A stretch of 64,000 nt of DNA from Sutcliffiella sp. FSL R7-0096 (GTDB lineage Bacteria > Bacillota > Bacilli > Bacillales > Bacillaceae_I). Positions 1 through 64,000 of this stretch are shown here, in pieces. The stretch is from positions 3,390,001-3,454,000 of the forward strand of contig NZ_CP152003.1 of the NCBI RefSeq assembly GCF_038595065.1, read 5' to 3'. The notes under the pieces were generated by a model, which was not told the origin of the DNA, ran no database searches, and worked only from the letters and a program-made list of their open reading frames with translations. The position numbers and the translations under genes are program-made. Each line of letters starts with the position of its first letter. Positions within the stretch are counted from its first letter, which is position 1.

Positions 1-125
1 TCATCTATCAAATTATTCACTCGCTCCAAACGCCCCAAAGACAAATTCGCTTTAATCAACTGAATCCGATTAAGCCAATCATGCCTCGAATGACGCAACA
101 CATCCAACGTCCCTCTATTTATCAT
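1..125 (-). CDS. spo0B: Spo0B sporulation phosphotransferase, N-terminal part (cut by window edge)
   Basis: Spo0B passes phosphate from Spo0F to Spo0A in the sporulation phosphorelay. The first 41 residues are visible and include HSRHDWLNRIQLIKANLSL, which matches the phosphotransfer helix of B. subtilis Spo0B; the phosphorylated histidine there (His30) corresponds to the His of RHDW, residue 15 here. The start is ATG at 125, preceded by TAGGAG nine bases upstream. The N-terminus is about 15 residues shorter than in B. subtilis. Its position after rpmA on the same strand is the conserved Bacillus order (rpmA, spo0B, obg). The rest lies beyond the window. Confidence 0.9.
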   Translation of the reverse strand, partial: MINRGTLDVLRHSRHDWLNRIQLIKANLSLGRLERVNNLID

Positions 126-202
126 AATACCGTACTCCTAGTCCCAACTTTAATTCCAACACCTTCTTAACTATGTCGATTATAGCATAAAAAAAGAAGA
201 AA

Positions 203-218
203 AGGGGGTCAGACCCCT
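203..218. repeat. Short GGGGTCTGACCCC palindrome
   Basis: A perfect 13-base palindrome (GGGGTCAGACCCC read on plus) stands between rpmA and spo0B. Just beyond it the motif GTCGAATATAT occurs twice in direct succession (about 235-262). It may be a remnant of a REP-like dispersed element; no second copy was seen in this window. Apart from this, the rpmA terminator and the spo0B ribosome binding site, I see nothing in the 227-base gap. Confidence 0.4.
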
Positions 219-310
219 AAAGGATTTTCGTTAATGACGTCGAATATATGTCGAATATATAAAGTTTGCTTCTGCATTTTTTGCCTAGCTGTTCTTTTGT
301 CCAGCGCAAT

Positions 311-342
311 AAAAAAACTCTAACCTAAACATAGGCTAGAGT
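311..342 (-). terminator. rpmA operon terminator
   Basis: On the minus strand the stem AACTCTAGCCTA/TAGGTTAGAGTT, with a short loop, is followed by a run of seven Ts. It directly follows the rpmA stop codon, so it should end the rplU-prp-rpmA transcript before spo0B. Confidence 0.85.
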
Positions 343-352
343 TCCTTTGGAA

Positions 353-643
353 TTATGCTTCTTGAGCAACAGGATATACGCTAACTTGTTTGCGGTCACG
401 GCCTAGGCGCTCGTAACGAACGATTCCGTCAACCTTCGCGAACAATGTATCGTCTCCACCACGTCCAACGTTTGCTCCTGGGTAAATTTTAGTACCGCGT
501 TGACGGTATAAAATAGAACCACCAGATACTAGTTGACCGTCTGCACGCTTAGCGCCAAGACGCTTAGAGATAGAGTCACGACCGTTTTTAGTACTACCTA
601 CTCCCTTTTTGGAAGCAAAGAACTGAAGATCTAATCTTAACAT
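353..643 (-). CDS. rpmA: Ribosomal protein bL27 with cleavable N-terminal extension
   Basis: bL27 is a 50S subunit protein whose N-terminus reaches the peptidyl transferase centre. The 96-residue product starts [14 protein letters not shown]. The first nine residues are the Firmicutes extension removed by the protease Prp, encoded just upstream, and the mature protein begins at Ala10. ATG at 643 is chosen because AGGAGG lies eight bases before it; a GTG three codons earlier overlaps that ribosome binding site and is unlikely. Third gene of the rplU-prp-rpmA operon, followed by a terminator. Confidence 0.97.
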
Positions 644-655
644 GTATTCCACCTC

Positions 656-982
656 CTACTTAGAAATGGTTATATAATTTCCATAGTCACGTTCAATCGT
701 CTCTAAAGACACAACCATACCTTCCAGCAACAGCTGTACTTTCTCATGTGTCGCCTCATCCAGACCGGATGGGACCGAACACTTTAAAAATCCATCTGCC
801 CCTTGCTCAATATCAGGAGTAACCTGACATAATGACATGACCGCGTTCACCGCACCGAAAGATACGGCAGAAACCCCGGCACACACAATGTCTGCACCCT
901 TTTTGGCAAAGTTAGCATGTCCAGTTATGGTAAACGATTGGATCAACTTGTGATCGTCTCGTTTAATTGTAACTTTAATCAT
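656..982 (-). CDS. prp: Prp, ribosomal protein L27 processing cysteine protease
   Basis: This 108-residue protein belongs to the Prp/YsxB family, which cuts the N-terminal extension from bL27 before ribosome assembly. The catalytic pair is visible as His22 in GHANFAKKGADIVCAG and Cys34 in the same stretch, the numbering reported for the Staphylococcus aureus enzyme. It sits between rplU and rpmA, and its substrate is the next gene. The ribosome binding site AAAGGTGAT overlaps the end of rplU, suggesting translational coupling. The family function is established; its role here is inferred from motif and context. Confidence 0.95.
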   Translation of the reverse strand: MIKVTIKRDDHKLIQSFTITGHANFAKKGADIVCAGVSAVSFGAVNAVMSLCQVTPDIEQGADGFLKCSVPSGLDEATHEKVQLLLEGMVVSLETIERDYGNYITISK

Positions 983-997
983 CCGATCACCTTTAAA

Positions 998-1306
998 TTA
1001 CAGGTTGATTGCATCAACAGTAACTTTTGTGTAAGGTTGACGATGACCTTGTTTTTTACGGTAGTTTTTCTTCGCTTTGTACTTGAATACAGTAAGCTTC
1101 TTCGCACGACCTTGTTTTTCAACTTTAGCCGTTACAGTTGCTCCCGCTACTAGTGGGCTACCGACTTTAACATCGTCGCCACCAACGAAAAGAACCTTGT
1201 CGAAAGTTACTACATCTCCAGTAGCTCCATCAAGTTTTTCGATGTAGATCGTTTGACCTGCTTCAACCTTGATTTGTTTACCACCTGTTTCAATAATTGC
1301 GTACAT
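998..1306 (-). CDS. rplU: Ribosomal protein bL21
   Basis: bL21 is a 23S rRNA-binding protein of the 50S subunit. The 102-residue product begins [11 protein letters not shown], a typical family start, and contains the basic C-terminal stretch [19 protein letters not shown]. The start is ATG at 1306 with GAGGAGG about eight bases upstream; an extended reading that begins six codons earlier runs over this ribosome binding site. It is the first gene of the rplU-prp-rpmA operon and is preceded by a leader that probably binds L21 for feedback control. Confidence 0.97.
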
Positions 1307-1319
1307 TCTCTTGCACCTC

Positions 1320-1425
1320 CTCAATAGACTCAGACTCGCCAGTATCAGGTATATGTAACGAATTCACGCCCATATTTCACGGAACCTGGACTGTGCGGTT
1401 GTAGCACGGGTGCTACAAACTAACA
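1320..1425 (-). promoter_or_regulatory. L21 ribosomal protein leader (autoregulatory 5' UTR)
   Basis: About 125 bases separate the predicted transcription start from rplU. The stretch contains the hairpin GTAGCACCCGTGCTAC (about 1401-1416) and further conserved-looking short segments near 1325-1395. Bacillales commonly carry an L21 leader RNA at this position. The identification rests on position and the visible hairpin, not on a covariance search. Confidence 0.6.
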
Positions 1426-1431
1426 AAGAAC

Positions 1432-1461
1432 ATCTTAGCATATTCCAAACCCTTATGTCAA
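1432..1461 (-). promoter_or_regulatory. Sigma-A promoter of rplU-prp-rpmA
   Basis: On the minus strand: -35 TTGACA (1456-1461), an 18-base spacer and -10 TAAGAT (1432-1437) with an extended TGC element directly before it. A strong vegetative promoter as expected for ribosomal protein genes. Confidence 0.75.
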
Positions 1462-1468
1462 TAAGGTT

Positions 1469-2941
1469 TCAGAGCGTTTTTAACCTTTCTTTCGCGTCCT
1501 CGACAGACCCGGCAAACCTAACTTCAAAACGTGGGACCCCGTCTTTTTTAATAAAATAAATCTCGAGTCCCGTTCTTTCCATTATAGCAGAAAGACTCAT
1601 CAGTTTGTTGACGACCTCTATGCTTGCTTCCACCACTACCGCTTCGACATCACTTCCTTTAAACTCCAGAAGTTCACGCTCCAGTTGATAGGTGACAGTA
1701 TCCACAGAAAACACCACACCTTTCCCTTCGCACGGTTCGCAAGGTTGCAGCAACATGTTCGTCAATGGTTCACGCACCTTCTTACGCGTAAGTTGCAATA
1801 GGTTCAGTTCGGTAAATCCTATCACCCTCACATGGGAGCGGTCTTTCTGCACCGCATTCTGTACAGAACGGAACACCTGCTGCCGCTCCCCGTCATTTGT
1901 CATATCAATGAAATCGACAATAATGATGCCGCCGATCTGCCTTAAACGAAGCTGTCTCGCAATCTCGACTGCCGCTTCGAGGTTGGTTTTCAGCACCGTT
2001 TCTTTTTGACCGGTCTTTCCTATGTATTTACCCGTATTCACATCAATGACCGTCATCGCTTCGGTGTGTTCAATGATGATGTAGCCTCCACTTGGCAGCC
2101 ACACGATCCGCTTCAACGCTTTTTCGAGTTCCTGCTCCATGCCCCTTCTTTTAAATATGCCTTCCTTGCCTTGATAAAAGCGGACAGGATAGCCTTTCTT
2201 TTTCAAAAGCTGGGAAGTGTAGACCTCATCCACCTCAGCAAGTTTCACATCAGAAGCAGGGATCTCTCTTAGTATTTTTGATAAAAAATGATCTTCTTCG
2301 TGTACCAGACAAGGAATCTTTACCGCCGAGCCTTGCTTCTCCTGGACCTCCAAGAACTGCTGCTGCAACTCCAACAATTCCGCCTCCACCACATCGGCCT
2401 CAATATGCTCACTTGCCGTCCGTAAAATAACCCCTTCTTCTGAAGTCAGCCATTCCTGCAAAAGCTTTCGCCATTCCTGCCTTTTGGCATCCGACATTTT
2501 CTTGGAAATGGCTTTATACTTCCCGTATGGCTGGTACACAATATGTGTCCCCGGAAACTCAAGGAGACCCGTCAGCTTTGCTCCTTTTGTCCCTTCGCCC
2601 TCCTTGACTACCTGTACGAGAATTGCTTCTCCCTGGTGGACAAAATGGGAAATGCCCTTTTGTTCCTTTTCCGATTTGGAGAGGGTAGAGGTTTGATAAG
2701 AACACAAATGGTCACGATGAAGATATCCTGGTTTCTTTTGTCCAAAATCAACAAAAGCGGCTTGCATGCCTGGCAGGACATTCACAACGCGACCCACATA
2801 TATATTCCCTTCAATCGGATGAGAAGTTGGCCGGTAAATCAATAACTCGACAATTTTGTCATCCTCTTTTATCGCGACCCGTTTCTCCGTCGCTTTCATA
2901 TCCATAATTAACTCTATCAATGAATTAGCCCCAGCTTTCAA
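1469..2941 (-). CDS. rng: Ribonuclease E/G family endoribonuclease
   Basis: A single-strand-specific endoribonuclease of the RNase E/G family, which acts in rRNA processing and mRNA decay. The N-terminal S1 domain is recognisable (GNIYVGRVVNVLPGMQAAFV, about residues 45-65). The catalytic metal-binding aspartates lie in VIDVNTGKY and IIIVDFIDM. A CEPCEGKG motif matches the zinc-link cysteines of the family. Length 490 residues, like RNase G. The start is uncertain: TTG at 2941 gives the longest form, and an internal TTG at codon 8, preceded by GGGG, fits the family alignment equally well. B. subtilis 168 has no RNase E/G; other Bacillaceae carry one at this site between rplU and spoIVFB. Confidence 0.9.
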   Translation of the reverse strand: MKAGANSLIELIMDMKATEKRVAIKEDDKIVELLIYRPTSHPIEGNIYVGRVVNVLPGMQAAFVDFGQKKPGYLHRDHLCSYQTSTLSKSEKEQKGISHFVHQGEAILVQVVKEGEGTKGAKLTGLLEFPGTHIVYQPYGKYKAISKKMSDAKRQEWRKLLQEWLTSEEGVILRTASEHIEADVVEAELLELQQQFLEVQEKQGSAVKIPCLVHEEDHFLSKILREIPASDVKLAEVDEVYTSQLLKKKGYPVRFYQGKEGIFKRRGMEQELEKALKRIVWLPSGGYIIIEHTEAMTVIDVNTGKYIGKTGQKETVLKTNLEAAVEIARQLRLRQIGGIIIVDFIDMTNDGERQQVFRSVQNAVQKDRSHVRVIGFTELNLLQLTRKKVREPLTNMLLQPCEPCEGKGVVFSVDTVTYQLERELLEFKGSDVEAVVVEASIEVVNKLMSLSAIMERTGLEIYFIKKDGVPRFEVRFAGSVEDAKERLKTL

Positions 2942-2956
2942 CGTGAAGTTTTAGTA

Positions 2957-3130
2957 AGGCTCTTTTCTCGACTATTGTTTATATTATTGGTAAAAAGTCT
3001 TTTTACCGCTTATCCGCTCTGAATAAGGCATGTAACCTTTTATGTTAAACCAGGAAAAGAGCAGGACAGCAAAATAAAAACAGGTGTTATAAAAATACGA
3101 CAAAGCAACACCGTATACGAAAAGAACCTA
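2957..3130 (-). repeat. R1 element copy 1 (MITE-like)
   Basis: About 174 bases bounded by AGGCTCTTTTC and GAAAAGAACCT, with the internal GTAAAAAGTC motif shared by the other R1 copies. It fills the gap between rng and spoIVFB, and its right end abuts the spoIVFB stop codon. It is the most diverged copy (one end has GAACCT instead of GAGCCT). Its orientation is inverted relative to the copies at 30.6 and 55.1 kb. Confidence 0.8.
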
Positions 3131-3997
3131 GTATGAATACAGGATATCTCCTATATCAATTGTCGTCAACTTCTCCTTGAAATAAGCATGAAGCAACTCA
3201 TTTTCATCAAGCGGTGGCTGTTTATCGTTTCCCTTCATCACAATGATATTATGCTTGCAATCGCGCTTGAACCTTTGAAGCACCTGATGGATCTTCTCTT
3301 TTTCATCGACGACAATCGGGGTGATGGTTGAAAAGGAATTATTCTTTCCGTAATACCGCTCCATCAGAAATCGCATAAACATGAAATGCCTCTGTCTCCA
3401 TTCTGTATATAAGGAAAAAAAGAGGAAAATCGTAATGATCCAAACATTGATATGCAACGGGTCAATAAACAGATACGTCGCAGTAAAAAGCGCCAAGATG
3501 ACAAAGGAAACCTTTAGTGTCCGCTCATGGGCCTGTGCAAATGGGGAGAACCTGCTGAACAACAGCCCCATGATTTTCCCGCCATCAAGTGGCCAGATCG
3601 GTAGAAGGTTCACAAGGAAAATCATCAAATTAAAGGTGAAAAACAACTCCCACATCCCCGGAGATAAATACCCCATCTCATATAGAAGGAAACCACCCGC
3701 TCCAAGCCATACATGCTGCAATGGCCCCGCGAGTGTGACAATCAGTTCTTCTTTCAAGGGACGGTTCCCGTGCTCCTCCATTTCAGCCACCCCGCCGAAC
3801 GGCAATAGCAGTACCTGTTTGATCCGCCAATTATAGTGCGTTGCCGCAACACTATGTCCTAGCTCATGAACTAGAACAATGAAAAAAAGTAGTAACAGCT
3901 CCCGGAAGCTCGCAGTCAAAATGGCCAGTCCCACCAAAAACCACATGAGTGGATGGACATGTATTTTCTGAAATAGCCTCAGCCACTTATTATTCAA
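3128..3997 (-). CDS. spoIVFB: SpoIVFB site-2 intramembrane metalloprotease
   Basis: SpoIVFB sits in the outer forespore membrane and cleaves pro-sigma-K to activate late mother-cell transcription. The 289-residue protein has several membrane segments, the zinc motif HELGH at residues 44-48, and the second metal ligand in NLLPIWPLDGG (Asp138), the site-2-protease signature. The C-terminal third resembles the CBS domain that binds pro-sigma-K and senses ATP. It overlaps the end of spoIVFA by 8 bases, as in the conserved spoIVF operon. Expected to be expressed in the mother cell. Confidence 0.96.
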   Translation of the reverse strand: MNNKWLRLFQKIHVHPLMWFLVGLAILTASFRELLLLFFIVLVHELGHSVAATHYNWRIKQVLLLPFGGVAEMEEHGNRPLKEELIVTLAGPLQHVWLGAGGFLLYEMGYLSPGMWELFFTFNLMIFLVNLLPIWPLDGGKIMGLLFSRFSPFAQAHERTLKVSFVILALFTATYLFIDPLHINVWIITIFLFFSLYTEWRQRHFMFMRFLMERYYGKNNSFSTITPIVVDEKEKIHQVLQRFKRDCKHNIIVMKGNDKQPPLDENELLHAYFKEKLTTIDIGDILYSY

Positions 3998-4772
3998 ATG
4001 ATATCACCTGCATAGGGTCGATAAATTCATTATCCTTTTGGATGGCAAAATAGAACATCCCTTTTGATCCATCCTCAAGCACCGTCGTTTTTCCGAGCAC
4101 ATCGCCTGTCTCAATATAATCATAGAGCTTCACTTCCACTTCCCCAAGCTGTCCATACCACGTGTAGCTGTTATCTGCGTGCTGGATGATGACTGTTTTT
4201 CCTGTGTCCTCTTTAACTCCGACGAACGAGACAAAGCCCCCATTCATCGCCTCCACATTAGAGTGAGCCATCGTTTCCACCATCACACCCTGCCCGTTCA
4301 CCTCAAAGCTCTCAAAAACCCTACCGGAAGCCGGGATGACATAATCATCCGGATTCACCTGGGGCTGTGCACTATTATTAGGTAACGGTAAGAGTGCCAA
4401 GGACTTCCCAAACTTCTCTTCATACCAGTTAGTAAAAGCTGCGAACTGAAAGCTTTGCTCCATCGTTTTCGAGACAAACTGACGCGGCTTTTCAAACACA
4501 CCGGAAGGGTTCTGGAACATAATGGCCACAACCAACACAAGAATCGCCGACGCCAAAATCTTGAACATGAACATTTCCTTGTTGAATAGAGGATGTCCAC
4601 CATTCCCATCAGGTCCACTTTCATAAGAGGAATAGCCTGACCCTCCATACCTCTCCTCATCACGCATAATATGTTGTGTTGGCCCCGAGTTATTCCGTTT
4701 GGGCAATTGGTTCTGCCGTTGCTTCCTGCGCTTTGCGGCCCTTCTTTTAATTTCCGCTATCCGATCGTTCAT
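3990..4772 (-). CDS. spoIVFA: SpoIVFA regulator of the SpoIVFB protease
   Basis: SpoIVFA anchors and inhibits SpoIVFB in the forespore membrane until cleaved by signalling proteases. The 260-residue protein has a basic cytoplasmic N-terminus (MNDRIAEIKRRAAKRRKQ), one membrane segment near residues 68-88 (KILASAILVLVVAIMF), and an extracellular C-terminal degenerate LytM/M23 peptidase-like domain. ATG at 4772 is chosen because GGGAAGGGTG precedes it; the 24 codons upstream in frame lack a good ribosome binding site and do not resemble the family. It is the first gene of the spoIVFA-spoIVFB pair. Confidence 0.93.
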   Translation of the reverse strand: MNDRIAEIKRRAAKRRKQRQNQLPKRNNSGPTQHIMRDEERYGGSGYSSYESGPDGNGGHPLFNKEMFMFKILASAILVLVVAIMFQNPSGVFEKPRQFVSKTMEQSFQFAAFTNWYEEKFGKSLALLPLPNNSAQPQVNPDDYVIPASGRVFESFEVNGQGVMVETMAHSNVEAMNGGFVSFVGVKEDTGKTVIIQHADNSYTWYGQLGEVEVKLYDYIETGDVLGKTTVLEDGSKGMFYFAIQKDNEFIDPMQVISFE

Positions 4773-4880
4773 ACAAACACCCTTCCCGCAAATAGGTTTG
4801 TACCATTTTATGACTTGTCCCGGTAGGATATGACGGGTCATCAAGAAGCATTTTAAATCTATTATTTTCAGGAAAAAATA

Positions 4881-4909
4881 GATTACCTTTTAAAAGTTTT
4901 TAGTATAAT
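4881..4909 (+). promoter_or_regulatory. Putative promoter of the pseudopilin operon
   Basis: A clear -10 TATAAT (4904-4909) lies about 55 bases before the first pseudopilin. The -35 is weak (GATTAC at 4881-4886 with 17-base spacing). The surrounding sequence is very AT-rich. Confidence 0.45.
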
Positions 4910-4963
4910 GGAAGAATAGGAAGAAAGTAGTATTGTTAACCTTGAAAAAAGTAGGGGAATATA

Positions 4964-5338
4964 GTGAGAATAAATCAAAGAATTCATGACCAAAAAGGAC
5001 TAACGTTGATAGAAATTCTAGTATCCATTGTTATTTTAGGTATTATCTTTACAGGTATGTTAGGCTTTTTCTCTCAAACGGTAAAGTACTCCTCTCATAA
5101 TGAAAACAAAATCATTTCCATAAATCTAGCCGAAAAAATGCTATCTGAATACAAAGCCAGCAATTCATATACCCGGGAGCACACTTTAAACGGTAAAGAC
5201 TATTACGTTGAAATTACTGAGCTCTCCGCTCATCAAAACATGGACTTAGTACCGATAGCCGTAAAAGTGTATACTGATCCATCCCTTACACCTACCTCAT
5301 TAACTACAGAACTCTATAGTTATAGGGAGGACAAATGA
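4964..5338 (+). CDS. Minor pilin / pseudopilin (type IV prepilin)
   Basis: A 124-residue protein with a class III prepilin signal: a short leader ending QKG followed by LTLIEILVSIVILGI, with Glu at position +5 after the predicted cleavage and a hydrophobic helix behind it. It is probably processed by the prepilin peptidase at 18.2 kb and assembled as a minor component of the type IV pilus. Start GTG at 4964, with GGGG six bases upstream. First of three plus-strand pseudopilin genes placed between spoIVFA and minD, opposite to almost all neighbours. The exact type (GspI- or PilV-like) cannot be told from sequence alone. Confidence 0.88.
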   Translation: MRINQRIHDQKGLTLIEILVSIVILGIIFTGMLGFFSQTVKYSSHNENKIISINLAEKMLSEYKASNSYTREHTLNGKDYYVEITELSAHQNMDLVPIAVKVYTDPSLTPTSLTTELYSYREDK

Positions 5339-5339
5339 A

Positions 5340-5858
5340 ATGATGACAAATCAAAACTCCCAAAAAGGCTATGCACTTCTATATGTATTATTAACTATCG
5401 TCTTGATCGGATTGTTTATTCCGCCTTTAATAAATTCGGTACTTTCAAGTAGTCTCCAGTACAAAAAAACAGAAGAAATCATTCAGCACGATAAACTTGC
5501 TGAAATGGGGACTATCTATTTCGAGAAAAAAGTAATTGATATACTTGAAGATTGGGAGTTTCCTGAAGATTGGGCTCCCGATAATAAAGAAGCGTGGAAC
5601 GCAAAGTCTCGTGAAGAGAAAAATGATAACCTAAATCAATACGTTCTCCGCAATGTAACGAACAAAATTGAGAGTAATCACAACTCCACTTTTTTAGAAA
5701 CAGATGGATATAAAATAGAACTGACAAATATTCGCGTCATGCGAGCAACCGGAACCATCAACTATCAAATTTCCACCTCCTTAAATAGTGAAGCACCGAG
5801 ATATTTTACAAAAGAGATGATCATTCCCATAATCGATTTTGATTTAGAGGAAAATTAA
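5340..5858 (+). CDS. PilX/GspK-like pseudopilin lacking Glu5
   Basis: A 172-residue protein starting with a short polar leader MMTNQNSQKG, then a hydrophobic helix YALLYVLLTIVLIGLFIPP. The residue at +5 after the presumed Gly10 cleavage site is Tyr, not Glu. GspK and PilX-like tip pilins share this arrangement, so a tip position is possible; this is inference. The remainder is polar, with no recognised domain. GGGAGG lies nine bases before ATG 5340, and the previous stop codon is two bases away, so the pair is translationally linked. Confidence 0.75.
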   Translation: MMTNQNSQKGYALLYVLLTIVLIGLFIPPLINSVLSSSLQYKKTEEIIQHDKLAEMGTIYFEKKVIDILEDWEFPEDWAPDNKEAWNAKSREEKNDNLNQYVLRNVTNKIESNHNSTFLETDGYKIELTNIRVMRATGTINYQISTSLNSEAPRYFTKEMIIPIIDFDLEEN

Positions 5859-5877
5859 AAACAGGAGATTATTACTA

Positions 5878-7239
5878 ATGAAAAGGAAATTTTCTTTAAA
5901 TCAATCCGGTGTTACCCTTTTAGAAGTGCTGGTTTCCCTTGCTATTCTAGCCTTCGTAGGAACTTTAACTTTCAGTGTACTTGCTACAACTATCAAACAT
6001 GAAGAAACAACGGGTTCACACATTATCTTAAGGCAAGAATCAAATATTATTATTTCATCCATAAGACAAAATCATCAAACAACGTCACCTAATTACACAT
6101 TGTGCCCTCAAGACTTATTAGCAAGTAACGAAATGGAATTCAAGGATTTTTCCATCAATCAAACAGTAATTGACAAAAATGATTGCATACAAATTGATCC
6201 ATCTGAAAAAACAGATGTGACTTTTACGCTTATAGATAACTTAAATAAAACTTTTAATGTAAGTACGACGCTAGAGCCTAGCCATGTACAGAGTTCCATA
6301 AATATTAAGAAAGACCCACCACTTCTAGTAGAACCGCCACCAACTATGTACGAGTCTTTCCTATATGAGAATATTTTTATTTTCGGTTCGGATTTTGGTA
6401 TTTATGGATCAACACCTGTCAATGGGGTTCCGAAAGAAAAGTTAGGAACGATTCTGATAAACAACTATAATAAAAAGGATCTAAGGTTCACTGGTAACAA
6501 CCAAGTGGTAGTTCATAGAGTTTTAATCGATAAAAAAGGAAATGCCGTAACGTTTGATAGCAGTACCAAACTCGGAAGGATCGGAACAACTGAGGCGATC
6601 CATATTAATGGCGATGTAAATCTGAATAACGGTGGATCGGAAATTAATGCTGATACTGTTGTTATTGACGGCAACGTGCACTTTGAAAGTAGTGGAAAAA
6701 TCACTGCCAAAAAGGTTTTCATTAGTGGGAATGTTAATTTTGTGAATTGGTCTGCATTGATACAAGCCGATGAAATTTATATTGCAGGAATAATTACAGA
6801 ACGACACAGTGGGAATGTGGTAGGTAGAAAAAAAACATATAATCCATTGGATGTGCCTACTAATGAAGATTTATTTGAGAATGTGATGCCAGCTTTGAAG
6901 GAAGATAGTTGGTATCGAAACAACGGTTATGCTACTGGAGGAGTACTTCAGGAAAACTCAAAAATCTTTGCTAATAATTACACTTCTACTTCATACAATC
7001 ACAACAACCTAAATAATGTAGTAGTAGTAAGCAAAGGCGACATAACTATTACAGGCTTAGGTGCAAAAGGTTTAAAAGGAATACTTATCGCTCCTTACGG
7101 AAAGGTAACCTTTGGCGGGGCTTCATTTGAAGGGATCGTTATTGCAAGGGACGGTTTTTACACACAAACCAATCCCTCCATTACATTTAACAATATCGAG
7201 AACTTTTTTCAAGTTGAGAGTGCCCTTCCATTTCAATAA
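5878..7239 (+). CDS. Large pseudopilin with C-terminal beta-helix/polymer-forming-like domain
   Basis: A 453-residue protein. The N-terminus is a class III prepilin signal (leader ending QSG, then VTLLEVLVSLAILAF, Glu at +5). From about residue 235 to 320 it shows short repeats alternating hydrophobic and polar residues (INGDVNLNNGG, ADTVVIDGNVHFESSGKI, KKVFISGNVNF), the pattern of right-handed beta-helices such as bactofilin-like domains. A second such stretch occurs near residues 380-430. It could form the exposed adhesive part of a pilus tip. Last gene of the three-gene operon, followed by a strong terminator. The beta-helix assignment is by pattern only. Confidence 0.8.
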   Translation: MKRKFSLNQSGVTLLEVLVSLAILAFVGTLTFSVLATTIKHEETTGSHIILRQESNIIISSIRQNHQTTSPNYTLCPQDLLASNEMEFKDFSINQTVIDKNDCIQIDPSEKTDVTFTLIDNLNKTFNVSTTLEPSHVQSSINIKKDPPLLVEPPPTMYESFLYENIFIFGSDFGIYGSTPVNGVPKEKLGTILINNYNKKDLRFTGNNQVVVHRVLIDKKGNAVTFDSSTKLGRIGTTEAIHINGDVNLNNGGSEINADTVVIDGNVHFESSGKITAKKVFISGNVNFVNWSALIQADEIYIAGIITERHSGNVVGRKKTYNPLDVPTNEDLFENVMPALKEDSWYRNNGYATGGVLQENSKIFANNYTSTSYNHNNLNNVVVVSKGDITITGLGAKGLKGILIAPYGKVTFGGASFEGIVIARDGFYTQTNPSITFNNIENFFQVESALPFQ

Positions 7240-7242
7240 TAA

Positions 7243-7271
7243 AAAGCTGCTCAGAACCATGAGCAGCTTTA
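7243..7271. terminator. Terminator between pseudopilin operon and GDPD gene
   Basis: Perfect stem AAAGCTGCTCA/TGAGCAGCTTT with a six-base loop. The flanks are A-rich on one side and T-rich on the other, so it can serve both converging genes. Confidence 0.85.
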
Positions 7272-7274
7272 CCT

Positions 7275-8243
7275 TTATCTACCACTTAGTACCTCTATCC
7301 GGTTCGTCCAAATGTATCCCGAGAAATAATCAGGTATTCTCTCCAGATCCTCTTTCGAATCAAATCCTTCGGAGAAACCTCCATCCCCAGCAACAATAAC
7401 CACCCTTGTATCTACTTTTTCCATACGTTCGTGAAACTTGCCGGACCATCCCCATAGAAATGGGCCAATCTTTTCAGGTACATGAAGTTGTGTTCCTTCA
7501 CATGCTTCAGGAACATAGCCCGTCCATCCAATGGCAAGGTATGGGATCAGGCAACTCTTCATCGATCCTTTGGACATCACTCTCATATCAGGCACCATGT
7601 TTTTTAAGCTAGAGATAGGTTGGTCTCCTCCATACACGGTTAATTGTTCCATGCCATTAACGGTGTTCTTTTCCAGATAGTCCGCTAGCAGCTCCCCCTC
7701 TTTGGGATCATCACTTTTAATGTGGATCAGTAGCTCTTGATTCGGAAATTGTTCCAACACTTCTTTAAGTGTAGGAATGAGTCCTATTCCTTTTCCTCGG
7801 AATGGGTATGTTTTGCCACCATCTGCGGTATAACCATGCCCAACATCCAATTGACGCAGTTCCTCCATGGAATGCTCGCGGGTCACCCCCGCACCGTCTG
7901 TACGGCATTCCAATGTCCAATCATGAAATACGGCAAATTCTCCATCCGTTGTTGGATGAACATCCAATTCTACTATGTCTGCTCCAAGTCGAAACGCCTC
8001 TTCCATGGAAGCGATAGTGTTTTCGATATAGGCATGTTCAGGCTCAAAGATACGTTCTGCGGTGCATGCATCCCGGGTAATATCCTCCATCGTAAACGTT
8101 TGATGCACGCCCCTATGAGCAAGATACTTCGCTTCAACATTCTCTCTTTCCATAAAGAGAGAGGTGTTATTTAAAAACATAAAAACTATCAAAATGATAA
8201 TACCGATCCCAATATACTTGAACGCTTTTTTGATGTTCTTCAA
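7275..8243 (-). CDS. Membrane-anchored glycerophosphodiester phosphodiesterase family protein
   Basis: GDPD enzymes split glycerophosphodiesters into glycerol 3-phosphate and an alcohol. The 322-residue protein has one N-terminal membrane segment (about residues 10-27), then family motifs: AHRG, ENTIASMEEAFRLGADIVELD, and HPTTDGEFAVFHDWTL carrying the catalytic histidine. The domain probably faces outside, where it could act on phospholipid or teichoic acid fragments. The start is TTG at 8243 with GAGAGGG six bases upstream. It is a single gene between two terminators, and B. subtilis does not have it at this location. Confidence 0.87.
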   Translation of the reverse strand: MKNIKKAFKYIGIGIIILIVFMFLNNTSLFMERENVEAKYLAHRGVHQTFTMEDITRDACTAERIFEPEHAYIENTIASMEEAFRLGADIVELDVHPTTDGEFAVFHDWTLECRTDGAGVTREHSMEELRQLDVGHGYTADGGKTYPFRGKGIGLIPTLKEVLEQFPNQELLIHIKSDDPKEGELLADYLEKNTVNGMEQLTVYGGDQPISSLKNMVPDMRVMSKGSMKSCLIPYLAIGWTGYVPEACEGTQLHVPEKIGPFLWGWSGKFHERMEKVDTRVVIVAGDGGFSEGFDSKEDLERIPDYFSGYIWTNRIEVLSGR

Positions 8244-8267
8244 TTTGTCCCTCTCCCATTCAAATAA

Positions 8268-8292
8268 AGCCGCCTCTTTTAAGAGACGGCTC
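8268..8292 (-). terminator. min operon terminator
   Basis: Stem AGCCGTCTC/GAGGCGGCT on the minus strand followed by TTTATTTG, directly after minD. Confidence 0.8.
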
Positions 8293-8302
8293 GATTGAAC
8301 CC

Positions 8303-9103
8303 TTAGCGTACGCCAAAGAATTTTTTTATTTTAAACATAACGCCTTTGTTTTCATCTTCAAGGGATTGCAACGGCACGGATTCACCCAAAATGCGTCTTG
8401 CAATGTTACGATACGCGATGGACGCTTTGCTTGTCGGATCCATGACAATCGGTTCCCCACTGTTAGATGCGCGGATGACACTATCGTCATCTGCAACGAT
8501 ACCAATGATATCGATTGCAAGTATGGATACAATTTCATCTACATCAAGCATCTCGCCGTTCTTTACCATATGGTTTCGAATACGATTGACAACAAGACGA
8601 GGAGGTTGGATGTTTTCCTCTTTCTCGAGCAATCCGATAATACGGTCTGCATCACGTACAGAAGATACTTCAGGTGTTGTGACAACGATGGCTCTGTCAG
8701 CACCGGCAATGGCATTCTGGAAGCCCTGCTCGATACCAGCAGGACAGTCTATGATGATATAATCATAGTCCTGCTTCAGTTCCATCACTAGTTTTTTCAT
8801 TTGATCCGGTTTTACAGCCGACTTATCACTTGTTTGCGCTGCAGGCAAGAGCTTCAGGCATTCGAAGCGTTTATCATTGATCAAGGCCTGATGTGTTTTG
8901 CAACGACCTTCAATGACGTCGACCAGATCATAAATGATACGGTTCTCAAGTCCCATGACAACATCGAGATTTCTTAACCCAATATCTGTATCTATCAAAC
9001 ATACTCTTTTTCCTTGTAATGCAAGAGCCGTTCCTATATTTGCAGAAGTTGTCGTTTTGCCGACTCCACCTTTACCGGAAGTAATTACGATAGCCTCTCC
9101 CAC
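8303..9103 (-). CDS. minD: Septum site-determining ATPase MinD
   Basis: MinD is the membrane-binding ATPase that places the division inhibitor MinC at the poles. The 266-residue protein carries the deviant Walker A SGKGGVGKTT (Lys11 and Lys16), the IDTDIGLRNLD switch region, and the C-terminal amphipathic membrane-targeting helix GVMFKIKKFFGVR. It follows minC with a three-base gap, the usual minCD pair, and ends at a terminator. In Bacillus it works with DivIVA and MinJ rather than MinE; no minE is present here. Confidence 0.98.
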   Translation of the reverse strand: MGEAIVITSGKGGVGKTTTSANIGTALALQGKRVCLIDTDIGLRNLDVVMGLENRIIYDLVDVIEGRCKTHQALINDKRFECLKLLPAAQTSDKSAVKPDQMKKLVMELKQDYDYIIIDCPAGIEQGFQNAIAGADRAIVVTTPEVSSVRDADRIIGLLEKEENIQPPRLVVNRIRNHMVKNGEMLDVDEIVSILAIDIIGIVADDDSVIRASNSGEPIVMDPTSKASIAYRNIARRILGESVPLQSLEDENKGVMFKIKKFFGVR

Positions 9104-9106
9104 TTG

Positions 9107-9793
9107 TTACATTCTCCTTTCAAGCCGTGTTAACATCGGTCTTAGTTGTGAAAGCAATTGTAAGCGGTCTATGACAATTTGTTCTTGATCATCTATATAG
9201 GCGCATTCCATCTCACTGCTTCCTTCTAGTTGCTCACTTAAATCTGGAGCGCGGTTTATTGTGTTATCAATGGAAAGCAATGTAGGCTTCATCAAACTTG
9301 CAGCTATGATAGCATCCTTTTTGCCTTGTAGGCCAGCATAGGCACTTCCCCTCAACGCACCCATAACGAATACATTGCCGCCTGCCTTCACCGTACCTCC
9401 AGGATTGACATCTCCTATCAAGAGGAGATCTCCCTCCACTTCTAGCACCTGCCCTGATCGGATCATCCTTGCAACAGGTAGAATCTCGGATTCTTTTTTC
9501 CACTGGATTGCCTGTTCTTTTGTTACTACATTGCTTTCTATGTCTTCCACAATAAAGTTCTTCTTGCTTCGAATTACATTTCGTAATTTTTCCTGCTGCT
9601 TATTGGTTAAGTAACGATTTCCGACTCTTAGACGTACACCTAAGAGCGGCGCTTCGTCCGGATTGCTATTCGACGTTAATTTTGCTTCTATTTCAGCTAA
9701 AAGCTCTGGAAACGAGCATGTATCATCGAGATGCAGGGTTAAGCCCTCTTTTGTGCCCTTAATGGTTACATACTGTTGTTTTTGTCTATTCAC
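9107..9793 (-). CDS. minC: Septum site-determining protein MinC
   Basis: MinC inhibits FtsZ polymerisation away from midcell and is recruited by MinD. The 228-residue protein has the N-terminal FtsZ-binding domain and the C-terminal beta-helical domain with the signature RSGQVLEVEGDLLLIGDVN and GGNVFVMGALRG. GTG at 9793 is chosen: GAGGTGA lies six bases upstream and the resulting start MNRQKQQYVTIKGTKEGLTL aligns with B. subtilis MinC. An in-frame ATG eleven codons earlier has no comparable ribosome binding site. Confidence 0.96.
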   Translation of the reverse strand: MNRQKQQYVTIKGTKEGLTLHLDDTCSFPELLAEIEAKLTSNSNPDEAPLLGVRLRVGNRYLTNKQQEKLRNVIRSKKNFIVEDIESNVVTKEQAIQWKKESEILPVARMIRSGQVLEVEGDLLLIGDVNPGGTVKAGGNVFVMGALRGSAYAGLQGKKDAIIAASLMKPTLLSIDNTINRAPDLSEQLEGSSEMECAYIDDQEQIVIDRLQLLSQLRPMLTRLERRM

Positions 9794-9893
9794 GACGTTC
9801 ACCTCAACAAGTATATAATTCGACATTGTCCTTCTATTTCCTTTTTCCTATATCCATAAAATAAAAAAAAGATTGCTAGATTTTTTATGTAAT

Positions 9894-9931
9894 GGAAAAG
9901 CCCGTCCCTTTTTGGGGGATGGGGCTTTTCC
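9894..9931 (-). terminator. Hairpin after mreBCD
   Basis: Long stem GGAAAAGCCC...GGGCTTTTCC between mreD and minC. It lacks a strict T run on the minus strand but probably reduces read-through from mreBCD into minCD. Confidence 0.55.
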
Positions 9932-9958
9932 AATAACTTTTAGTTCCCTTGTAACTCC

Positions 9959-10085
9959 GCTTTTGATTTACGCACTAGGCTTCGCTTTCCACGGGGCCCT
10001 TGTGGAGCCTCCTCGGCAAGCCTGCGGGGTCTCCACTAAGCGCTACCTCTCGGAGGAGTCTTCGCCTTGTGCTCCAATCAAAAGC
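9959..10085 (+). repeat. R2 GC-rich palindromic element, copy a
   Basis: About 127 bases bounded by GCTTTTGATT and AATCAAAAGC, with the R2 core CTTCGCTTTCCACGGGG, GCCTCCTCGG, GCGGGGTCTCC and GGAGTCTTCGCC. It lies between mreD and minC next to the hairpin. Together the hairpin and R2a account for the 331-base gap. Confidence 0.8.
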
Positions 10086-10124
10086 TAGAAGACTTACATT
10101 TACAATGATTATTTAAAAAATATC

Positions 10125-10646
10125 TTACAACTCATCCTTTTGTTCGATTGCAAGGCGCTCCATGAAGAGTTTGATTGGAAATAGTAGTATTAATGTGATG
10201 ATGGCATTAAATACTAGTGTAGGTACGACTCGCATGTATAAAAATTCGGAATGGACCAGTTGTGTTGTCCCAATCAAGGAATGGATTCCAAAGACAAGGT
10301 GCTCGGTGATGGTAATGGATAGTAGCACCAATAAAAAGGATATCAAGTAATTTGTATTCACAAATCTCAAGATACCGGAAACAATATAGACGGACACCCC
10401 GAATGCAAATAGATAGACACCCAGGATTTCCGTATAAACTATATCATAGAGAAAGCCGAACAGCATGGCACAGATCAGGCCCACATATGGGCTTGTATAG
10501 ATGGCACAGAGGACGATGACAATCAACATAAACCTAGGTACGATAATCCAGTCTTCCCGGATTTCGTGAAGGCCAAAGAAATCGACGCTCATGCTTTCGA
10601 GTATAAATAAGAAAAGAAGCAGGGCTGGTAAGATATATTTTCTCAC
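10125..10646 (-). CDS. mreD: Rod shape-determining membrane protein MreD
   Basis: MreD is an integral membrane partner of MreC in the elongasome that directs lateral wall synthesis. The 173-residue protein is almost entirely hydrophobic, with about five to six membrane segments and the family-typical stretch FGFLYDIVYTEILGVYLFAF. It overlaps the end of mreC by 4 bases, giving the conserved mreBCD order. Confidence 0.95.
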   Translation of the reverse strand: MRKYILPALLLFLFILESMSVDFFGLHEIREDWIIVPRFMLIVIVLCAIYTSPYVGLICAMLFGFLYDIVYTEILGVYLFAFGVSVYIVSGILRFVNTNYLISFLLVLLSITITEHLVFGIHSLIGTTQLVHSEFLYMRVVPTLVFNAIITLILLFPIKLFMERLAIEQKDEL

Positions 10647-11530
10647 TCAGAGCCCCCCTCTTCGGCAGCTTCTTCTGTTGGTTCCTCTTCTCCTGATATG
10701 AGTGTTCGTTTTACAATCATAACCTGAGTGATGTTATAGAAGTCAGCGGCTGGTTTGACATAGGCCATCTGCGTCAATCCATACTCATCTGCCACAACCT
10801 CCGTCACTTCACCAATCATCAGACCTTCCGGGAATACACCGCCCAACCCGGAGGATAGTACGGTTTCCCCTTCCTTCACTTCCGCTTGGTGAGGGATACG
10901 CTTTAACAGAAGGGCGCCTTTTTCTTCATCATAGCCTTCGATCAACCCAAATATGTCTTCTTCTCCTTGTATGTACGCAGAGATGCGGTTCTTTGGATCC
11001 AAGGAACTAAGGAGTTGCACAGTGGAAGTAAAGGCATTGGCATGTTTGACCTTACCGATCAGTCCACCCGAGGTGACGACCGCCATGTCCTTTTCCACAC
11101 CGTTTTGCTTCCCTTTATTCACCGTGATTTGCTCGACCCATTGATCAGGGTTTCTGCCAATGACGGTGGCAGGTTTTGGTTCATAATCACGAAGCGAATC
11201 GAGTTCCCCGATCACTTCACGAAACTCGTCGTTTTCTTTTTCTAGCTTTTGGACCTTTGTTTCTAAAAGAGCATATTCTTCCAGTCTAGCACGCAGCAAT
11301 TTATTCTCTTCATACGTATCTTTTAAATATCCTACATTATCAAAGAAGCCCGCGACAAAATGTGCGGGCCTATAAAAGATAGATTGGACAAAGCCTGTCG
11401 AGTCCTTTACGAACTGTTCAGGCCATGTCAAATCGTCCCGTTCTTTTAAAGAGAAACCAATCAATGCCACCAGAAAAATTAAGCTCACCAACAAAATAAT
11501 CAACCTTTTATTGAGGAAAAATTGTGGCAT
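10643..11530 (-). CDS. mreC: Rod shape-determining protein MreC
   Basis: MreC links the MreB filaments to wall synthases outside the membrane. The 295-residue protein has one N-terminal membrane segment (LIILLVSLIFLVALIGF), a coiled coil of roughly residues 65-110 (YEENKLLRARLEEYALLETK), and the beta-barrel domain with VTSGGLIGKV and VLSSGLGGVFPEGLMIGEV. The C-terminus is a short acidic tail. Second gene of mreBCD, 14 bases after mreB. Confidence 0.96.
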   Translation of the reverse strand: MPQFFLNKRLIILLVSLIFLVALIGFSLKERDDLTWPEQFVKDSTGFVQSIFYRPAHFVAGFFDNVGYLKDTYEENKLLRARLEEYALLETKVQKLEKENDEFREVIGELDSLRDYEPKPATVIGRNPDQWVEQITVNKGKQNGVEKDMAVVTSGGLIGKVKHANAFTSTVQLLSSLDPKNRISAYIQGEEDIFGLIEGYDEEKGALLLKRIPHQAEVKEGETVLSSGLGGVFPEGLMIGEVTEVVADEYGLTQMAYVKPAADFYNITQVMIVKRTLISGEEEPTEEAAEEGGSE

Positions 11531-11544
11531 GACTTAACACCTAC

Positions 11545-12585
<1,041 letters not shown>

Positions 12586-12753
12586 CTAATGCGTAATAGT
12601 GGTAAATGAAAAGTGATAAAACGGACGAAGCATGCCCTTTTATTTTCATAAACATGTGGATAAGTTTTTTTGTAGAAATTTGATGGATTAAGAAGGTTGT
12701 CCTTCGAAACTCATGAGTAATATTATAGCGTAGGATATGCAAAATGCCTAGTA

Positions 12754-13452
12754 TTACACATAGCCTTTTTCTTTTAAACTGATGAATTTCTGATCGCCGA
12801 TGATCAAATGGTCCAAAAGCTCTATACCAATCAGCTTTCCGCATTCACTTAATCGTTTTGTGACATCTATATCCTCCCGGCTTGGAGCAGGATCGCCCGA
12901 TGGATGATTATGGATACAGATGAACGAGGCAGCAGATCGCCTGAAAGCTTCTTTGAATACCTCGCGCGGATGCACGATGGATGCATTTAGGCTACCGATA
13001 AAGACAGTCTGTTGATGGAGGACCTGATTTTTCGTATTAAGATAGAGGCAAACAAAATGTTCCTGTGATAAAAACCTCATGTCTTCCATGACATAATTGG
13101 CAGCATCCTCCGGAGATCGGATTACATATCGGTCTTCATATTGCAAGCGGTGGATTCTCCGTCCGAGTTCGACGGCAGCCATAATCTGAACGGCCTTCAC
13201 CTTCCCAATTCCCTTTGTTTCGATGATTTCTTCAATAGAAGCATCTTTTAAAAGGCGCAGTCCTTCAAAATTCACTAGGAGCTTATTGGCCAGCTGCAGG
13301 ACAGATTCGTCCTTTGAACCAGTACGTAGCAGGATGGCCAGCAACTCATGGTTGGACAGGCTTTTCGGTCCATCCTGTATCATTCGCTCTCTTGGCCGTT
13401 GATCTTCGGGATAATCTTTAATCATCAGTGCGGTGGATGTGGTGGATTCCAA
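12754..13452 (-). CDS. radC: RadC/JAB-domain DNA repair-associated protein
   Basis: The 232-residue protein has an N-terminal helix-hairpin-helix part (IIETKGIGKVKAVQIMAAVE) and a C-terminal JAB1/MPN-like metal site with FICIHNHPSGDPAPS followed by DID. Despite the name, the biochemical role of RadC is not settled; a metal-dependent hydrolase or nuclease activity is suspected. Located between maf and mreB, the standard Bacillus position. ATG at 13452 gives the usual family length. Confidence 0.95.
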   Translation of the reverse strand: MESTTSTALMIKDYPEDQRPRERMIQDGPKSLSNHELLAILLRTGSKDESVLQLANKLLVNFEGLRLLKDASIEEIIETKGIGKVKAVQIMAAVELGRRIHRLQYEDRYVIRSPEDAANYVMEDMRFLSQEHFVCLYLNTKNQVLHQQTVFIGSLNASIVHPREVFKEAFRRSAASFICIHNHPSGDPAPSREDIDVTKRLSECGKLIGIELLDHLIIGDQKFISLKEKGYV

Positions 13453-13504
13453 TTTTCTTCCTCCCCTTTTAGTGGATGGAGGGTCATGCCACGACCGTTC
13501 TATT

Positions 13505-13690
13505 AGGCTCTTTTCTCAAAGATTGTTACTATTTTCTTGTAAAAAGTCGGCAATTGGACTTTTTACTAATTACGTACTCTAAAAGGTGCAAGCTTGTTAT
13601 TACGTACAGCAGGGAAAAGAGCACGACAATAAGGAAAATAACGATTGATATATCCATACGAAACAGCAACTAAGTTTACGAAAAGAGCCT
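13505..13690 (-). repeat. R1 element copy 2 (MITE-like, 6-bp target duplication)
   Basis: 186 bases bounded by AGGCTCTTTTC and GAAAAGAGCCT, flanked directly on both sides by TCTATT. The internal sequence GTAAAAAGTCGGCAATTGGACTTTTTAC forms a second small hairpin. The element is the reverse orientation of the 30.6-kb copy and the same length. It fills the gap between radC and maf. Confidence 0.9.
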
Positions 13691-13691
13691 T

Positions 13692-14249
13692 CTATTGAAA
13701 ACTTTTCAATTCACGAATCGTTCTTGAAAGCGGAAGCCCCACAATCGAAAAGTAGTCTCCTTTGATCTCTTTTACAAAAAGCGCACCGACTTCCTGAATC
13801 CCGTAAGAACCGGCTTTGTCCATCGGTTCTCCTGATTGGATGTAAAACTCGATATCCTCATCGGTCAGATCCCAAAATGTGACGGAGGTTTTTTCATAAA
13901 AGGTCACCTCTTTTTCTTCACTCAAGATGGCAACTCCACTTATGACATAGTGTGTATTGCCGCTCAGTGTTCGGAGGGTGGCTCTGGCCTCGTTTTCACT
14001 TTCCGGTTTGCCGAGAACCTTGTCACCAAGGACAACGATGGTATCGGATCCGATGATAACGGAGTCTCTATTTTTCATAAAGACATCTTGGGCTTTCTGA
14101 TAAGCCAAGGTAGTCGCAATTTCTTCTGGTGTCAGGGATGGGTCGAAGGTTTCTTCGATGTTACTCACCTTCACGGTAAAAGGGAGGTGTACTTGTTGGA
14201 GAAGTTCCTTTCTTCTGGGGGATCCTGAGGCTAAAATAAGAGGTTTCAT
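13692..14249 (-). CDS. maf: Maf family nucleotide pyrophosphatase
   Basis: Maf proteins hydrolyse non-canonical nucleoside triphosphates (dTTP/UTP and methylated forms) to the monophosphate; B. subtilis Maf is linked to septum formation and competence arrest. The 185-residue protein has LILASGSPRRKELLQQ at the start, SNIEETFD, and the GSDTIVVLGDKVLGKP motif with the catalytic Asp. It lies between spoIIB and radC as in B. subtilis. The R1 element copy 2 ends one base before its stop region. Confidence 0.95.
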   Translation of the reverse strand: MKPLILASGSPRRKELLQQVHLPFTVKVSNIEETFDPSLTPEEIATTLAYQKAQDVFMKNRDSVIIGSDTIVVLGDKVLGKPESENEARATLRTLSGNTHYVISGVAILSEEKEVTFYEKTSVTFWDLTDEDIEFYIQSGEPMDKAGSYGIQEVGALFVKEIKGDYFSIVGLPLSRTIRELKSFQ

Positions 14250-14365
14250 GTTTTATCACCTTTCGCAAATAGTAGTTGGTTGAGAGATACATGTTAATCC
14301 TATCACAAACATTATGGCAGGGCCAAATATCTTCCGATGAATTGGGAAAATTGTTTTTTTGACAG

Positions 14366-14396
14366 AAAAAAGGCCCCAAAATGGAATTTTGGGGCT
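14366..14396 (-). terminator. spoIIB terminator
   Basis: Stem GCCCCAAAATTCCATTTTGGGGC on the minus strand, then six Ts. It follows spoIIB after an R2-like element. Confidence 0.85.
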
Positions 14397-14427
14397 GGCG
14401 TCTGTATGGTATCGTTAATAAGTTTGA

Positions 14428-14512
14428 CGTTTCTTTTCGCTGCGGTCACTTGCTTTCCGCAGGCGGTCCGGGAGCCTCCCGCAGGAGTAAAGTGACTTCC
14501 GCTTCAATCCAC
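14428..14512 (+). repeat. R2-related GC-rich element, copy b (variant)
   Basis: About 85 bases with TTCGCTGCGGTCACTTGC, TTTCCGCAGGCGGTCC, GGGAGCCTCCCGCAGGAG and GTGACTTCCGCTTCAATCC. It shares the CTTTCCGC/GGCGGT/GAGCCTCC core with R2 but has a different inner arm. It lies between spoIIB and its terminator. Confidence 0.6.
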
Positions 14513-14519
14513 TTATCTA

Positions 14520-15644
14520 TTAATATAAGAATTTGGTTGCGTCTAATAGTTTTTGTTGGGCATCCCAGAGTGCTTCGGTGTTATTGGATGATTGATGGGA
14601 CTGCAAGCTTTCATAGGCTCCGGAAAGTGTTGCCTTCCATTCTTTTATGCTCTCTGTTAATTCCGAATCATTAATGGCGGCTACTTTATCGAAGGAGGCT
14701 CCAAGGGTTTCAGAGGTTGCAGCATCCAAGGATCTGCCTTGTAATAAAAGTGCGGTAGCAACCGTAAGCTGCTTGTACAATACCTGACCTTCTTGAAGCA
14801 AAAGTGCATCCTGGTCTGTGAGGGAATTTACCGTTTTTTCCGAAAGACTGATTTCTTTTGCATAAGGTTCAAACCCTTTTTCTTGTGCCGCCCCTGCCAT
14901 TTGCTTCATCCCTTCCACATTTTGCCCGACAGCCATAAAGACATATGTGGGATCAGAACCTAGGGCGGTTGCTGGAAAACCGGCAGCCTTCAGACGCTCC
15001 ATTTCTGCATTGGCTCCCTCCGCCGTGGTAAAGGCACCTGCTTGAAGGACAGAAATAGTTTGAGCAGGAATGGTGGCGTTTCCTTCCCCACTGACTGCAG
15101 GGGTCTCAGGTGCATCATTCGTTTGATTCGTCACCGGTGCAGCGGCTGGCACTTCTGGATTAACTGGTGTTCCGGACATATTCATGACTGCAAGAATCAG
15201 AAAACCTAAACAAGTTCCAATACCGATAGCCATACCAATGGATAATAGAAGCTGCTTTGAGAAGGATGGAGGAGCAAGCTTTTTCTTTTTACCAAAAGGG
15301 GTCGGACGCACCTTTGTTCCTTTGTCTTTGTTCATCTGACGGAGATCTTCAATATATGAAGTGTTATCTTGTGAGTCTTTTGACTTTTTAGACTCCTTTG
15401 AGTTTTTTGGTGGCTCTTTCGGTAGCACCCATTCAAATTCTTCTTCCTTTTTTTCAGCAGCAGCTGCTGATTCGTCCACAATGATGATCGGCAATTCCTC
15501 TTCCGGGAAATCATCCTTGATCGGGACCTCTTTTTGCTGAGACGGCACTTTCTCTTTGTAATTCTTTTTCTTCTTTCCACTTCCGTACGGCTTTTCTTTT
15601 CCATTTATTTTTATTTTTACCTGGTGATTGTCCACTTTCCACAC
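14520..15644 (-). CDS. spoIIB: SpoIIB, SPOR-domain sporulation septum protein
   Basis: SpoIIB acts at the polar sporulation septum, helping wall thinning and engulfment. The 374-residue protein has a charged cytoplasmic part (Lys/Glu-rich, about residues 1-125), one membrane segment near 130-155 (LLLSIGMAIGIGTCLGFLIL), and a periplasm-side SPOR-like repeat (about 195-265: SVLQAGAFTTAEGANAEMER) that binds denuded peptidoglycan. It sits between maf and the comC/pilus locus, as spoIIB does in B. subtilis. A terminator separates it from pilO, so it has its own promoter. Confidence 0.88.
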   Translation of the reverse strand: MWKVDNHQVKIKINGKEKPYGSGKKKKNYKEKVPSQQKEVPIKDDFPEEELPIIIVDESAAAAEKKEEEFEWVLPKEPPKNSKESKKSKDSQDNTSYIEDLRQMNKDKGTKVRPTPFGKKKKLAPPSFSKQLLLSIGMAIGIGTCLGFLILAVMNMSGTPVNPEVPAAAPVTNQTNDAPETPAVSGEGNATIPAQTISVLQAGAFTTAEGANAEMERLKAAGFPATALGSDPTYVFMAVGQNVEGMKQMAGAAQEKGFEPYAKEISLSEKTVNSLTDQDALLLQEGQVLYKQLTVATALLLQGRSLDAATSETLGASFDKVAAINDSELTESIKEWKATLSGAYESLQSHQSSNNTEALWDAQQKLLDATKFLY

Positions 15645-15705
15645 CTCCGTTTACGTTTGACAAATTTTGTCTTGGTTAGATTTGTTTTATCCTATCATAG
15701 GCCAT

Positions 15706-15738
15706 AAAAAAAAGAACAAGACTTTTGTCGTCTTGTCC
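15706..15738 (-). terminator. Terminator of the type IV pilus operon
   Basis: Stem GGACAAGAC/GTCTTGTTC with a seven-base loop, followed by a run of Ts on the minus strand, between pilO and spoIIB. Confidence 0.85.
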
Positions 15739-15799
15739 TAATTCTTTTCCGACACAATATCCATCCCCAAGATGAATTCGACTATTTCCACGGAAATAA

Positions 15800-16510
15800 T
15801 TAATTGGTGTCGATAAATGGATTTGTTCGATTACTTGGTTCCGGAACAGATAAAGGAGGTAGGTCTTCCACCAGATCATCAAGTTCAGGAAGGTAAAATG
15901 CTGAAAGAGTTACGGAGTAAGTAAGAGATTCCAATTCCTGTTCGGTCGAAGTCACTTCAGGTAGACCGGTGAAGCTTACGGATTCCACCTGCGTTATCCG
16001 CGTCAAACTCTCCAGGGAAGAAAGAAAGGTGGTCAAATCTTCATATACTTCCGATTCAACGGATAGATTAACTGTGACTTTTTTCAGTCCTTCTGGTAAA
16101 TACGCTTCCTCCTGGACTGTTTCCCCTTCGTCTTCATGCATCGTTTCATATTCTTCCAAGGTTGTACCGGCAGGAATGAACTCACCCTCACCGAAAGTCA
16201 TGCTTACGATTCTACTATTTGATAGGACTTCTGCCTTTTCCATTTCCAAAATAAGCTGCTCCAAATAAGGGGTGACAGGAATCTTACGTTGAAGCTCAAC
16301 CGTTGTATTGCCGATTGCGTTAGCCGTTTCCTCCTGTTGCTCCAACACTTGGATAAGCTGCTCTTCTATTTTTTTCTCGTCATGCAACTGTTGTGCTCTT
16401 GCTTCCTTTGGTGCATAAGACAAATAGTAGAAACCGGCGATACCCAATACGATCAGGAGAACACAAGAGCTTAACAAGATGTAATGTTTCTTTTCCAGTT
16501 CAATCATCAT
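15800..16510 (-). CDS. pilO: PilO-like type IV pilus inner-membrane assembly protein
   Basis: A 236-residue bitopic protein: short N-terminus, one membrane segment (ILLSSCVLLIVLGIAGFYYL, about residues 10-30), a coiled coil (residues 35-75) and a ferredoxin-like C-terminal region with TVNLSVESEVYEDLTTFLSSLE, matching the PilO/GspM layout. It would pair with PilN outside the membrane to form the alignment complex. Start codon and pilN stop overlap (ATGATG). Last gene of the pilus operon before a terminator. Assigned by architecture and gene order; primary sequence is weakly conserved in this family. Confidence 0.82.
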   Translation of the reverse strand: MMIELEKKHYILLSSCVLLIVLGIAGFYYLSYAPKEARAQQLHDEKKIEEQLIQVLEQQEETANAIGNTTVELQRKIPVTPYLEQLILEMEKAEVLSNSRIVSMTFGEGEFIPAGTTLEEYETMHEDEGETVQEEAYLPEGLKKVTVNLSVESEVYEDLTTFLSSLESLTRITQVESVSFTGLPEVTSTEQELESLTYSVTLSAFYLPELDDLVEDLPPLSVPEPSNRTNPFIDTN

Positions 16511-17148
16511 AACTCTTCGTCCTCCTCCACTTCCGTATCAGTTTCGCTTTCCACTTCTTCTTCCTCTTCTACTTCCTCTTCGACGGTTTGGAATGCATCG
16601 CGGTCAAATGCCAAGGTGTATTGTCCTATATACCTTGGGAGCACACCGACTGTTTCTTCCGTTCCGACATCAACTGTTGAAATGGAAGAGAGATCGATGG
16701 AATGGTATAGAGTCGATTCGTTCAAATGATAGAGGAAATAGGCAGCATCCCTTGATTCATCAAATTGAACGGATAGGTTTAATAATCCTGTTTCATCATA
16801 GGTAAAGCTTTGAATGAATCCTCGTTCTGGCAACAGCCTGATTAGGTCCTGCATCACAGGAACCATCTCAAGCGGGTACTCCTCCGCCCATACAACCGTA
16901 TCTTCGAGTCGTTTAGCTGAGGAAGAGTTTTGCGAACGGTTCACCGGATCTTCCTTGGCAACCCTTAATTGCTGCACCATTTCCAGTTCCTGTTGGGCTG
17001 TCTGTACATCGTTATTGACCATGTTATAAAAGGTAAAAAGAATGATAGCTGAAAACAAAAGAAAAAATGCACAAATGCCATACACAAGAGGCGTGGTAAT
17101 ATTTCTGGATTTCTTTTTCGGTAATAAATCGATATCTACTAACATCAT
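16507..17148 (-). CDS. pilN: PilN-like type IV pilus assembly protein
   Basis: A 213-residue bitopic protein starting MMLVDIDLLPKKKSRN, the typical PilN opening whose INLLP-like motif binds PilM in the cytoplasm. A membrane segment follows (residues 20-42), then a coiled coil and a mixed alpha/beta domain. The C-terminal tail is strikingly acidic (about residues 190-213, nearly all Glu/Asp with some Val and Thr), which is unusual for the family. It overlaps pilM by 4 bases and pilO by 4 bases, so the three are translated together. Confidence 0.85.
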   Translation of the reverse strand: MMLVDIDLLPKKKSRNITTPLVYGICAFFLLFSAIILFTFYNMVNNDVQTAQQELEMVQQLRVAKEDPVNRSQNSSSAKRLEDTVVWAEEYPLEMVPVMQDLIRLLPERGFIQSFTYDETGLLNLSVQFDESRDAAYFLYHLNESTLYHSIDLSSISTVDVGTEETVGVLPRYIGQYTLAFDRDAFQTVEEEVEEEEEVESETDTEVEEDEEL

Positions 17149-18128
17149 TGCACCTCTTTTAACGCCAACCCTAAGGAGTAGTAGTATTTCGGGTCAACCA
17201 CCTCTTGGTCTAGTGTGTAAACTTCCTGTTCATACGTATCTACTTTCACCGAAGTCTTCTCTTTGAGCTTTGCATGAATCAAAGGCAGATTCGGATGGTC
17301 TCCGTAAAGTAGAACCCTACCAATCTCTTCATTCCCCTGATTCAAGGAATAACGGAAAAAGTTCATGATACGCTCCACTTCAATGATGAAATCCTCCAGG
17401 AACACATTGAACTGTACGATGTCCCCCGCCCATTCTAGCTGGGTATTGGTGACAGACACTTCCCAAACCTTCATGTCCTGCGGGAATGCAACGGTACGCA
17501 TGAAAACAGGAACATGGTTCATGAAGATGCTCAGAGTAATACAGCTCACATCAAAATGGATGACTAACAGATGATCTTGTTCATTACGCTGACCAAATTC
17601 ATAATACAGGCGATATAAACAAAGGGAGGAGACATCCGCTGCCGACGGTTTCATTTTGTTGTCTTCAAGCAACGAAGATATCTGGGTTACCACTTCTTCA
17701 GGCGAAGCAAAAAGAACCAGCTCCGTCTTTTCCGAACGATGAAGAACATGTACATCAAACACGGGATCCTCAAATGGCAGATGGATGGTCGAACCCAACT
17801 CCAGATACAAATGACCAATGATTTCGTCATCCATGATATTAGAGGGAATCGTCAGTTTCCGGGTGACGACGTATTGATCTGGCACAACAAAACGGACATG
17901 CTTCCGTTTTAGTCCCCAGTCTTCTACACATTCTTCTAAAATGAGACGAAAAATATTTTCATCGACAATCTTTCCATCTCGGATGATATTTGGCGGCAAA
18001 TATCGCTCATTTGTGCGCTTGATTGTCAATGGATCCAAACTTTTCAACTCTACCATTCGAATGACATGGTCACGGATAATCAAATTTATGAAATTGTTTT
18101 GCTTTGGTTGCAGAAACGAAAATTCCAT
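17145..18128 (-). CDS. pilM: PilM actin-like pilus assembly protein
   Basis: A 327-residue cytoplasmic protein of the PilM family, an actin/FtsA-like nucleotide-binding protein that docks the PilN tail and links the PilNO complex to the ATPases. The N-terminus (FINLIIRDHVIRMVELKS) and the internal ASPEEVVTQISSLLEDNKMK stretch fit the family. It is followed directly by pilN with a 4-base overlap and preceded by the prepilin peptidase gene 29 bases away. Confidence 0.85.
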   Translation of the reverse strand: MEFSFLQPKQNNFINLIIRDHVIRMVELKSLDPLTIKRTNERYLPPNIIRDGKIVDENIFRLILEECVEDWGLKRKHVRFVVPDQYVVTRKLTIPSNIMDDEIIGHLYLELGSTIHLPFEDPVFDVHVLHRSEKTELVLFASPEEVVTQISSLLEDNKMKPSAADVSSLCLYRLYYEFGQRNEQDHLLVIHFDVSCITLSIFMNHVPVFMRTVAFPQDMKVWEVSVTNTQLEWAGDIVQFNVFLEDFIIEVERIMNFFRYSLNQGNEEIGRVLLYGDHPNLPLIHAKLKEKTSVKVDTYEQEVYTLDQEVVDPKYYYSLGLALKEVQ

Positions 18129-18157
18129 CCAGAAAGCTCCTTATGTAAGTTGTTGTA

Positions 18158-18901
18158 CTAGAAGAGTAAGGAAAAATACCAAAATAGTATTTCTTCCCCT
18201 TTAAAATAAGTAATCACTGAAGCAAGTGCGATGGATGGACCGAATGGAAACGGCACACCTCTTTTTACTTTTCCAAGTAGCATTCCGATAAGGGCTGCAA
18301 TCATTCCGATTAATGATGCTAGGAAGAAGGTAAGTATAACAAGCTCCCAACCCAGGACAAACCCCAGTACGGCAAAAAGCTTCACATCTCCCCCACCCAT
18401 CCCGCCTTTTGAAAGAATGGCAACCAAAAAGGGAATGAAAAATCCAACCGCCAATCCTATTAGATGGTCCGGTATGGTTTGATAGGGAATGAAAAACCGT
18501 TCAATGATGAAAAGTCCAAAGAAAAATAGGAGGATCTTGTTCGGAATGAGCATATAATAAAGGTCCGATATAACAATGATAATGAGCATGGAAATAAATG
18601 TCCATGCGACAATCAGTTCATAAGTCCATCCCATCAATAGGGGAGCTAGGACAAAAAGCACAGCCGTCAAAAGCTCGAATAATGGATAAATAGGAGACAC
18701 GGACTTTTGACAGTGCCGACATCTCCCTTTAAGAAATACATATGAAAGGACGGGAACTAAATCTAGCCCCGTCAATGTGGTTTTGCAATTGGTACAATGT
18801 GATCTTGGTGTGACTATTGACTCACCCTTTGGTATCCGTAGGCCCACTACGTTGTAGAAGGAGCCTAGGAGGAGGGCGAAGCTAATTATAAAAACCTTCA
18901 T
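18158..18901 (-). CDS. pilD: Prepilin peptidase / N-methyltransferase (ComC/PilD)
   Basis: The 247-residue membrane aspartyl protease cleaves type IV prepilin leaders and methylates the new N-terminus. It has the zinc-binding cysteine pairs CTNC and CRHC near residues 36-63, the catalytic Asp in ISDLYYMLIP and the GGGDVKLFAVLG motif (GxGD), with about seven membrane segments. It lies in the position of comC in B. subtilis, next to spoIIB, so it may also process competence pseudopilins. Its ATG shares bases with the stop of the pilin gene (TAATG). Confidence 0.94.
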   Translation of the reverse strand: MKVFIISFALLLGSFYNVVGLRIPKGESIVTPRSHCTNCKTTLTGLDLVPVLSYVFLKGRCRHCQKSVSPIYPLFELLTAVLFVLAPLLMGWTYELIVAWTFISMLIIIVISDLYYMLIPNKILLFFFGLFIIERFFIPYQTIPDHLIGLAVGFFIPFLVAILSKGGMGGGDVKLFAVLGFVLGWELVILTFFLASLIGMIAALIGMLLGKVKRGVPFPFGPSIALASVITYFKGEEILFWYFSLLF

Positions 18902-19365
18902 TACTCAGGTTTAACAGACGATCTACTTAGGCTTGTGACAGAGACTACAGTCTCCGAACCAGCACTTCCAGAATACACTCCATGAGCAGTGTCCTTAGAT
19001 AGTAACAAAACACCTGTAACAGTGGTCCCTGAAACAACTACATATGAGTTATCAATATCATATGCATCACCATGTGGATGCTTAATATTACTCTCAATTA
19101 ACCCCGCGCCTTGAAGGGCTCCCAATGTAATTTGATTAGTATCCTCATCAATTATATCTGCATTATTTACAATTGCTAGTTTCCCTGCACTTACCATTTG
19201 CTGCGCATTTGCTAAATGGGCATCTTTTTTTGAATTATCTATTATTTTCCCGATACTAGGCACAGCAATCGCAGCAATAATCCCCAAAATAACAACAACA
19301 GCAAGTAATTCGATCAATGTTAACCCTTTTTCGTTGCGAAGCATTTTTCTACATTTTTGCAACAT
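18901..19365 (-). CDS. pilA: Major type IV pilin
   Basis: A 154-residue type IVa pilin. A 14-residue leader ending NEKG is followed by LTLIELLAVVVILGIIAAIA, with Glu at +5 and Leu (instead of Phe) as first mature residue. The globular part has the usual DAHLANAQQMVSAGKLAIVN helix end, and there are no cysteines for a disulphide loop. It lies between pilC and pilD, with GGGAGG before the ATG and its own -10 sequence upstream, as expected for a pilin made in excess over the assembly proteins. Confidence 0.93.
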   Translation of the reverse strand: MLQKCRKMLRNEKGLTLIELLAVVVILGIIAAIAVPSIGKIIDNSKKDAHLANAQQMVSAGKLAIVNNADIIDEDTNQITLGALQGAGLIESNIKHPHGDAYDIDNSYVVVSGTTVTGVLLLSKDTAHGVYSGSAGSETVVSVTSLSRSSVKPE

Positions 19366-19419
19366 CGTAATTTTCCTCCCGTAATGGAAATATGTAGTAA
19401 TCTATCTACATATAATTCT

Positions 19420-19446
19420 ATTATACTATCTTTCAAATTTCAATAA
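19420..19446 (-). promoter_or_regulatory. Putative promoter of the pilin gene
   Basis: Minus-strand -10 TATAAT (19420-19425) lies 55 bases before the pilin start, with a weak -35 (TCTTAT, 17-base spacing). The 95-base gap here is the largest inside the pilus operon. Confidence 0.45.
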
Positions 19447-19460
19447 GATTTTACACGTTT

Positions 19461-20669
19461 CTACATTTGAATATGGTTAAAAATATCGAACATTGGAACT
19501 AGGATTGATGTGACTATAGTCCCGACTATCACAGCGAGCACAACAATCATTAGTGGCTCAATTAAACTTTTCAATCGGTCGGTTGCATAGTCGACTTCTT
19601 TTTCATAGAATTCGGCTATTTTGTCCAACATGGTATCAAGTGAACCTGTGCTTTCCCCTATGCTGATCATCTGTGTGACAAGCGGCGGAAAAGCCCAATG
19701 CTCTTTCATCGGCCCAGTGAGGGATTCACCTTTTTCTAATTCCATTTTACTACGCGCCAACACTCTCGCAATCACTTCGTTTTCGACAATCTTTTCTACA
19801 ATGGTGATGGCCTGCAAAATCGGGACTGAACTTGAAAACAATGAACTCAGTGTCCTTGTCAGTCTCGCAATGACAGCCTTCTGCAATAATGGTCCGAAGA
19901 TTGGCAGACGCAATAACGCATAGTCGATATAATATTTTGTCTGTTTCTGCTTGTTCATCGCCATGATCCCCACTAAGATTCCCCCAAGCAGCAACAGCAA
20001 TAACCACCAAAAGCTTTGCATCCATTCACTTGCACCAAGTACGAATCTTGTAATCAACGGAAGGTCCGCTCCAAAGTCGCTGAACATCGAAACAAAGGTG
20101 GGAACAACTCCCACAAGCAAAAAGATGACTACCCCGATTGCAATGACTCCAAGTACCAACGGATAGGTCAGGGCTGAAACAATTTTCTGCCTTGTCTCAT
20201 TCTGCTTTTCAAATTGAGTGGCGAGACGGTCCAGGGTATCGTCCAGTGCTCCACTTGCCTCCCCTGCCTTGATCATATTGATGAACATAGTGGAGAAAAC
20301 CTTAGGGTGCTTGGCAGCCGCTTCTGATAGCGGGTTTCCTTGCTTCAGCTCTTCCTCCACATCAAAAAGCACGCGTTTCAACGCTTTGCTTGATGTCTGT
20401 TGGGCCAATACATTGGTTGCTTCCACAACCGATATTCCGGCACGGATCAAAGTGGAAAATTGGCGCAGGAAGATAACGAAGTCCCTCAATTTCACAGGAT
20501 TTCCGATGGTGATTTCCTTTGTGAAAATGGATTCCGGCACTTCCTCGAGGTTCATCACCCGGATTCCTTTTTCCTTTAGCATTACAATCGCTTCCCGGCG
20601 CGAGCTGCTTGTGATGTTTCCTGTCTGTTTGCCGGCTGTGTTCCTGCCGGTATAGGTGAATCTAGGCAT
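19461..20669 (-). CDS. pilC: PilC type IV pilus platform protein
   Basis: A 402-residue polytopic membrane protein of the GspF/PilC family, the platform on which the ATPases act. Two GspF repeats are visible: residues about 70-190 (FLRQFSTLIRAGISVVEATN) and 270-395 (LTRTLSSLFSSSVPILQAIT), each with the MIKAGEASGALD or MISIGESTGSLD motif and membrane segments at about 170-190, 215-235 and 370-392. It overlaps pilT by 8 bases. Confidence 0.95.
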   Translation of the reverse strand: MPRFTYTGRNTAGKQTGNITSSSRREAIVMLKEKGIRVMNLEEVPESIFTKEITIGNPVKLRDFVIFLRQFSTLIRAGISVVEATNVLAQQTSSKALKRVLFDVEEELKQGNPLSEAAAKHPKVFSTMFINMIKAGEASGALDDTLDRLATQFEKQNETRQKIVSALTYPLVLGVIAIGVVIFLLVGVVPTFVSMFSDFGADLPLITRFVLGASEWMQSFWWLLLLLLGGILVGIMAMNKQKQTKYYIDYALLRLPIFGPLLQKAVIARLTRTLSSLFSSSVPILQAITIVEKIVENEVIARVLARSKMELEKGESLTGPMKEHWAFPPLVTQMISIGESTGSLDTMLDKIAEFYEKEVDYATDRLKSLIEPLMIVVLAVIVGTIVTSILVPMFDIFNHIQM

Positions 20670-21708
20670 GTTGAATCGTCTCCTGTAAGAAGCTCTCGGC
20701 AGTTATCCTGCTGATATGGCCTTGTTGAATGAGTTGTTTGATGCTCATTTCCAATGTATGCATGCCAAGCGCCTTGCTTGTTTGCATCACGTTTTGTATT
20801 TGATGGATCTTTTCGTTACGAATCAGGTTGGCCACTGCCGGTGTGTTGACAAGTATCTCTGTGGCCACTTTCCTTCCTTGCCTATCAATGGTAGGGAATA
20901 GTCTTTGGGACACGATGGAAACGAGAACAGATGCCAACTGAATACGTATCTGTGCTTGTTGTGGGCCTGGGAATACATCAATGATTCGATCGATCGTCGA
21001 TGGTGCGCTTGTGGTGTGAAGCGTTCCTAAAACAAGATGCCCCGTTTCCGCAGCCGTGATGGCCGTCTGGATGGTTTCTAGGTCTCGTAATTCTCCAACT
21101 AAAATGATATCCGGATCCTGCCTCAAGGAAGCACGGAGTCCTGTTGCAAATGTCTTCGTGTCAAAGCCGACCTCACGCTGATCGATCATGCACTGATTAT
21201 GGCGGTGCAAATACTCAATCGGATCCTCTAGTGTGATGATATGTTTTTTCTGAGATCTATTAATAAAATCAATCATGGATGCAAGGGTCGTGGATTTCCC
21301 GCTTCCAGTTGGTCCTGTCACTAGAATAAGTCCCTGCGGTTTGTCCATGAGTGTTTGTAAAATCGAAGGCAGTTGCAGCTCTTCCAGTGATGGGATCCTT
21401 GTTGGGATAATCCGTATCGCTATCGCAACAGAGTTTCGCTGTCTGTAGGCATTAACTCGGAAGCGTGAAATTCCAGGAACACTATAGGAAAAGTCCAATT
21501 CCCCTTTTTCCTTAAAGCGTTCCCACATGAAATCCGGAATCATCTGTTTAGCAAGTGTTTCAGTGTCTTCAGGTGTTAGAATTTCTTGTCCGTATCGCTT
21601 CAGATCGCCATTGATTCGAAATACAGGTGCGACCCCAACAGAAAGATGGATGTCGGAAGCCTTGTATTCGTATGCGGCATGAAGCCAATCATTCATTTTT
21701 TCAATCAT
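20662..21708 (-). CDS. pilT: PilT twitching/retraction ATPase
   Basis: A 348-residue hexameric ATPase that depolymerises type IV pili and powers twitching. It has Walker A LVTGPTGSGKSTTLASMIDF, the Asp box, Walker B LRQDPDIILVGELRDLETI, the His box TGHLVLGTLHTTSA, and the C-terminal AVANLIRNEKIHQI motif that in characterised PilT is needed for retraction. The N-terminus ASDIHLSVGVAPVFRI is typical PilT, not PilB. B. subtilis has no PilT, so this marks a real retractile pilus rather than the competence pseudopilus. Confidence 0.95.
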   Translation of the reverse strand: MIEKMNDWLHAAYEYKASDIHLSVGVAPVFRINGDLKRYGQEILTPEDTETLAKQMIPDFMWERFKEKGELDFSYSVPGISRFRVNAYRQRNSVAIAIRIIPTRIPSLEELQLPSILQTLMDKPQGLILVTGPTGSGKSTTLASMIDFINRSQKKHIITLEDPIEYLHRHNQCMIDQREVGFDTKTFATGLRASLRQDPDIILVGELRDLETIQTAITAAETGHLVLGTLHTTSAPSTIDRIIDVFPGPQQAQIRIQLASVLVSIVSQRLFPTIDRQGRKVATEILVNTPAVANLIRNEKIHQIQNVMQTSKALGMHTLEMSIKQLIQQGHISRITAESFLQETIQHA

Positions 21709-21718
21709 TGCTCATCAC

Positions 21719-23386
21719 CTACTCTGACAAGGCGACACGCAAGATTTCCTCGGTCGTCGTCAACCCTTGCTTTACTTTTTCCAAGCCGTCATCGATAAGG
21801 AAAACGGTATCCTGCTCATATGCCAGTTCCCGAATGGTGGATACGGACTCATTATTCATGATCATTTTTTTCATTTTATCGTTAATGACCAAAAGTTCAT
21901 GGATGGCAAGACGGCCCTTGTAGCCTGTCATATTACATGTTCCACAGCCCTTCCCTCTTGGCACCTTCTCCACCGTGAGGCCGCGTTTTGCAAAAATTTC
22001 GACCTCTCTTTGTGTCGGCTCTTCCATTTTGGCGCAATCACGGCACACTTTTCTGACCAAGCGTTGAGCGAGCACACCATTGATGGAGGAAGCGACAAGG
22101 AACGGCTCCACCTTCATATCAATCAATCTTGTAATCGTACTGATAGAATCATTGGTATGTAATGTACTAAGAACAAGGTGGCCTGTCAGGGATGCACGAA
22201 CGGCCACTTCCGCTGTTTCCCGGTCGCGAATCTCCCCAACCATGATGACATTCGGATCCTGGCGGAGGATGGCACGTAGCCCCTTGGCAAAGGTCATGCC
22301 AACATTGGTATTCACTTGGATCTGGTTGATACCTTCAAGTTGGTACTCCACCGGATCCTCCACGGTGATGATGTTGACTTCTTCACTGTTCAAGTGATTA
22401 AGGGCGGCATAAAGGGTAGAGGATTTACCAGAACCGGTCGGACCGGTAATCAGGATGATTCCTGTAGGGCGATGGATCAGCTCCAAAAATCGTTCGTTAT
22501 TTTTTCGGTTGAATCCAAGTTGGGCAATATCATTCAATGCACTGCTCATATCGAGGATACGCATAACGATTTTTTCCCCGAAAACCGTCGGCAGGGTGGA
22601 AACACGTACATCAACTGGATGGAAGTCGAAATTGGTCTTGATCCGGCCATCCTGTGGGACACGGTGTTCGGTGATATCCATTTTCCCTAAGATCTTGATC
22701 CTCGCTATCAATACGTTTTGTGTATGCTTTGGCAGGGTTCTCTCTGTCCGCAAAACTCCGTCAATTCGATACCGCACGACCACCTTCGTTTCATGCGGAT
22801 CGATATGGATATCACTTGCCCGCTGTTGCACGGCATTTTGAAGAAGCTGGTTCACAATCCTTACGATCGGAGAATCATCCTCTGTGATACTCTCTTCCTG
22901 GACCTTAACTTCTATATTTGGTTCGAAGCCTTCCAACAGTTCATCCATGGAATCGGTCGTTTCATAGTACTTATTGATGGAACGCAGAATATCGTCCTTT
23001 GTTGCGATAACAGGCTCCACTTCAAACCCTGTAGAAAGCCGCAAGTCGTCCATCGCAAAAAAGTCCATCGGATCGGCCATGGCGACAAACAGCTTATTCT
23101 GTTCTTTTTTTAGCGGAATAATGAGATTTCTTTTTGCAAAATCCTTGGAAATCAAATGGACCAGACTCTCATCAAGTGGATATCGGTACAGACTCACATG
23201 TGGAATTCCAAGTTGAAATTCCAGCACTTCTATGAGCTGCTGCTCAGTAATATAGCCTTTCTGAAGCAATACATCGCCTATCTTCTGATCCCGTGCCTTT
23301 TCATTTAAAGCGCTTTGTAATTGGCTTTCTGTGATGATCCCAGCATCTACAAGCAGGTCACCAAGTCTCTTTCTAGTTTGAACCAT
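21719..23386 (-). CDS. pilB: PilB type IV pilus extension ATPase
   Basis: A 555-residue GspE/PilB ATPase that drives pilus polymerisation. Residues about 1-150 form the MshEN-type N-terminal domain (RKRLGDLLVDAGIITESQLQ, DVLLQKGYITEQQLIEVLEF), which in relatives can bind cyclic di-GMP. The core has Walker A ITGPTGSGKSSTLYAALNHL, Walker B LRQDPNVIMVGEIRDRET and a four-cysteine zinc site (CRDC and CGTC) near residues 450-490. The next gene, pilT, starts 11 bases downstream. A GGDEF protein lies 4 kb away. Confidence 0.95.
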   Translation of the reverse strand: MVQTRKRLGDLLVDAGIITESQLQSALNEKARDQKIGDVLLQKGYITEQQLIEVLEFQLGIPHVSLYRYPLDESLVHLISKDFAKRNLIIPLKKEQNKLFVAMADPMDFFAMDDLRLSTGFEVEPVIATKDDILRSINKYYETTDSMDELLEGFEPNIEVKVQEESITEDDSPIVRIVNQLLQNAVQQRASDIHIDPHETKVVVRYRIDGVLRTERTLPKHTQNVLIARIKILGKMDITEHRVPQDGRIKTNFDFHPVDVRVSTLPTVFGEKIVMRILDMSSALNDIAQLGFNRKNNERFLELIHRPTGIILITGPTGSGKSSTLYAALNHLNSEEVNIITVEDPVEYQLEGINQIQVNTNVGMTFAKGLRAILRQDPNVIMVGEIRDRETAEVAVRASLTGHLVLSTLHTNDSISTITRLIDMKVEPFLVASSINGVLAQRLVRKVCRDCAKMEEPTQREVEIFAKRGLTVEKVPRGKGCGTCNMTGYKGRLAIHELLVINDKMKKMIMNNESVSTIRELAYEQDTVFLIDDGLEKVKQGLTTTEEILRVALSE

Positions 23387-23410
23387 ATGGAGATCATCCT
23401 TTTACTTCAC

Positions 23411-24889
23411 TTATTTTCCTACAGCCCCTGAACCTGTCCCTGGATTTTTGTTGTCATCGTTATTGCCACTTCCGGTGCCAGGGTTCGTGGTGCTGTTGGA
23501 ACCACCTGTGTTATTGTTTTCCCCTCCCGTTGTGTTGGTCGGGTTTGTGTTTGGATTAGCGTTCGTGCCCGTATTGGTGTTTGTATTTGTATTGGAACCG
23601 GTATTGGTGTTTGTGCTGGTTCCTGTATTGGTATTGGTATTCGTACCTGTGTTTGTCCCTGTGTTGGTGCCAGTATTGATTCCTGTATTCGTACCCGTGT
23701 TGGACCCAGGCAGATTAGGGTTGGTATTATCCGCTACAACGGGAGGCTTGGTCAGGGCGTGCAATTCAACGCGCTGGATTGGAGCATAAAAATCTTCGCT
23801 GTATATGAGTGTTTCCACCACTTTTCCTGAAGCGTCTGTAGCCGTACGGACCATTTGAATATAGGAGCCGTTTTTACCGGTTTCTTTTACCTGCTTCCCT
23901 GTAGAAGGGATCGTCGCAGAGTACTGCACGACCGTTTTAGGTGAGAGTGTCTGCATCTCTGCCTGCTTTACCTCATACACATAAGGCAGTGGGCCACCAT
24001 TCAGCTCTCCGGATAGAACGTTCGACTCCGCCGATAACGCGATGGTAAAGTCACTGTTATTTGGGTTGGTAATAGTAAAATCCATCTTATCCTTTTGGAT
24101 GCGTGCTTCATATCCGTTCGAAGCCCAGACAGGCAGTTCCTTGGAAATATGGCGTTCCACGACCGCAAAGTTTGTTGGTGCTATTAACTCGAATAGCATG
24201 GATGCAAAGATGCTTGCCGCCTCATCCGATAATTCTATCTCTTCCTTGATCAACCAGTTCTGTACAGAGAATATTTCATTGGCTCTAAGCTTAATCTCTT
24301 TTCCGTTCAATGCTGTATTTAATTCCGTTCCTGCTGTCTGTCCGAATAGATTCAATTGTACTTGAAGGGCTGTCTGATTCATCACTTCTTCATCAACAAG
24401 ATAGTTGGAGAAAGAAAAAGTATGATCCCCTTCTTTCAGTTGGGACGCCACCTCTTCCAGATCCTTTTTCAGTTGTTCCGTATCCATGGCGGAGAAAATG
24501 TCACTAGTCTGGGAAAGTGTTTCAATCTGCTCCAGCAGTGTTCCATTCGGAAGTTCCACCTTCAAGTTGTTCTGGGAGCCGTCCACGGCATATTCCACCG
24601 ATTCGGATATGTAATAGGTGAAGGCTTCTTTAGGGAAGGGCTGTAATTCCCCTGCCCATTCCAAATAAATAGTCCCATTGGTTAACCAATTGCTTTTGGC
24701 TGCCTCCATTTTTTCCAGTGCATCTGGCTTGGATGTATTGCTCACTTCTTCATTGGCAATAAGTGTGGCCTCTGCAAATGAATTTGTGTGTGGGAGCCAT
24801 TGATTGATTACCAGGGTCCCCACCTGGGAAAAACCGAAAATAAAAACTGTACATACGAGCAAAGCAACTAGCAGCTTCAGACTTTGCAT
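23411..24889 (-). CDS. VanW/G5-like secreted protein with Thr/Asn/Gly repeat tail, pilus-linked
   Basis: A 490-residue protein with one N-terminal membrane segment or signal anchor (LLVALLVCTVFIFGFSQVG). A middle part (about residues 245-330) resembles the VanW domain (ITNPNNSDFTIALSAES), followed by a G5-like stretch (about 335-385, QYSATIPSTGKQVKETGKNG). The last 100 residues are a low-complexity tail of GTNTG, NTNTG and similar repeats, suited to cross the cell wall. It is the second gene of the pilus operon and likely a surface or anchoring component. Domain names are by eye; the function is unknown. Confidence 0.7.
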   Translation of the reverse strand: MQSLKLLVALLVCTVFIFGFSQVGTLVINQWLPHTNSFAEATLIANEEVSNTSKPDALEKMEAAKSNWLTNGTIYLEWAGELQPFPKEAFTYYISESVEYAVDGSQNNLKVELPNGTLLEQIETLSQTSDIFSAMDTEQLKKDLEEVASQLKEGDHTFSFSNYLVDEEVMNQTALQVQLNLFGQTAGTELNTALNGKEIKLRANEIFSVQNWLIKEEIELSDEAASIFASMLFELIAPTNFAVVERHISKELPVWASNGYEARIQKDKMDFTITNPNNSDFTIALSAESNVLSGELNGGPLPYVYEVKQAEMQTLSPKTVVQYSATIPSTGKQVKETGKNGSYIQMVRTATDASGKVVETLIYSEDFYAPIQRVELHALTKPPVVADNTNPNLPGSNTGTNTGINTGTNTGTNTGTNTNTNTGTSTNTNTGSNTNTNTNTGTNANPNTNPTNTTGGENNNTGGSNSTTNPGTGSGNNDDNKNPGTGSGAVGK

Positions 24890-24912
24890 CCCGTTCCCTC
24901 CAAATAAAAAGC

Positions 24913-25290
24913 TTATCTTTTTTCTATCAGCTCATCAGACAGTTCTTCAAAAGATGGCTTGCTTTTTGAAGCTGTTGTAGGATGGGCTGATTGGTTAATT
25001 CTATTTTCTTGTTCCATTGTCTTCTGTGATTGAATAGTATCTGTTTCTGTTGAAGTGATGAATAATGGTAATCGTTGAAGTAGGATAGCGGTTAGCAGTA
25101 GAAGTAGAATCATTGATAGTATGCTATGCCATAGTGTGAGAAGTTCAAATATGTATATTCCTAATACACTGACCAGAAAAGCGATTACTGGAATGACCCA
25201 TTTTCCTATTTTAGAAAATTTCATCGGAAACAAAAAGAAGATTGCCGTCAGTAAGATTAGTGCCAGTCCGGCAAATAGATAATCCCCCAT
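24913..25290 (-). CDS. Small membrane protein heading the pilus operon
   Basis: A 125-residue protein with three hydrophobic segments (about 4-21, 30-50 and 54-72) and a polar, probably cytoplasmic C-terminal tail rich in Ser, Thr, Gln and Lys. No family recognised. It is the first gene of the minus-strand operon that continues into the VanW/G5-like gene 23 bases later and then pilB, so a pilus-related job is inferred only from position. GAGG lies very close (two bases) to the ATG, so translation may be weak. Confidence 0.65.
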   Translation of the reverse strand: MGDYLFAGLALILLTAIFFLFPMKFSKIGKWVIPVIAFLVSVLGIYIFELLTLWHSILSMILLLLLTAILLQRLPLFITSTETDTIQSQKTMEQENRINQSAHPTTASKSKPSFEELSDELIEKR

Positions 25291-25476
25291 ATCCTCACCG
25301 CTTTCTATGTATTTTTAAAGGAAATTGTAGAACGAAGTAAACTATTGTTATTGTATAATAAAGCCAGGTATTTTGAAATAGTAGATTACAAGATAAAACA
25401 TTTTATTGAAAAAATTGTTTATTCCTCTATTTTTTACTCCTCATAAAATCTACCTGTAGAGAAATTTTAACAAACT

Positions 25477-25606
25477 CCCTGTTTCCTTTCGTTCCAGGTG
25501 TTCGCTTTCCGTGGGGCGGTGCTTGTGCCTCCTCACTGCGTTGCGGGGTCTCAACCTACCGCTACCTCCCTTCGGAGTCTAACACCTTGCTCTCCAGTCA
25601 ACAGGG
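25477..25606 (+). repeat. R2 GC-rich palindromic element, copy c
   Basis: 130 bases bounded by CCCTGTT and AACAGGG, with GTTCGCTTTCCGTGGGGCGG, GCCTCCTCACTGCG, GCGGGGTCTC and CTCCAGTCAAC. It lies between the pilus operon start and the sigma factor gene. With the ECF promoter it explains most of the 396-base gap; the remaining AT-rich 170 bases upstream of the pilus operon presumably hold its promoter. Confidence 0.8.
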
Positions 25607-25638
25607 TAGAATTTCTTTAAAGTATTTTTTCATTTCCT

Positions 25639-25664
25639 TGAAACATTTCCATATTTCGGACGTT
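25639..25664 (+). promoter_or_regulatory. ECF-type (sigma-M-like) autoregulatory promoter
   Basis: TGAAAC (25639-25644), a 16-base spacer, then CGTT (25661-25664), a close match to the TGAAAC-N16-CGTC consensus of B. subtilis extracytoplasmic-function sigma factors. It lies just upstream of the sigma factor gene, implying autoregulation. Confidence 0.7.
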
Positions 25665-25686
25665 GTTGTTGTGAAAGGGGGGCCAG

Positions 25687-26100
25687 ATGAGACAGTCCAT
25701 TGATGATATATACCAAGAACATATGCAGGATATTTTCCGGTACCTCCTTTCTTTGTGCAGGGACCATCACCTTGCGGAAGATCTCGTGCAGGAGACATTT
25801 TTGCGTGCGTATTTATATGTGGAGAATTACAAGGGTGAGGACATCAAGCCCTGGCTGTTCCGGATTGCCCATAACGCGTTTATTGATCACTACCGGAAGC
25901 ACAAGCGTACCGTGTTGAAAGAGCAAGGTTTTTTCCAGAGACTTTTTGGAAAGGGGCATGGAACAGAACAGGAAGTGCTTCTGAAATCAAAGGTTGCAGA
26001 GGCCATGGGGGTTACAGATACGTATTTTAAAGTGCTGCTCTACCGCGCCCGCTTAAAAGTGAGACTCATGCAAGGAAAGGAGAACGAAAAAGATGAATGA
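25687..26100 (+). CDS. ECF sigma factor, SigM-like, with internally shortened region 4
   Basis: A 137-residue protein. Region 2 is complete and close to B. subtilis SigM: IDDIYQEHMQDIFRYLLSL, HLAEDLVQETFLRAYLYV and KPWLFRIAHNAFIDHYRKHK. Region 4 is abnormal: after EQEVLLKSKVAEAM the sequence jumps straight to GVTDTYFKVLLYRARLKV, the last helix. About 26 residues that should contain region 4.1 and the first part of the -35-binding helix-turn-helix are missing, compared with 163 residues in SigM. The frame is kept. Ribosome binding site GGGGGG before ATG 25687. Whether it still binds -35 elements is doubtful. It overlaps the anti-sigma gene by 8 bases. Confidence 0.8.
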   Translation: MRQSIDDIYQEHMQDIFRYLLSLCRDHHLAEDLVQETFLRAYLYVENYKGEDIKPWLFRIAHNAFIDHYRKHKRTVLKEQGFFQRLFGKGHGTEQEVLLKSKVAEAMGVTDTYFKVLLYRARLKVRLMQGKENEKDE

Positions 26101-27232
26101 TGATTTTAAAAGAAAACTGGATATGTTTGATAAAGGGGAGATGACTGAGGAAGAAAAAATAGAGTTTGAAAAAGAAATGGATACCCAGGAAAAACAGTGG
26201 ATGAAGCCCAGTATGGATAAAAATAAACAATGGAAAATATTACGAGCTAGTAAGTGGAAGGCGCGGATTGGCACGGCACTGACCGTAATACCTATTTTAC
26301 TGCTGGTTATGATGGTTTCCTCTTTCGTTACTAACATATACTATCACGGTTTTTCTACTGGTTTGTCAGAAGACTACACAAGGTCTCAAAAGTTAGCTGA
26401 CGTCATAAACTTCTCGCAATTAATCACAGACCCTTTTGCAGATAAGTACTCCATTGATACGGAGGTAGGGACATTCTTTAATATGGGGATTACTATGGAG
26501 TTAAGAAAGCAAGTCGGAAAAGAATTTTATACTGTTGGAGAAATGGATGTAGATTTTTTGTTTTCTAAAATGGGGGATGTGGAGAAGAAGTATTACGGTA
26601 AAGATGAAAATTCCCAAGTACAATTTTTGCATCCATCCTTCCTAAAAGAATATCCATCAGAGTCCACTTCAGAATGGGAAAGACTTGAGATGCTTCCTGA
26701 AGGCACAGTTGCTACGGCTTTCATTACCTTTGATGAGATTATGTCTACTGAAAAAGTGTTTGAGCACTTCCAAGGTAAAGACCTCGACTTGATTTGGTTT
26801 CCAGTGGATATTCCAAATGATAGAGATAACTATTATCCCATTTCCAACATTGGTTTTCCCAATTATCCCATCTTTCACAGTGAGGATTGGACACTTACTT
26901 CACGAGCAGAGGAACGTTCTCTTTTTGGATCAACTATTACGGAAGGTAGGTCTGCACCTGAATATAAAGAAGGGGATACTGAGATGTTGCACAAACAGTT
27001 TAAAAAGACACTTCAGTTTCTGAAAGATTATCAAAAGGAATTTAATCAAATTCAAGTGATGCATAATGAAATAAAGCTGAATCATGTTATCAGTTACCTA
27101 GAGAAAAATGAAATATCCCATCACGGAGTTGTCATTACCGGACCGACAAAAGAAGTGCTCTCCCTGAAAGAAGATGACTGGATTGGAGCTATTCATATTG
27201 ACGAAGTCGCCCTTTGGAATTGGAGTAACTAA
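26093..27232 (+). CDS. Anti-sigma factor, YhdL-like
   Basis: A 379-residue protein with a cytoplasmic N-terminus of about 60 residues (MNDDFKRKLDMFDKGEMTEE), one membrane segment at about 63-83 (GTALTVIPILLLVMMVSSFV) and a large outside domain with motifs like those of the sigma-factor-regulator C-terminal family (GTVATAFITFDEIMSTEKVF, ISHHGVVITGPTKE). This matches YhdL, which holds SigM at the membrane in B. subtilis. It is co-transcribed and overlapped with the sigma gene. The protein looks intact although its partner appears shortened. Confidence 0.85.
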   Translation: MNDDFKRKLDMFDKGEMTEEEKIEFEKEMDTQEKQWMKPSMDKNKQWKILRASKWKARIGTALTVIPILLLVMMVSSFVTNIYYHGFSTGLSEDYTRSQKLADVINFSQLITDPFADKYSIDTEVGTFFNMGITMELRKQVGKEFYTVGEMDVDFLFSKMGDVEKKYYGKDENSQVQFLHPSFLKEYPSESTSEWERLEMLPEGTVATAFITFDEIMSTEKVFEHFQGKDLDLIWFPVDIPNDRDNYYPISNIGFPNYPIFHSEDWTLTSRAEERSLFGSTITEGRSAPEYKEGDTEMLHKQFKKTLQFLKDYQKEFNQIQVMHNEIKLNHVISYLEKNEISHHGVVITGPTKEVLSLKEDDWIGAIHIDEVALWNWSN

Positions 27233-27267
27233 TTGTAAAGGAAAAAACTGAATTTATGGTTATTCTA

Positions 27268-27383
27268 GCTGGTGATTGAAGCGAAAGGTGAAGCACCCGG
27301 GGGGGAAGAAACAGTAGACTTGAGACACCTAAGGCTTGCCGACCGCCCTGCAGAATGCGAAGTCTGACGCTGAGATCACCAGC
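27268..27383 (-). repeat. R2 GC-rich palindromic element, copy d (inverted)
   Basis: 116 bases bounded by GCTGGTGAT and ATCACCAGC. Read on the minus strand it follows the R2 pattern: CTTCGC, GGGCGG, GTCTCAAG, CTTCACCTTTCGCTTCAATCAC. It is the only copy in this orientation and lies between two converging genes. Confidence 0.75.
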
Positions 27384-27403
27384 GCCGTTATTTATATCCC
27401 TTC

Positions 27404-27436
27404 AAAAAAACTCTCGTCATCAATGACGAGAGTTTC
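27404..27436 (-). terminator. Terminator of the GGDEF gene
   Basis: Perfect stem ACTCTCGTCA/TGACGAGAGT with a four-base loop, followed by seven Ts on the minus strand. Confidence 0.88.
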
Positions 27437-27442
27437 CTTTTG

Positions 27443-29224
27443 TTATGATGTCTTCCGATACTCGGCTACCTTATTCCTTCCAGCCTGCTTCGCCCCGACA
27501 TACATCGCACGGTCCGCATGGCGTATGAGGTCAAGTGTGTCTTCCGCATCATCCGGAGCGGTCGCAAATCCGATACTTGCTGTTACTTTTACAAGCTGGG
27601 AACCTTGCGCATCGCGTATGTGTTGCTTGAGTGGGAATGATCTAGTGGCTAGATGCACCCGTATGCGCTCAGCCAGTTCAAGACATTGTCCCCGCTCCAC
27701 ATTAGGAAGAAGGATGACGAACTCTTCCCCACCATATCTTGCAACCGTCCCCTTATTACCAACAATTGCTGTCAATCGATCGGCTACCTGCATTAGGATC
27801 TCATTTCCACTCTGGTGGCCATATATATCATTGATTCTTTTGAAATGATCAAGATCCAGCATGATGAGAGAAAGAGACTTGGATTGTCCATTGTTAAGCT
27901 TTTCATACTCATTATCAAGGACACTTTCAAAAAAGCGATAATTATATAGTTTTGTAAGGGCACAGCGTTCGCTTTTTCTTTTTGTTTCTTGATAGTGGCG
28001 TGCTTTTTCCATCGCCACCCCAAAATAGGAGCAAAGTATATCGACAATCATCAATTGGGATTTATCGTATGTGCGCTTGGATGAGCTTGCAAGCAATACG
28101 AGCCCCTCAATTTTATGATTACGGATGACTGGGACGCACATCACACTTTGCATGGAAGCGGGAAGATGTGTCTTGGAAATATGCTTCCATTCTTTCTTCG
28201 TCAAATAACAGACGCTTTTTCCACGTTTTAACACATAGGCCAATAGTTCTTCTTCGTCTGTGAGAAGGATGGTATTGGGCTCCACGCTGTTTTCCTTGTC
28301 CATCACACGGAGCACTTTCATGATCTTATCCCCGTTCACGTCAATAATTGCTGCATAATCTACCTTGAAGAGAGTGGAGATTTTCTCTAGGAACACATCC
28401 AATACCCCTATTGTATCAAGTCTTTCCGTTAATTGATGGCCGACATCTGCAGCTTGTTGGAGATGAACATTGACCTTTTGACTGGAATGATAGAGTTGCA
28501 GAATCAAGGTTAAGATGACGAAGGGCAAACCGACATATAACAAGGCAACTGCTCCCACTTGCTCATAGAGCGTGTAGAGGATTAACCCCACCGGTAAGAC
28601 CATGATGCTTGTAACGGCATCCCACTTCGTATCAGGAGTGATGAATTTACTTCTTCGCTCATATATAGATAATTGAATAAAATATAAATATACTGTATTA
28701 AGGGTGAAATAGACTAATTCATGTGCAAGTATCGGAGTAAGGACGCCGATATTCCATAACCTTGTATCTCCAGGCGTTCCACCTAAAGCATAAAAAACAA
28801 AACCAGCTACCAATGATATGCTAGAAAACATCAGCATATTAATGGGAATGCGCACCAAGTTCTGCCTGTTCATCCGCATATACACCATTAAGGCAAGGAC
28901 CGAGATGAGTGTCACAATCATCTCGATAAATAGACCAAAGGACAGGAGGGCTGCCAGCGAAACTCCTTGCGCCAAAAATAGCGGTACCTCTCCTACCACT
29001 ATCGGAATCAGGGCAAGTATAATAGCCAAAGCTATAAACCCGACAAGGTGCCAAATTGGCAAATCTTTTAACACTACAGGTGAAAGCTGATATCCTAACC
29101 ATAAAAAGATGGGGACCAACACGATAAAGCTTGTCCAAATCACCATTTCCTTTTGGCGATTCACTCCCTGAGCTACCAAACTAACCCCTCCCTTCTCTAT
29201 CCATTTTTCGACGTGCTTTCTCAA
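27443..29224 (-). CDS. Membrane GAF-GGDEF diguanylate cyclase
   Basis: A 593-residue protein predicted to make cyclic di-GMP. About the first 240 residues are a multi-pass membrane sensor part (around eight hydrophobic segments), then a GAF domain (about 265-400) and a GGDEF domain with LTKLYNYRFFESVLDNE, LDLDHFKRINDIYGHQ and the active-site motif ARYGGEEFVILLP. The inhibitory RxxD site before GGEEF is absent, suggesting no product inhibition. Start uncertain: the longest form uses TTG at 29224, but the strong GGGAGGGG favours TTG at 29179. A cyclic di-GMP link to PilB (MshEN) is an inference. Confidence 0.9.
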   Translation of the reverse strand: MRKHVEKWIEKGGVSLVAQGVNRQKEMVIWTSFIVLVPIFLWLGYQLSPVVLKDLPIWHLVGFIALAIILALIPIVVGEVPLFLAQGVSLAALLSFGLFIEMIVTLISVLALMVYMRMNRQNLVRIPINMLMFSSISLVAGFVFYALGGTPGDTRLWNIGVLTPILAHELVYFTLNTVYLYFIQLSIYERRSKFITPDTKWDAVTSIMVLPVGLILYTLYEQVGAVALLYVGLPFVILTLILQLYHSSQKVNVHLQQAADVGHQLTERLDTIGVLDVFLEKISTLFKVDYAAIIDVNGDKIMKVLRVMDKENSVEPNTILLTDEEELLAYVLKRGKSVCYLTKKEWKHISKTHLPASMQSVMCVPVIRNHKIEGLVLLASSSKRTYDKSQLMIVDILCSYFGVAMEKARHYQETKRKSERCALTKLYNYRFFESVLDNEYEKLNNGQSKSLSLIMLDLDHFKRINDIYGHQSGNEILMQVADRLTAIVGNKGTVARYGGEEFVILLPNVERGQCLELAERIRVHLATRSFPLKQHIRDAQGSQLVKVTASIGFATAPDDAEDTLDLIRHADRAMYVGAKQAGRNKVAEYRKTS

Positions 29225-29283
29225 TAATTAAATATTATCAAATTTTCTAACATTTGTCACAACAAAAATAGGATAAATATCCC

Positions 29284-30579
29284 TTATCTCTCTTCATCTT
29301 TTCGTGTGAGATAAGACCTAGTTTCTGAAATGAAGTAAAGGGAACCTGTAACAAGCAATACGGATTCCTCATTAAGCCTTGATACAGCAGCATCGAGAGC
29401 GATTTCCCACACTCTCTCTAATTGTTTTTTTGGATGATGGCTTATATGATAAATATCTTCTGCCCGGGCAGCTCGAGGAAAATGAAAGGAAGTAAAAATA
29501 ATTTCAGATGCCACCTTTTCCAACTTTTTCACCATGGATTCAATCGGTTTATCTTTAAGCGCACTGAAAAGAACGATTACTGTCCTATTTGAATAGCATC
29601 TCTCGACAGAACGCACCAATGCATCCACCGCCTCGTCATTATGTGCCCCATCCATGATGATGAGTGGGTTATGGCTAACCACTTCAAATCTTCCTGGGTG
29701 GGTCGCTTTCAATATCCCCCGCTTTAATATTTTTTCCTCATATCGAGCTAATCCCTTTTCCGTCAACGTGAGGTATGCCTTTATTGCAAGTGAAGCGTTA
29801 GCCACCTGATGTTCTCCCTGCATCGAAATCCTTATATCACTTATCAACTTATCCTTAGCATGGTACTTAAAGGTCTCTCCTTCCTGCTCCATATCTACTA
29901 GTGAATAAGAAAAATCCTCTTCCATAAAACTGATGGGACTTCCGTTTGTCTTTGCTTCTGCCCTGATGACTTCTTTCGCCTCTGCCTTTTGTTCCCCACT
30001 AATAACAGGAACCCCTTTTTTGATGATGCCCGCTTTATGAGCGGCTATTTCTTTAATGGTTGTCCCCAAGAAGCCGATATGGTCATAACCTACGTTAGTT
30101 ATAATGGACAGGACCGGCTTCATCACATTAGTGGAATCCTCCCTACCACCGAGGCCAACCTCGATCAAGGCAAAATCCACCTTCTTCATGCAAGCAAAAT
30201 AATAAAATGCCGTGGCAGTCTGCAACTCAAACTCGGTCAATCCAACTTCATCAAGACCCTTTTCATTAAATAATTTCATTACTTCCATTAGTTCTGAATC
30301 TGTTATGTACTCACCATTCACAGAAATCTGGTCATTTATATACTCATAGGAAGGGGAATGAAACGTCCCGACATTATGGCCTGCCTCAAGTAGCATGCTC
30401 TCTAGAAAGCGCAACGTGGATCCCTTGCCATTCGTCCCTCCAATGTGAACTATTTTTATTTGATCCTGAGGATTGCCTACCTTCTCCAAAAAGCGGAGCA
30501 TTCGCTCCAATCCCAGGTTTATCTCGCTTTTCATCGTGAAACTAATTTCCTTTTGAAGCTCCTTCAATGATGTAAACAT
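29284..30579 (-). CDS. folC: Folylpolyglutamate synthase / dihydrofolate synthase
   Basis: FolC adds glutamate to dihydropteroate and then gamma-linked glutamates to folate. The 431-residue Mur-ligase-fold protein has the P-loop GGTNGKGSTLRFLE, IEVGLGGREDSTNV, the GYDHIGFLGTTIKEIAAHKAG stretch, THPGRFEVV, and the C-terminal DGAHN motif. ATG 30579 is chosen because AAGGAG lies seven bases before it. It follows the comC/pil locus as folC does in B. subtilis, but the usual valS is 4 kb away because a repeat and a three-gene operon intervene. Confidence 0.95.
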   Translation of the reverse strand: MFTSLKELQKEISFTMKSEINLGLERMLRFLEKVGNPQDQIKIVHIGGTNGKGSTLRFLESMLLEAGHNVGTFHSPSYEYINDQISVNGEYITDSELMEVMKLFNEKGLDEVGLTEFELQTATAFYYFACMKKVDFALIEVGLGGREDSTNVMKPVLSIITNVGYDHIGFLGTTIKEIAAHKAGIIKKGVPVISGEQKAEAKEVIRAEAKTNGSPISFMEEDFSYSLVDMEQEGETFKYHAKDKLISDIRISMQGEHQVANASLAIKAYLTLTEKGLARYEEKILKRGILKATHPGRFEVVSHNPLIIMDGAHNDEAVDALVRSVERCYSNRTVIVLFSALKDKPIESMVKKLEKVASEIIFTSFHFPRAARAEDIYHISHHPKKQLERVWEIALDAAVSRLNEESVLLVTGSLYFISETRSYLTRKDEER

Positions 30580-30639
30580 ATTGCAACTCCTTTTCAACCG
30601 ACAATTCCTTAGGTAAAATAATGGATGTTACTCATTAAT

Positions 30640-30825
30640 AGGCTCTTTTCGTAAACTTTGTTGCTTTTACGAATTTTTAAACCGTCTGTTATCTTCCCTA
30701 CTGTCGTGCTCTTTTCCCTGCTGTACTGAAGAAACTACTTGCACCTTATAGAGTCTGATAACAGTAAAAAGTCCGATTGCCTACTTTTTACAAGTAAATA
30801 GCAACAATCTTTGAGAAAAGAGCCT
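30640..30825 (+). repeat. R1 element copy 3 (MITE-like, 6-bp target duplication)
   Basis: 186 bases bounded by AGGCTCTTTTC and GAAAAGAGCCT, flanked directly by ATTAAT on both sides. The ends match over about 29 bases with a few mismatches (AGGCTCTTTTCGTAAACTTT versus AGGCTCTTTTCTCAAAGATT). It sits between divergent folC and the ATP-grasp operon, so promoters of either gene may lie within it. Confidence 0.92.
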
Positions 30826-30873
30826 ATTAATATTGTTATAGCAAACTTTATCATAGAAAACGAGGCCTTTACC

Positions 30874-31773
30874 ATGTCAAAATACCTTTGCTGGATTATT
30901 TATAACGGAAACCTTCCTGAAGAGAAATTTATCGAGATGGCTACTTGGATCAATAATGTGGCAATAGAGCATTCCATCGCCAGCAAACTCGTGAAAAACA
31001 ACCGATTGATACCCGCCATTATCGACGGAAAGCCGGACCTAGTGCGTTCTGAGAGGGAACCCCTTCCGGATTTTATCATTTTTTTTGATAAGGATGTCGT
31101 TCTGGCAAAACATCTTGAAATGATGGGCATACCTGTTTACAACAGCGCTGCTAGCATCGAGATTTGTGATAATAAATCACTTACATATCAAGCACTTGCC
31201 GGAAAAAACATTCCAATGCCTAAAACACTATTGGCTCCCTTCGTTTTTTATGCCCACGATGACTATCAACCATTTTATCGTGCAAGTGAAGCCCTGGGCT
31301 TTCCACTGGTTGTGAAGGAAGCCTATGGTTCTTTCGGCATACAAGTATACCTGATTCATACTATGGAAGAACTTCTCGAGAAAGTGAAGGAAATAGGTAA
31401 CCGCCCGTTTCTGCTTCAGGAATACATCGCATCAAGCAAAGGAAAGGATATTCGCTTGAATGTCGTGGGTGATCAAGTTGTTGCATCCGTTATGCGAATA
31501 TCAGAGACAGATTTCCGGGCCAATGTCGGCAATGGTGGTAGGATGATCAAGTATGAACCTACCGCATATGAAAAAGAAATAGCGCTCAAAAGCACGCAGC
31601 TTGTGGGTGCGGACTTTGCTGGAGTGGATCTGTTGATTGGAGAAGACGGCTCGCCGCTTGTTTGTGAAATTAACTCCAACGCCCACTTCAAAGCCGTCCA
31701 CAACTATACCGGGATCAATGTCGCAACCTATATTGTTCCCCATATTATAAAAAAATGGAAAGAGACGAAATGA
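30874..31773 (+). CDS. RimK-like ATP-grasp ligase 1
   Basis: A 299-residue ATP-grasp protein. Members join a carboxylate to an amine through an acyl-phosphate and ADP. Visible family parts: AASIEICDNKSLTYQALAG, FPLVVKEAYGSFGIQVYLI (ATP-binding lysine and loop), RPFLLQEYIASSKGKDIRLN, DFRANVGNGG, and the metal-binding end VCEINSNAHFK. This is closest to the RimK group that attaches amino acids, often glutamate. ATG 30874 with GAGG is chosen; an earlier in-frame TTG lies inside the R1 element. Its stop overlaps the next start (ATGATGA). Substrate unknown. Confidence 0.85.
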   Translation: MSKYLCWIIYNGNLPEEKFIEMATWINNVAIEHSIASKLVKNNRLIPAIIDGKPDLVRSEREPLPDFIIFFDKDVVLAKHLEMMGIPVYNSAASIEICDNKSLTYQALAGKNIPMPKTLLAPFVFYAHDDYQPFYRASEALGFPLVVKEAYGSFGIQVYLIHTMEELLEKVKEIGNRPFLLQEYIASSKGKDIRLNVVGDQVVASVMRISETDFRANVGNGGRMIKYEPTAYEKEIALKSTQLVGADFAGVDLLIGEDGSPLVCEINSNAHFKAVHNYTGINVATYIVPHIIKKWKETK

Positions 31774-32660
31774 TGAGAAGAAAAGGCTGGCTTATATACG
31801 AAGAAGAACACTCCAAAAAGAATGCATCCTTTATCCAATGGTTTATGGAAGAATCCGAAGCATTAAATATAGAGTTGACGTTCCTGCTACAGTCCCAAAT
31901 ATCCTTTGGTGTGCGAGATGGCAAGCTGGAAATAAGGCTTGATGGACTAACCGCTGCCTCTCCCGACTTTGTCATCATGCGAAATGTTACCCCTTTGTTC
32001 AGTAAGCATTTGGAACGCATGACCATTCCATGCTTCAATTCCTACCAGGTGGCTTCCATTTGTAATGACAAGGCAAAAACCCATCAATATTTAGCAGGTA
32101 AAGGAATCCCGATGCTAGATACTTATTTTGTCACAGCGCATGAACTTACGCATGAAAACCTTCCCGTCCCTTACCCATTTGTGGTGAAGTCGGCAGCAGG
32201 CAGAGGTGGAGTCGAGGTGTACTTAATAGAAAATGAGGAGCAGTTGGCAACTATCCGGCAGGAGCTTGCCTCCCTCCCAGTCGTGATCCAACCACTTGCC
32301 GCTACACCAGGAAAGGACCTGCGTGTTTATGTTCTCGGCAAACAAATTGTTGCAGCTGTCCTTCGTACCAATGAAAATAGCTTCAAAGCGAATTTCTCTC
32401 TTGGTGGCAAAGCTGAGGTTTATACGTTGAATGAAGTAGAGCAACAATTGGTAGAAAAAATCATAGCACAATTTGATTTCGCTCTCGTTGGTGTGGACTT
32501 CTTATTTGATAGTGATGGACAGCTCCTCTTCAATGAAATCGAGGATGTCGTCGGCTGTCGGATGCTGTGTCAGACAACCGATATCAATATCGTAAAGCTT
32601 TACTTGGAATTTGTTTTGGGGAAGCTTGAGGAAAGCGAGGCAAACGATGAAGTTTTATAA
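31770..32660 (+). CDS. RimK-like ATP-grasp ligase 2
   Basis: A 296-residue ATP-grasp protein, a diverged paralogue of the gene before it. It has QVASICNDKAKTHQYLAGKG, PFVVKSAAGRGGVEVYLIEN, VIQPLAATPGKDLRVYVLG, SFKANFSLGG, and a different metal-binding end, FNEIEDVVGCRML, where the last Asn of the usual EIN motif is replaced by Glu. The two enzymes therefore probably add different groups or use different acceptors. Start ATG 31770 overlaps the stop of the first gene by 4 bases; its own end overlaps the Mur ligase gene by 14 bases. Substrate unknown. Confidence 0.83.
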   Translation: MMRRKGWLIYEEEHSKKNASFIQWFMEESEALNIELTFLLQSQISFGVRDGKLEIRLDGLTAASPDFVIMRNVTPLFSKHLERMTIPCFNSYQVASICNDKAKTHQYLAGKGIPMLDTYFVTAHELTHENLPVPYPFVVKSAAGRGGVEVYLIENEEQLATIRQELASLPVVIQPLAATPGKDLRVYVLGKQIVAAVLRTNENSFKANFSLGGKAEVYTLNEVEQQLVEKIIAQFDFALVGVDFLFDSDGQLLFNEIEDVVGCRMLCQTTDINIVKLYLEFVLGKLEESEANDEVL

Positions 32661-33981
32661 CATGCGCGAAGCCCTTTCCTACGTATATGCTTCCTTTCTA
32701 AAAGCAAAGCCCCATCAAAAGGAACTAGATGATGCAATCGTCCGCTCCCCACACTTAACGAAGGAGCTGTTGACCAGTTTAAATCTAATCTTCCCAAAAG
32801 AGAAGGTCATCCTTGTGACAGGGAGTAAAGGTAAGGGTTCCACATCCAGAATGATTGCCGCCATCCTGCGTCAAAAGGGGTACAATGTCGGCCTCTATAC
32901 CTCTCCTCACCTTGTAGAATATAACGAACGGATCCGGGTGAACGGGAAAGCCATTTCAGATGAAGCCTTTCTTCAGCATCTTAACAATCAGGTTCCGGCT
33001 ATAGATAAGATACTGGCTTCGATTGCTACCCCTCAACAATACCTTGGTCCAACAGGTATTCTGCTATCTATTGCACTTGCCCATTTCAAGGAGCAAGAGA
33101 CAGATATCAATGTCATTGAAATCGGCCGTGGCGGTACTTATGACGATACAAATGTTTTGGAAAACAAATGGGCTGTCATTTCGAAAGTGATGGAAGAACA
33201 TGTAGGTTACCTGGGAAATTCGCTTGAGGAGATTGTCGGCCATAAAGCCGGGATTGTAAAGGAATGCACGGACCATGTGATGGTTGGAAGTCAAAGTGAA
33301 CCTGTTAAGCAAATGTTGGGGAGAAAGTTGGGAAGCAATGTTTCTGTTTTTGGAGTAGATTATTCTCCTTCCATCAAGCATGCAAGTTTGAAAGGAAGCT
33401 TATTTTCCTTACATACTAAGTTGAGCACATATGAAGATATTTTCCTTCCGTTGCTAGGCTCGTTTCAAGTGGAAAATGCCGCACTCGCTATTCAGACATG
33501 TGAAAAGGTAATTGGTAATCAGCTCACAGATGAGTTATTGAATGATTGTTTCCGAGAGTTGAGATGGCCGGGCAGATTGGAAGTGGTGGAAGAACATCCG
33601 ACCGTCGTGCTGGACGGATCCATCAATCGTGTTTCAGCTGCTTATCTAAAAGAAGTACTCCCACTAGTGGACTCGACGAAAGTTGCCACCATCATAGCGG
33701 TCCCGGAAAATAAGGATTATGAAGGTGTCATAGAGGTTTGCAGTGAGTTCTCGGATGTTTTGGTGGTAACCACGCCTGATAACTCCCACAAGACATTTCC
33801 ATCCGATGCACTTGCCGTTGCCCGTCGATATCATGCAGGGGCGATGGAGGTTGGCTTGCTTTCAGAAGCTGTTCCGCTGGTGCGAAGCTTAGAACCTACT
33901 CTCATTTTTATAGTTGGCACTCAGTCGATGATTGGAAGTGCCAAGGAGATTTGGAGGGATTCCTTAATGGATATTGGATAG
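32647..33981 (+). CDS. FolC-like Mur ligase family protein
   Basis: A 444-residue paralogue of FolC. It has the P-loop LVTGSKGKGSTSRMIAAILR, YTSPHLVEYNERIRVNG, VIEIGRGGTYDDTNVL, a VGYLGNSLEEIVGHKAGI region, and RWPGRLEVV. The FolC motif DGAHN is changed to DGSIN, losing the histidine, and the first 60 residues are unlike FolC. It is probably an acyl-phosphate-forming amide ligase with a substrate other than folate. Start ATG 32647 with GCGAGG is chosen; a longer in-frame start lies inside the previous gene. Third gene of the ATP-grasp operon, overlapping its neighbour by 14 bases. Confidence 0.85.
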   Translation: MKFYNMREALSYVYASFLKAKPHQKELDDAIVRSPHLTKELLTSLNLIFPKEKVILVTGSKGKGSTSRMIAAILRQKGYNVGLYTSPHLVEYNERIRVNGKAISDEAFLQHLNNQVPAIDKILASIATPQQYLGPTGILLSIALAHFKEQETDINVIEIGRGGTYDDTNVLENKWAVISKVMEEHVGYLGNSLEEIVGHKAGIVKECTDHVMVGSQSEPVKQMLGRKLGSNVSVFGVDYSPSIKHASLKGSLFSLHTKLSTYEDIFLPLLGSFQVENAALAIQTCEKVIGNQLTDELLNDCFRELRWPGRLEVVEEHPTVVLDGSINRVSAAYLKEVLPLVDSTKVATIIAVPENKDYEGVIEVCSEFSDVLVVTTPDNSHKTFPSDALAVARRYHAGAMEVGLLSEAVPLVRSLEPTLIFIVGTQSMIGSAKEIWRDSLMDIG

Positions 33982-34117
33982 ATTTACGTTTACGCTACGG
34001 CATCCTTTTGGTCTTTTGGACCAGGTGAGGGCCGGAGCGTTTTTTGTTGGTTTGGGGGATTGGGGGTTTGAGGATTGGGGTATTAGCGTGCTACTTCTTC
34101 CACTTCAGGAAGAGGTT

Positions 34118-34244
34118 CTATTCTTCACCGGCTCCATTCTACCACTTCAGCATGAATTTCTACCACTTTCGTACAAGGTTCTACCACTTCAGCATGAACT
34201 TCTACCACTTCCGCACAAGGTTCTACAACTTCAACAAAAATCAA
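34118..34244 (+). repeat. R3 21-bp tandem repeat array 1
   Basis: Five clear units with a 21-base period (unit starts CTACC or CTACA at 34139, 34160, 34181, 34202 and 34223), plus a degenerate one before. Consensus about TTCTACCACTTCAGCATGAA. Because 21 is a multiple of three, two frames show heptapeptide repeats, but no convincing gene start exists. It lies in the 391-base gap between the converging Mur ligase gene and valS; nothing else is seen there. Confidence 0.85.
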
Positions 34245-34372
34245 CTCACCACGCATTCTCATACCTCCGTCACCAGTCACCCCCAAAAAAACCCCACTTG
34301 CAACAAAAAAATCCCAAGCAACCTCCCCTCATTAAAGGACAGGCTACCCAGGATCTTTTCACCGAAAAGCAT

Positions 34373-37021
34373 TTACCCCTTCAACTCATCAATTCGAGCT
34401 TGAACAGCATCACGCTTTTCAACATAATCTTTTTCTTTCGCTTTTTCTTCTTCAATGACATTCGCAGGTGCCTTCGCAATGAATCCTTGGTTGGAAAGCT
34501 TCTTCTGAACGCGCTCCACTTCCTTATCAAGCTTCGCAAGCTCCTTGTTTAGACGGGAGATCTCTTCGTCAATGTTGATCAGCCCTTGCAGAGGAAGAAT
34601 TAATTCCGCACCAGTTACCACTGCTGTCATCGCCTTTTCGCCACCGTCCAATGCAACATCTGTTCCGATCAACAGCTCGCTTGGGTTACAGAAGCGTTCT
34701 AGGTAAGAACGGTTTCTTTCAAGTTTCCCTTCAATCTCAGAAGTTTTTGCTTTCACAAGCAATTTAACCTGTTTGCTCATTGGCGTGTTCACTTCTGCAC
34801 GAACGTTACGAACGCTGCGGATGATGTCCACTAGTAAACGCATATCCGATGCCGCTTCCTTGTCTGTCAATTCATCGCGAACTTCCGGCCATTTTGCAAG
34901 CGTGATGGACTCGCCTTCGTGAGGAAGCTGCTGCCAGATTTCCTCTGTGATGAATGGCATAAATGGATGCAACAGGCGCATTGTGTTATCCAATACGTAA
35001 GCCAAAATGGAGCGTGTTGTCTTTTTCGCCGCTTCATCTTCGCTGTACAATGGAATTTTCGCCATTTCGATATACCAGTCACAGAAATCATCCCAGATGA
35101 AGTTGTAAAGGGCACGGCCCACTTCACCGAACTCATATTTCTCAGCAAGCTTGGTCACTGTCTCAATTGTTTCGTTCAAACGAGTCAGGATCCACTTGTC
35201 TGCAACGGACTTCTCGCCGCTCAAATCGATATCCTCGAACTTCATGTCGCCCATGTTCATCAAGGCAAAACGGGATGCGTTCCAGATCTTGTTCGCAAAG
35301 TTCCAAGTCGACTCCACCTTTTCATAGCTGAAACGTAGGTCCTGACCTGGTGAGCTTCCTGTAGATAGGAAGTAACGTAGGGAATCCGCTCCGTACTTTT
35401 CGATAACTTCCATTGGATCCACACCATTACCAAGGGACTTACTCATTTTACGACCTTGCTCGTCACGAACCAGCCCATGGATGAGAACATCTTTAAATGG
35501 ACGCTCGCCAGTGAATTCAAGACCTTGGAATATCATACGGGATACCCAGAAGAAAATGATATCATACCCTGTTACTAAGGTACTTGTTGGATAGTAACGT
35601 TGGTAGTCCAGTGATTCTGTTTCTGGCCAGCCCATTGTAGAGAACGGCCATAATGCAGAACTGAACCATGTATCAAGTACGTCTGTATCCTGCTCCCAAT
35701 TTTCGATATCTTCCGGCGGGTTATGATCAACATGGATTTCTCCGGTTTCTTTGTTATACCAAGCCGGAATTCGGTGGCCCCACCATAGCTGACGGGAGAT
35801 ACACCAGTCGCGGATATTTTCCATCCAACGCATGTAAGTGTTCTCAAAGCGGTTTGGTACAAAGTTAACTTTGTCTTCTTGAGACTGAAGGTCAACTGCT
35901 TTGTCTGCAAGTGGTTGCATTTTAACGAACCATTGTGTGGAAAGATACGGCTCAACCACCGCTCCGCTTCGCTCACTGTGACCAACAGAATGCATGTGCT
36001 CTTCAATTTTGAAAAGGACGCCACTTTCTTGCAAGTCTTTTACAAGCTGCTTACGGCATTCAAAACGATCCATACCATTGTATTTGCCAGCTTTTTCGTT
36101 CATACTGCCGTCCTCGTGCATAACAAGGATGCGCTCTAGGTTATGACGGTTTCCGATTTCAAAGTCGTTCGGGTCATGGGCTGGGGTGATTTTCACGGCA
36201 CCGGAACCGAATTCCATGTCTACATAATCATCGGCAACAATTGGAATTTCACGGCCTGTGATAGGAAGTGTTACCATTTTTCCAATTAAGTGCTTGTAGC
36301 GCTCGTCTTCCGGATGAACCGCAACCGCTGTGTCTCCAAGCATTGTTTCAGGACGTGTTGTCGCAATTTCAATGGAACCGGACCCATCTGTTAGAGGGTA
36401 TCTCATATGATAGAAGGCACCTTGAACATCTTGGTGAATTACCTCGATATCAGAAAGAGCCGTCTTTGTTGCAGGATCCCAGTTGATGATGTATTCGCCA
36501 CGGTAGATTAAACCTTTTTTATAAAGCGTTACGAACACTTCATTAACTGCTTTGGATAGCCCTTCATCCAAAGTGAAGCGTTCGCGGCTGTAATCCAGGC
36601 CAAGACCTAGCTTTGACCATTGCTGGCGGATATGTTGCGCATACTCGTCTTTCCACTTCCACGCTTCTTCCATGAACTTTTCACGGCCAAGTTCATAACG
36701 ATTGATTCCTTGGTTACGAAGTTTCTCATCAACTTTAGCTTGAGTCGCGATTCCTGCGTGGTCCATTCCAGGTAACCATAGAACATCAAAGCCTTGCATG
36801 CGTTTCATGCGCGTGATGATGTCTTGTAGGGTGGTATCCCATGCGTGACCAAGGTGCAGGCGCCCTGTAACGTTTGGTGGCGGGATAACGATTGTGTATG
36901 GTGTTTTGTCATGGTCGTTCGTCGCTTCAAAAAAGCGGCCATCCAGCCAGTATTGATAACGATTTTTTTCGATTGTTTGTGGATCGTATTTAGTGGGAAG
37001 GTTTACTTCTTTCATTTCCAT
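34373..37021 (-). CDS. valS: Valyl-tRNA synthetase
   Basis: Class I aminoacyl-tRNA synthetase charging tRNA-Val. The 882-residue protein has the HIGH-type motif [16 protein letters not shown] near residue 45-60, the CP1 editing domain in the middle, KMSKS in [14 protein letters not shown] around residue 525, the anticodon-binding region, and a C-terminal coiled coil (last 65 residues, Lys/Glu-rich) typical of ValRS. ATG 37021 is chosen: AGGAGG precedes it by seven bases and [14 protein letters not shown] matches B. subtilis. It is regulated by a T-box leader, with an R2 repeat between leader and gene. Confidence 0.98.
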
Positions 37022-37067
37022 CCTGATTCCTCCTATTCTCTTATAGAAAATGGTTCTGTATAGCACC

Positions 37068-37196
37068 GCTGTTGATTTCCGCGCCAGTCTTCGCTTTCCG
37101 TGGGGCGGTGTTTGAGCCTCCTAGGCTCCGCCTGTGGGGTCTCAAGTTTCCCGCTACCTCCCGCCGGAGTCTTCGCCTTTCGCTCCAATCACAAGC
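37068..37196 (+). repeat. R2 GC-rich palindromic element, copy e
   Basis: 129 bases bounded by GCTGTTGATT and AATCACAAGC, with CTTCGCTTTCCGTGGGGCGG, GAGCCTCCTAGGCTCC, GTGGGGTCTCAAG and CGGAGTCTTCGCC. It lies between the valS T-box terminator and the valS start codon, so it is transcribed as part of the valS 5' UTR. Confidence 0.85.
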
Positions 37197-37215
37197 TATG
37201 GAACTTCAAAACCAA

Positions 37216-37500
37216 AATAAAAAACTCCCTTCATCCAAATAAAAGGACGAAAGGAGTTAAGTTTCGCGGTACCACCTTTTTTTACAGGGTAAAAATAAAT
37301 ACACTATCCCCTGTACACTCAAATCTTTTAACGGCTCTCCACCGGTTTCAACTACTGAACAAACTGCGTTCGCTGAAACTACTCGAGGGCGACCTTCCAA
37401 TCCGACTTTCCTGAGAAACCTTTCAGCTGATGGTTTCCCTCTCTAAAGGAGCCAGGCATTGTACTCTTCCCTGTCACTGTATTTTATCGTTATCTTATTA
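37216..37500 (-). promoter_or_regulatory. T-box riboswitch leader of valS
   Basis: The conserved T-box antiterminator sequence GGTGGTACCGCG is present on the minus strand (37265-37276). It is followed by a strong terminator (AACTCCTTTCGTCC/GGATGAAGGGAGTT then Ts, 37217-37258). About 230 bases of structured stem I sequence lie upstream. Uncharged tRNA-Val is expected to stabilise the antiterminator. I could not identify the Val specifier codon with certainty. Confidence 0.9.
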
Positions 37501-37507
37501 CCTTACT

Positions 37508-37537
37508 ATGTTACATAAAGGATATGCTAATAGTCAA
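37508..37537 (-). promoter_or_regulatory. Promoter of the valS T-box transcript
   Basis: Minus strand: -35 TTGACT (37532-37537), 18-base spacer and -10 TAACAT (37508-37513), placing the transcript start close to the upstream end of the T-box leader. Confidence 0.6.
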
Positions 37538-37669
37538 TAAGCTTCTCCAATTTTTTATTAAGTTATGCACAAATTTAAATATTTGTTCCGAATTGGGCAC
37601 TATTTTCCGCTCGTAATCATATCTTAGGTATATATACTTCGAGAATAGTGTGCTTAAAGGAGGTACCTT

Positions 37670-37858
37670 ATGCGGAAATACAACCCCTATTCCTTGCCGC
37701 CTTGGCTGAGACAGGTTCGAGGTGTATGTGCGCAATTCATTATTCCTATTTGTGTGTTTCAGGGAATACGTACCATCTTTCTTCCCACAACCTTTGACGT
37801 TCTGATTTTGGCCATTTGCATTGTCATCGCCATCTGTTTTCATTTGGAATGGATTTAG
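37670..37858 (+). CDS. Small membrane protein of unknown function
   Basis: A 62-residue protein with a polar N-terminus (MRKYNPYSLPPWLRQVRGV) and hydrophobic segments at about 20-35 and 42-59 (FDVLILAICIVIAICFHL). A perfect AAAGGAGG six bases before the ATG and a strong terminator right after the stop support a real gene. It is on the plus strand between ysxE and valS, surrounded by minus-strand genes. I do not recognise a function; a similarly small gene of unknown role near valS or ysxE occurs in some Bacillus genomes (inference from memory). Confidence 0.75.
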   Translation: MRKYNPYSLPPWLRQVRGVCAQFIIPICVFQGIRTIFLPTTFDVLILAICIVIAICFHLEWI

Positions 37859-37866
37859 TTCATTCT

Positions 37867-37897
37867 AAAACTGCCGCATAATTTGTGGCAGTTTTTT
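37867..37897 (+). terminator. Terminator of the small membrane protein gene
   Basis: Stem AAACTGCC/GGCAGTTT with an AT-rich loop, then six Ts on the plus strand. Confidence 0.82.
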
Positions 37898-37926
37898 ATT
37901 ACATGAAGTCTTCACCACTGAAAAAA

Positions 37927-37961
37927 ACAAGGCCCAACCCAGCTTAACTGGTTTGGGCCTC
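37927..37961 (-). terminator. Terminator overlapping the ysxE stop
   Basis: Stem AGGCCCAAACCAGTT/CTGGGTTGGGCCT, followed by TTGTTTTTTT on the minus strand. The 5' arm lies inside the last codons of ysxE. Confidence 0.82.
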
Positions 37962-38984
37962 TTTGCTTTTGTTTTGTTCCTCAATTTGATTGATCCTGCC
38001 TGCCACATATTCTATATTTTTAGCTAGCCAATAGCTTCCCTGAATCCTTTTTACTAATTCCCGTTCTGATAATGAACGCCTTTGGTTGGGATTTGATGGC
38101 TGTTGAAACTGCTCGACCGCCTGCATGAAGGAAGCGGGATGTGAGAGATAGCTGAGCGTCAAGTCCTTTTCATATGGTTGCAAACTGAATCCTTTTTGAT
38201 ATTCATAGAACCATTCAATACAATCGTCACAGAAAAGCGGATAGGTCCTTAAATATCGATGATAAAAAGAGATGATGTCGTTTGCTGGTGCTGCTTGCTT
38301 TGCCCGCTCCCAGCTTATGAAGTAGCCCCTTCCCTCGGTATCCTTTACGAAATGGTGAAATGATACCCTCCCATGGGTCATGGCCACGCGATGTTTCTTC
38401 GTCTCCTTTACTGCCTCTTGCCAGTTTTCTAGCTTTTGCAGTGAAAATTTCTGGGCAAGCGAAATTTCATGAGCATACGTGCACACCTGAAGCTCAAATG
38501 GCGACATATATAGCTTTTTTTCGCATACATCCACAAATTTCTCTAGGTCCTGCTGCTCTTTTGTCCACTTTTCAGAAACCCGGTTATAGAAGCTGGTTAT
38601 TTCCTCTTCCGGGTACTCTTTCTCTTGCACTGTCATGCTGTGGAGCTTGGCAAGCTCTTTGAACATCAAGCTGTCCTTGAAATCCAGTTCCCTTTCTTCC
38701 GTATCTTCTATCCATGGCATCAAGTAGTAGGCGTCATTATAACTTTCTATAAAATAATAGCCCTGCCTTGTTTGATAGATTGGTACAACCGTCTTGATGC
38801 CCTTTTGAAAGAGGGAATGGATATTCCTAAACAGCGGATAGGCATGATCCTTCCTAATTTTCTTCAATGCAAAAGCACCATTCTTCGTGGCGATTCTCCA
38901 TACTCCACCATGCTGTTCCACGAATTCCGGTATTATGCCATATTGATATACCAACTCTTCGACGCTTTGCTCATTCGTCTGCAT
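37944..38984 (-). CDS. ysxE: YsxE, CotS-family spore coat protein
   Basis: A 346-residue protein of the CotS/YsxE family, which has an aminoglycoside-phosphotransferase-like kinase fold and belongs to the spore coat. Visible parts: GGVWRIATKNGAFALKKI (nucleotide-lysine region), YYLMPWIEDTEERELD, VAMTHGRVSFHHFV, the equivalent of the catalytic loop (HG.V...HF), and SWERAKQAAPANDIISFYHR. In B. subtilis ysxE lies next to spoVID, as here, and the product depends on SpoVID for coat localisation. It is 100 bases downstream of spoVID. Confidence 0.92.
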   Translation of the reverse strand: MQTNEQSVEELVYQYGIIPEFVEQHGGVWRIATKNGAFALKKIRKDHAYPLFRNIHSLFQKGIKTVVPIYQTRQGYYFIESYNDAYYLMPWIEDTEERELDFKDSLMFKELAKLHSMTVQEKEYPEEEITSFYNRVSEKWTKEQQDLEKFVDVCEKKLYMSPFELQVCTYAHEISLAQKFSLQKLENWQEAVKETKKHRVAMTHGRVSFHHFVKDTEGRGYFISWERAKQAAPANDIISFYHRYLRTYPLFCDDCIEWFYEYQKGFSLQPYEKDLTLSYLSHPASFMQAVEQFQQPSNPNQRRSLSERELVKRIQGSYWLAKNIEYVAGRINQIEEQNKSKEAQTS

Positions 38985-39084
38985 AGCGATAACTCACTTC
39001 CGTTGTGATTTTTTATTAGGTGATCATAGGTAAAAAAGAAGTGAGAAAGGTAACACCTCCCTCACATTCCTCTTCAGCCGGTTA

Positions 39085-40344
39085 TTAACTTTTAGAGGAA
39101 GCCTTTACCGGAATATAAAGTAACTGTCCTTCATTGATATGATCATCCGTTGAAAGCCTGTTGACCCGGATCAACTGTTGAATACTCACATCATATCGCT
39201 CCGCAATATGATCCATCGATTCTCCCTGTTGAACGATACAAATTTTCAGCTTTGTGAAATCTTCTCCCCCATCATCAGCGAAAATCTTGGTCAGGGATAA
39301 ATCATTTTCATCTCTGGGTTCATCGGAAGTATTGGCTGTCTCATGCTGCTGGGCCTCTGCAACAGCTTGTTGACCTTTTCGTTTATCTAAGAAGGAAACA
39401 ACATTTGATGTTTCTTCTTCGGTTTGGTCGTTTTTACTGGCATGCAAGGAATGCAACGGTGCATAGGCATCTTCCGCTTTATCTTGGTAAATAAAGTCGG
39501 CAGGGTTATATGGCGCTTCTTCCTCGGTCGCAGGAGGTTTTCTTGCCTCCACCTCAAAAGGTGCATACTCTCCATCATCGTCATAGTTGTATTGCATGCT
39601 TCCATCAATTTCATGCTGATTGAGGATTTCCTCTTCCTCATCTTCTTCCGTATAGTACTTGTAGGTATCCTCTTCGTATTCATTATCGGTGTTGGCACTG
39701 CGATACATCGGTTCGTACTCGAATACCTCTTCTTCCTGTTCTTCTACTACTTCTACTACTTCTACTACTTCCTCTTCTACTTCCTCCTGCTCGTAAGAAT
39801 CTTCCTCGTTTTGAACATTTTGTGAAGCGTATGCTTCTTCATGATCCCTATTCGGTTCCACTTCATACACTTCTTCCTGCTCCTCTTCCCAAGCGGGACT
39901 GCTTTGTTGATGGCCATAGATGCCGGAGATGGACAGCTCTGCATCCAGTTGCAGGCAGCCACGAGTCGGGACACTGTAATCGAATGACTCGATTGCTACG
40001 TAAATGTCGTCCAGGCTCTGAATCCTGTTTTTCGGTATCGTAATATCCACCGGAAAACGATGATGCAAGGCGCAGACTCCATCCTCCCGCTCCTCTACTT
40101 CCTGCACGACACGGGCTTGTGGATGATACTCCTCTTCCTCGGCTTCCGCTCCTGCTTCTGCGTTTACTTGGTATTCTCCTGTTAATAATAAAGCTCCCCG
40201 TATGGAAACATATTGGTCCTGCTCATAAATTTGTATATCTGGATCTAACGCAATGGAGATGAGCTCAGATACTTCCTGTCCCTTTTGAAACCATATTGAT
40301 TCCTCTACTGAAAACCGCAAGCACGATTGTTGTTCTGAAGACAA
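39085..40344 (-). CDS. spoVID: SpoVID spore coat encasement protein
   Basis: SpoVID drives the coat from one pole around the forespore and recruits SafA. The 419-residue protein has a conserved N-terminal domain (SCLRFSVEESIWFQKGQEVS, PVDITIPKNRIQSLDDIYVA), a long, very acidic middle (about 150-330, mostly Glu/Asp/Tyr), and a C-terminal LysM domain (CIVQQGESMDHIAERYDVS, HINEGQLLYIPV). The start is TTG at 40344, since AAAGGAGG lies seven bases upstream; the longer reading begins inside that site. Expressed in the mother cell in B. subtilis. Confidence 0.93.
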   Translation of the reverse strand: MSSEQQSCLRFSVEESIWFQKGQEVSELISIALDPDIQIYEQDQYVSIRGALLLTGEYQVNAEAGAEAEEEEYHPQARVVQEVEEREDGVCALHHRFPVDITIPKNRIQSLDDIYVAIESFDYSVPTRGCLQLDAELSISGIYGHQQSSPAWEEEQEEVYEVEPNRDHEEAYASQNVQNEEDSYEQEEVEEEVVEVVEVVEEQEEEVFEYEPMYRSANTDNEYEEDTYKYYTEEDEEEEILNQHEIDGSMQYNYDDDGEYAPFEVEARKPPATEEEAPYNPADFIYQDKAEDAYAPLHSLHASKNDQTEEETSNVVSFLDKRKGQQAVAEAQQHETANTSDEPRDENDLSLTKIFADDGGEDFTKLKICIVQQGESMDHIAERYDVSIQQLIRVNRLSTDDHINEGQLLYIPVKASSKS

Positions 40345-40471
40345 AGGGGTTCCTCCTTTCACACCTAAAAAAATTTACTATATCAATAAAGATGTATGAT
40401 TGGATGGAGGGGATTATGAATAAAATGGTGAGATTATTCATTTGTTGATTTTAATTGGGTTCGCCTTGGGG

Positions 40472-40612
40472 GCAAGTGGTAGAACATTGATGTCAAGTGG
40501 TAGAACATTCAGCGGAAGTAGTAGAACATTGATGTCAAGTGGTAGAACATTTGCCTGAAGTGGTGGAATAAAAATCAGAAGTTGTAGAATCAAGCCCGGG
40601 AAGTGGAGAAGT
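40472..40612 (-). repeat. R3 21-bp tandem repeat array 2
   Basis: Seven units at exact 21-base spacing (TAGAAC or variants at 40480, 40501, 40522, 40543, 40564, 40585 and 40606). The unit is about AAGTGGTAGAACATTGATGTC, the reverse complement of the array at 34.1 kb in its TTCTACCACTT core. Degeneracy increases toward 40612. It lies in the 435-base gap between spoVID and hemL, which otherwise holds only the hem terminator. Confidence 0.87.
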
Positions 40613-40721
40613 ACCCAAGTGAAGTTAAGAACTCTCTTGGAATTCAAGGAGTTGGCCCACTTCTAAAATATGAAGTAACCCCATGAAATAGTCCTCACCC
40701 CCTCGTAAAACCAGTAACCAC

Positions 40722-40753
40722 AAAAAGCCCGTCCCAATAGCTTGGGGCGGGCA
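40722..40753 (-). terminator. Terminator of the hem operon
   Basis: Stem GCCCGCCCC/GGGACGGGC on the minus strand, then five Ts, just after hemL. Confidence 0.87.
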
Positions 40754-40779
40754 TCATTACTATAATTATTAAATGCTTA

Positions 40780-42066
40780 TCACTTAATCGCTGCAAACGA
40801 CTTTTCAATAGCATCTAATGTTTTCTCGATATCTTCATCGGTGTGTGCTGTGGATAAGAACAATCCTTCAAACTGGGACGGCGGCAAGAATACGCCGTTG
40901 TTCGCCATTTCACGGAAGAACTTCGCGAAATACCCCAAGTCAGATGACTTCGCCACATCATAGTTCACAACTTCCTCACTATTAAAGAAGAAACCGATCA
41001 TGGAACCGGCCCGGTTCACTGAAACAGGAACATTGTATTTCTCGCCGAGTGCCACAATACCTTCCTCTAAACGGTCCGCTTTCTTGGCAAACTCTTTATA
41101 TGTTTCCGGAGTCAACTGCGCCAATGTTTCATATCCAGCTGTCATTGCAAGAGGGTTACCGGATAATGTTCCAGCCTGGTAGATTGGCCCGCTCGGAGCG
41201 ATCTGTGCCATGATTTCCGCTTTCCCACCGTATGCTCCAACAGGAAGGCCTCCACCGATAACTTTTCCAAGGCACGTTAAGTCAGGTGTTACACCGTAGT
41301 ACCCTTGTGCACAATGGTAATCTACACGGAATCCGGTCATAACCTCGTCAAAAATCAATACTGCACCATATTCAGTCGTCACATCACGCAATCCTTCCAA
41401 GAATCCGGGCTGCGGCGGGACTACTCCCATGTTTCCAGCTACAGGCTCGACTATGACTCCGGCGATATCGTCCCCGAACTCCTTGAATGCATAACGGATG
41501 CTTTCCATGTCATTGTAAGGAACGGTAATCGTGTTTTGCGCGACACCTTCTGGAACACCAGGGCTATCAGGCAAACCTAATGTAGCCACACCAGAACCCG
41601 CTTTAATCAAAAGGGAATCCCCGTGGCCGTGGTAGCAACCTTCAAACTTAACAATTTTGTTGCGTCCTGTATAGCCGCGTGCCAAACGGAGTGCACTCAT
41701 CGTTGCTTCTGTCCCGGAGCTTACCATACGAACCACTTCGATGGAAGGAACGCGATCAATCACAAGTTTTGCCAACTCGTTTTCAATCAATGTAGGAGCA
41801 CCGAAGCTTGTCCCTGATTCCGTCACCTTTTTGATGCCTTCCACTACGCGATCATTGGAGTGTCCGTGAATTAGTGGTCCCCAAGAAAGTACGTAATCTA
41901 TGTATTCATTTCCATCTACATCGTAGATCTTGGATCCTTTTCCACGTTCCATAAAGATTGGGTCCATGTCCACTGATTTAAACGCGCGAACAGGGCTGTT
42001 TACCCCGCCTGGCATCAGTTTTGACGCTTCTACAAAAGCTTCTTTAGACTTTTCATAACTTCTCAT
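40780..42066 (-). CDS. hemL: Glutamate-1-semialdehyde 2,1-aminomutase
   Basis: HemL converts glutamate 1-semialdehyde to 5-aminolevulinate with pyridoxal phosphate. The 428-residue protein has [62 protein letters not shown] and the cofactor lysine in [17 protein letters not shown]. Last gene of hemAXCDBL, followed by a terminator; 76 bases separate it from hemB. Confidence 0.98.
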
Positions 42067-42142
42067 TCTTCTATCATCCTTTCTTTTGCACGAATGGATT
42101 GCATCTTGCTTAATATTGTTTAATCGCGGCAGTTCTAACTAA

Positions 42143-43123
42143 TCACTTCTCGTCCAACCAGCGAGCCACATCTTTCGCATAGTACGTAATGATGAGATCT
42201 ACACCTGCACGCTTCATGCCAATCAGCTTTTCCATCACGATTTCCCGCTCATTGATCCAGCCGTTCATGGCAGCTGCTTTGATCATGGAATATTCCCCAC
42301 TCACATTGTAGGCAACAACCGGCACGTTAAAGTTATTCTTCACATCACGGATGATATCCAAGTATGCCATAGCAGGCTTTACAATCAGGAAGTCCGCTCC
42401 TTCAAGCATATCCGATTCCGCCTCTCGAAGAGCCTCTTGACGGTTTGCCGGATCCATTTGGTAGGTTTTTCTGTCCCCGAATTGTGGAGAGCTGTGTGCT
42501 GCATCACGGAAGGGTCCGTAGAATGCGGAGGAATACTTGACTGCATAAGACATGATTGGAACATCTTCAAAGCCGTTCTCATCCAACCCTGCACGGATTG
42601 CAGCCACAAACCCGTCCATCATATTGGATGGTGCAATGATGTCCGCCCCTGCACGCGCTTGGCTGACAGCAGTGCGTGCCAAAAGGTCCAGTGTCGGGTC
42701 GTTTAAGATCTTGCCTTCTTCCACGATTCCACAGTGCCCGTGAGAAGTGTATTGGCATAGACAAGTATCAGCAATCACTACAAGCTCAGGAAAGTGTACT
42801 TTAATCTGGGTGATTGCCTGTTGAACAATCCCATGCTCGTGATAAGCCTGTGTCCCCACTTCATCCTTCTCTTTTGGTACACCGAATACAATAACTGATT
42901 TAATGCCAAGTTCTGAAACCTCTGCCATTTCCGCATTCAGTAGGTCAAGAGATATATGGTACACCCCTGGCATGGAAGGTACTTCATTTCTGATATTTTC
43001 TCCTTCGACCACAAAAATAGGATAAATGAAGTCTTCCTTATGTAGGTATGTTTCACGCACCAATGAGCGCATGTTATCGGAATTTCTTAATCTGCGATGA
43101 CGGTTGAATTGCAAGTCTTTCAT
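42143..43123 (-). CDS. hemB: Porphobilinogen synthase
   Basis: HemB condenses two 5-aminolevulinates into porphobilinogen. The 326-residue protein has the metal-binding cysteine cluster [17 protein letters not shown], the Schiff-base lysines in [18 protein letters not shown] and [14 protein letters not shown], and the N-terminal [16 protein letters not shown]. It begins one base after hemD ends, so the two are coupled. Confidence 0.98.
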
Positions 43124-43124
43124 A

Positions 43125-43871
43125 TTATGTATCCTCCTTTTGAAAATATTGCACGATTTCTTCTAGCAGGCCATCCATGGTGTATTCTGCAGGACTGATA
43201 GACACCATGACACCTGCCTGTTCTGCAGCCTGTCTTGTAATGGGACCTATTGTTGCTACAGGTCCGTCTGGAAGGCCGAACAATTCAATGTAATTATGTA
43301 TCGTGGAAGGACTGGTAAACGTGTAAAGGTCCACTTGTCCACCTTTCAATACGGTCATTTCCTTTTTCTCTGGTACACGGAGCTTATTTTCATAAACCAC
43401 TATCTGCTTAACATTGTACCCTATTCTCCCTAGTTCTTCACGTAAAAGCGGTCGGGCCAGATTCCCTTGAATCAATAAAATGGACGTAGGGTCCATTGCT
43501 TTGAAACTGTCCACAAGGTCTTCGGCAGAAAATCGCTTAGGAATCATGTCCACGTTATACCCCAAAGCTTCCAATGCTTCTTTCGTTTTAGCCCCGACCG
43601 CTGCTATACGGTTTGGCAACTTCCCCTGATAAAGCTCAAAGAAATACTTCACACCATTGACACTCGTGAAAACAATCCAGTCATAAAGGGGCAGGCTCTT
43701 TTCAATCTCCGTTGAAACATGTACACTTTCGGAAACCCGCTGAAATTGAATAAGAGGGACTTCTAGCGAGGTCCCTCCGAGCGCTTCAATCTGCGTGGAA
43801 AAGTACCTTGTCTGCTCTTTGCTTCTTGAAATAAGAATGCGTTTATCGGCTAAAGGCAAAGTACGTTTCAT
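43125..43871 (-). CDS. hemD: Uroporphyrinogen-III synthase
   Basis: HemD cyclises hydroxymethylbilane with inversion of ring D. The 248-residue protein is poorly conserved as usual; [37 protein letters not shown] and [16 protein letters not shown] fit the two-domain family. It shares one base with hemC (start and stop overlap) and sits in the conserved hemAXCDBL order, which supports the call. Confidence 0.95.
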
Positions 43872-44803
43872 TACTGATCAAGCTCCTTTTTTACATCATC
43901 TATTAATTTCTTGCCTCCCTGTTCCGTTAGGCTTTCTGCTGCTTCAAGCCCGACCTTCACAGGGTCCGTTCCTGTAATTCTCTCTTTATACAAAACAGAT
44001 CCGTCCGGCGCACCTACAAGTACCGTCAACGTCACTTGTTCTTCTTGTCCAACAGAGGCATAGCCGGCGATTGGAACCTGGCATCCGCCTTCCATTTTAT
44101 GAAGGAATGCACGCTCTGCAACAACCGCTTTTTCTGTAACGGCATCTGTAAACAATCCTAGTACCTCAAGCAGTTCGGCATCATCTTCCCGGCATTCGAT
44201 GGAAAGAGCCCCTTGCCCTACTGCAGGCAAGCATAGATCCTCATCCAGGAATTCCGTGACCACATCACTTGACCAACCCATTCTCGCAAGACCTGCTGCC
44301 GCCAAAATGATGGCATCATAATCTTCATTTTTTAGCTTGGCAAGTCGCGTATCAATGTTACCGCGTATCCATTTAATCTCTAGGTCAGGACGCTTAGCAA
44401 GAAGCTGGGCACCCCGGCGCAAGCTGCTTGTCCCTACGATGGATCCGCTAGGAAGATCGGCAAACTTCACATGGTCTTTGGAAATGAATGCATCGCGATG
44501 ATCTTCACGGAACGGGATACAACCAATCATTAATCCTTCTGGTAAAACCGCCGGCATATCCTTCATGCTGTGGACCGCCATGTCAATTTCCTTATCCAAC
44601 ATTGCCTGCTCGATCTCTTTTACAAAAAGGCCTTTCCCACCGACCTTGGATAATGTAACATCAAGGATTTGATCGCCCTTTGTCACAATTTCCTTCACTT
44701 CGAAGTCAAAAGGGGCACCTAATGCCTTCAATTGGTCAATGACCCAGTTCGTTTGGGTTAAAGCAAGCTTACTTCTTCTAGAACCTACAATAATTTTTCT
44801 CAT
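43871..44803 (-). CDS. hemC: Hydroxymethylbilane synthase (porphobilinogen deaminase)
   Basis: HemC links four porphobilinogens into hydroxymethylbilane on a dipyrromethane cofactor. The 310-residue protein starts [20 protein letters not shown] and has [20 protein letters not shown], the active-site [20 protein letters not shown], and the cofactor cysteine in [12 protein letters not shown]. Between hemX and hemD in the operon. Confidence 0.98.
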
Positions 44804-44846
44804 ATTTCCTCCTTACCCAAAGCATTGGGATTCTTCACCTATAAGA

Positions 44847-45680
44847 TCATAAGATCCAAAAATGAAAATTTGATAATCTACCGAATAGGAAAAAGTTGAT
44901 GAGCACGACTAGAAACGCTGCGATATTCCAGTTGGCAATAGCCTTCCCACTAATTCCCTTGGCAAGTCTCTGATAAAAATAATAGCTGTATGCAGCAATC
45001 ACAATAAAGGATCCTATCACTTTCATGTCATACCATGCAAACTCTGACAATTTTACCGTCGCCCATATGCTTCCTAAGATAAGGGATAGCAGAAGCATCG
45101 GCACCCCTATGACATTTAACACATAGGACATATGATCAAGCTTTGCCAAGTCTTGAATCCGTAATAAACGTTTACCCCACTTTTTCTCTTTCAAAAGCTT
45201 ATATTGAATGACATAGAGCAAGGAAAATGCAAAGGACAGGGAAAATGCTCCATATGATAGGATAGCCATCGTGATATGTATGATAAGCAATTCGGAAACC
45301 AGAGCTTGCGCGACCACCTGCGACTCATGCTGAATCGGGGTGAATGTATGCAAGGCAAGGACAAGGAAGCCTATCACATTTGTAAAAAACACGATGAAAT
45401 CCACACGCAGTATCCTATTGATGACCAAAGAAAAGGTAATCAGTACCCATGTATAGAAATACATGCCTTCATACAAGGTCAATATCGGAAAACGACCGGT
45501 GTCTAGCATCCGTAGAAATAAAAAGACCGTTTGCAATACCCATACAATTGCAAGTAACCAGAAGGCCGTTTTGTTAGCCTTCTGGTTATGTTGAAGAAAA
45601 TCGATGAAATATAAGAGTACGCTTAAGGCATAGATCAGGATTGTTAATTCATATAGCCTTGCGATAGTCATCTCTAGCAT
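44847..45680 (-). CDS. hemX: HemX membrane protein
   Basis: HemX is an integral membrane protein of the CcsA/cytochrome-c-assembly-like group that lowers HemA (glutamyl-tRNA reductase) levels in B. subtilis. The 277-residue protein has about eight membrane segments and family stretches such as YFIDFLQHNQKANKTAFWLL and LTLYEGMYFYTW. It follows hemA after 16 bases. The N-terminus MLEMTIARLYELTILIYALS resembles the B. subtilis protein. Confidence 0.93.
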   Translation of the reverse strand: MLEMTIARLYELTILIYALSVLLYFIDFLQHNQKANKTAFWLLAIVWVLQTVFLFLRMLDTGRFPILTLYEGMYFYTWVLITFSLVINRILRVDFIVFFTNVIGFLVLALHTFTPIQHESQVVAQALVSELLIIHITMAILSYGAFSLSFAFSLLYVIQYKLLKEKKWGKRLLRIQDLAKLDHMSYVLNVIGVPMLLLSLILGSIWATVKLSEFAWYDMKVIGSFIVIAAYSYYFYQRLAKGISGKAIANWNIAAFLVVLINFFLFGRLSNFHFWIL

Positions 45681-45696
45681 AAGTTAACAGCCTCTC

Positions 45697-47067
45697 TTAC
45701 GACCTGTATGTCGCGGCTTGAGGAAGCGGGATGCCCACAGGAGCTGTGGAGCTCTTTTCCTTTTTCACAGTATAGTACTGGGATTGAACTTCTTGCTGAA
45801 CCGCTTCTTCGATATTAAAGATTTTTGTGAACAGTTCGAGAGACTCCTTGGCGTCAGATTCTGATGACAGTTCTTTCGCACGTAAAATCGGGTCACGGAG
45901 CATCTGGTTGATGATGCTTTTCGTATGCTTGTTCAGAACTTTTATTTCCCGTTCCGACAGGTGAGGAAGCTTACGTTGGATACTTTGCATTGTTTCAGAT
46001 TGGATATCCAGCGCTTTTTGACGCAGAGCAGAAATGACCGGCACTACACCCAGAGTGTTTAGCCAATGTTTGAACTCTACAATTTCCTCTTCAATGAACA
46101 GTTCAATCTCTTCTGCCGCTTTCTTGCGTTCAGCCAAGTTGGCATTGACGATTCCTTCGAGATCATCAATATCGTATAAGAAGACACTTTCCAGCTTATC
46201 CAAATCAGGATCCAAATCCCTTGGAACCGCGATATCCACCATGAAAAGTGGACGCCCTTTCCTCATACGCTCCACATAGGTCATATCGTCTTTAGTCACT
46301 ACATAATCTTTGGCTCCGGTAGAAGAGATAAGAATATCCGCTTCTACCAACGCACAGGATAGCTCCTGCATCGATTTTGCCTGACCTGCAAAACGATTCG
46401 CCAAACTTGTCGCTTTTTCCATGGTACGGTTAATGACCGTAACCTTTTTTACCCCGTTGCTGTGAAGATTCTGGACGGCGAGTTCTCCCATTTTTCCTGC
46501 GCCTAAAATTAAAACATGTTTGTTCGTTAAATCCCCGAATATCTTTTTCGCCAGCTCCACAGCTGCATAACTAACAGAAACGGCATTTGATCCAATCTCG
46601 GTTTCGGAATGTGCACGCTTTGCCACCGTGATAGCTTGTTTGAATAATTGATTGAAAATGGTTCCGACCGTTTGATGTTCTTGTGCGGATAGGAAGCTTG
46701 TACGGATTTGACCCAAGATCTGTGTCTCTCCAAGCACCATGCTATCCAACCCACAGGAAACACGATATAAATGCTCAATCGCTCCGTCATTTTCATAGAT
46801 GTTCAAGTAAGGAGAAAACTCTTCCTTGTCCAAACCGAACCAGTCTGCAAGGAAAGCTTTAATATAATAACGTCCAGTATGCAACTGATCGACTACTGCA
46901 TAGACTTCCGTACGATTGCAGGTAGAAACGATGACATTCTCCAATATGGACTTACGGTCCTTAAGAGCGACCATCGCCTTGTTCAAATCAGCTGGATTAA
47001 AAGTTAATTTTTCACGTATTTCAACAGGGGCCGTTTTATAATTAACACCGACTACTATGATATGCAC
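45697..47067 (-). CDS. hemA: Glutamyl-tRNA reductase
   Basis: HemA makes glutamate 1-semialdehyde from Glu-tRNA, the first step of C5 heme synthesis. The 456-residue protein begins [19 protein letters not shown] and has the nucleophilic cysteine in [15 protein letters not shown] (Cys50), the NADPH site [17 protein letters not shown], and the C-terminal dimerisation helix. GTG 47067 is chosen: GGGGGTG stands nine bases upstream and the N-terminus matches B. subtilis. First gene of hemAXCDBL. Confidence 0.97.
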
Positions 47068-47108
47068 TTGTTCGTACACCCCCAGAAAAAATAATATCAT
47101 CTACTAAA

Positions 47109-47117
47109 ATTATAACA
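47109..47117 (-). promoter_or_regulatory. Extended -10 promoter of hemA
   Basis: Minus strand TGTTATAAT: TATAAT (47109-47114) with the TGn extension, about 40 bases before hemA. No good -35 at normal spacing was found, as is allowed for extended -10 promoters. Confidence 0.55.
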
Positions 47118-47134
47118 TGACTAACACCGGATAC

Positions 47135-47156
47135 ATTTGTTAAAATGTGAACAAAT
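47135..47156. promoter_or_regulatory. Inverted repeat near the hemA promoter, possible operator
   Basis: ATTTGTT, eight bases, AACAAAT lies just upstream of the hemA -10, between two divergent genes. It does not match the PerR box that controls hemA in B. subtilis. A regulator site is possible but unproven. Confidence 0.3.
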
Positions 47157-47329
47157 AGTTTCCAATTTGAAACGAAATGTACATCGCTTACATAGAAAAA
47201 AACAACGAAATACTTACACTTTCTTAGTTATATATTACAAACATTACAATTCTTTTATTCACCAACTTGTACATTAACAGAAATTCATTGCAGAATCAAG
47301 GTTTCAGCCTCGATCTCAGGGAGGAAAAT

Positions 47330-47812
47330 ATGAAGAAGAATAGCTTTCTACCAGGTTTACTTTTATTGTTTTTTGGTCTATATTTCCTGTTACAACAATT
47401 AAACATTGTATTATGGGAAGGAATGTATTCATGGTCTACTCTCCTCGCTATTACAGGAGTTGCATTATTGTTACAAGCATATAAACAGAATGATTACCCC
47501 AACATACTGCCTGGTTTCATACTTGTGGGGATTGGGTTGCATTTTCAACTAAAAGATACAGTGGATGCCTGGCCCGATCATTTCGCTGTCTTCATTTTAA
47601 TTATTGGTGTCGGCTTTATACTCCGCTCCCAGAAGACAAAAGGTGGTATGTTTGAAGGAGTGCTGCTATGCATTCTTGCAAGTTTCTTTCTATTCTATGA
47701 CTCGTTTATGGAGATGCTCGGTGTTGTGGAAACTGGTGTTGCAAGTTTACATACTTTTTGGCCGGTTTTGTTGATTTTGATTGGTGCGTTCTTTGTTTTT
47801 AAGAAGAAATAA
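47330..47812 (+). CDS. LiaI/LiaF-type transmembrane protein
   Basis: A 160-residue membrane protein with about five hydrophobic segments in paired arrangement (GLLLLFFGLYFLLQQL, STLLAITGVALLL, HFAVFILIIGVGFIL, FWPVLLILIGAFFVF), the pattern of the LiaI/LiaF-like TM region repeated in small envelope proteins. No signalling domain is attached. ATG 47330 with GGGAGG five bases upstream is chosen over an ATG 21 codons earlier. Transcribed divergently from hemA; its role is unknown. Confidence 0.8.
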   Translation: MKKNSFLPGLLLLFFGLYFLLQQLNIVLWEGMYSWSTLLAITGVALLLQAYKQNDYPNILPGFILVGIGLHFQLKDTVDAWPDHFAVFILIIGVGFILRSQKTKGGMFEGVLLCILASFFLFYDSFMEMLGVVETGVASLHTFWPVLLILIGAFFVFKKK

Positions 47813-47815
47813 GAG

Positions 47816-47862
47816 AAGACCTACTAACAATGGGTGCTATTCCGTTGTTGTAGGTCTTTTTG
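47816..47862 (+). terminator. Terminator of the LiaI/LiaF-like gene
   Basis: Stem AAGACCTACTAACAA/TTGTTGTAGGTCTT with a 15-base loop, then Ts on the plus strand. Confidence 0.75.
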
Positions 47863-47891
47863 TTTGTAAACCTATGATTTACCATTTAACT

Positions 47892-48021
47892 CCCTGTTTT
47901 CTTGCGTTCCAGGTGTTCGCTTTCCTAGGGGCGGTGCTTGAGCCTCCTCACTTCGTTCCGGGGTCTCAAGCTACCGCTATCTCCCTCAGGAGTCTCACAC
48001 CTTGCACTCCAGAAAACAGGG
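47892..48021 (+). repeat. R2 GC-rich palindromic element, copy f
   Basis: 130 bases bounded by CCCTGTTTTC and GAAAACAGGG, the ends forming a perfect ten-base inverted repeat. Contains GTTCGCTTTCC, GGGGCGGTGCTTGAGCCTCC and GGGGTCTCAAGCTACCGC. Close in sequence and ends to copy c. Lies between two converging genes. Confidence 0.88.
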
Positions 48022-48050
48022 GAGATTTGCATTACTTATTTGTTTACTGG

Positions 48051-48782
48051 TTACAGTACAGCCTCTAAGAAATCTCTTGTTCGTTGGTTTTTTGGGTTGT
48101 TGAAGAGGTCCTGTGGGGGGCCTTCTTCGACGATTTTGCCGTCGTGCATGTAGATGACCCGGTCGGCAACTTCTTGGGCGAATCCCATCTCATGGGTAAC
48201 AACCACCATGGTCATTCCTTCTTCGGCGAGTTCTTTCATGGTTTTAAGTACTTCCCCTACTAGTTCGGGATCAAGGGCGGATGTTGGCTCATCAAAGAGC
48301 ATCACCTCCGGCCTCATGGCAAGGGCTCTTGCAATGGCGACTCGTTGTTTTTGTCCGCCGGAAAGCTTTTCAGGATAGACATTTTCCTTATCTGAAAGCC
48401 CAACCTTCGCTAAAAGATCCGATGCTCTTTTTTTCGCTTCTGCCTTTTTCAGACCTTCCACTTGTACCGGAGCCTCCATTACATTTTCCACTACCGTTTT
48501 GTGGGGGAATAGGTGGAAATGTTGAAACACCATCCCCACTTTTTGACGGACCTTATTCAGGTTATCCTTCTTTACATCCACTTCTTTCCCATCAATGACA
48601 ACAGAACCGCTATCTTTCATTTCCAGGAAATTCAAGCAGCGTAAAATGGTACTTTTACCAGATCCACTTGCACCGATAAGGCAGACCACTTCTTTATTTT
48701 TCACAGTCAAGGAAATGTCTTTCAAAACATGCAGACTGCCGAAAGATTTATTCAAGTCCTTTACTTCAATTTTATTACTCAT
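48051..48782 (-). CDS. Polar amino acid ABC transporter ATP-binding protein
   Basis: A 243-residue ATPase of the GlnQ/TcyC group. It has Walker [21 protein letters not shown], the Q loop [19 protein letters not shown], the signature [17 protein letters not shown], Walker [15 protein letters not shown] and the H loop [10 protein letters not shown]. It powers uptake together with the permease 10 bases upstream. Last gene of the transporter set. The amino acid transported cannot be named from the ATPase. Confidence 0.95.
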
Positions 48783-48792
48783 GTTCTACCTC

Positions 48793-49455
48793 CTATCTTT
48801 CACTTGCTGAGAATTTGCGTTCCAATAGATTTACAACGATTCCAATCAATCCGACTAGGATTAGATAGTAAACAGACACGACCAATAGATATGTCATAAC
48901 ATCGTATGAGTTGGCTCCCTGGGTTTGTGCGACATTGAACAACTCGTAGTAGCCGATGAATGCAGCAAGGGATGAATCCTTCAAACAGATGATGAACTGG
49001 TTACCAAGTGGGGGTAATGCCCTTCTGAACGCCTGTGGCAAGATTATTCTTCTCATTGTCAGGTTTCCGGTCATTCCTAATGACCTTCCTGCTTCCATCT
49101 GTCCTTTGTCTATCGACTGTATGCTTCCTCTGAAGATCTCCGCGATATAGGCTCCGTTATGGAACGCCAGTGCTAGTGTGACGGACCAGAATTGGGAGAT
49201 TCCCAATGTTACTAATCCAAAGTAGAATACAAAGATTTGCACGATAAGTGGTGTACCGCGAATTAGAAAGATGTAAGTATTTGCAATCCATTCGAGAACT
49301 TTTATTTTGGAAATTTTCAAGAAAGCGAAAAATAACCCGATTAGAAGTGCGATGGCAATGGATACTGCCGTTATTTGGAGGGTTCTGATCATCCCTCGGA
49401 AAAACATGTCGTATGTATTTAAGAATACTTCAAAAAAGTGCAAAAAACTGGGCAT
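48793..49455 (-). CDS. Polar amino acid ABC transporter permease
   Basis: A 220-residue membrane permease of the HisM/GlnP type with about five membrane segments and the coupling motif EAGRSLGMTGNLTMRRIILP. ATG 49455 (MPSFLHFFEVFLN) is chosen; GGAG precedes it. An in-frame extension of 40 codons upstream reads into an R2 repeat and is not credible. It works with the ATPase just downstream and the binding protein upstream. Between it and the binding protein lie a terminator and an R2 element. Confidence 0.93.
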   Translation of the reverse strand: MPSFLHFFEVFLNTYDMFFRGMIRTLQITAVSIAIALLIGLFFAFLKISKIKVLEWIANTYIFLIRGTPLIVQIFVFYFGLVTLGISQFWSVTLALAFHNGAYIAEIFRGSIQSIDKGQMEAGRSLGMTGNLTMRRIILPQAFRRALPPLGNQFIICLKDSSLAAFIGYYELFNVAQTQGANSYDVMTYLLVVSVYYLILVGLIGIVVNLLERKFSASER

Positions 49456-49496
49456 ACCGCTTTCACTCTCCTTATTTTTAGGCTCTGTTGAACACC

Positions 49497-49627
49497 GCTG
49501 TTGATTGGCGCACCCGGCTTCGCTTACCCAGAGGGCGACCTTTTGCCTCCTCGGGCTGCGCACTGCGGGTCTCAAGAATATCGCTATCCTCCCAAAGGAG
49601 TCTACGCCCTACACTTCAATCAACAGC
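49497..49627 (+). repeat. R2 GC-rich palindromic element, copy g
   Basis: 131 bases bounded by a perfect inverted repeat GCTGTTGATT/AATCAACAGC, with CGGCTTCGCTTACCC, GCCTCCTCGGGCTGCGC, GCGGGTCTCAAG and GGAGTCTACGCCCTAC. It lies inside the ABC transporter gene set, between the binding protein and the permease. Confidence 0.9.
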
Positions 49628-49666
49628 ATAAAGGTTTTATGTGATCAAGAAAATTCTTTTTGATAA

Positions 49667-49698
49667 AAAATGTGTGGTGAATGAACACCACACATTTT
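49667..49698 (-). terminator. Internal terminator after the binding-protein gene
   Basis: Perfect 13-base stem AAAATGTGTGGTG/CACCACACATTTT with a six-base loop, just after the binding-protein gene. It probably makes the binding protein more abundant than the membrane components. Confidence 0.8.
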
Positions 49699-49736
49699 CG
49701 AACTGGATTTATGGTCAGCCGCTTTTAAACAGCTTG

Positions 49737-50522
49737 TTATTCTTGCTCATCCGGGTCTGAAGTGATGTCTTCTCCAAAGTACTTTTCACTTATTTCTTTC
49801 AGCTTGCCGTTCTCACGTAATGTTTCCAATGCGTCATTGATGGCTTCAAGGAGTGCTTCGTTACCTTTTGCGACTCCAACTGCCTGTTCACTGCGATCCA
49901 GAAGTTCACGTCCTTCTAACTCCATGCCTGCGCCAATTGCTTCACGGCCAGTTACAAAGTCCGTTACCACTGCATCATGACGGCCATTATTCAATGCTTC
50001 CAACGCTACGACATCGCTATCGTAGTTTTGAATGTTGTCAGAGATATCACTGACAAGGTCTGCATATGTAGACCCTCTGGAAACCGCAATTTCTTTCCCT
50101 TCTAGGTCATCTAAAGTTTGGATGTCGCTGTCAGGTCTTACAAAAATCTGTGCACCGGAATAGTAATAAGGTGTGGAGAAATCCACTTCCTTTAATCTTT
50201 CTTCTGTAATGGTGTGACTTGCAACTGCGGCATCGAAACGTCCGCTTTTTACTCCTTCAACAATACTCGCAAATGTGTACTTCTCCTGATCTGGTTCAAG
50301 ACCTAGCTCAGCAGCAATGGCTTCTCCGACTTCAATATCAAAACCGGTCATTTCCCCATTTCCATCCGTTACACTAAATGGTGCAAATTCTCCTGAAGAA
50401 GCAAACTTGAATTTCCCTTCCTCTACTAGTTCATACCCTTCACTTGTTGTTACTTTTCCGCCGCAAGCTGCTAGAATCGTAGACAACAAAAATAACGTGG
50501 CTAACAATACCCTTTTTTTCAA
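49737..50522 (-). CDS. Polar amino acid ABC transporter substrate-binding lipoprotein
   Basis: A 261-residue lipoprotein: signal MKKRVLLATLFLLSTILAAC with lipobox LAAC (Cys20). The mature part is a type 3 periplasmic-binding fold with FKFASSGEFAPFSVTDGNGE, MTGFDIEVGEAIAAELGL, DAAVASHTITEERLKEVDFS and LEGKEIAVSRGSTYADLV. It captures an amino acid for the permease and ATPase downstream. The ligand is not known; the sequence is nearest to glutamine/cystine-type proteins by general motif only. Confidence 0.94.
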   Translation of the reverse strand: MKKRVLLATLFLLSTILAACGGKVTTSEGYELVEEGKFKFASSGEFAPFSVTDGNGEMTGFDIEVGEAIAAELGLEPDQEKYTFASIVEGVKSGRFDAAVASHTITEERLKEVDFSTPYYYSGAQIFVRPDSDIQTLDDLEGKEIAVSRGSTYADLVSDISDNIQNYDSDVVALEALNNGRHDAVVTDFVTGREAIGAGMELEGRELLDRSEQAVGVAKGNEALLEAINDALETLRENGKLKEISEKYFGEDITSDPDEQE

Positions 50523-50762
50523 TTTCCATAATCCCCCTTAGTGTCCTTTTTTTCGTCTCCCTTTTATGTTAACAATTACGGAAAACTACCACAAATGAGC
50601 TTAAATTTCATTTTTGCTAATAATTCTGTAAATTCTAACTTCAGAAGACCTGACTACCTATGTATCGTATGTATGCTTGGAAATACTCCTTGTACATCCT
50701 ATTCCCTAATGCTTCACTTTAATAAACATATTTTTCGAAATTTTTCTTGCTTTTTAAAAACA

Positions 50763-50815
50763 AAAAAATAGATTCCATAGCTTTTATCTCATGTAAGCTA
50801 TAAAATCTATTTTAA
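50763..50815 (-). terminator. Terminator after alaX
   Basis: Stem AAAATAGATTTTATAGCTT/AAGCTATGGAATCTATTTT, then Ts on the minus strand. In the rest of the 296-base gap to the binding-protein gene I see only AT-rich sequence, presumably that gene's promoter region. Confidence 0.75.
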
Positions 50816-50818
50816 TTT

Positions 50819-52021
50819 TTACTCGTTCGATAAGATAAGCATTATTCTTTCTATCACTTCTGCCCCTGTATGCGTTGTTTCTCCCCCACCTTGGACGAAG
50901 TTTTCTCTACCGCCTCCCTTTCCATTTATGAAAGCAAATACTTCTTTGGCGATGAACTTCATATCGAGATTAGTTTTGCTTCCTCTAGCTCCAACAAATT
51001 GTAGCTTGCCTGCATTTTCAGCCACAAGGAACACGTTGATGTCATCCCTAGAAGAAACTAATTTTCGCGCCATACTCTGGAGTTCTGTCATTTCCTTATT
51101 TTGTAGCACAGACTTTATTATTATCCGACCTGAAACTACTTCCGCTTGAGAAGAAAGTGTAGCTGCCTCGTAATCTAGAAGCTTTTCTTTTAGTTCTTTT
51201 AACTCTTTAGACTGTTCTTTACTTTGCCCCAACAATCTTGAAACCGCTTCTGCCATTCCATTCTGTGGTGCATTTAGTAAAGCGGATAATTCCGAAACGA
51301 CCTGTTGTTTTTCATGAAGGTTTGTTAACACACGATGGCCAGCAACAAAGGAGACTCTAATCATGTTCTTTTGTTTTTCCAGGTCAAGAATTTTAAGAGA
51401 TGCTACTCCACCAGTTGAATGTGGGTGTGTTCCCCCACACCCGTTATAGTCGAATTCCGGGATGATGACGAGGCGGATATTATCCGATACTGACACCTCT
51501 TTTCTTAGTGGATAGGCGGAGAGTTCTTCCTTTGTAATCCACTTGGCCTCTATCTTGCGGTTTTCAAGGATTATTTTATTAACGAGTGCCTCAGCCTCAA
51601 GTACTTCCTGTTCCGTTAACACAGTAGTGTCAAGATCGATGGTGGACACTGTTTTTCCCAGGTGAAAACTTTTGGTTTTGTATGAAAATAGTTCTTCAAA
51701 TGCAGCAGATAAAAGGTGCTGTCCTGCGTGTTGCTGCATATGATCATACCGTCTTTCCCAATCGATGTTCCCTTGTATTTTCTTTGTTGTCTCTGAAAGC
51801 CGCCGATCTAGGTAATGTCTGATTTCTCCATTGACTTCTTGCACCTCGATGACCTTATGATCATTCAGTTTTCCCGTGTCGTATGGTTGCCCACCGCCTT
51901 CTGGATAAAATGCGGTTTGTTCTAAGATAGCGTACCATTTTCCGGATTCGCTTTGTGCTTGTGCAGTTAGGGTTGTGGTAAATGATTGTATGTATGGGTC
52001 TTGATAAAATAACTTTTCCAT
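50819..52021 (-). CDS. alaX: Alanyl-tRNA editing protein AlaX (long form)
   Basis: A free-standing editing enzyme that removes serine or glycine from mischarged tRNA-Ala. The 400-residue protein has the zinc-binding editing motifs HAGQHLLSAAFEEL and CGGTHPHSTG, the N-terminal FYPEGGGQPYD, and a C-terminal DHHA1-like domain (last 100 residues, INGKGGGRENFVQGGG), so it is the long AlaX type. Between the ABC transporter and engB, the spot where B. subtilis has ysxD. Confidence 0.92.
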   Translation of the reverse strand: MEKLFYQDPYIQSFTTTLTAQAQSESGKWYAILEQTAFYPEGGGQPYDTGKLNDHKVIEVQEVNGEIRHYLDRRLSETTKKIQGNIDWERRYDHMQQHAGQHLLSAAFEELFSYKTKSFHLGKTVSTIDLDTTVLTEQEVLEAEALVNKIILENRKIEAKWITKEELSAYPLRKEVSVSDNIRLVIIPEFDYNGCGGTHPHSTGGVASLKILDLEKQKNMIRVSFVAGHRVLTNLHEKQQVVSELSALLNAPQNGMAEAVSRLLGQSKEQSKELKELKEKLLDYEAATLSSQAEVVSGRIIIKSVLQNKEMTELQSMARKLVSSRDDINVFLVAENAGKLQFVGARGSKTNLDMKFIAKEVFAFINGKGGGRENFVQGGGETTHTGAEVIERIMLILSNE

Positions 52022-52044
52022 CTATTTGGCTCCTGACTTTAAAC

Positions 52045-52089
52045 CAAAAAACTGCGGTCAGAGTATTTCTTTCTCTGATTCGCAGTTTC
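52045..52089 (-). terminator. Terminator of lonA-engB
   Basis: Two-part stem AAACTGCG/CGCAGTTT and TCAGAG/CTCTGA on the minus strand, then six Ts, right after engB. Confidence 0.8.
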
Positions 52090-52093
52090 GGTT

Positions 52094-52678
52094 TTACTTC
52101 ATTCTTTTTTGCAGCATTCCCCAGACTTCATCTTTCCCTTGTCCTGTTTCAGAGGAAAAGAGAATCAATTCGTCTTCTTTTTCCATTCCGAGTGTTTCTC
52201 TTATTACCTTCAAGTGCTTTTGCCACTTTCCTTTTGGAATCTTGTCCGCTTTGGTGGCGATGACGACGACTGGAAGCTCGTAATGCTTCAGGTATTCGTA
52301 CATGGTGACGTCATCCTTGGATGGCGGATGGCGGAGGTCGACAATTTGCAGGACTGCACGGAGCTGTTCTCTGCTTGTCAAATACGTTTCCATCATTCTG
52401 CCCCAAGCATCGCGCTCGGATTTTGGAACCTTGGCAAAACCATATCCAGGTACATCGACGAAATGCAACATTTCATTGATCAGATAAAAGTTCAATGTTT
52501 GTGTTTTTCCTGGCTTCGAGGATGTTCTAGCAAGGTTCTTACGGTTGATCATCTTGTTGATGAAAGATGATTTCCCTACGTTTGAGCGGCCCGCCAAGGC
52601 GAATTCCGGTAATAGTTCACTTGGATATTGTTCTGGTTTAACGGCACTGATTACTATTTCTGCTTGTGTTACTTTCAT
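52094..52678 (-). CDS. engB: Ribosome biogenesis GTPase EngB/YsxC
   Basis: An essential GTPase for late 50S assembly. The 194-residue protein has G1 [16 protein letters not shown]3 [11 protein letters not shown]4 ATKADK and the switch [15 protein letters not shown]. Its start overlaps the end of lonA by 4 bases, as in B. subtilis (lonA-ysxC), so it is made from the lonA transcript. Confidence 0.97.
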
Positions 52679-54999
52679 TTTTTCTCTCCTGCTAATGCGT
52701 GTTCTAACACTTGATCTAAATGTGATACTAAAACAAACGTTAAATCTTCTCGCACACTTTCTGGAATATCATCCAAATCTTTTTCGTTCTCTTTAGGTAG
52801 TATAACCTTTTTCAGGCCTGCACGGTGAGCGCTTAAGGATTTCTCCTTCAATCCGCCAATCGGCAATACACGTCCTCTTAAGGTGATTTCCCCTGTCATG
52901 CCAACATCTCGTCTTACCGGTCTACCGGTAAGCGCTGAAATGAGTGCGGTTGCCATCGTAATACCTGCTGATGGTCCGTCTTTTGGAACGGCACCTTCTG
53001 GGACATGTATATGGATATCATTCTTCTCGTTAAAATCAGGATCAATATTCAACTCGTTCGCCCGTGAACGGATGAAGCTGAATGCCGCATGGGCAGACTC
53101 TTTCATGACGTCTCCAAGCTTACCGGTCAACATCAGTTTCCCTTTACCAGGGGATAAGGATACTTCAATGGACAGTGTATCTCCTCCCACCGTTGTATAT
53201 GCAAGGCCTGTTGCCACCCCAACTTGGTCTTCCACCTCGGCCTGTCCGTATCGAAACTTAGGCTTGCCAAGGAATTCCGCCAGATTCTTGTCGGTAATAA
53301 CCACACGCTTTTTCTCACCGGAAACGATGATCTTTGCAGCTTTTCTGCAAATGGAGGCAAGCTGCCTTTCCAAACTACGTACACCTGCTTCACGAGTATG
53401 GTAGCGGATGATGGACATTAACGCTTCGTCCCTGATTTGCAGCAAGTTCTTCTGAAGACCGTGCTCCTTCGCTTGGCGCGGAAGCAAGTGGTCTTTTCCA
53501 ATATTCAATTTCTCAATCTCTGTGTAACCGGCAATCGTGATGATTTCCATGCGATCACGTAACGGTCCAGGGATTGTGGCTAAGTTGTTCGCCGTTGCGA
53601 TGAACATAACATTTGATAGGTCATATGGCTCTTCAATATAGTGATCACTGAAATTGAAGTTCTGTTCAGGGTCCAGTACTTCCAAAAGTGCAGAAGAAGG
53701 ATCTCCCCTGAAATCATTAGACATCTTATCTATTTCATCTAAAAGAAAGACCGGATTGATGGTTCCCGCTTTTTTCATCCCTTGGATGATACGACCAGGC
53801 ATCGCCCCTACATAGGTTCTGCGGTGACCGCGGATTTCTGATTCGTCCCTCACCCCGCCTAAGGATACACGGACAAATTTTCGGTCCAGGGACTTTGCGA
53901 TGGAACGTGCAAGGGAGGTTTTCCCCACTCCTGGAGGTCCTGCCAGACAGAGGATCGGTCCTTTGAGGGATTTCGTCAGCTGCTGTACTGCCAGATATTC
54001 AAGTACACGTTCTTTGACCTTTTCCAATCCGAAGTGGTCTTCATTCAGAATCTCTTCTGCGCGGATGATATTAAGCTGGTCTTCTGTCGCTTCCGTCCAC
54101 GGAAGGTTCAATAGCCAGTCAATATAGTTGCGGATAACAGAGCTTTCTGCGGAACTGGATGGAATTTTCTCATAGCGGTCGATTTCTTTCAATGCAATTT
54201 TCTTCACATTTTCCGGCATTCCGATACTTTCCAATTTCTCCTTGAGGTCTTGGATTTCTCCACCTTTTCCTTCTTTATCCCCAAGCTCCTTCTGAATCGC
54301 TTTCATCTGCTCGCGAAGGTAGTATTCCTTTTGTGTGCGTTCCATGGAACGCTTCACACGCAACCCAATTTTCTTTTCCAGCTGAAGCACTTCTTTTTCA
54401 TTATTTACATGCTTGATAACCTTGTTCAGACGCTCTTTGACATCCCTTGTTTCCAAGATGTCCTGCTTTTCCTTCATGTTGACAGGCAAATGAGAGGTGA
54501 TGATATCCGCCATACGGCCAGGCTCTGTTATATCAGATACCGTATGATACGTCTCAATCGTCGTCTTTTTGGACAGCTTTGTATATGTATGAAAATAGTC
54601 CAGCAATGTTCTCATCAACGCTTCGTCTTCCGGATCTTTCACTTCGGTATCCGGATACGTCAGAAGTTTGGCTTCCCAGTGCGTATCCTTTTCGATGAAC
54701 TCTTCTATTTTCGCACGCTCTAGCCCTTCCACCAAAACACGGACCGTTCCATTTGGAAGCTTTAACATTTGTTTTACCTTTGTCAAAGTACCCCATTCAT
54801 ATAGGTCATCCTTTGTTGGATTGTCCGTTCCCACTTCCTTTTGGGTAGAAAGAACGACAATATCGTCTCCAAGCATCGCTTGTTCTAACGCTTCTATCGA
54901 CTTTTCCCTTCCGACATCTAAATGTAAAACCATTGTCGGAAAGACCATTAGTCCTCTTAACGGCAATAATGGAACATGATATTCCTTATTTGTTGCCAT
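52675..54999 (-). CDS. lonA: ATP-dependent protease LonA
   Basis: Soluble Lon protease that degrades damaged and regulatory proteins. The 774-residue protein has the N-terminal substrate domain ([20 protein letters not shown]), Walker [19 protein letters not shown], sensor and arginine regions, and the catalytic Ser in [15 protein letters not shown] with the Lys further on in [14 protein letters not shown]. No obvious CtsR operator was seen upstream. Upstream lies an array of R1 elements that separates it from lonB. Confidence 0.98.
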
Positions 55000-55140
55000 G
55001 GTAACACCCCCGTACGCTCTTCCTTTGTGTATCTTTGTTCAATTCTATCCTAATTAAATAGCCCTGTCTAATCAAAGAGACAGTTTGGATTGTAAAAGAG
55101 TTTTGTTCTATTATCTTTTACAAATTTGCCTCGATTAATA

Positions 55141-55320
55141 AGGCTCTTTTCGTAAACTTTGTTTCTTTTACGCACTTTTGAACCAACCGTTATCTACTTT
55201 TTGGTCGTGCTCTTTTCCCTGCACGACAAAATATTTTATGTGCATATCTAGAGTTGGTATGCAGTAAAAAGTCCAATTGCCGACTTTTTACTCGTGAATA
55301 GCAACAATCTTAGAGAAATG
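55141..55320 (+). repeat. R1 element copy 4a (left half of a tandem pair)
   Basis: Starts AGGCTCTTTTCGTAAACTTT next to the flank ATTAATA. Has the internal GTCGTGCTCTTTTCCCTGC and GTAAAAAGTCC motifs, and its right end CAATCTTAGAGAAA runs directly into the next copy without the terminal GAGCCT. Confidence 0.85.
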
Positions 55321-55514
55321 CTGTTTTCGTAAACTTTGTTGCTAATACGTATTTTTAAACCATTCGTAATATTACTTACTGTCGTGCTCTTTTCGCTGGA
55401 ACACTAATTATATTTCATGCATATTGAGACTACCCAGCTGTAAAAAGTCCAATTGCCGACTTTTTACTAGTGAATAGCAACAATCTTTGAGAAAAGAGCC
55501 TTGAGAAAAGAGCT
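55321..55514 (+). repeat. R1 element copy 4b (right half of a tandem pair)
   Basis: Starts with a degenerate end CTGTTTTCGTAAACTTTGTTGCT and ends TTTGAGAAAAGAGCC followed by a repeated TTGAGAAAAGAGCT, then ATTAATA. The doubled right end suggests insertion of one copy into the end of another. With 4a it explains most of the 624-base gap between lonA and lonB. Confidence 0.82.
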
Positions 55515-55593
55515 ATTAATAAAGAAACCGGTAGTAAAAATTTTACCTTTTTCACGTGGCAAGTGCAATGAGTAAGCTTTCACAATATGTAAA

Positions 55594-55622
55594 CAGGCAG
55601 ACCATACAAGGCCTGCCTATCC
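55594..55622 (-). terminator. lonB terminator
   Basis: Stem AGGCAG/CTGCCT with a GC-containing loop on the minus strand, followed by GTTTAC. A moderate terminator. Confidence 0.6.
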
Positions 55623-55623
55623 T

Positions 55624-57309
55624 TTACATGGATTCTGTTTTAGGAATACTGATCGGAGCCTGAAGGATTGTATCAAAGCTCGTTTCAGAGATTTTTTCTC
55701 TCACTAATGCCAAATCCAATACCTCTTGGAACTCTTTTACCGGAATGACCTCAATCCCGTCGATTTCCTTAATAATCGACTGCATATTATCTGCCGGAAT
55801 GATGACCCTTTCCGCTCCGGCCTGTTTGGCAGCCTTAATTTTCGGAATCACACCACCGATTGGCTTAACAGTTCCATGTATACTGATTTCCCCTGTCATG
55901 GCCACTAGATTACATACTGGTATTTTGAAAATGGCAGAGTAGATGCCCGTTGCCATCGCTATTCCAGCTGAAGGCCCATCAATTGGGATCCCACCAGGAA
56001 AATTGACATGTATATCGTAATCAGCTGCAGGCACTCCGAGTTTTCTTAAAACAGTGATAACGTTTTCCACAGACCCTTTAGCCATACTCTTTCTGCGGAT
56101 AGACTTTCCTCCTTGATTGCCCATGCTTTCCTCTTCCACGATTCCCGTGATGTTCACCGTTCCTTTTTTCTCTTCTGTCGGAATCGCTGTCACCTCTATT
56201 TCAAGCAGAGCTCCGGAGTTTGGTCCAAATACAGCAAGACCATTAACAAGTCCTGGTTGCGCGGCCTCTTTGATTTTGTTCTCATATTTTGGCGCCAATT
56301 GACTAGAGTGGATCACCCATTCGATGTCTGCCACCTTAACTGTATCCCGGTCTTCGGTGATGGCCAGTCCACATGCAATTTGCATCATATTTACCACTTC
56401 TCGCCCGTTCCTGGTATAGGACGCAAGCAGGCTTATTCCTTCTTCTTCGACCATCATATTGATCTTCGAAGCTGCATTCCTTGCGACTGATTCCAGCTCT
56501 TCCTGATCAAGCTCCCGGAAGAAAACCTCCATGCACCTTGATCTGATTGCCGGTGGGATTTCATTTGGTGTTCTTGTTGTCGCTCCGACAAGGCGGAAAT
56601 CAGCAGGAAGGCCATTCTGGAAAATATCATGGATATGTGTAGGGATTTGGTTATTTTCTTCGCTGTAGTACGCGCTATCTAAGTACACTTTCCGGTCTTC
56701 CAACACTTTAAGTAATTTGTTCATTTGGATGGAGTGAAGTTCCCCGATTTCATCAATGAAGAGCATCCCTCCATGCGCATGTGTTACAGCTCCCTGCTTA
56801 GGTTGGGGAATCCCCGCCTGCCCCATCGCTCCTGCACCTTGATAGATTGGATCATGTACCGAACCAATTAATGGATCCGCGATGCCTCTCTCATCAAATC
56901 GTGCAGTGGTAGCATCCAATTCAATAAAAACAGCAGAGCCCCTGAATGGAGATTTTGGATTCTTTTTTGCTTCTTCAAGAACGAGCCTTGCTGCTGCGGT
57001 TTTCCCAACTCCCGGCGGCCCATAGATGATGACATGCTGGGGGTTTGGTCCACAAATGGCAGCTTTTAATGCCTTAATACCATCCTCTTGCCCGACAATC
57101 TCTTTGAAGCTTGTGGGCCTAACTTTTTCCGCAAGTGGTTCAGACAATGAAATACTTCTCATTTTTCTCAGTTGTTCCATTTCCTTTTTTGATTCTTTAT
57201 CAATCGTCACTTTTTGCGTCCGTTGGTTCTTGAGCAAGTTCCAGAAATAAAGCCCGATGATGACCCCGAAGAAAAGCTGTATGAACAGTGCTATACCTGT
57301 AAAAGACAT
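55624..57309 (-). CDS. lonB: ATP-dependent protease LonB (sporulation-type)
   Basis: A membrane-linked Lon homologue; in B. subtilis it is forespore-specific under sigma-F. The 561-residue protein has an N-terminal hydrophobic segment (IALFIQLFFGVIIGLYFW), Walker [20 protein letters not shown], Walker B MLFIDEIGELHSIQMNKLLK, and the proteolytic PIDGPSAGIAMATGIYS plus PIGGVIPKIKAAKQAG. It lacks the large N-terminal Lon domain. Order clpX-lonB-lonA is conserved. Confidence 0.95.
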   Translation of the reverse strand: MSFTGIALFIQLFFGVIIGLYFWNLLKNQRTQKVTIDKESKKEMEQLRKMRSISLSEPLAEKVRPTSFKEIVGQEDGIKALKAAICGPNPQHVIIYGPPGVGKTAAARLVLEEAKKNPKSPFRGSAVFIELDATTARFDERGIADPLIGSVHDPIYQGAGAMGQAGIPQPKQGAVTHAHGGMLFIDEIGELHSIQMNKLLKVLEDRKVYLDSAYYSEENNQIPTHIHDIFQNGLPADFRLVGATTRTPNEIPPAIRSRCMEVFFRELDQEELESVARNAASKINMMVEEEGISLLASYTRNGREVVNMMQIACGLAITEDRDTVKVADIEWVIHSSQLAPKYENKIKEAAQPGLVNGLAVFGPNSGALLEIEVTAIPTEEKKGTVNITGIVEEESMGNQGGKSIRRKSMAKGSVENVITVLRKLGVPAADYDIHVNFPGGIPIDGPSAGIAMATGIYSAIFKIPVCNLVAMTGEISIHGTVKPIGGVIPKIKAAKQAGAERVIIPADNMQSIIKEIDGIEVIPVKEFQEVLDLALVREKISETSFDTILQAPISIPKTESM

Positions 57310-57504
57310 AGAAACCCTCCTGCATTCTTGATGTGATTATATGGTAGTATCTCCGCGGGAAGGGGGAATAATCCAATAAAAAATATTTGGTTAAAATAGG
57401 CTCCACACGAAAAGATTGGAGGGTATAACACGTTTTCTGAAAATAAGAAATATGAAACTTGTTCTGGTATCTCTTCGTAATAATATAAAAGGAGGCGAAA
57501 ACCT

Positions 57505-58074
57505 ATGACAGAGCCAACTTTCACCCTCCCACTACTAACACATTCTTCTAAACCAATACCAATCCTGGACTCAACTGGACACCAAGTCGCATCTTTTAAC
57601 CGTACATACAGAAAAAAGTGGGTAGAAATTATGTCAAAGTTGCCAATCCCGATCCTCTCAGAAGGTGTACAAGCTTTTTTCGAAAAAAAAGATTTGATTG
57701 GAGTTTCACATATTGGAGAAGCGATCAAAGTAGAGGAGCGTACATTTAAAGAGAACCTCTTTAAACCAAAATGGGATGTTCACTATACTACAAGCCCGGG
57801 AGGAGAAGAAACCTATTTCTTTCAAGATGTTACTAAAATCAAAACCCACGGACGGTTTATTTACAAAAGAAACGAACGAAAATTCATTCTTGAAAAAAAC
57901 ATTCTGGACGGTACTACGTACATAAAAGAAGAAGGGATTTTACTAACTGAAATCACTAGGGTAAAATCATTTCCAAGACCAACCTATATCGTTAAATCTC
58001 CGGAAGAGTGTCCCATTTCATTACTGGAAATTGCTGTCCTACATCAAATATGCCATCTTCAATTAAAGGATTGA
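57505..58074 (+). CDS. Small protein of unknown function, tubby/LURP-one-like pattern
   Basis: A 189-residue soluble protein on the plus strand between clpX and lonB, both on the other strand. AAAAGGAGG precedes the ATG and a terminator follows, so it is a real gene. The middle has alternating hydrophobic strands (KWDVHYTTSPGGEETYFFQD, KIKTHGRFIYKRNERKFILE) that suggest a beta-rich, possibly tubby/LURP-one-like fold. This is a guess from pattern. No catalytic motif, signal or membrane segment is seen. Confidence 0.75.
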   Translation: MTEPTFTLPLLTHSSKPIPILDSTGHQVASFNRTYRKKWVEIMSKLPIPILSEGVQAFFEKKDLIGVSHIGEAIKVEERTFKENLFKPKWDVHYTTSPGGEETYFFQDVTKIKTHGRFIYKRNERKFILEKNILDGTTYIKEEGILLTEITRVKSFPRPTYIVKSPEECPISLLEIAVLHQICHLQLKD

Positions 58075-58097
58075 TATTTAAACGAACAACCAAACTC

Positions 58098-58132
58098 AAA
58101 AGAGCACTCTCCCTTAAAGGAAAGTGCTCTTT
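58098..58132. terminator. Terminator between the unknown gene and clpX
   Basis: Stem AAAGAGCACTCTCC/GGAAAGTGCTCTTT, nearly perfect, usable for both converging genes. Confidence 0.85.
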
Positions 58133-58142
58133 GTCGTTCATA

Positions 58143-59411
58143 TTATGCTGAAGTCTTTTCGTCTTCTTTCAACTCAGACCCATCGTCTAAAATTAATTTC
58201 GGTGCAACATTATCCGCAACTGTTTCAGCAGTTATCACACATTTCTTGATATCCTCACGAGAAGGAAGCTCATACATAACATCAAGCATAAGTCCCTCAA
58301 TGATAGATCGTAATCCACGTGCACCAGTTTTTCTTTCGATCGCTTTTTTCGCAATCTCGGATAATGCGCCTTCTTCAAACTCAAGTTCCACATTATCAAG
58401 ATCAAGCATCTTTTGATATTGTTTCACAAGTGCATTTTTAGGCTTTGTAAGGATTTCAATTAAAGCATCCTCATCAAGCGGCATTAAGCTTGCTGTAACA
58501 GGAAGACGCCCGATGAATTCTGGAATCAAACCGAAACGAAGTAAATCTTCCGGCAATACTTTTCCAAGCAATTCTTTTTGCTCCAAGTCATCCGCTTTTG
58601 TTTCAGCAGTGCCGAAGCCGATAACTTTCTTACCTAGACGGCGTTTGATGATTTGTTCGATCCCATCAAATGCACCACCGCAAATAAATAGGATGTTCGT
58701 CGTATCGATTTGAATAAATTCTTGATGTGGGTGCTTACGACCACCTTGAGGAGGAACGCTTGCAACAGTACCTTCAAGAATCTTCAATAGCGCCTGCTGT
58801 ACACCTTCCCCAGACACATCACGAGTGATGGACGGATTTTCAGATTTACGAGCTACTTTATCAATTTCATCGATGTAGATGATTCCTTTTTCGGCTTTTT
58901 CCACATCATAATCAGCAGCTTGGATCAGCTTTAAAAGAATGTTTTCAACATCTTCCCCAACATAACCAGCTTCTGTTAAGGAAGTAGCATCCGCAATGGC
59001 GAACGGCACATTCAGAATTCTTGCAAGTGTTTGAGCAAGGAGAGTTTTACCGCTACCAGTTGGTCCGATCATAGCTATATTACTCTTTGCAAGTTCTACA
59101 TCATCAATCTTACTGTTGGAGTTAATTCGCTTGTAGTGGTTATATACCGCTACAGATAAAGATTTCTTCGCAGACTCCTGACCAATAACATATTCGTCTA
59201 AAATATCGCGAATTTCTTTTGGTTTTGGAACGTCTTTGAATTCTACTTCTTCCTCTGTACCCAACTCTTCTTCTACGATTTCCGTACAAAGTTCAATACA
59301 TTCATCACATATGTATACGCCTGGACCTGCTACAAGTTTACGAACTTGATCTTGTGTCTTTCCACAGAAAGAACACTTTAATTGTCCTTTTTCGTCATTA
59401 AATTTAAACAA
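58143..59411 (-). CDS. clpX: ClpX unfoldase subunit of ClpXP
   Basis: AAA+ unfoldase that feeds substrates to ClpP. The 422-residue protein has the N-terminal zinc domain with CSFCGK and CDECIELC, Walker [18 protein letters not shown], Walker [13 protein letters not shown], the pore loop [10 protein letters not shown] and the IGF-type ClpP-binding loop ([10 protein letters not shown]). ClpP itself is not in this window. It follows tig at a distance, as in other Bacillus, with a 469-base gap that holds an R2 copy and the tig terminator. Confidence 0.98.
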
Positions 59412-59678
59412 ATTGTTTCACCCCTTATCATTTCTCTCTTTTCCCATCCATCGGCTGGTTTCCTAAAAAATGAGAAAAACTCATCACTTTAAAAAAATAG
59501 TTATGTACTGCATTTTACCACATTTTAGCCTAACATTTCTAATAATAATACTTTGGTTATGTATGGATATTTTAGAAGCTGGGTCCGTACTATTGTATCC
59601 ATGAATTCATTTTACTAACACAGTGATGAATGGAAAAAGCGGAAAACTTTACTTTTAAAAATGATCTGTTTAACACCC

Positions 59679-59775
59679 CTGTTGATTTCCGCACCGGGCT
59701 TCGACAACTTTACATCCCATGAAGAAAATGCGTAGCATTTTCGAGGAGTCTACGCCCTACGCTCCAATCAACAGC
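59679..59775 (+). repeat. R2 GC-rich palindromic element, copy h (shortened)
   Basis: 97 bases bounded by CTGTTGATT and AATCAACAG. The left (GCACCGGGCTTCG) and right (GAGGAGTCTACGCCCTACGCTCC) arms are kept, but the GC-rich centre is replaced by AT-rich sequence (AAAATGCGTAGCATTTT hairpin). It lies between tig and clpX. Confidence 0.78.
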
Positions 59776-59840
59776 TGTAAAACTCTTTGAAGTCATCAAT
59801 ATCCATTAAAGAACTTTAAAAAAGGTCTAGATGGTACAAA

Positions 59841-59873
59841 ACAAGGCACGATCAAGTCGCGCCTTGTCTCTTA
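59841..59873 (-). terminator. tig terminator
   Basis: Stem ACAAGGCGCGA/TCGTGCCTTGT on the minus strand, then TTTTGT, just after tig. Confidence 0.78.
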
Positions 59874-59880
59874 AACTCTA

Positions 59881-61167
59881 TTATGCAACATCTTTGCTGT
59901 TTTCTACAAGGAAATCAATTGCTTTTCTGATTTTCAAATCTTCTTTAAGACCTTCCAAGCTGCCTAATGCTTGCTTGATTTGGTCAACAGACATGTTGTA
60001 CATGCCAGCCATTTTTTCGATTTCTTCGTTTGCTTCTTCATCTGTTACTTCGATGTTTTCAGCTTTGGAGATAGCTTCAAGCGTAAGGTTCATTTTCACA
60101 CGCTTTTCTGCATCTTCTTTCATTTGAGTGCGAAGAGCTTCTTCGTCTTGACCGGAGAACTGGAAGTAAAGCTCCATGTTCATTCCTTGCATTTGAAGGC
60201 GTTGTTCGAATTCACGAACCATGCGGTCTGTTTCAGTTTTAACCATTGCTTCAGGAACTTCCACTTCTGCGTTAGCAGCAGCTTTGTCCACTAGCGTGTC
60301 GCGAAGGTGGTTGTCAGCTTCTGTTTTCTTCGCTTCTTCAAGGCGAGCTTTTGTTTTAGCTTTAAGCTCTTCAAGCGTTTCAACTTCTTCGTCTACATCT
60401 TTCGCGAACTCATCGTCAAGTGCAGGAAGTTCTTTTGTTTTGATTTCGTGTACAGTCACTTTGAAAACTGCAGGCTTACCAGCAAGCTCTTCAGCGTGGT
60501 ATTCTTCAGGGAAAGAAACTTCTACTTCTTTCTCCGCTCCAGCTGCAAGTCCTACTAATTGCTCTTCGAAACCTGGGATGAACGTATTAGAACCGATTTC
60601 TAAAGAATAGTTCTCCGCTTTTCCACCTTCGAATGCTTCGCCGTTAACGAATCCTTCAAAGTCCATAACAACTGTATCGCCGTTCTCTACAGTTCCTTCT
60701 TCTTTAACAACAAGCTCAGCTTGACGCTCTTGAAGGCCTTTCAAGTCAGCTTCCACGTCTTCGTCAGTAACATTAGCGTCTAAACGCTCCACTTCTAATC
60801 CTTTGTATTCGCCAAGTTTAACTTCAGGCTTCACGATAACTTTAGCAGTGAATACAAGCTTTTCGTTTTTAGCGATTGTTTCGATGTCGATTTCTGGTTG
60901 ATCAACAGGCTCGATTCCAGTTTCAACAACTGCGTTAGAGTATGCAGTTGGAAGAATGATATCAAGAGCATCTTGGTATAGGGATTCTACACCAAAACGT
61001 TGTTCGAACATTCCACGAGGAATTTTCCCTTTACGGAAACCTGGTACGTTTACTTTAGTTACTACTTTTTTGAATGCAGCGTCAAGACCTTTGTTAACAG
61101 TGTCAGCATCCACTTCAACCGTTAATACGCCTTGATTACCTTCTAACTTTTCCCATTTAGCAGACAT
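59881..61167 (-). CDS. tig: Trigger factor
   Basis: Ribosome-associated chaperone and peptidyl-prolyl isomerase. The 428-residue protein has the ribosome-binding N-terminal domain ([20 protein letters not shown], the GFRxGxxP motif), the FKBP-like domain ([20 protein letters not shown]), and a helical C-terminal chaperone domain. ATG 61167 ([15 protein letters not shown]) is chosen: GGAGGG stands six bases upstream. A reading 24 codons longer has no support. Confidence 0.98.
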
Positions 61168-61383
61168 AATTTTCCCTCCAACATCTATTTTCAAAAAAGA
61201 TAATGTTTCGGACACTATCCATTCTGATGAACCACACATGGTGGTTGTTGTTTTCTACAATTTGCTGCAAGTACACAGTCTTAAACACCCCTTAAACAAG
61301 AGGTAATCTAAGAACCTATATCGTATATACAGTTTACAACCCTTACATTATAACATAATCCACGACGAGTTCAACACATAGCC

Positions 61384-62397
61384 TTATAATCGCAAATATG
61401 AAAAATCTTCAAGCTTATTGATCTCCCGTACTGCCGATTTCATTTCTAATGCAGACACATCATATTCCCCTGCCAGTTCCTCATCTGCCACACCTAAACT
61501 AAATAGTTCCACACCCGCACAATGCAGCCCAGCCGCCCATACTTCTGGTTTATCGGGAGTGAAAGGGAAAGGAAATTGAACAGTATGAATACGTACCAGC
61601 ATTTCTTTTAACCCTTCAAAAAGTGTTGGATTATCACTTTCCACTTTGTCTTCCAGTATGGTGATGATCTTGTTTAAGAAAGGATCATTTTCACCGCTCA
61701 TCAAATCTGTTGGAACGATGGTGATCCGTTGACCCATCTTATGCACTTCTGTTTCCTTGTCCCAGCCTTGTTCTATAAGAATATGAAGCAAGAACGTTTT
61801 CAGGACCGGATGCTTTAGTTCATCTACTAAATATTTTTGAATATCAGGGATGAGTGGACGAATATTACGGTGCTTAAACATCTGGATCAACTCATATTGT
61901 TTTTGAACTGTCCCTTCATGTAACAAAAAAACCTCATCTTCTTGGTCGTTTGCTTGACCATAGTCTGGCTCAACCTGATCCGTTTCTTCGGAAGGGAGCA
62001 TTTTTCTGGCAAATTCCAAGAGCTGATAAAAATTTTGTGCATACTGAGCGGGCAATTTATCTTCTTCGAGGATTGCTTCTATTGTCAATTTGACTTCTGC
62101 ATACTCTTTTAATTGAATCAGTATGGTTATGTAAATTTGAAGCACATGAAAATAATCACCGATATCCTCACGCAACATTTTCTTGCAACGATTCTTTGCC
62201 TCTGTCAGTTGACCGAGTTCCATAAAGCAAACAACCATCCCAAGTTCAACTTCCGCATAGGCATAATCATTTTCTCGAGCCTGTTCAAAAAGCTCCAATG
62301 CCTCCGAGAACTTTTTCTCTTTCATGGTTTGCATCGCTTTTTCCAACAGCCTCTGTTTAAGATTCGGAAACTCAACTATCTTTTTTGGTTTTTTCAT
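61384..62397 (-). CDS. ysoA: YsoA-like TPR-repeat protein
   Basis: A 337-residue protein with tetratricopeptide-like helices in the first half (AMQTMKEKKFSEALELFEQA, AEVELGMVVCFMELGQLTEA) and a helical C-terminal half. It matches YsoA in size and in position upstream of tig. No enzymatic motif is seen. The function of YsoA is unknown; TPR repeats point to protein binding. Confidence 0.87.
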   Translation of the reverse strand: MKKPKKIVEFPNLKQRLLEKAMQTMKEKKFSEALELFEQARENDYAYAEVELGMVVCFMELGQLTEAKNRCKKMLREDIGDYFHVLQIYITILIQLKEYAEVKLTIEAILEEDKLPAQYAQNFYQLLEFARKMLPSEETDQVEPDYGQANDQEDEVFLLHEGTVQKQYELIQMFKHRNIRPLIPDIQKYLVDELKHPVLKTFLLHILIEQGWDKETEVHKMGQRITIVPTDLMSGENDPFLNKIITILEDKVESDNPTLFEGLKEMLVRIHTVQFPFPFTPDKPEVWAAGLHCAGVELFSLGVADEELAGEYDVSALEMKSAVREINKLEDFSYLRL

Positions 62398-62506
62398 ATG
62401 TATGTAGCCGTCCTATTTTTATTGTGGAAATATTTGAAACAAGTTTATCAGTGTTTTAAGGGGAGCACAAGTGATAGGGGGGATGGTTATGTTTTAATCG
62501 AAAAAG

Positions 62507-62580
62507 CAAAAACACCATGCAATCATTTTTATCAGCACTCTTTTTAAGAGTATTCATAAAAATGCACATGGTGTTCTTTA
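62507..62580 (-). terminator. Long hairpin downstream of tRNA-Arg
   Basis: AACACCATG/CATGGTGTT outer stem with inner complementary arms (CATTTTTATGA/TGATAAAAATG and ACTCTT/AAGAGT), then Ts on the minus strand. It ends the tRNA transcript. Confidence 0.78.
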
Positions 62581-62587
62581 GGTAAAA

Positions 62588-62664
62588 TGGCGTCCCAGGA
62601 GGGATTCGAACCCCCGACACACGGCTTAGAAGGCCGTTGCTCTATCCAACTGAGCTACTGGGAC
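62588..62664 (-). tRNA. tRNA-Arg (anticodon TCT)
   Basis: A 77-base tRNA including an encoded CCA. Acceptor GTCCCAG pairs with CTGGGAC, D-arm AGCTCAGTTGGATAGAGC, anticodon loop CTTCTAA with anticodon TCT (reads AGA/AGG), and T-arm GGGGGTTCGAATCCCTC. It lies between ysoA and the phosphodiesterase gene. No other tRNA is seen nearby. Confidence 0.97.
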
Positions 62665-62803
62665 AATATAAAAGACTTGCAATGTATTCCCCGATAAGAA
62701 ATATTTACTAATTATCATCAGCGACAAGATTTATTATATGAGATACATAAATTAAAGTCAACACTTTTTGAAAACTTTCCTCGAATAATTTTAATTCAAT
62801 TAA

Positions 62804-62826
62804 AGAGAGAGGGTTAACCTCTCCCT
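62804..62826 (-). terminator. Terminator of rph-rdgB-phosphodiesterase operon
   Basis: Stem GGGAGAGG/CCCTCTC on the minus strand, then TCTTTAATT, two bases after the phosphodiesterase gene. Confidence 0.75.
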
Positions 62827-62828
62827 TG

Positions 62829-63332
62829 TCACTTATCAAATGTATGGGAAGAAAGTTTTTCTCCCTTTTCATTATAGTAATGTACAAAATAAGTGGAGTC
62901 TTTTGTATCTAGTATAGCATAGGTCTTGTTGCGTGTCATACGGGGAAGTTCTATGCTGCCCGGATTTATAAATAGGATTCCATCCAGAAACTCGACACCT
63001 GCGATATGCGAATGTCCGAAGCAAACAATATTCGCTTCCTCTTCTTCTGCGGCATATTTTAATGGCAGCAAAGAAGATTTCACTTGATAAAGATGTCCAT
63101 GTGTAGCAAAAAGTCGGTTGTTGGAAAATTCCTTGGTTAATTGTTGAGGATAATCATCATCATAATCGCAGTTTCCTCTTACACCATAAAAGCCTTTCAT
63201 TTCTTCACATGCCGATGGGAGTTCAGAATCACCACAATGGATGAAAAGGTCCACTTCCCCTTGATGACGGGCCTTTATTTGCCGAAGTACCTCTGCTTGT
63301 CCATGATTGTCACTAACAATTAAAACTTTCAT
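62829..63332 (-). CDS. ysnB: YfcE/YsnB-type metallophosphoesterase
   Basis: A 167-residue metal-dependent phosphodiesterase. Motifs: LIVSDNHGQ, IHCGDSELPS, GNCDYDDDYP, ATHGHLY and CFGHSHIAGVEF, the complete calcineurin-like metal site of the YfcE family. Located right after rdgB with a 10-base gap, as ysnB in B. subtilis. Physiological substrate unknown. Confidence 0.95.
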   Translation of the reverse strand: MKVLIVSDNHGQAEVLRQIKARHQGEVDLFIHCGDSELPSACEEMKGFYGVRGNCDYDDDYPQQLTKEFSNNRLFATHGHLYQVKSSLLPLKYAAEEEEANIVCFGHSHIAGVEFLDGILFINPGSIELPRMTRNKTYAILDTKDSTYFVHYYNEKGEKLSSHTFDK

Positions 63333-63342
63333 GCTTCCACTC

Positions 63343-63945
63343 CTAGTTTTTGCGGGAGAGCATCTCCCACTGATTGGTCAATTGACTGATGGCATTTCCC
63401 CTGTGACTGATTTCACTTTTTTCTTCTTTGGAAAGTTGGGCCATCGTCCTCTGTTTCTCTTCCACATAAAAAATCGGATCATAGCCAAAACCGTTATCCC
63501 CTACAGGTTCAAAAGCGATGGTACCTTCACACGTGCCACGAACGGTAAACTTTTCCCCATCAGGATCGACTACTGCCAATACACATACAAATCGAGCCGT
63601 ACGCTTCTTTTCAGGTACTCCTTCCATTCTTTTGAGCACCTTTAGGATGTTTTTTCTATCATCTTTATCCATACCCGCATAGCGAGCGGAATACACACCA
63701 GGCTCTCCATTTAGTGCATCCACCTCAAGGCCGGAATCATCTGCAAGCACTATTTTTCCTAGGTGTGCCGATACCGCCTCCGCTTTTAGTAAAGCATTTG
63801 CTTCAAAGGTAGTTCCCGTTTCCTCCACGTCTGGGACGTGAGGGAAGTCAGCAAGGGATTTAACCATAAATCCCTTGGGTTCCAAGATCACTTTAAAATC
63901 TTTTACTTTCCCAGGATTATTGGTTGCAATGATAATCTCAGTCAT
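63343..63945 (-). CDS. rdgB: XTP/dITP pyrophosphatase
   Basis: House-cleaning enzyme hydrolysing XTP, dITP and ITP to the monophosphate. The 200-residue protein starts IIIATNNPGKVKDF and has ADDSGLEVDALNGEPGVYSA and FGYDPIFYVEEKQRTMAQLS, the family signature. Its ATG overlaps the rph stop (ATGA), as in B. subtilis rph-ysnA. Confidence 0.97.
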   Translation of the reverse strand: MTEIIIATNNPGKVKDFKVILEPKGFMVKSLADFPHVPDVEETGTTFEANALLKAEAVSAHLGKIVLADDSGLEVDALNGEPGVYSARYAGMDKDDRKNILKVLKRMEGVPEKKRTARFVCVLAVVDPDGEKFTVRGTCEGTIAFEPVGDNGFGYDPIFYVEEKQRTMAQLSKEEKSEISHRGNAISQLTNQWEMLSRKN

Positions 63946-64000
63946 CTTGATTTTCTCCTTTTTCCTTTTTCACTGATACTCTCAGCCAAGGCTCCTAATG
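63942..64000 (-). CDS. rph: RNase PH, C-terminal end (cut by window edge)
   Basis: The last 18 codons of an open frame ending in TGA that overlaps the rdgB ATG (LGALAESISEKGKRRKSR). Conserved Bacillus order (rph, rdgB/ysnA, ysnB) and the coupled overlap make RNase PH, the tRNA 3'-trimming exonuclease, the likely identity. The short fragment alone proves little. Confidence 0.7.
   Translation of the reverse strand, partial: LGALAESISEKGKRRKSR

Follow-up and report, generated by a model that had tools for sequence, protein, structure and literature searches.

A RimK-type ligase pair and a FolC-like Mur ligase between folC and valS of Sutcliffiella, candidate parts of an amino-acid tailing module in Bacillales

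Two RimK-type ATP-grasp ligases, A and B, and a FolC-like Mur ligase, C, encoded between folC and valS in the window (the whole 64,000-nucleotide stretch of Sutcliffiella sp. FSL R7-0096 DNA analysed), may belong to a module of ligases, a hydrolase and a membrane protein which adds and trims an amino-acid tail, probably of glutamate, a reading for which we consider the case evenly balanced. Cell-wall peptides, the tails of cofactors and marks on proteins are made by ATP-grasp and Mur-type ligases. By comparison of genomes, an orphan three-gene operon can be described as a defined five-gene module (D, E, A, B, C), at the core of which A-B is a conserved ligase pair, with B encoded by 85 of the 397 sampled Bacillales genomes, about a fifth.

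Table 1. Features of the locus, in positions of the window
Feature	Position	Strand	Description
gene A	30874..31773	+	RimK-type ATP-grasp ligase, 299 aa, start ATG, metal motif EINSNAH
gene B	31770..32660	+	RimK-type ATP-grasp ligase, 296 aa from ATG 31770, metal motif NEIEDVVG
gene C	32647..33981	+	FolC-like Mur ligase, 444 aa from ATG 32647
folC flank	29284..30579 (from its ATG)	-	ordinary folylpolyglutamate synthase of the genome, divergent from A; TIGR01499 382.8 bits
valS flank	34373..37066	-	convergent with C; named from its translated sequence
repeat element	30632..30830	.	about 199 bases, terminal inverted repeats of about 37 bases, in the folC/A gap

The coordinates (Table 1) confirm the location and the translational overlaps which a first, sequence-only reading of the window had described, four bases between A and B (ATGA, which includes the stop of A) and 14 bases between B and C, and Pfam and NCBIfam searches agree with the folds it had assigned to the operon. 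In B. subtilis, to our knowledge, folC and valS enclose no other gene. The host genome is Sutcliffiella horikoshii-like. The repeat element has its 3' limit 43 bases upstream of the ATG of A, finds 46 matches in the own genome and is missing from the corresponding folC/A gap of two other genomes (G011 and G006).

Within the window's family, all 14 B-positive genomes, the own one included, hold A-B-C in that order between folC and valS; a B match at E<=1e-20 was missing in four of the 18 family genomes searched, one of them only 80% complete. This arrangement is beyond chance, and dN/dS values of 0.11-0.18, calculated against two relatives, place A, B and C under purifying selection. Throughout the 85 B-positive genomes, A is encoded immediately upstream of B in 77, six carry B without A, and the locus is located less than 700 bases from folC in 68 and away from folC in 17. 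As most B-positive genomes are without C (71 of 85), without D at the locus (74) or without E at the locus (73), A-B is independent of the three other genes at those loci. C, joined to A-B only in the window's family, has a RimK-domain ATP-grasp next to it in 16 of the 21 C genomes, in two unlike arrangements, and is apart from A-B in eight, none of which is B-positive; outside the window's family its neighbours are other RimK-type ATP-grasps, a second FolC-like ligase or E with D'. A-B is an old pair, and this distribution rules out the A-B-C trio as a natural unit. The conserved amide-ligase pathway suggested by the sequence-only reading is thus upheld by the A-B pair and by C with its RimK-domain partners, for which co-occurrence extends across genera as well, but it is not supported for the three genes as a unit. 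Three remoter B-like matches in other classes (L158-L160) were assigned to other RimK-type enzymes, given that their best query match is A (33-34% identity) and that no genes of the other queries were seen around them except one GGDEF gene.

Both A (1e-40) and B (1.2e-25) match PF08443, and with the RimK subfamily model TIGR00768 (cut-off 143.4) A scores above at 197.6 bits and B slightly below at 142.5 bits. The best named function model for A is LysX, followed by MptN and, in third place, the S6 ligase; the equivalog cut-offs of NF007764 (RimK S6 ligase, 331; A 101.2, B 50.9 bits), MptN (350; A 117.7 bits) and CofF (300; A 77.3 bits) are all missed. Cyanophycin synthetase combines in one chain the ATP-grasp and Mur-ligase folds which are here encoded by separate genes, and A (36.1 bits), B (32.3 bits) and C (41.3 bits) fall far below its cut-off of 850. 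Since none of the three proteins reaches an equivalog cut-off among the function models displayed, glutamate as the added residue is an extrapolation from the family. The nearest solved relatives of A and B by sequence are RimK, ArgX and LysX, ligases of glutamate or aminoadipate, with ArgX (3vpb) nearest to B, and the predicted structure of B (pLDDT 78) is closest to RimK 5zk6 with a TM-score of 0.80. A LysW-type carrier pathway, as in the case of LysX and ArgX, was rejected because a search of the own genome for LysW gave nothing at E<=1 (its model scores over the cut-off in three of 14 controls).

The metal site of the ATP-grasp fold, E-x-N, reads EIN in 12 of 12 aligned A orthologues and EIE in 13 of 13 aligned B orthologues, in agreement with the EIN and EIEDVVG motifs read from the window. 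Because these motifs are conserved yet unlike, differing roles of A and B are likely. A degenerate B is unsupported, as NEIEDVVG is invariant in the same 13 orthologues and columns such as K145, K187, D248 and E261, which we take to be catalytic sites, are among those invariant in the B alignment.

C matches Mur_ligase_M (1.4e-16) and, with 244.1 bits, exceeds the cut-off of the FolC subfamily model TIGR01499 (162.65), and so has fold and subfamily score in common with FolC. It differs in motifs, GSKGKGS replacing GTNGKGS and DGSIN replacing DGAHN: the FolC His (DGAHN), Asn (GTNGKGS) and Glu (TEFE) are replaced, respectively, by Ile, Lys and Gly in every one of 16 C sequences, whereas of 68 folC 64 have the His and all have the Asn and the Glu (two low-scoring folC of 70 being excluded). 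It is also found mostly beside ATP-grasps, in a genome with a separate folC. The loss of the three near-invariant residues makes it unlikely that C acts on a folate.

A folate or cofactor tail, the case which the sequence-only reading had named against itself, is in this way less likely for C and persists as a rival for A-B. MptN and CofF add alpha-glutamate to their coenzymes, and in a similar manner A and B could extend the folylpolyglutamate delivered by the neighbouring FolC, or another pterin tail, which we regard as rather unlikely, though it fares best among the alternatives. The closeness to folC in 68 genomes would fit, as would the inverted block of three genomes (G243, G087 and G389), where folC follows downstream on the same strand at a distance of 22-47 bases, the two adjacent folC genes next to B in G159, and MptN as the second-best named model for A. 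However, the order folC-valS is conserved in its own right, and inheritance can therefore account for the adjacency of A-B to folC; 17 loci are located elsewhere, and at the six of these that were inspected the neighbours differ between genera, with none recognised by eye as a folate enzyme. The missed MptN cut-off and the motifs of C likewise speak against it.

No transporter or scaffold gene adjoins the operon, an observation of the sequence-only reading that holds for the window but not for relatives, in some of which genes for a membrane protein, D, and a hydrolase, E, precede A in the operon. The window's genome has neither and has kept the ligases, and one relative harbours decayed remnants of both. 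D accompanies B in 11 and E in 12 of the 85 B-positive genomes, 13 of the 15 D-positive genomes have both in one gene cluster, and E with D' is found with C, and no A-B, in two genomes (G238 and G167). D is predicted to be a membrane protein with a Cdc48-N-like double-psi barrel and a C-terminal membrane hairpin; its single-sequence structure model (mean pLDDT 38) is unusable. E is a predicted FGase-type amidohydrolase: 10 of 18 E members match FGase (PF05013) at E<=1 (best 2e-8, two displayed over the cut-off), the query E has no Pfam match, and with the E profile the PDB yields nothing significant (best 0.075, chance-like). As FGase is the only recurrent Pfam match of E, a retropepsin aspartic protease of the RimB/RloA type was rejected. 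Two distant E homologues (27-29% identity) are located in blocks with pgsB; according to the models, one of the blocks has pgsC and ggt as well, and in neither were A, B and C found. An FGase is among the nearest structural neighbours of the known gamma-PGA hydrolases PghL and PghP (PMC6506827, as far as drawn upon).

In the module that we propose, A, B and C would be cytosolic ATP-dependent amide ligases which build one tail. A and B would form acyl-phosphates on an acceptor carboxylate and attach, one after the other, a single amino acid or a few, with glutamate, presumably alpha-linked as in RimK and MptN, as the likeliest residue. C, where present, would extend or cap the chain by FolC-type addition to the gamma-carboxyl on a non-folate acceptor. 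D-E-A-B or D-E-A-B-C would be the complete form, in which E, probably as a metallo-enzyme, may take residues off and D, at the membrane, may hold or sense the product with its tail. The adjacency of A and B, their nearest solved relatives, the structural model of B, the FolC subfamily score of C and its RimK-domain neighbours argue for the module, as do the clustering of D and E, their company with B, their occurrence with C, the FGase matches, the homologues in pgsB blocks and the PghL/PghP neighbourhood. Against the module stand the frequent A-B loci without C, D and E, the genomes with B and no A, the E query without Pfam match, the E profile without significant PDB match and a gamma-PGA link that consists of two distant homologues.

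Precedents exist for its parts. Successive ligations are described as frequent for linked peptide ligases (PMC4431377, in part), and the paired ATP-grasp ligases MyfA and MyfB are thought to act successively on a coenzyme tail, in methylofuran probably of glutamate; MyfB is MptN-like, unlike A with its score below the MptN cut-off, and the methylofuran passages drawn upon name no Mur ligase (PMC8141765). In Pseudomonas, RimK is partnered with the glutamate-removing RimB (PMC11957791), and the RimK-RimB(-RimA) operon resembles the present one in joining a RimK-fold ATP-grasp with such an enzyme, but according to the portions drawn upon it differs by the second ligase, the Mur ligase and the membrane protein added here, and by a retropepsin in place of an FGase-type hydrolase (PMC10092738, PMC11957791). 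The RloA-RloB-RloC operon of Pseudomonas aeruginosa also encodes a cytosolic ATP-grasp, a hydrolase and a membrane protein; as described in the portion drawn upon, the latter is transglutaminase-like with seven helices and the protease is secreted, both of other families than D and E (PMC12239564). FolC2 of Lactobacillus reuteri was rejected as a relative, being placed in COG1478 (PMC5061717, in part).

In a RimK-like protein modification, another rival, A and/or B would glutamylate a protein, which could be S6 or, perhaps, either D or a protein of the coat. RimK as the closest structure for B, the S6 ligase among the better models for A, D as a possible substrate where present and the spore-coat gene ysxE in 41 of the 85 regions are in line with it; nonetheless we deem it distinctly unlikely. 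E. coli RimK extends the C-terminal Glu of S6, and S6 of the own genome ends in KKEEK, without terminal Glu, which is unfitting for S6 modification. Both ligases miss the S6-ligase cut-off, D is absent from 74 of the 85 loci, and ysxE is part of the valS region and may be unconnected with A-B.

A secreted gamma-PGA-like polymer or a small peptide natural product appears somewhat less probable again. The E homologues in gamma-PGA blocks and a PGA_cap protein after folC, next to C, in G086 suggest it, yet the window shows no exporter or PgsC-like gene beside A-B-C, and the A-B pair, in contrast to a biosynthetic cluster of patchy occurrence, has a conserved position across many families. Canonical gamma-PGA synthesis was rejected, since the best match to PgsB (TIGR04012) in the own genome reaches 24.2 of 222.7 bits (one of 14 controls is over the cut-off). 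That D is the membrane effector of a conflict or defence module whose ligases and hydrolase make and remove a signal is highly improbable in spite of a D-like protein, a partial archaeal match, next to a PD-T7-4 match on a Halobacterium plasmid and of the C-terminus of D2, an alternative partner of E, which matches the CorA models of PADLOC, as none of the A to E proteins scanned has a PADLOC match, the loci are mostly syntenic and a search of 50,697 phage records with D gave no match at E<=1e-5. On plasmids, C, E and D' found no match at the limits used, and D only that one.

Titles and abstract starts among the matches listed in the open-licence literature held no description of this operon or of the product of A-B; the amidoligase-neighbourhood survey reportedly made by Iyer and colleagues in 2009 may already include some of the present gene neighbourhoods. 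Tentatively, and at a rather low probability, the five genes could constitute a Gram-positive tailing system, in which an acceptor associated with the membrane receives an oligo-amino-acid tail from A, B and C, the metallo-amidohydrolase trims this tail and the Cdc48-N-type double-psi barrel membrane protein reads or carries it, as a reversible polyglutamylation-like mark or a carrier pathway across Bacillales. S. horikoshii DSM 8719 has D, E, A, B and C all present at a single locus (L037), where each gene can be removed singly.

The most useful new facts about the operon, in which two genes for RimK-type ATP-grasp ligases (A and B) are followed by one for a FolC-like Mur ligase (C), are the core formed by A and B, the partner genes D (a probable membrane protein) and E (a probable FGase-type amidohydrolase) of some relatives, and the recurrence of C beside ATP-grasp ligases. 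Stepwise amide ligation, as proposed by the sequence-only reading, names the right kind of reaction and covers an incomplete scope. The gene positions and the overlaps of 4 bases (A/B) and 14 bases (B/C) were correctly read from the sequence, and the domains confirm two ATP-grasp enzymes and a Mur ligase. Set against the cut-offs of 143.4 bits for TIGR00768, a broad RimK family, and 162.65 bits for the FolC subfamily model, A and C score above and B just under, and among the models shown none of the three proteins reaches an equivalog cut-off. Comparison with genome G011 gives dN/dS values of 0.130 (A), 0.175 (B), 0.123 (C) and 0.195 (the neighbouring folC), and comparison with G006 gives 0.111, 0.150, 0.128 and 0.151 in the same order, so that all four are maintained proteins. 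The host genome is one 4.9 Mb contig, 99.99% complete; the closest named record found, with records very near the window possibly left out, is Sutcliffiella horikoshii strain biET1 (88% identity in C).

Features of the window and of compared records, with their positions
Feature	Sequence	Position	Strand	Description
A	window	30874-31773	+	RimK ATP-grasp domain; TIGR00768 197.6 bits
B	window	31770 (ATG)-32660	+	RimK ATP-grasp domain; TIGR00768 142.5 bits
C	window	32647 (ATG)-33981	+	Mur-ligase domains; FolC subfamily model 244.1 bits
Repeat element	window	30632-30830		about 199 bases, MITE-like, terminal inverted repeats of about 37 bases; between folC and A, 43 bases ahead of A start
Second repeat copy	window	13501-13698		
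GGDEF protein	window	27443-29224		adjoins folC
D and E fragments	L045 (G013)	8440-8921		directly ahead of A
D2-E	L109 (G045)	7322-10169		E paired with another large protein
D2-E	L108 (G017)	9242-12038		E paired with another large protein
D'-like protein	L253 (Halobacterium hubeiense plasmid pSTJ001)	8434-9516		360 aa

Within the host's family B was matched in 14 of 18 genomes searched (unmatched in G003, which is 80% complete, G004, G017 and G002), and the order A-B-C between folC and valS is kept in all 13 matching relatives, 14 genomes with the window's own. Across the order, a B profile matches 85 of 397 genomes (26 of 135 genera) at E ≤ 1e-60; all 85 regions were fetched, genes were assigned by profiles and the counts were redone. 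A is present in 79 of these regions and in 77 directly precedes B in the same orientation, at a distance of up to 120 bases; C accompanies B in 14, D in 11 and E in 12, among the last an E broken by a stop (G389). As most A-B genomes have no C, D or E at the locus, these three may be accessories with another job. Against a shared A-B module, six genomes (G159, G044, G145, G117, G195 and G170) keep B without A. Among 398 genomes sampled from the phylum, 4 match B at E ≤ 1e-40, the host's own included.

A and B could act on folate, given that 68 of the 85 loci have folC no more than 700 bases away, 52 of them with valS within 1500 bases as well. The other 17 lie away from folC, and at the six inspected (G136, G114, G108, G113, G037 and G082) the neighbours differ by genus, so that A-B looks self-contained. 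At one locus (L162, G159), B without A stands beside two adjacent folC genes.

As to the A-B pair itself, A carries a normal EIN metal motif, and the NEIEDVVG of B is the same in all 13 aligned orthologues; in a profile alignment, ArgX has NELNDV at this place. The predicted structure of B (six sequences, pLDDT 78) matches RimK with RpsF (5zk6) at TM 0.80 and ArgX with LysW (3vpb) at 0.72. From these motifs and the structural match, A and B are both expected to be active as ligases, with metal sites that differ, and probably make different additions, as had been guessed from the sequence; the added amino acid would be the one that their family suggests.

C has the score of the FolC subfamily but not the FolC motifs. 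An alignment of 16 C proteins (host's family, G238 and G167) with 68 folC proteins from the fetched regions, two low-scoring ones of 70 having been left out, contains ten positions fixed (≥ 90%) in both groups yet different between them. Three of these fall in motifs, where all 16 C have Ile in place of the His of DGAHN (64 of 68 folC), Lys in place of the Asn of GTNGKGS and Gly in place of the Glu of TEFE (both 68 of 68 folC). Six further C, in a pattern check covering the GTNGKGS site only, have GSKGKGS in five cases, the sixth being unmatched. The three sites presumably serve nucleotide, glutamate and pteroate in FolC structures. Because these motif residues differ and an intact folC lies next door, C most likely has an acceptor other than folate.

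Beyond the operon, a search of 385 genomes of the order for C-type ligases at E ≤ 1e-110 gave 21 genomes (G005, also C-bearing, is outside the 21, not drawn or missed). Thirteen belong to A-B-C operons of the host's family, and the other eight genomes are not among the 85 with B. G238 and G167 have the arrangement E-D'-C, D' being a version of D of 362-369 aa, and in G238, G022 and G132 C adjoins a convergent gene, F, for a RimK-domain ATP-grasp protein of another subfamily (PF08443, 9.4e-8 to 8.7e-10). A RimK-domain ATP-grasp ligase thus stands beside C in 16 of the 21 genomes, and the arrangement is of two kinds; this is stronger support for a shared pathway than the window could give by itself. 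In G069 (L248) and G299 (L251) C is in tandem with a second FolC-like ligase (GSCGKGS; that of G069 shares 27% identity with the window's folC), possibly another amide-ligase pathway. In G086 C stands in the interval from valS to folC, and folC is followed by a PGA_cap protein (6.2e-81); G024 has no such neighbour within five genes of C.

D and E sit between folC and A in five of the 13 B-positive genomes of the genus, the host's own counted, among them S. horikoshii DSM 8719 (L037), and in a sister genus (G001). G013 lacks intact D and E and retains fragments of both before A, in pieces of 74-95% DNA identity whose matches at the protein level contain in-frame stops; neither the window nor the other six relatives that lack D-E gave any trace in this search. 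The fragments are D/E gene loss caught in progress, and because of them D-E appears ancestral in the host's family. D (614-622 aa) has a Cdc48-N-like double-psi barrel (PF02359, 2.8e-6 and 2e-7, both below the curated cut-off; best profile match to double-psi-barrel structures 2.2e-5) and, at residues 561-605, a hydrophobic C-terminal stretch of membrane-hairpin length, in a simple hydropathy scan that also flags 47-65.

E, about 218 aa from its likely start, has the motifs SAPH, DDANYD and DLHIM; of 18 family members, 10 match the FGase domain (E ≤ 1, best 2e-8), the query E itself giving no match, and a search of the PDB with the E profile brought no significant hit. Of 397 genomes, 32 contain E homologues, 12 of the 32 within an A-B cluster. 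In G301 the block of the homologue includes PgsB (547.7 bits, cut-off 222.7), PgsC (154.3, cut-off 96.45) and gamma-glutamyltransferase (368.6, cut-off 357.85), and in G140 PgsB (547.3 bits). Together with the known gamma-PGA hydrolases PghL and PghP, whose closest structural neighbours include an N-formylglutamate amidohydrolase (PMC6506827), these blocks point to E cutting glutamyl amides, but the two homologues are distant from the E of D-E-A-B loci (27-29% identity).

With D and E, A-B-C would form a ligase/hydrolase/membrane module whose parts are not known to be combined thus in other systems; the literature searched showed no such combination, and a 2009 amidoligase survey might list such neighbourhoods. 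In its way of working the module would resemble three systems, as the accessible parts of the sources describe them: RimK with RimB, in which a ligase adds glutamates and a protease removes them (PMC10092738, PMC11957791), RloA-B-C, comprising protease, membrane protein and ATP-grasp (PMC12239564), and MyfA/MyfB, two ATP-grasp ligases that act one after the other on the tail of a coenzyme (PMC8141765). The proteins fall outside the RimK S6 ligases and LysX/ArgX with LysW (the host S6 ends KKEEK, and LysW was not found in the host genome), and likewise outside MptN, CofF, PgsB (not found in the host genome) and cyanophycin synthetase. The S6 ending and the absence of LysW and PgsB hits weigh against the proposed module.

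The folC-A gap of the window (295 bases) is mostly one repeat element, absent from the corresponding gap of G011 and G006; with 40 of 194 candidates scored, the host genome holds at least 46 matches, at least 42 of which (itself included) exceed the short terminal repeats. A homologue of the GGDEF protein next to folC turns up in 45 of the 85 regions with B; RimK of Pseudomonas is linked to cyclic di-GMP in the accessible part of one source (PMC10092738). D2, the 715-728 aa partner of E at two loci, has two hydrophobic C-terminal segments and a CorA-like end (PADLOC, 6.6e-8 and 1.5e-9), and in G045 the gap between valS and folC is filled by D2-E. At L111 and L118, E homologues stand among genes whose size alone suggests oligopeptide ABC transporters. 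The haloarchaeal protein of plasmid pSTJ001 has the D' layout, a Cdc48-N barrel (PF02359, 8e-19) with a hydrophobic C-terminal stretch, and adjoins a strong PD-T7-4 match (2.7e-74) with an AAA ATPase nearby, which hints at a conflict-system role for the D fold.
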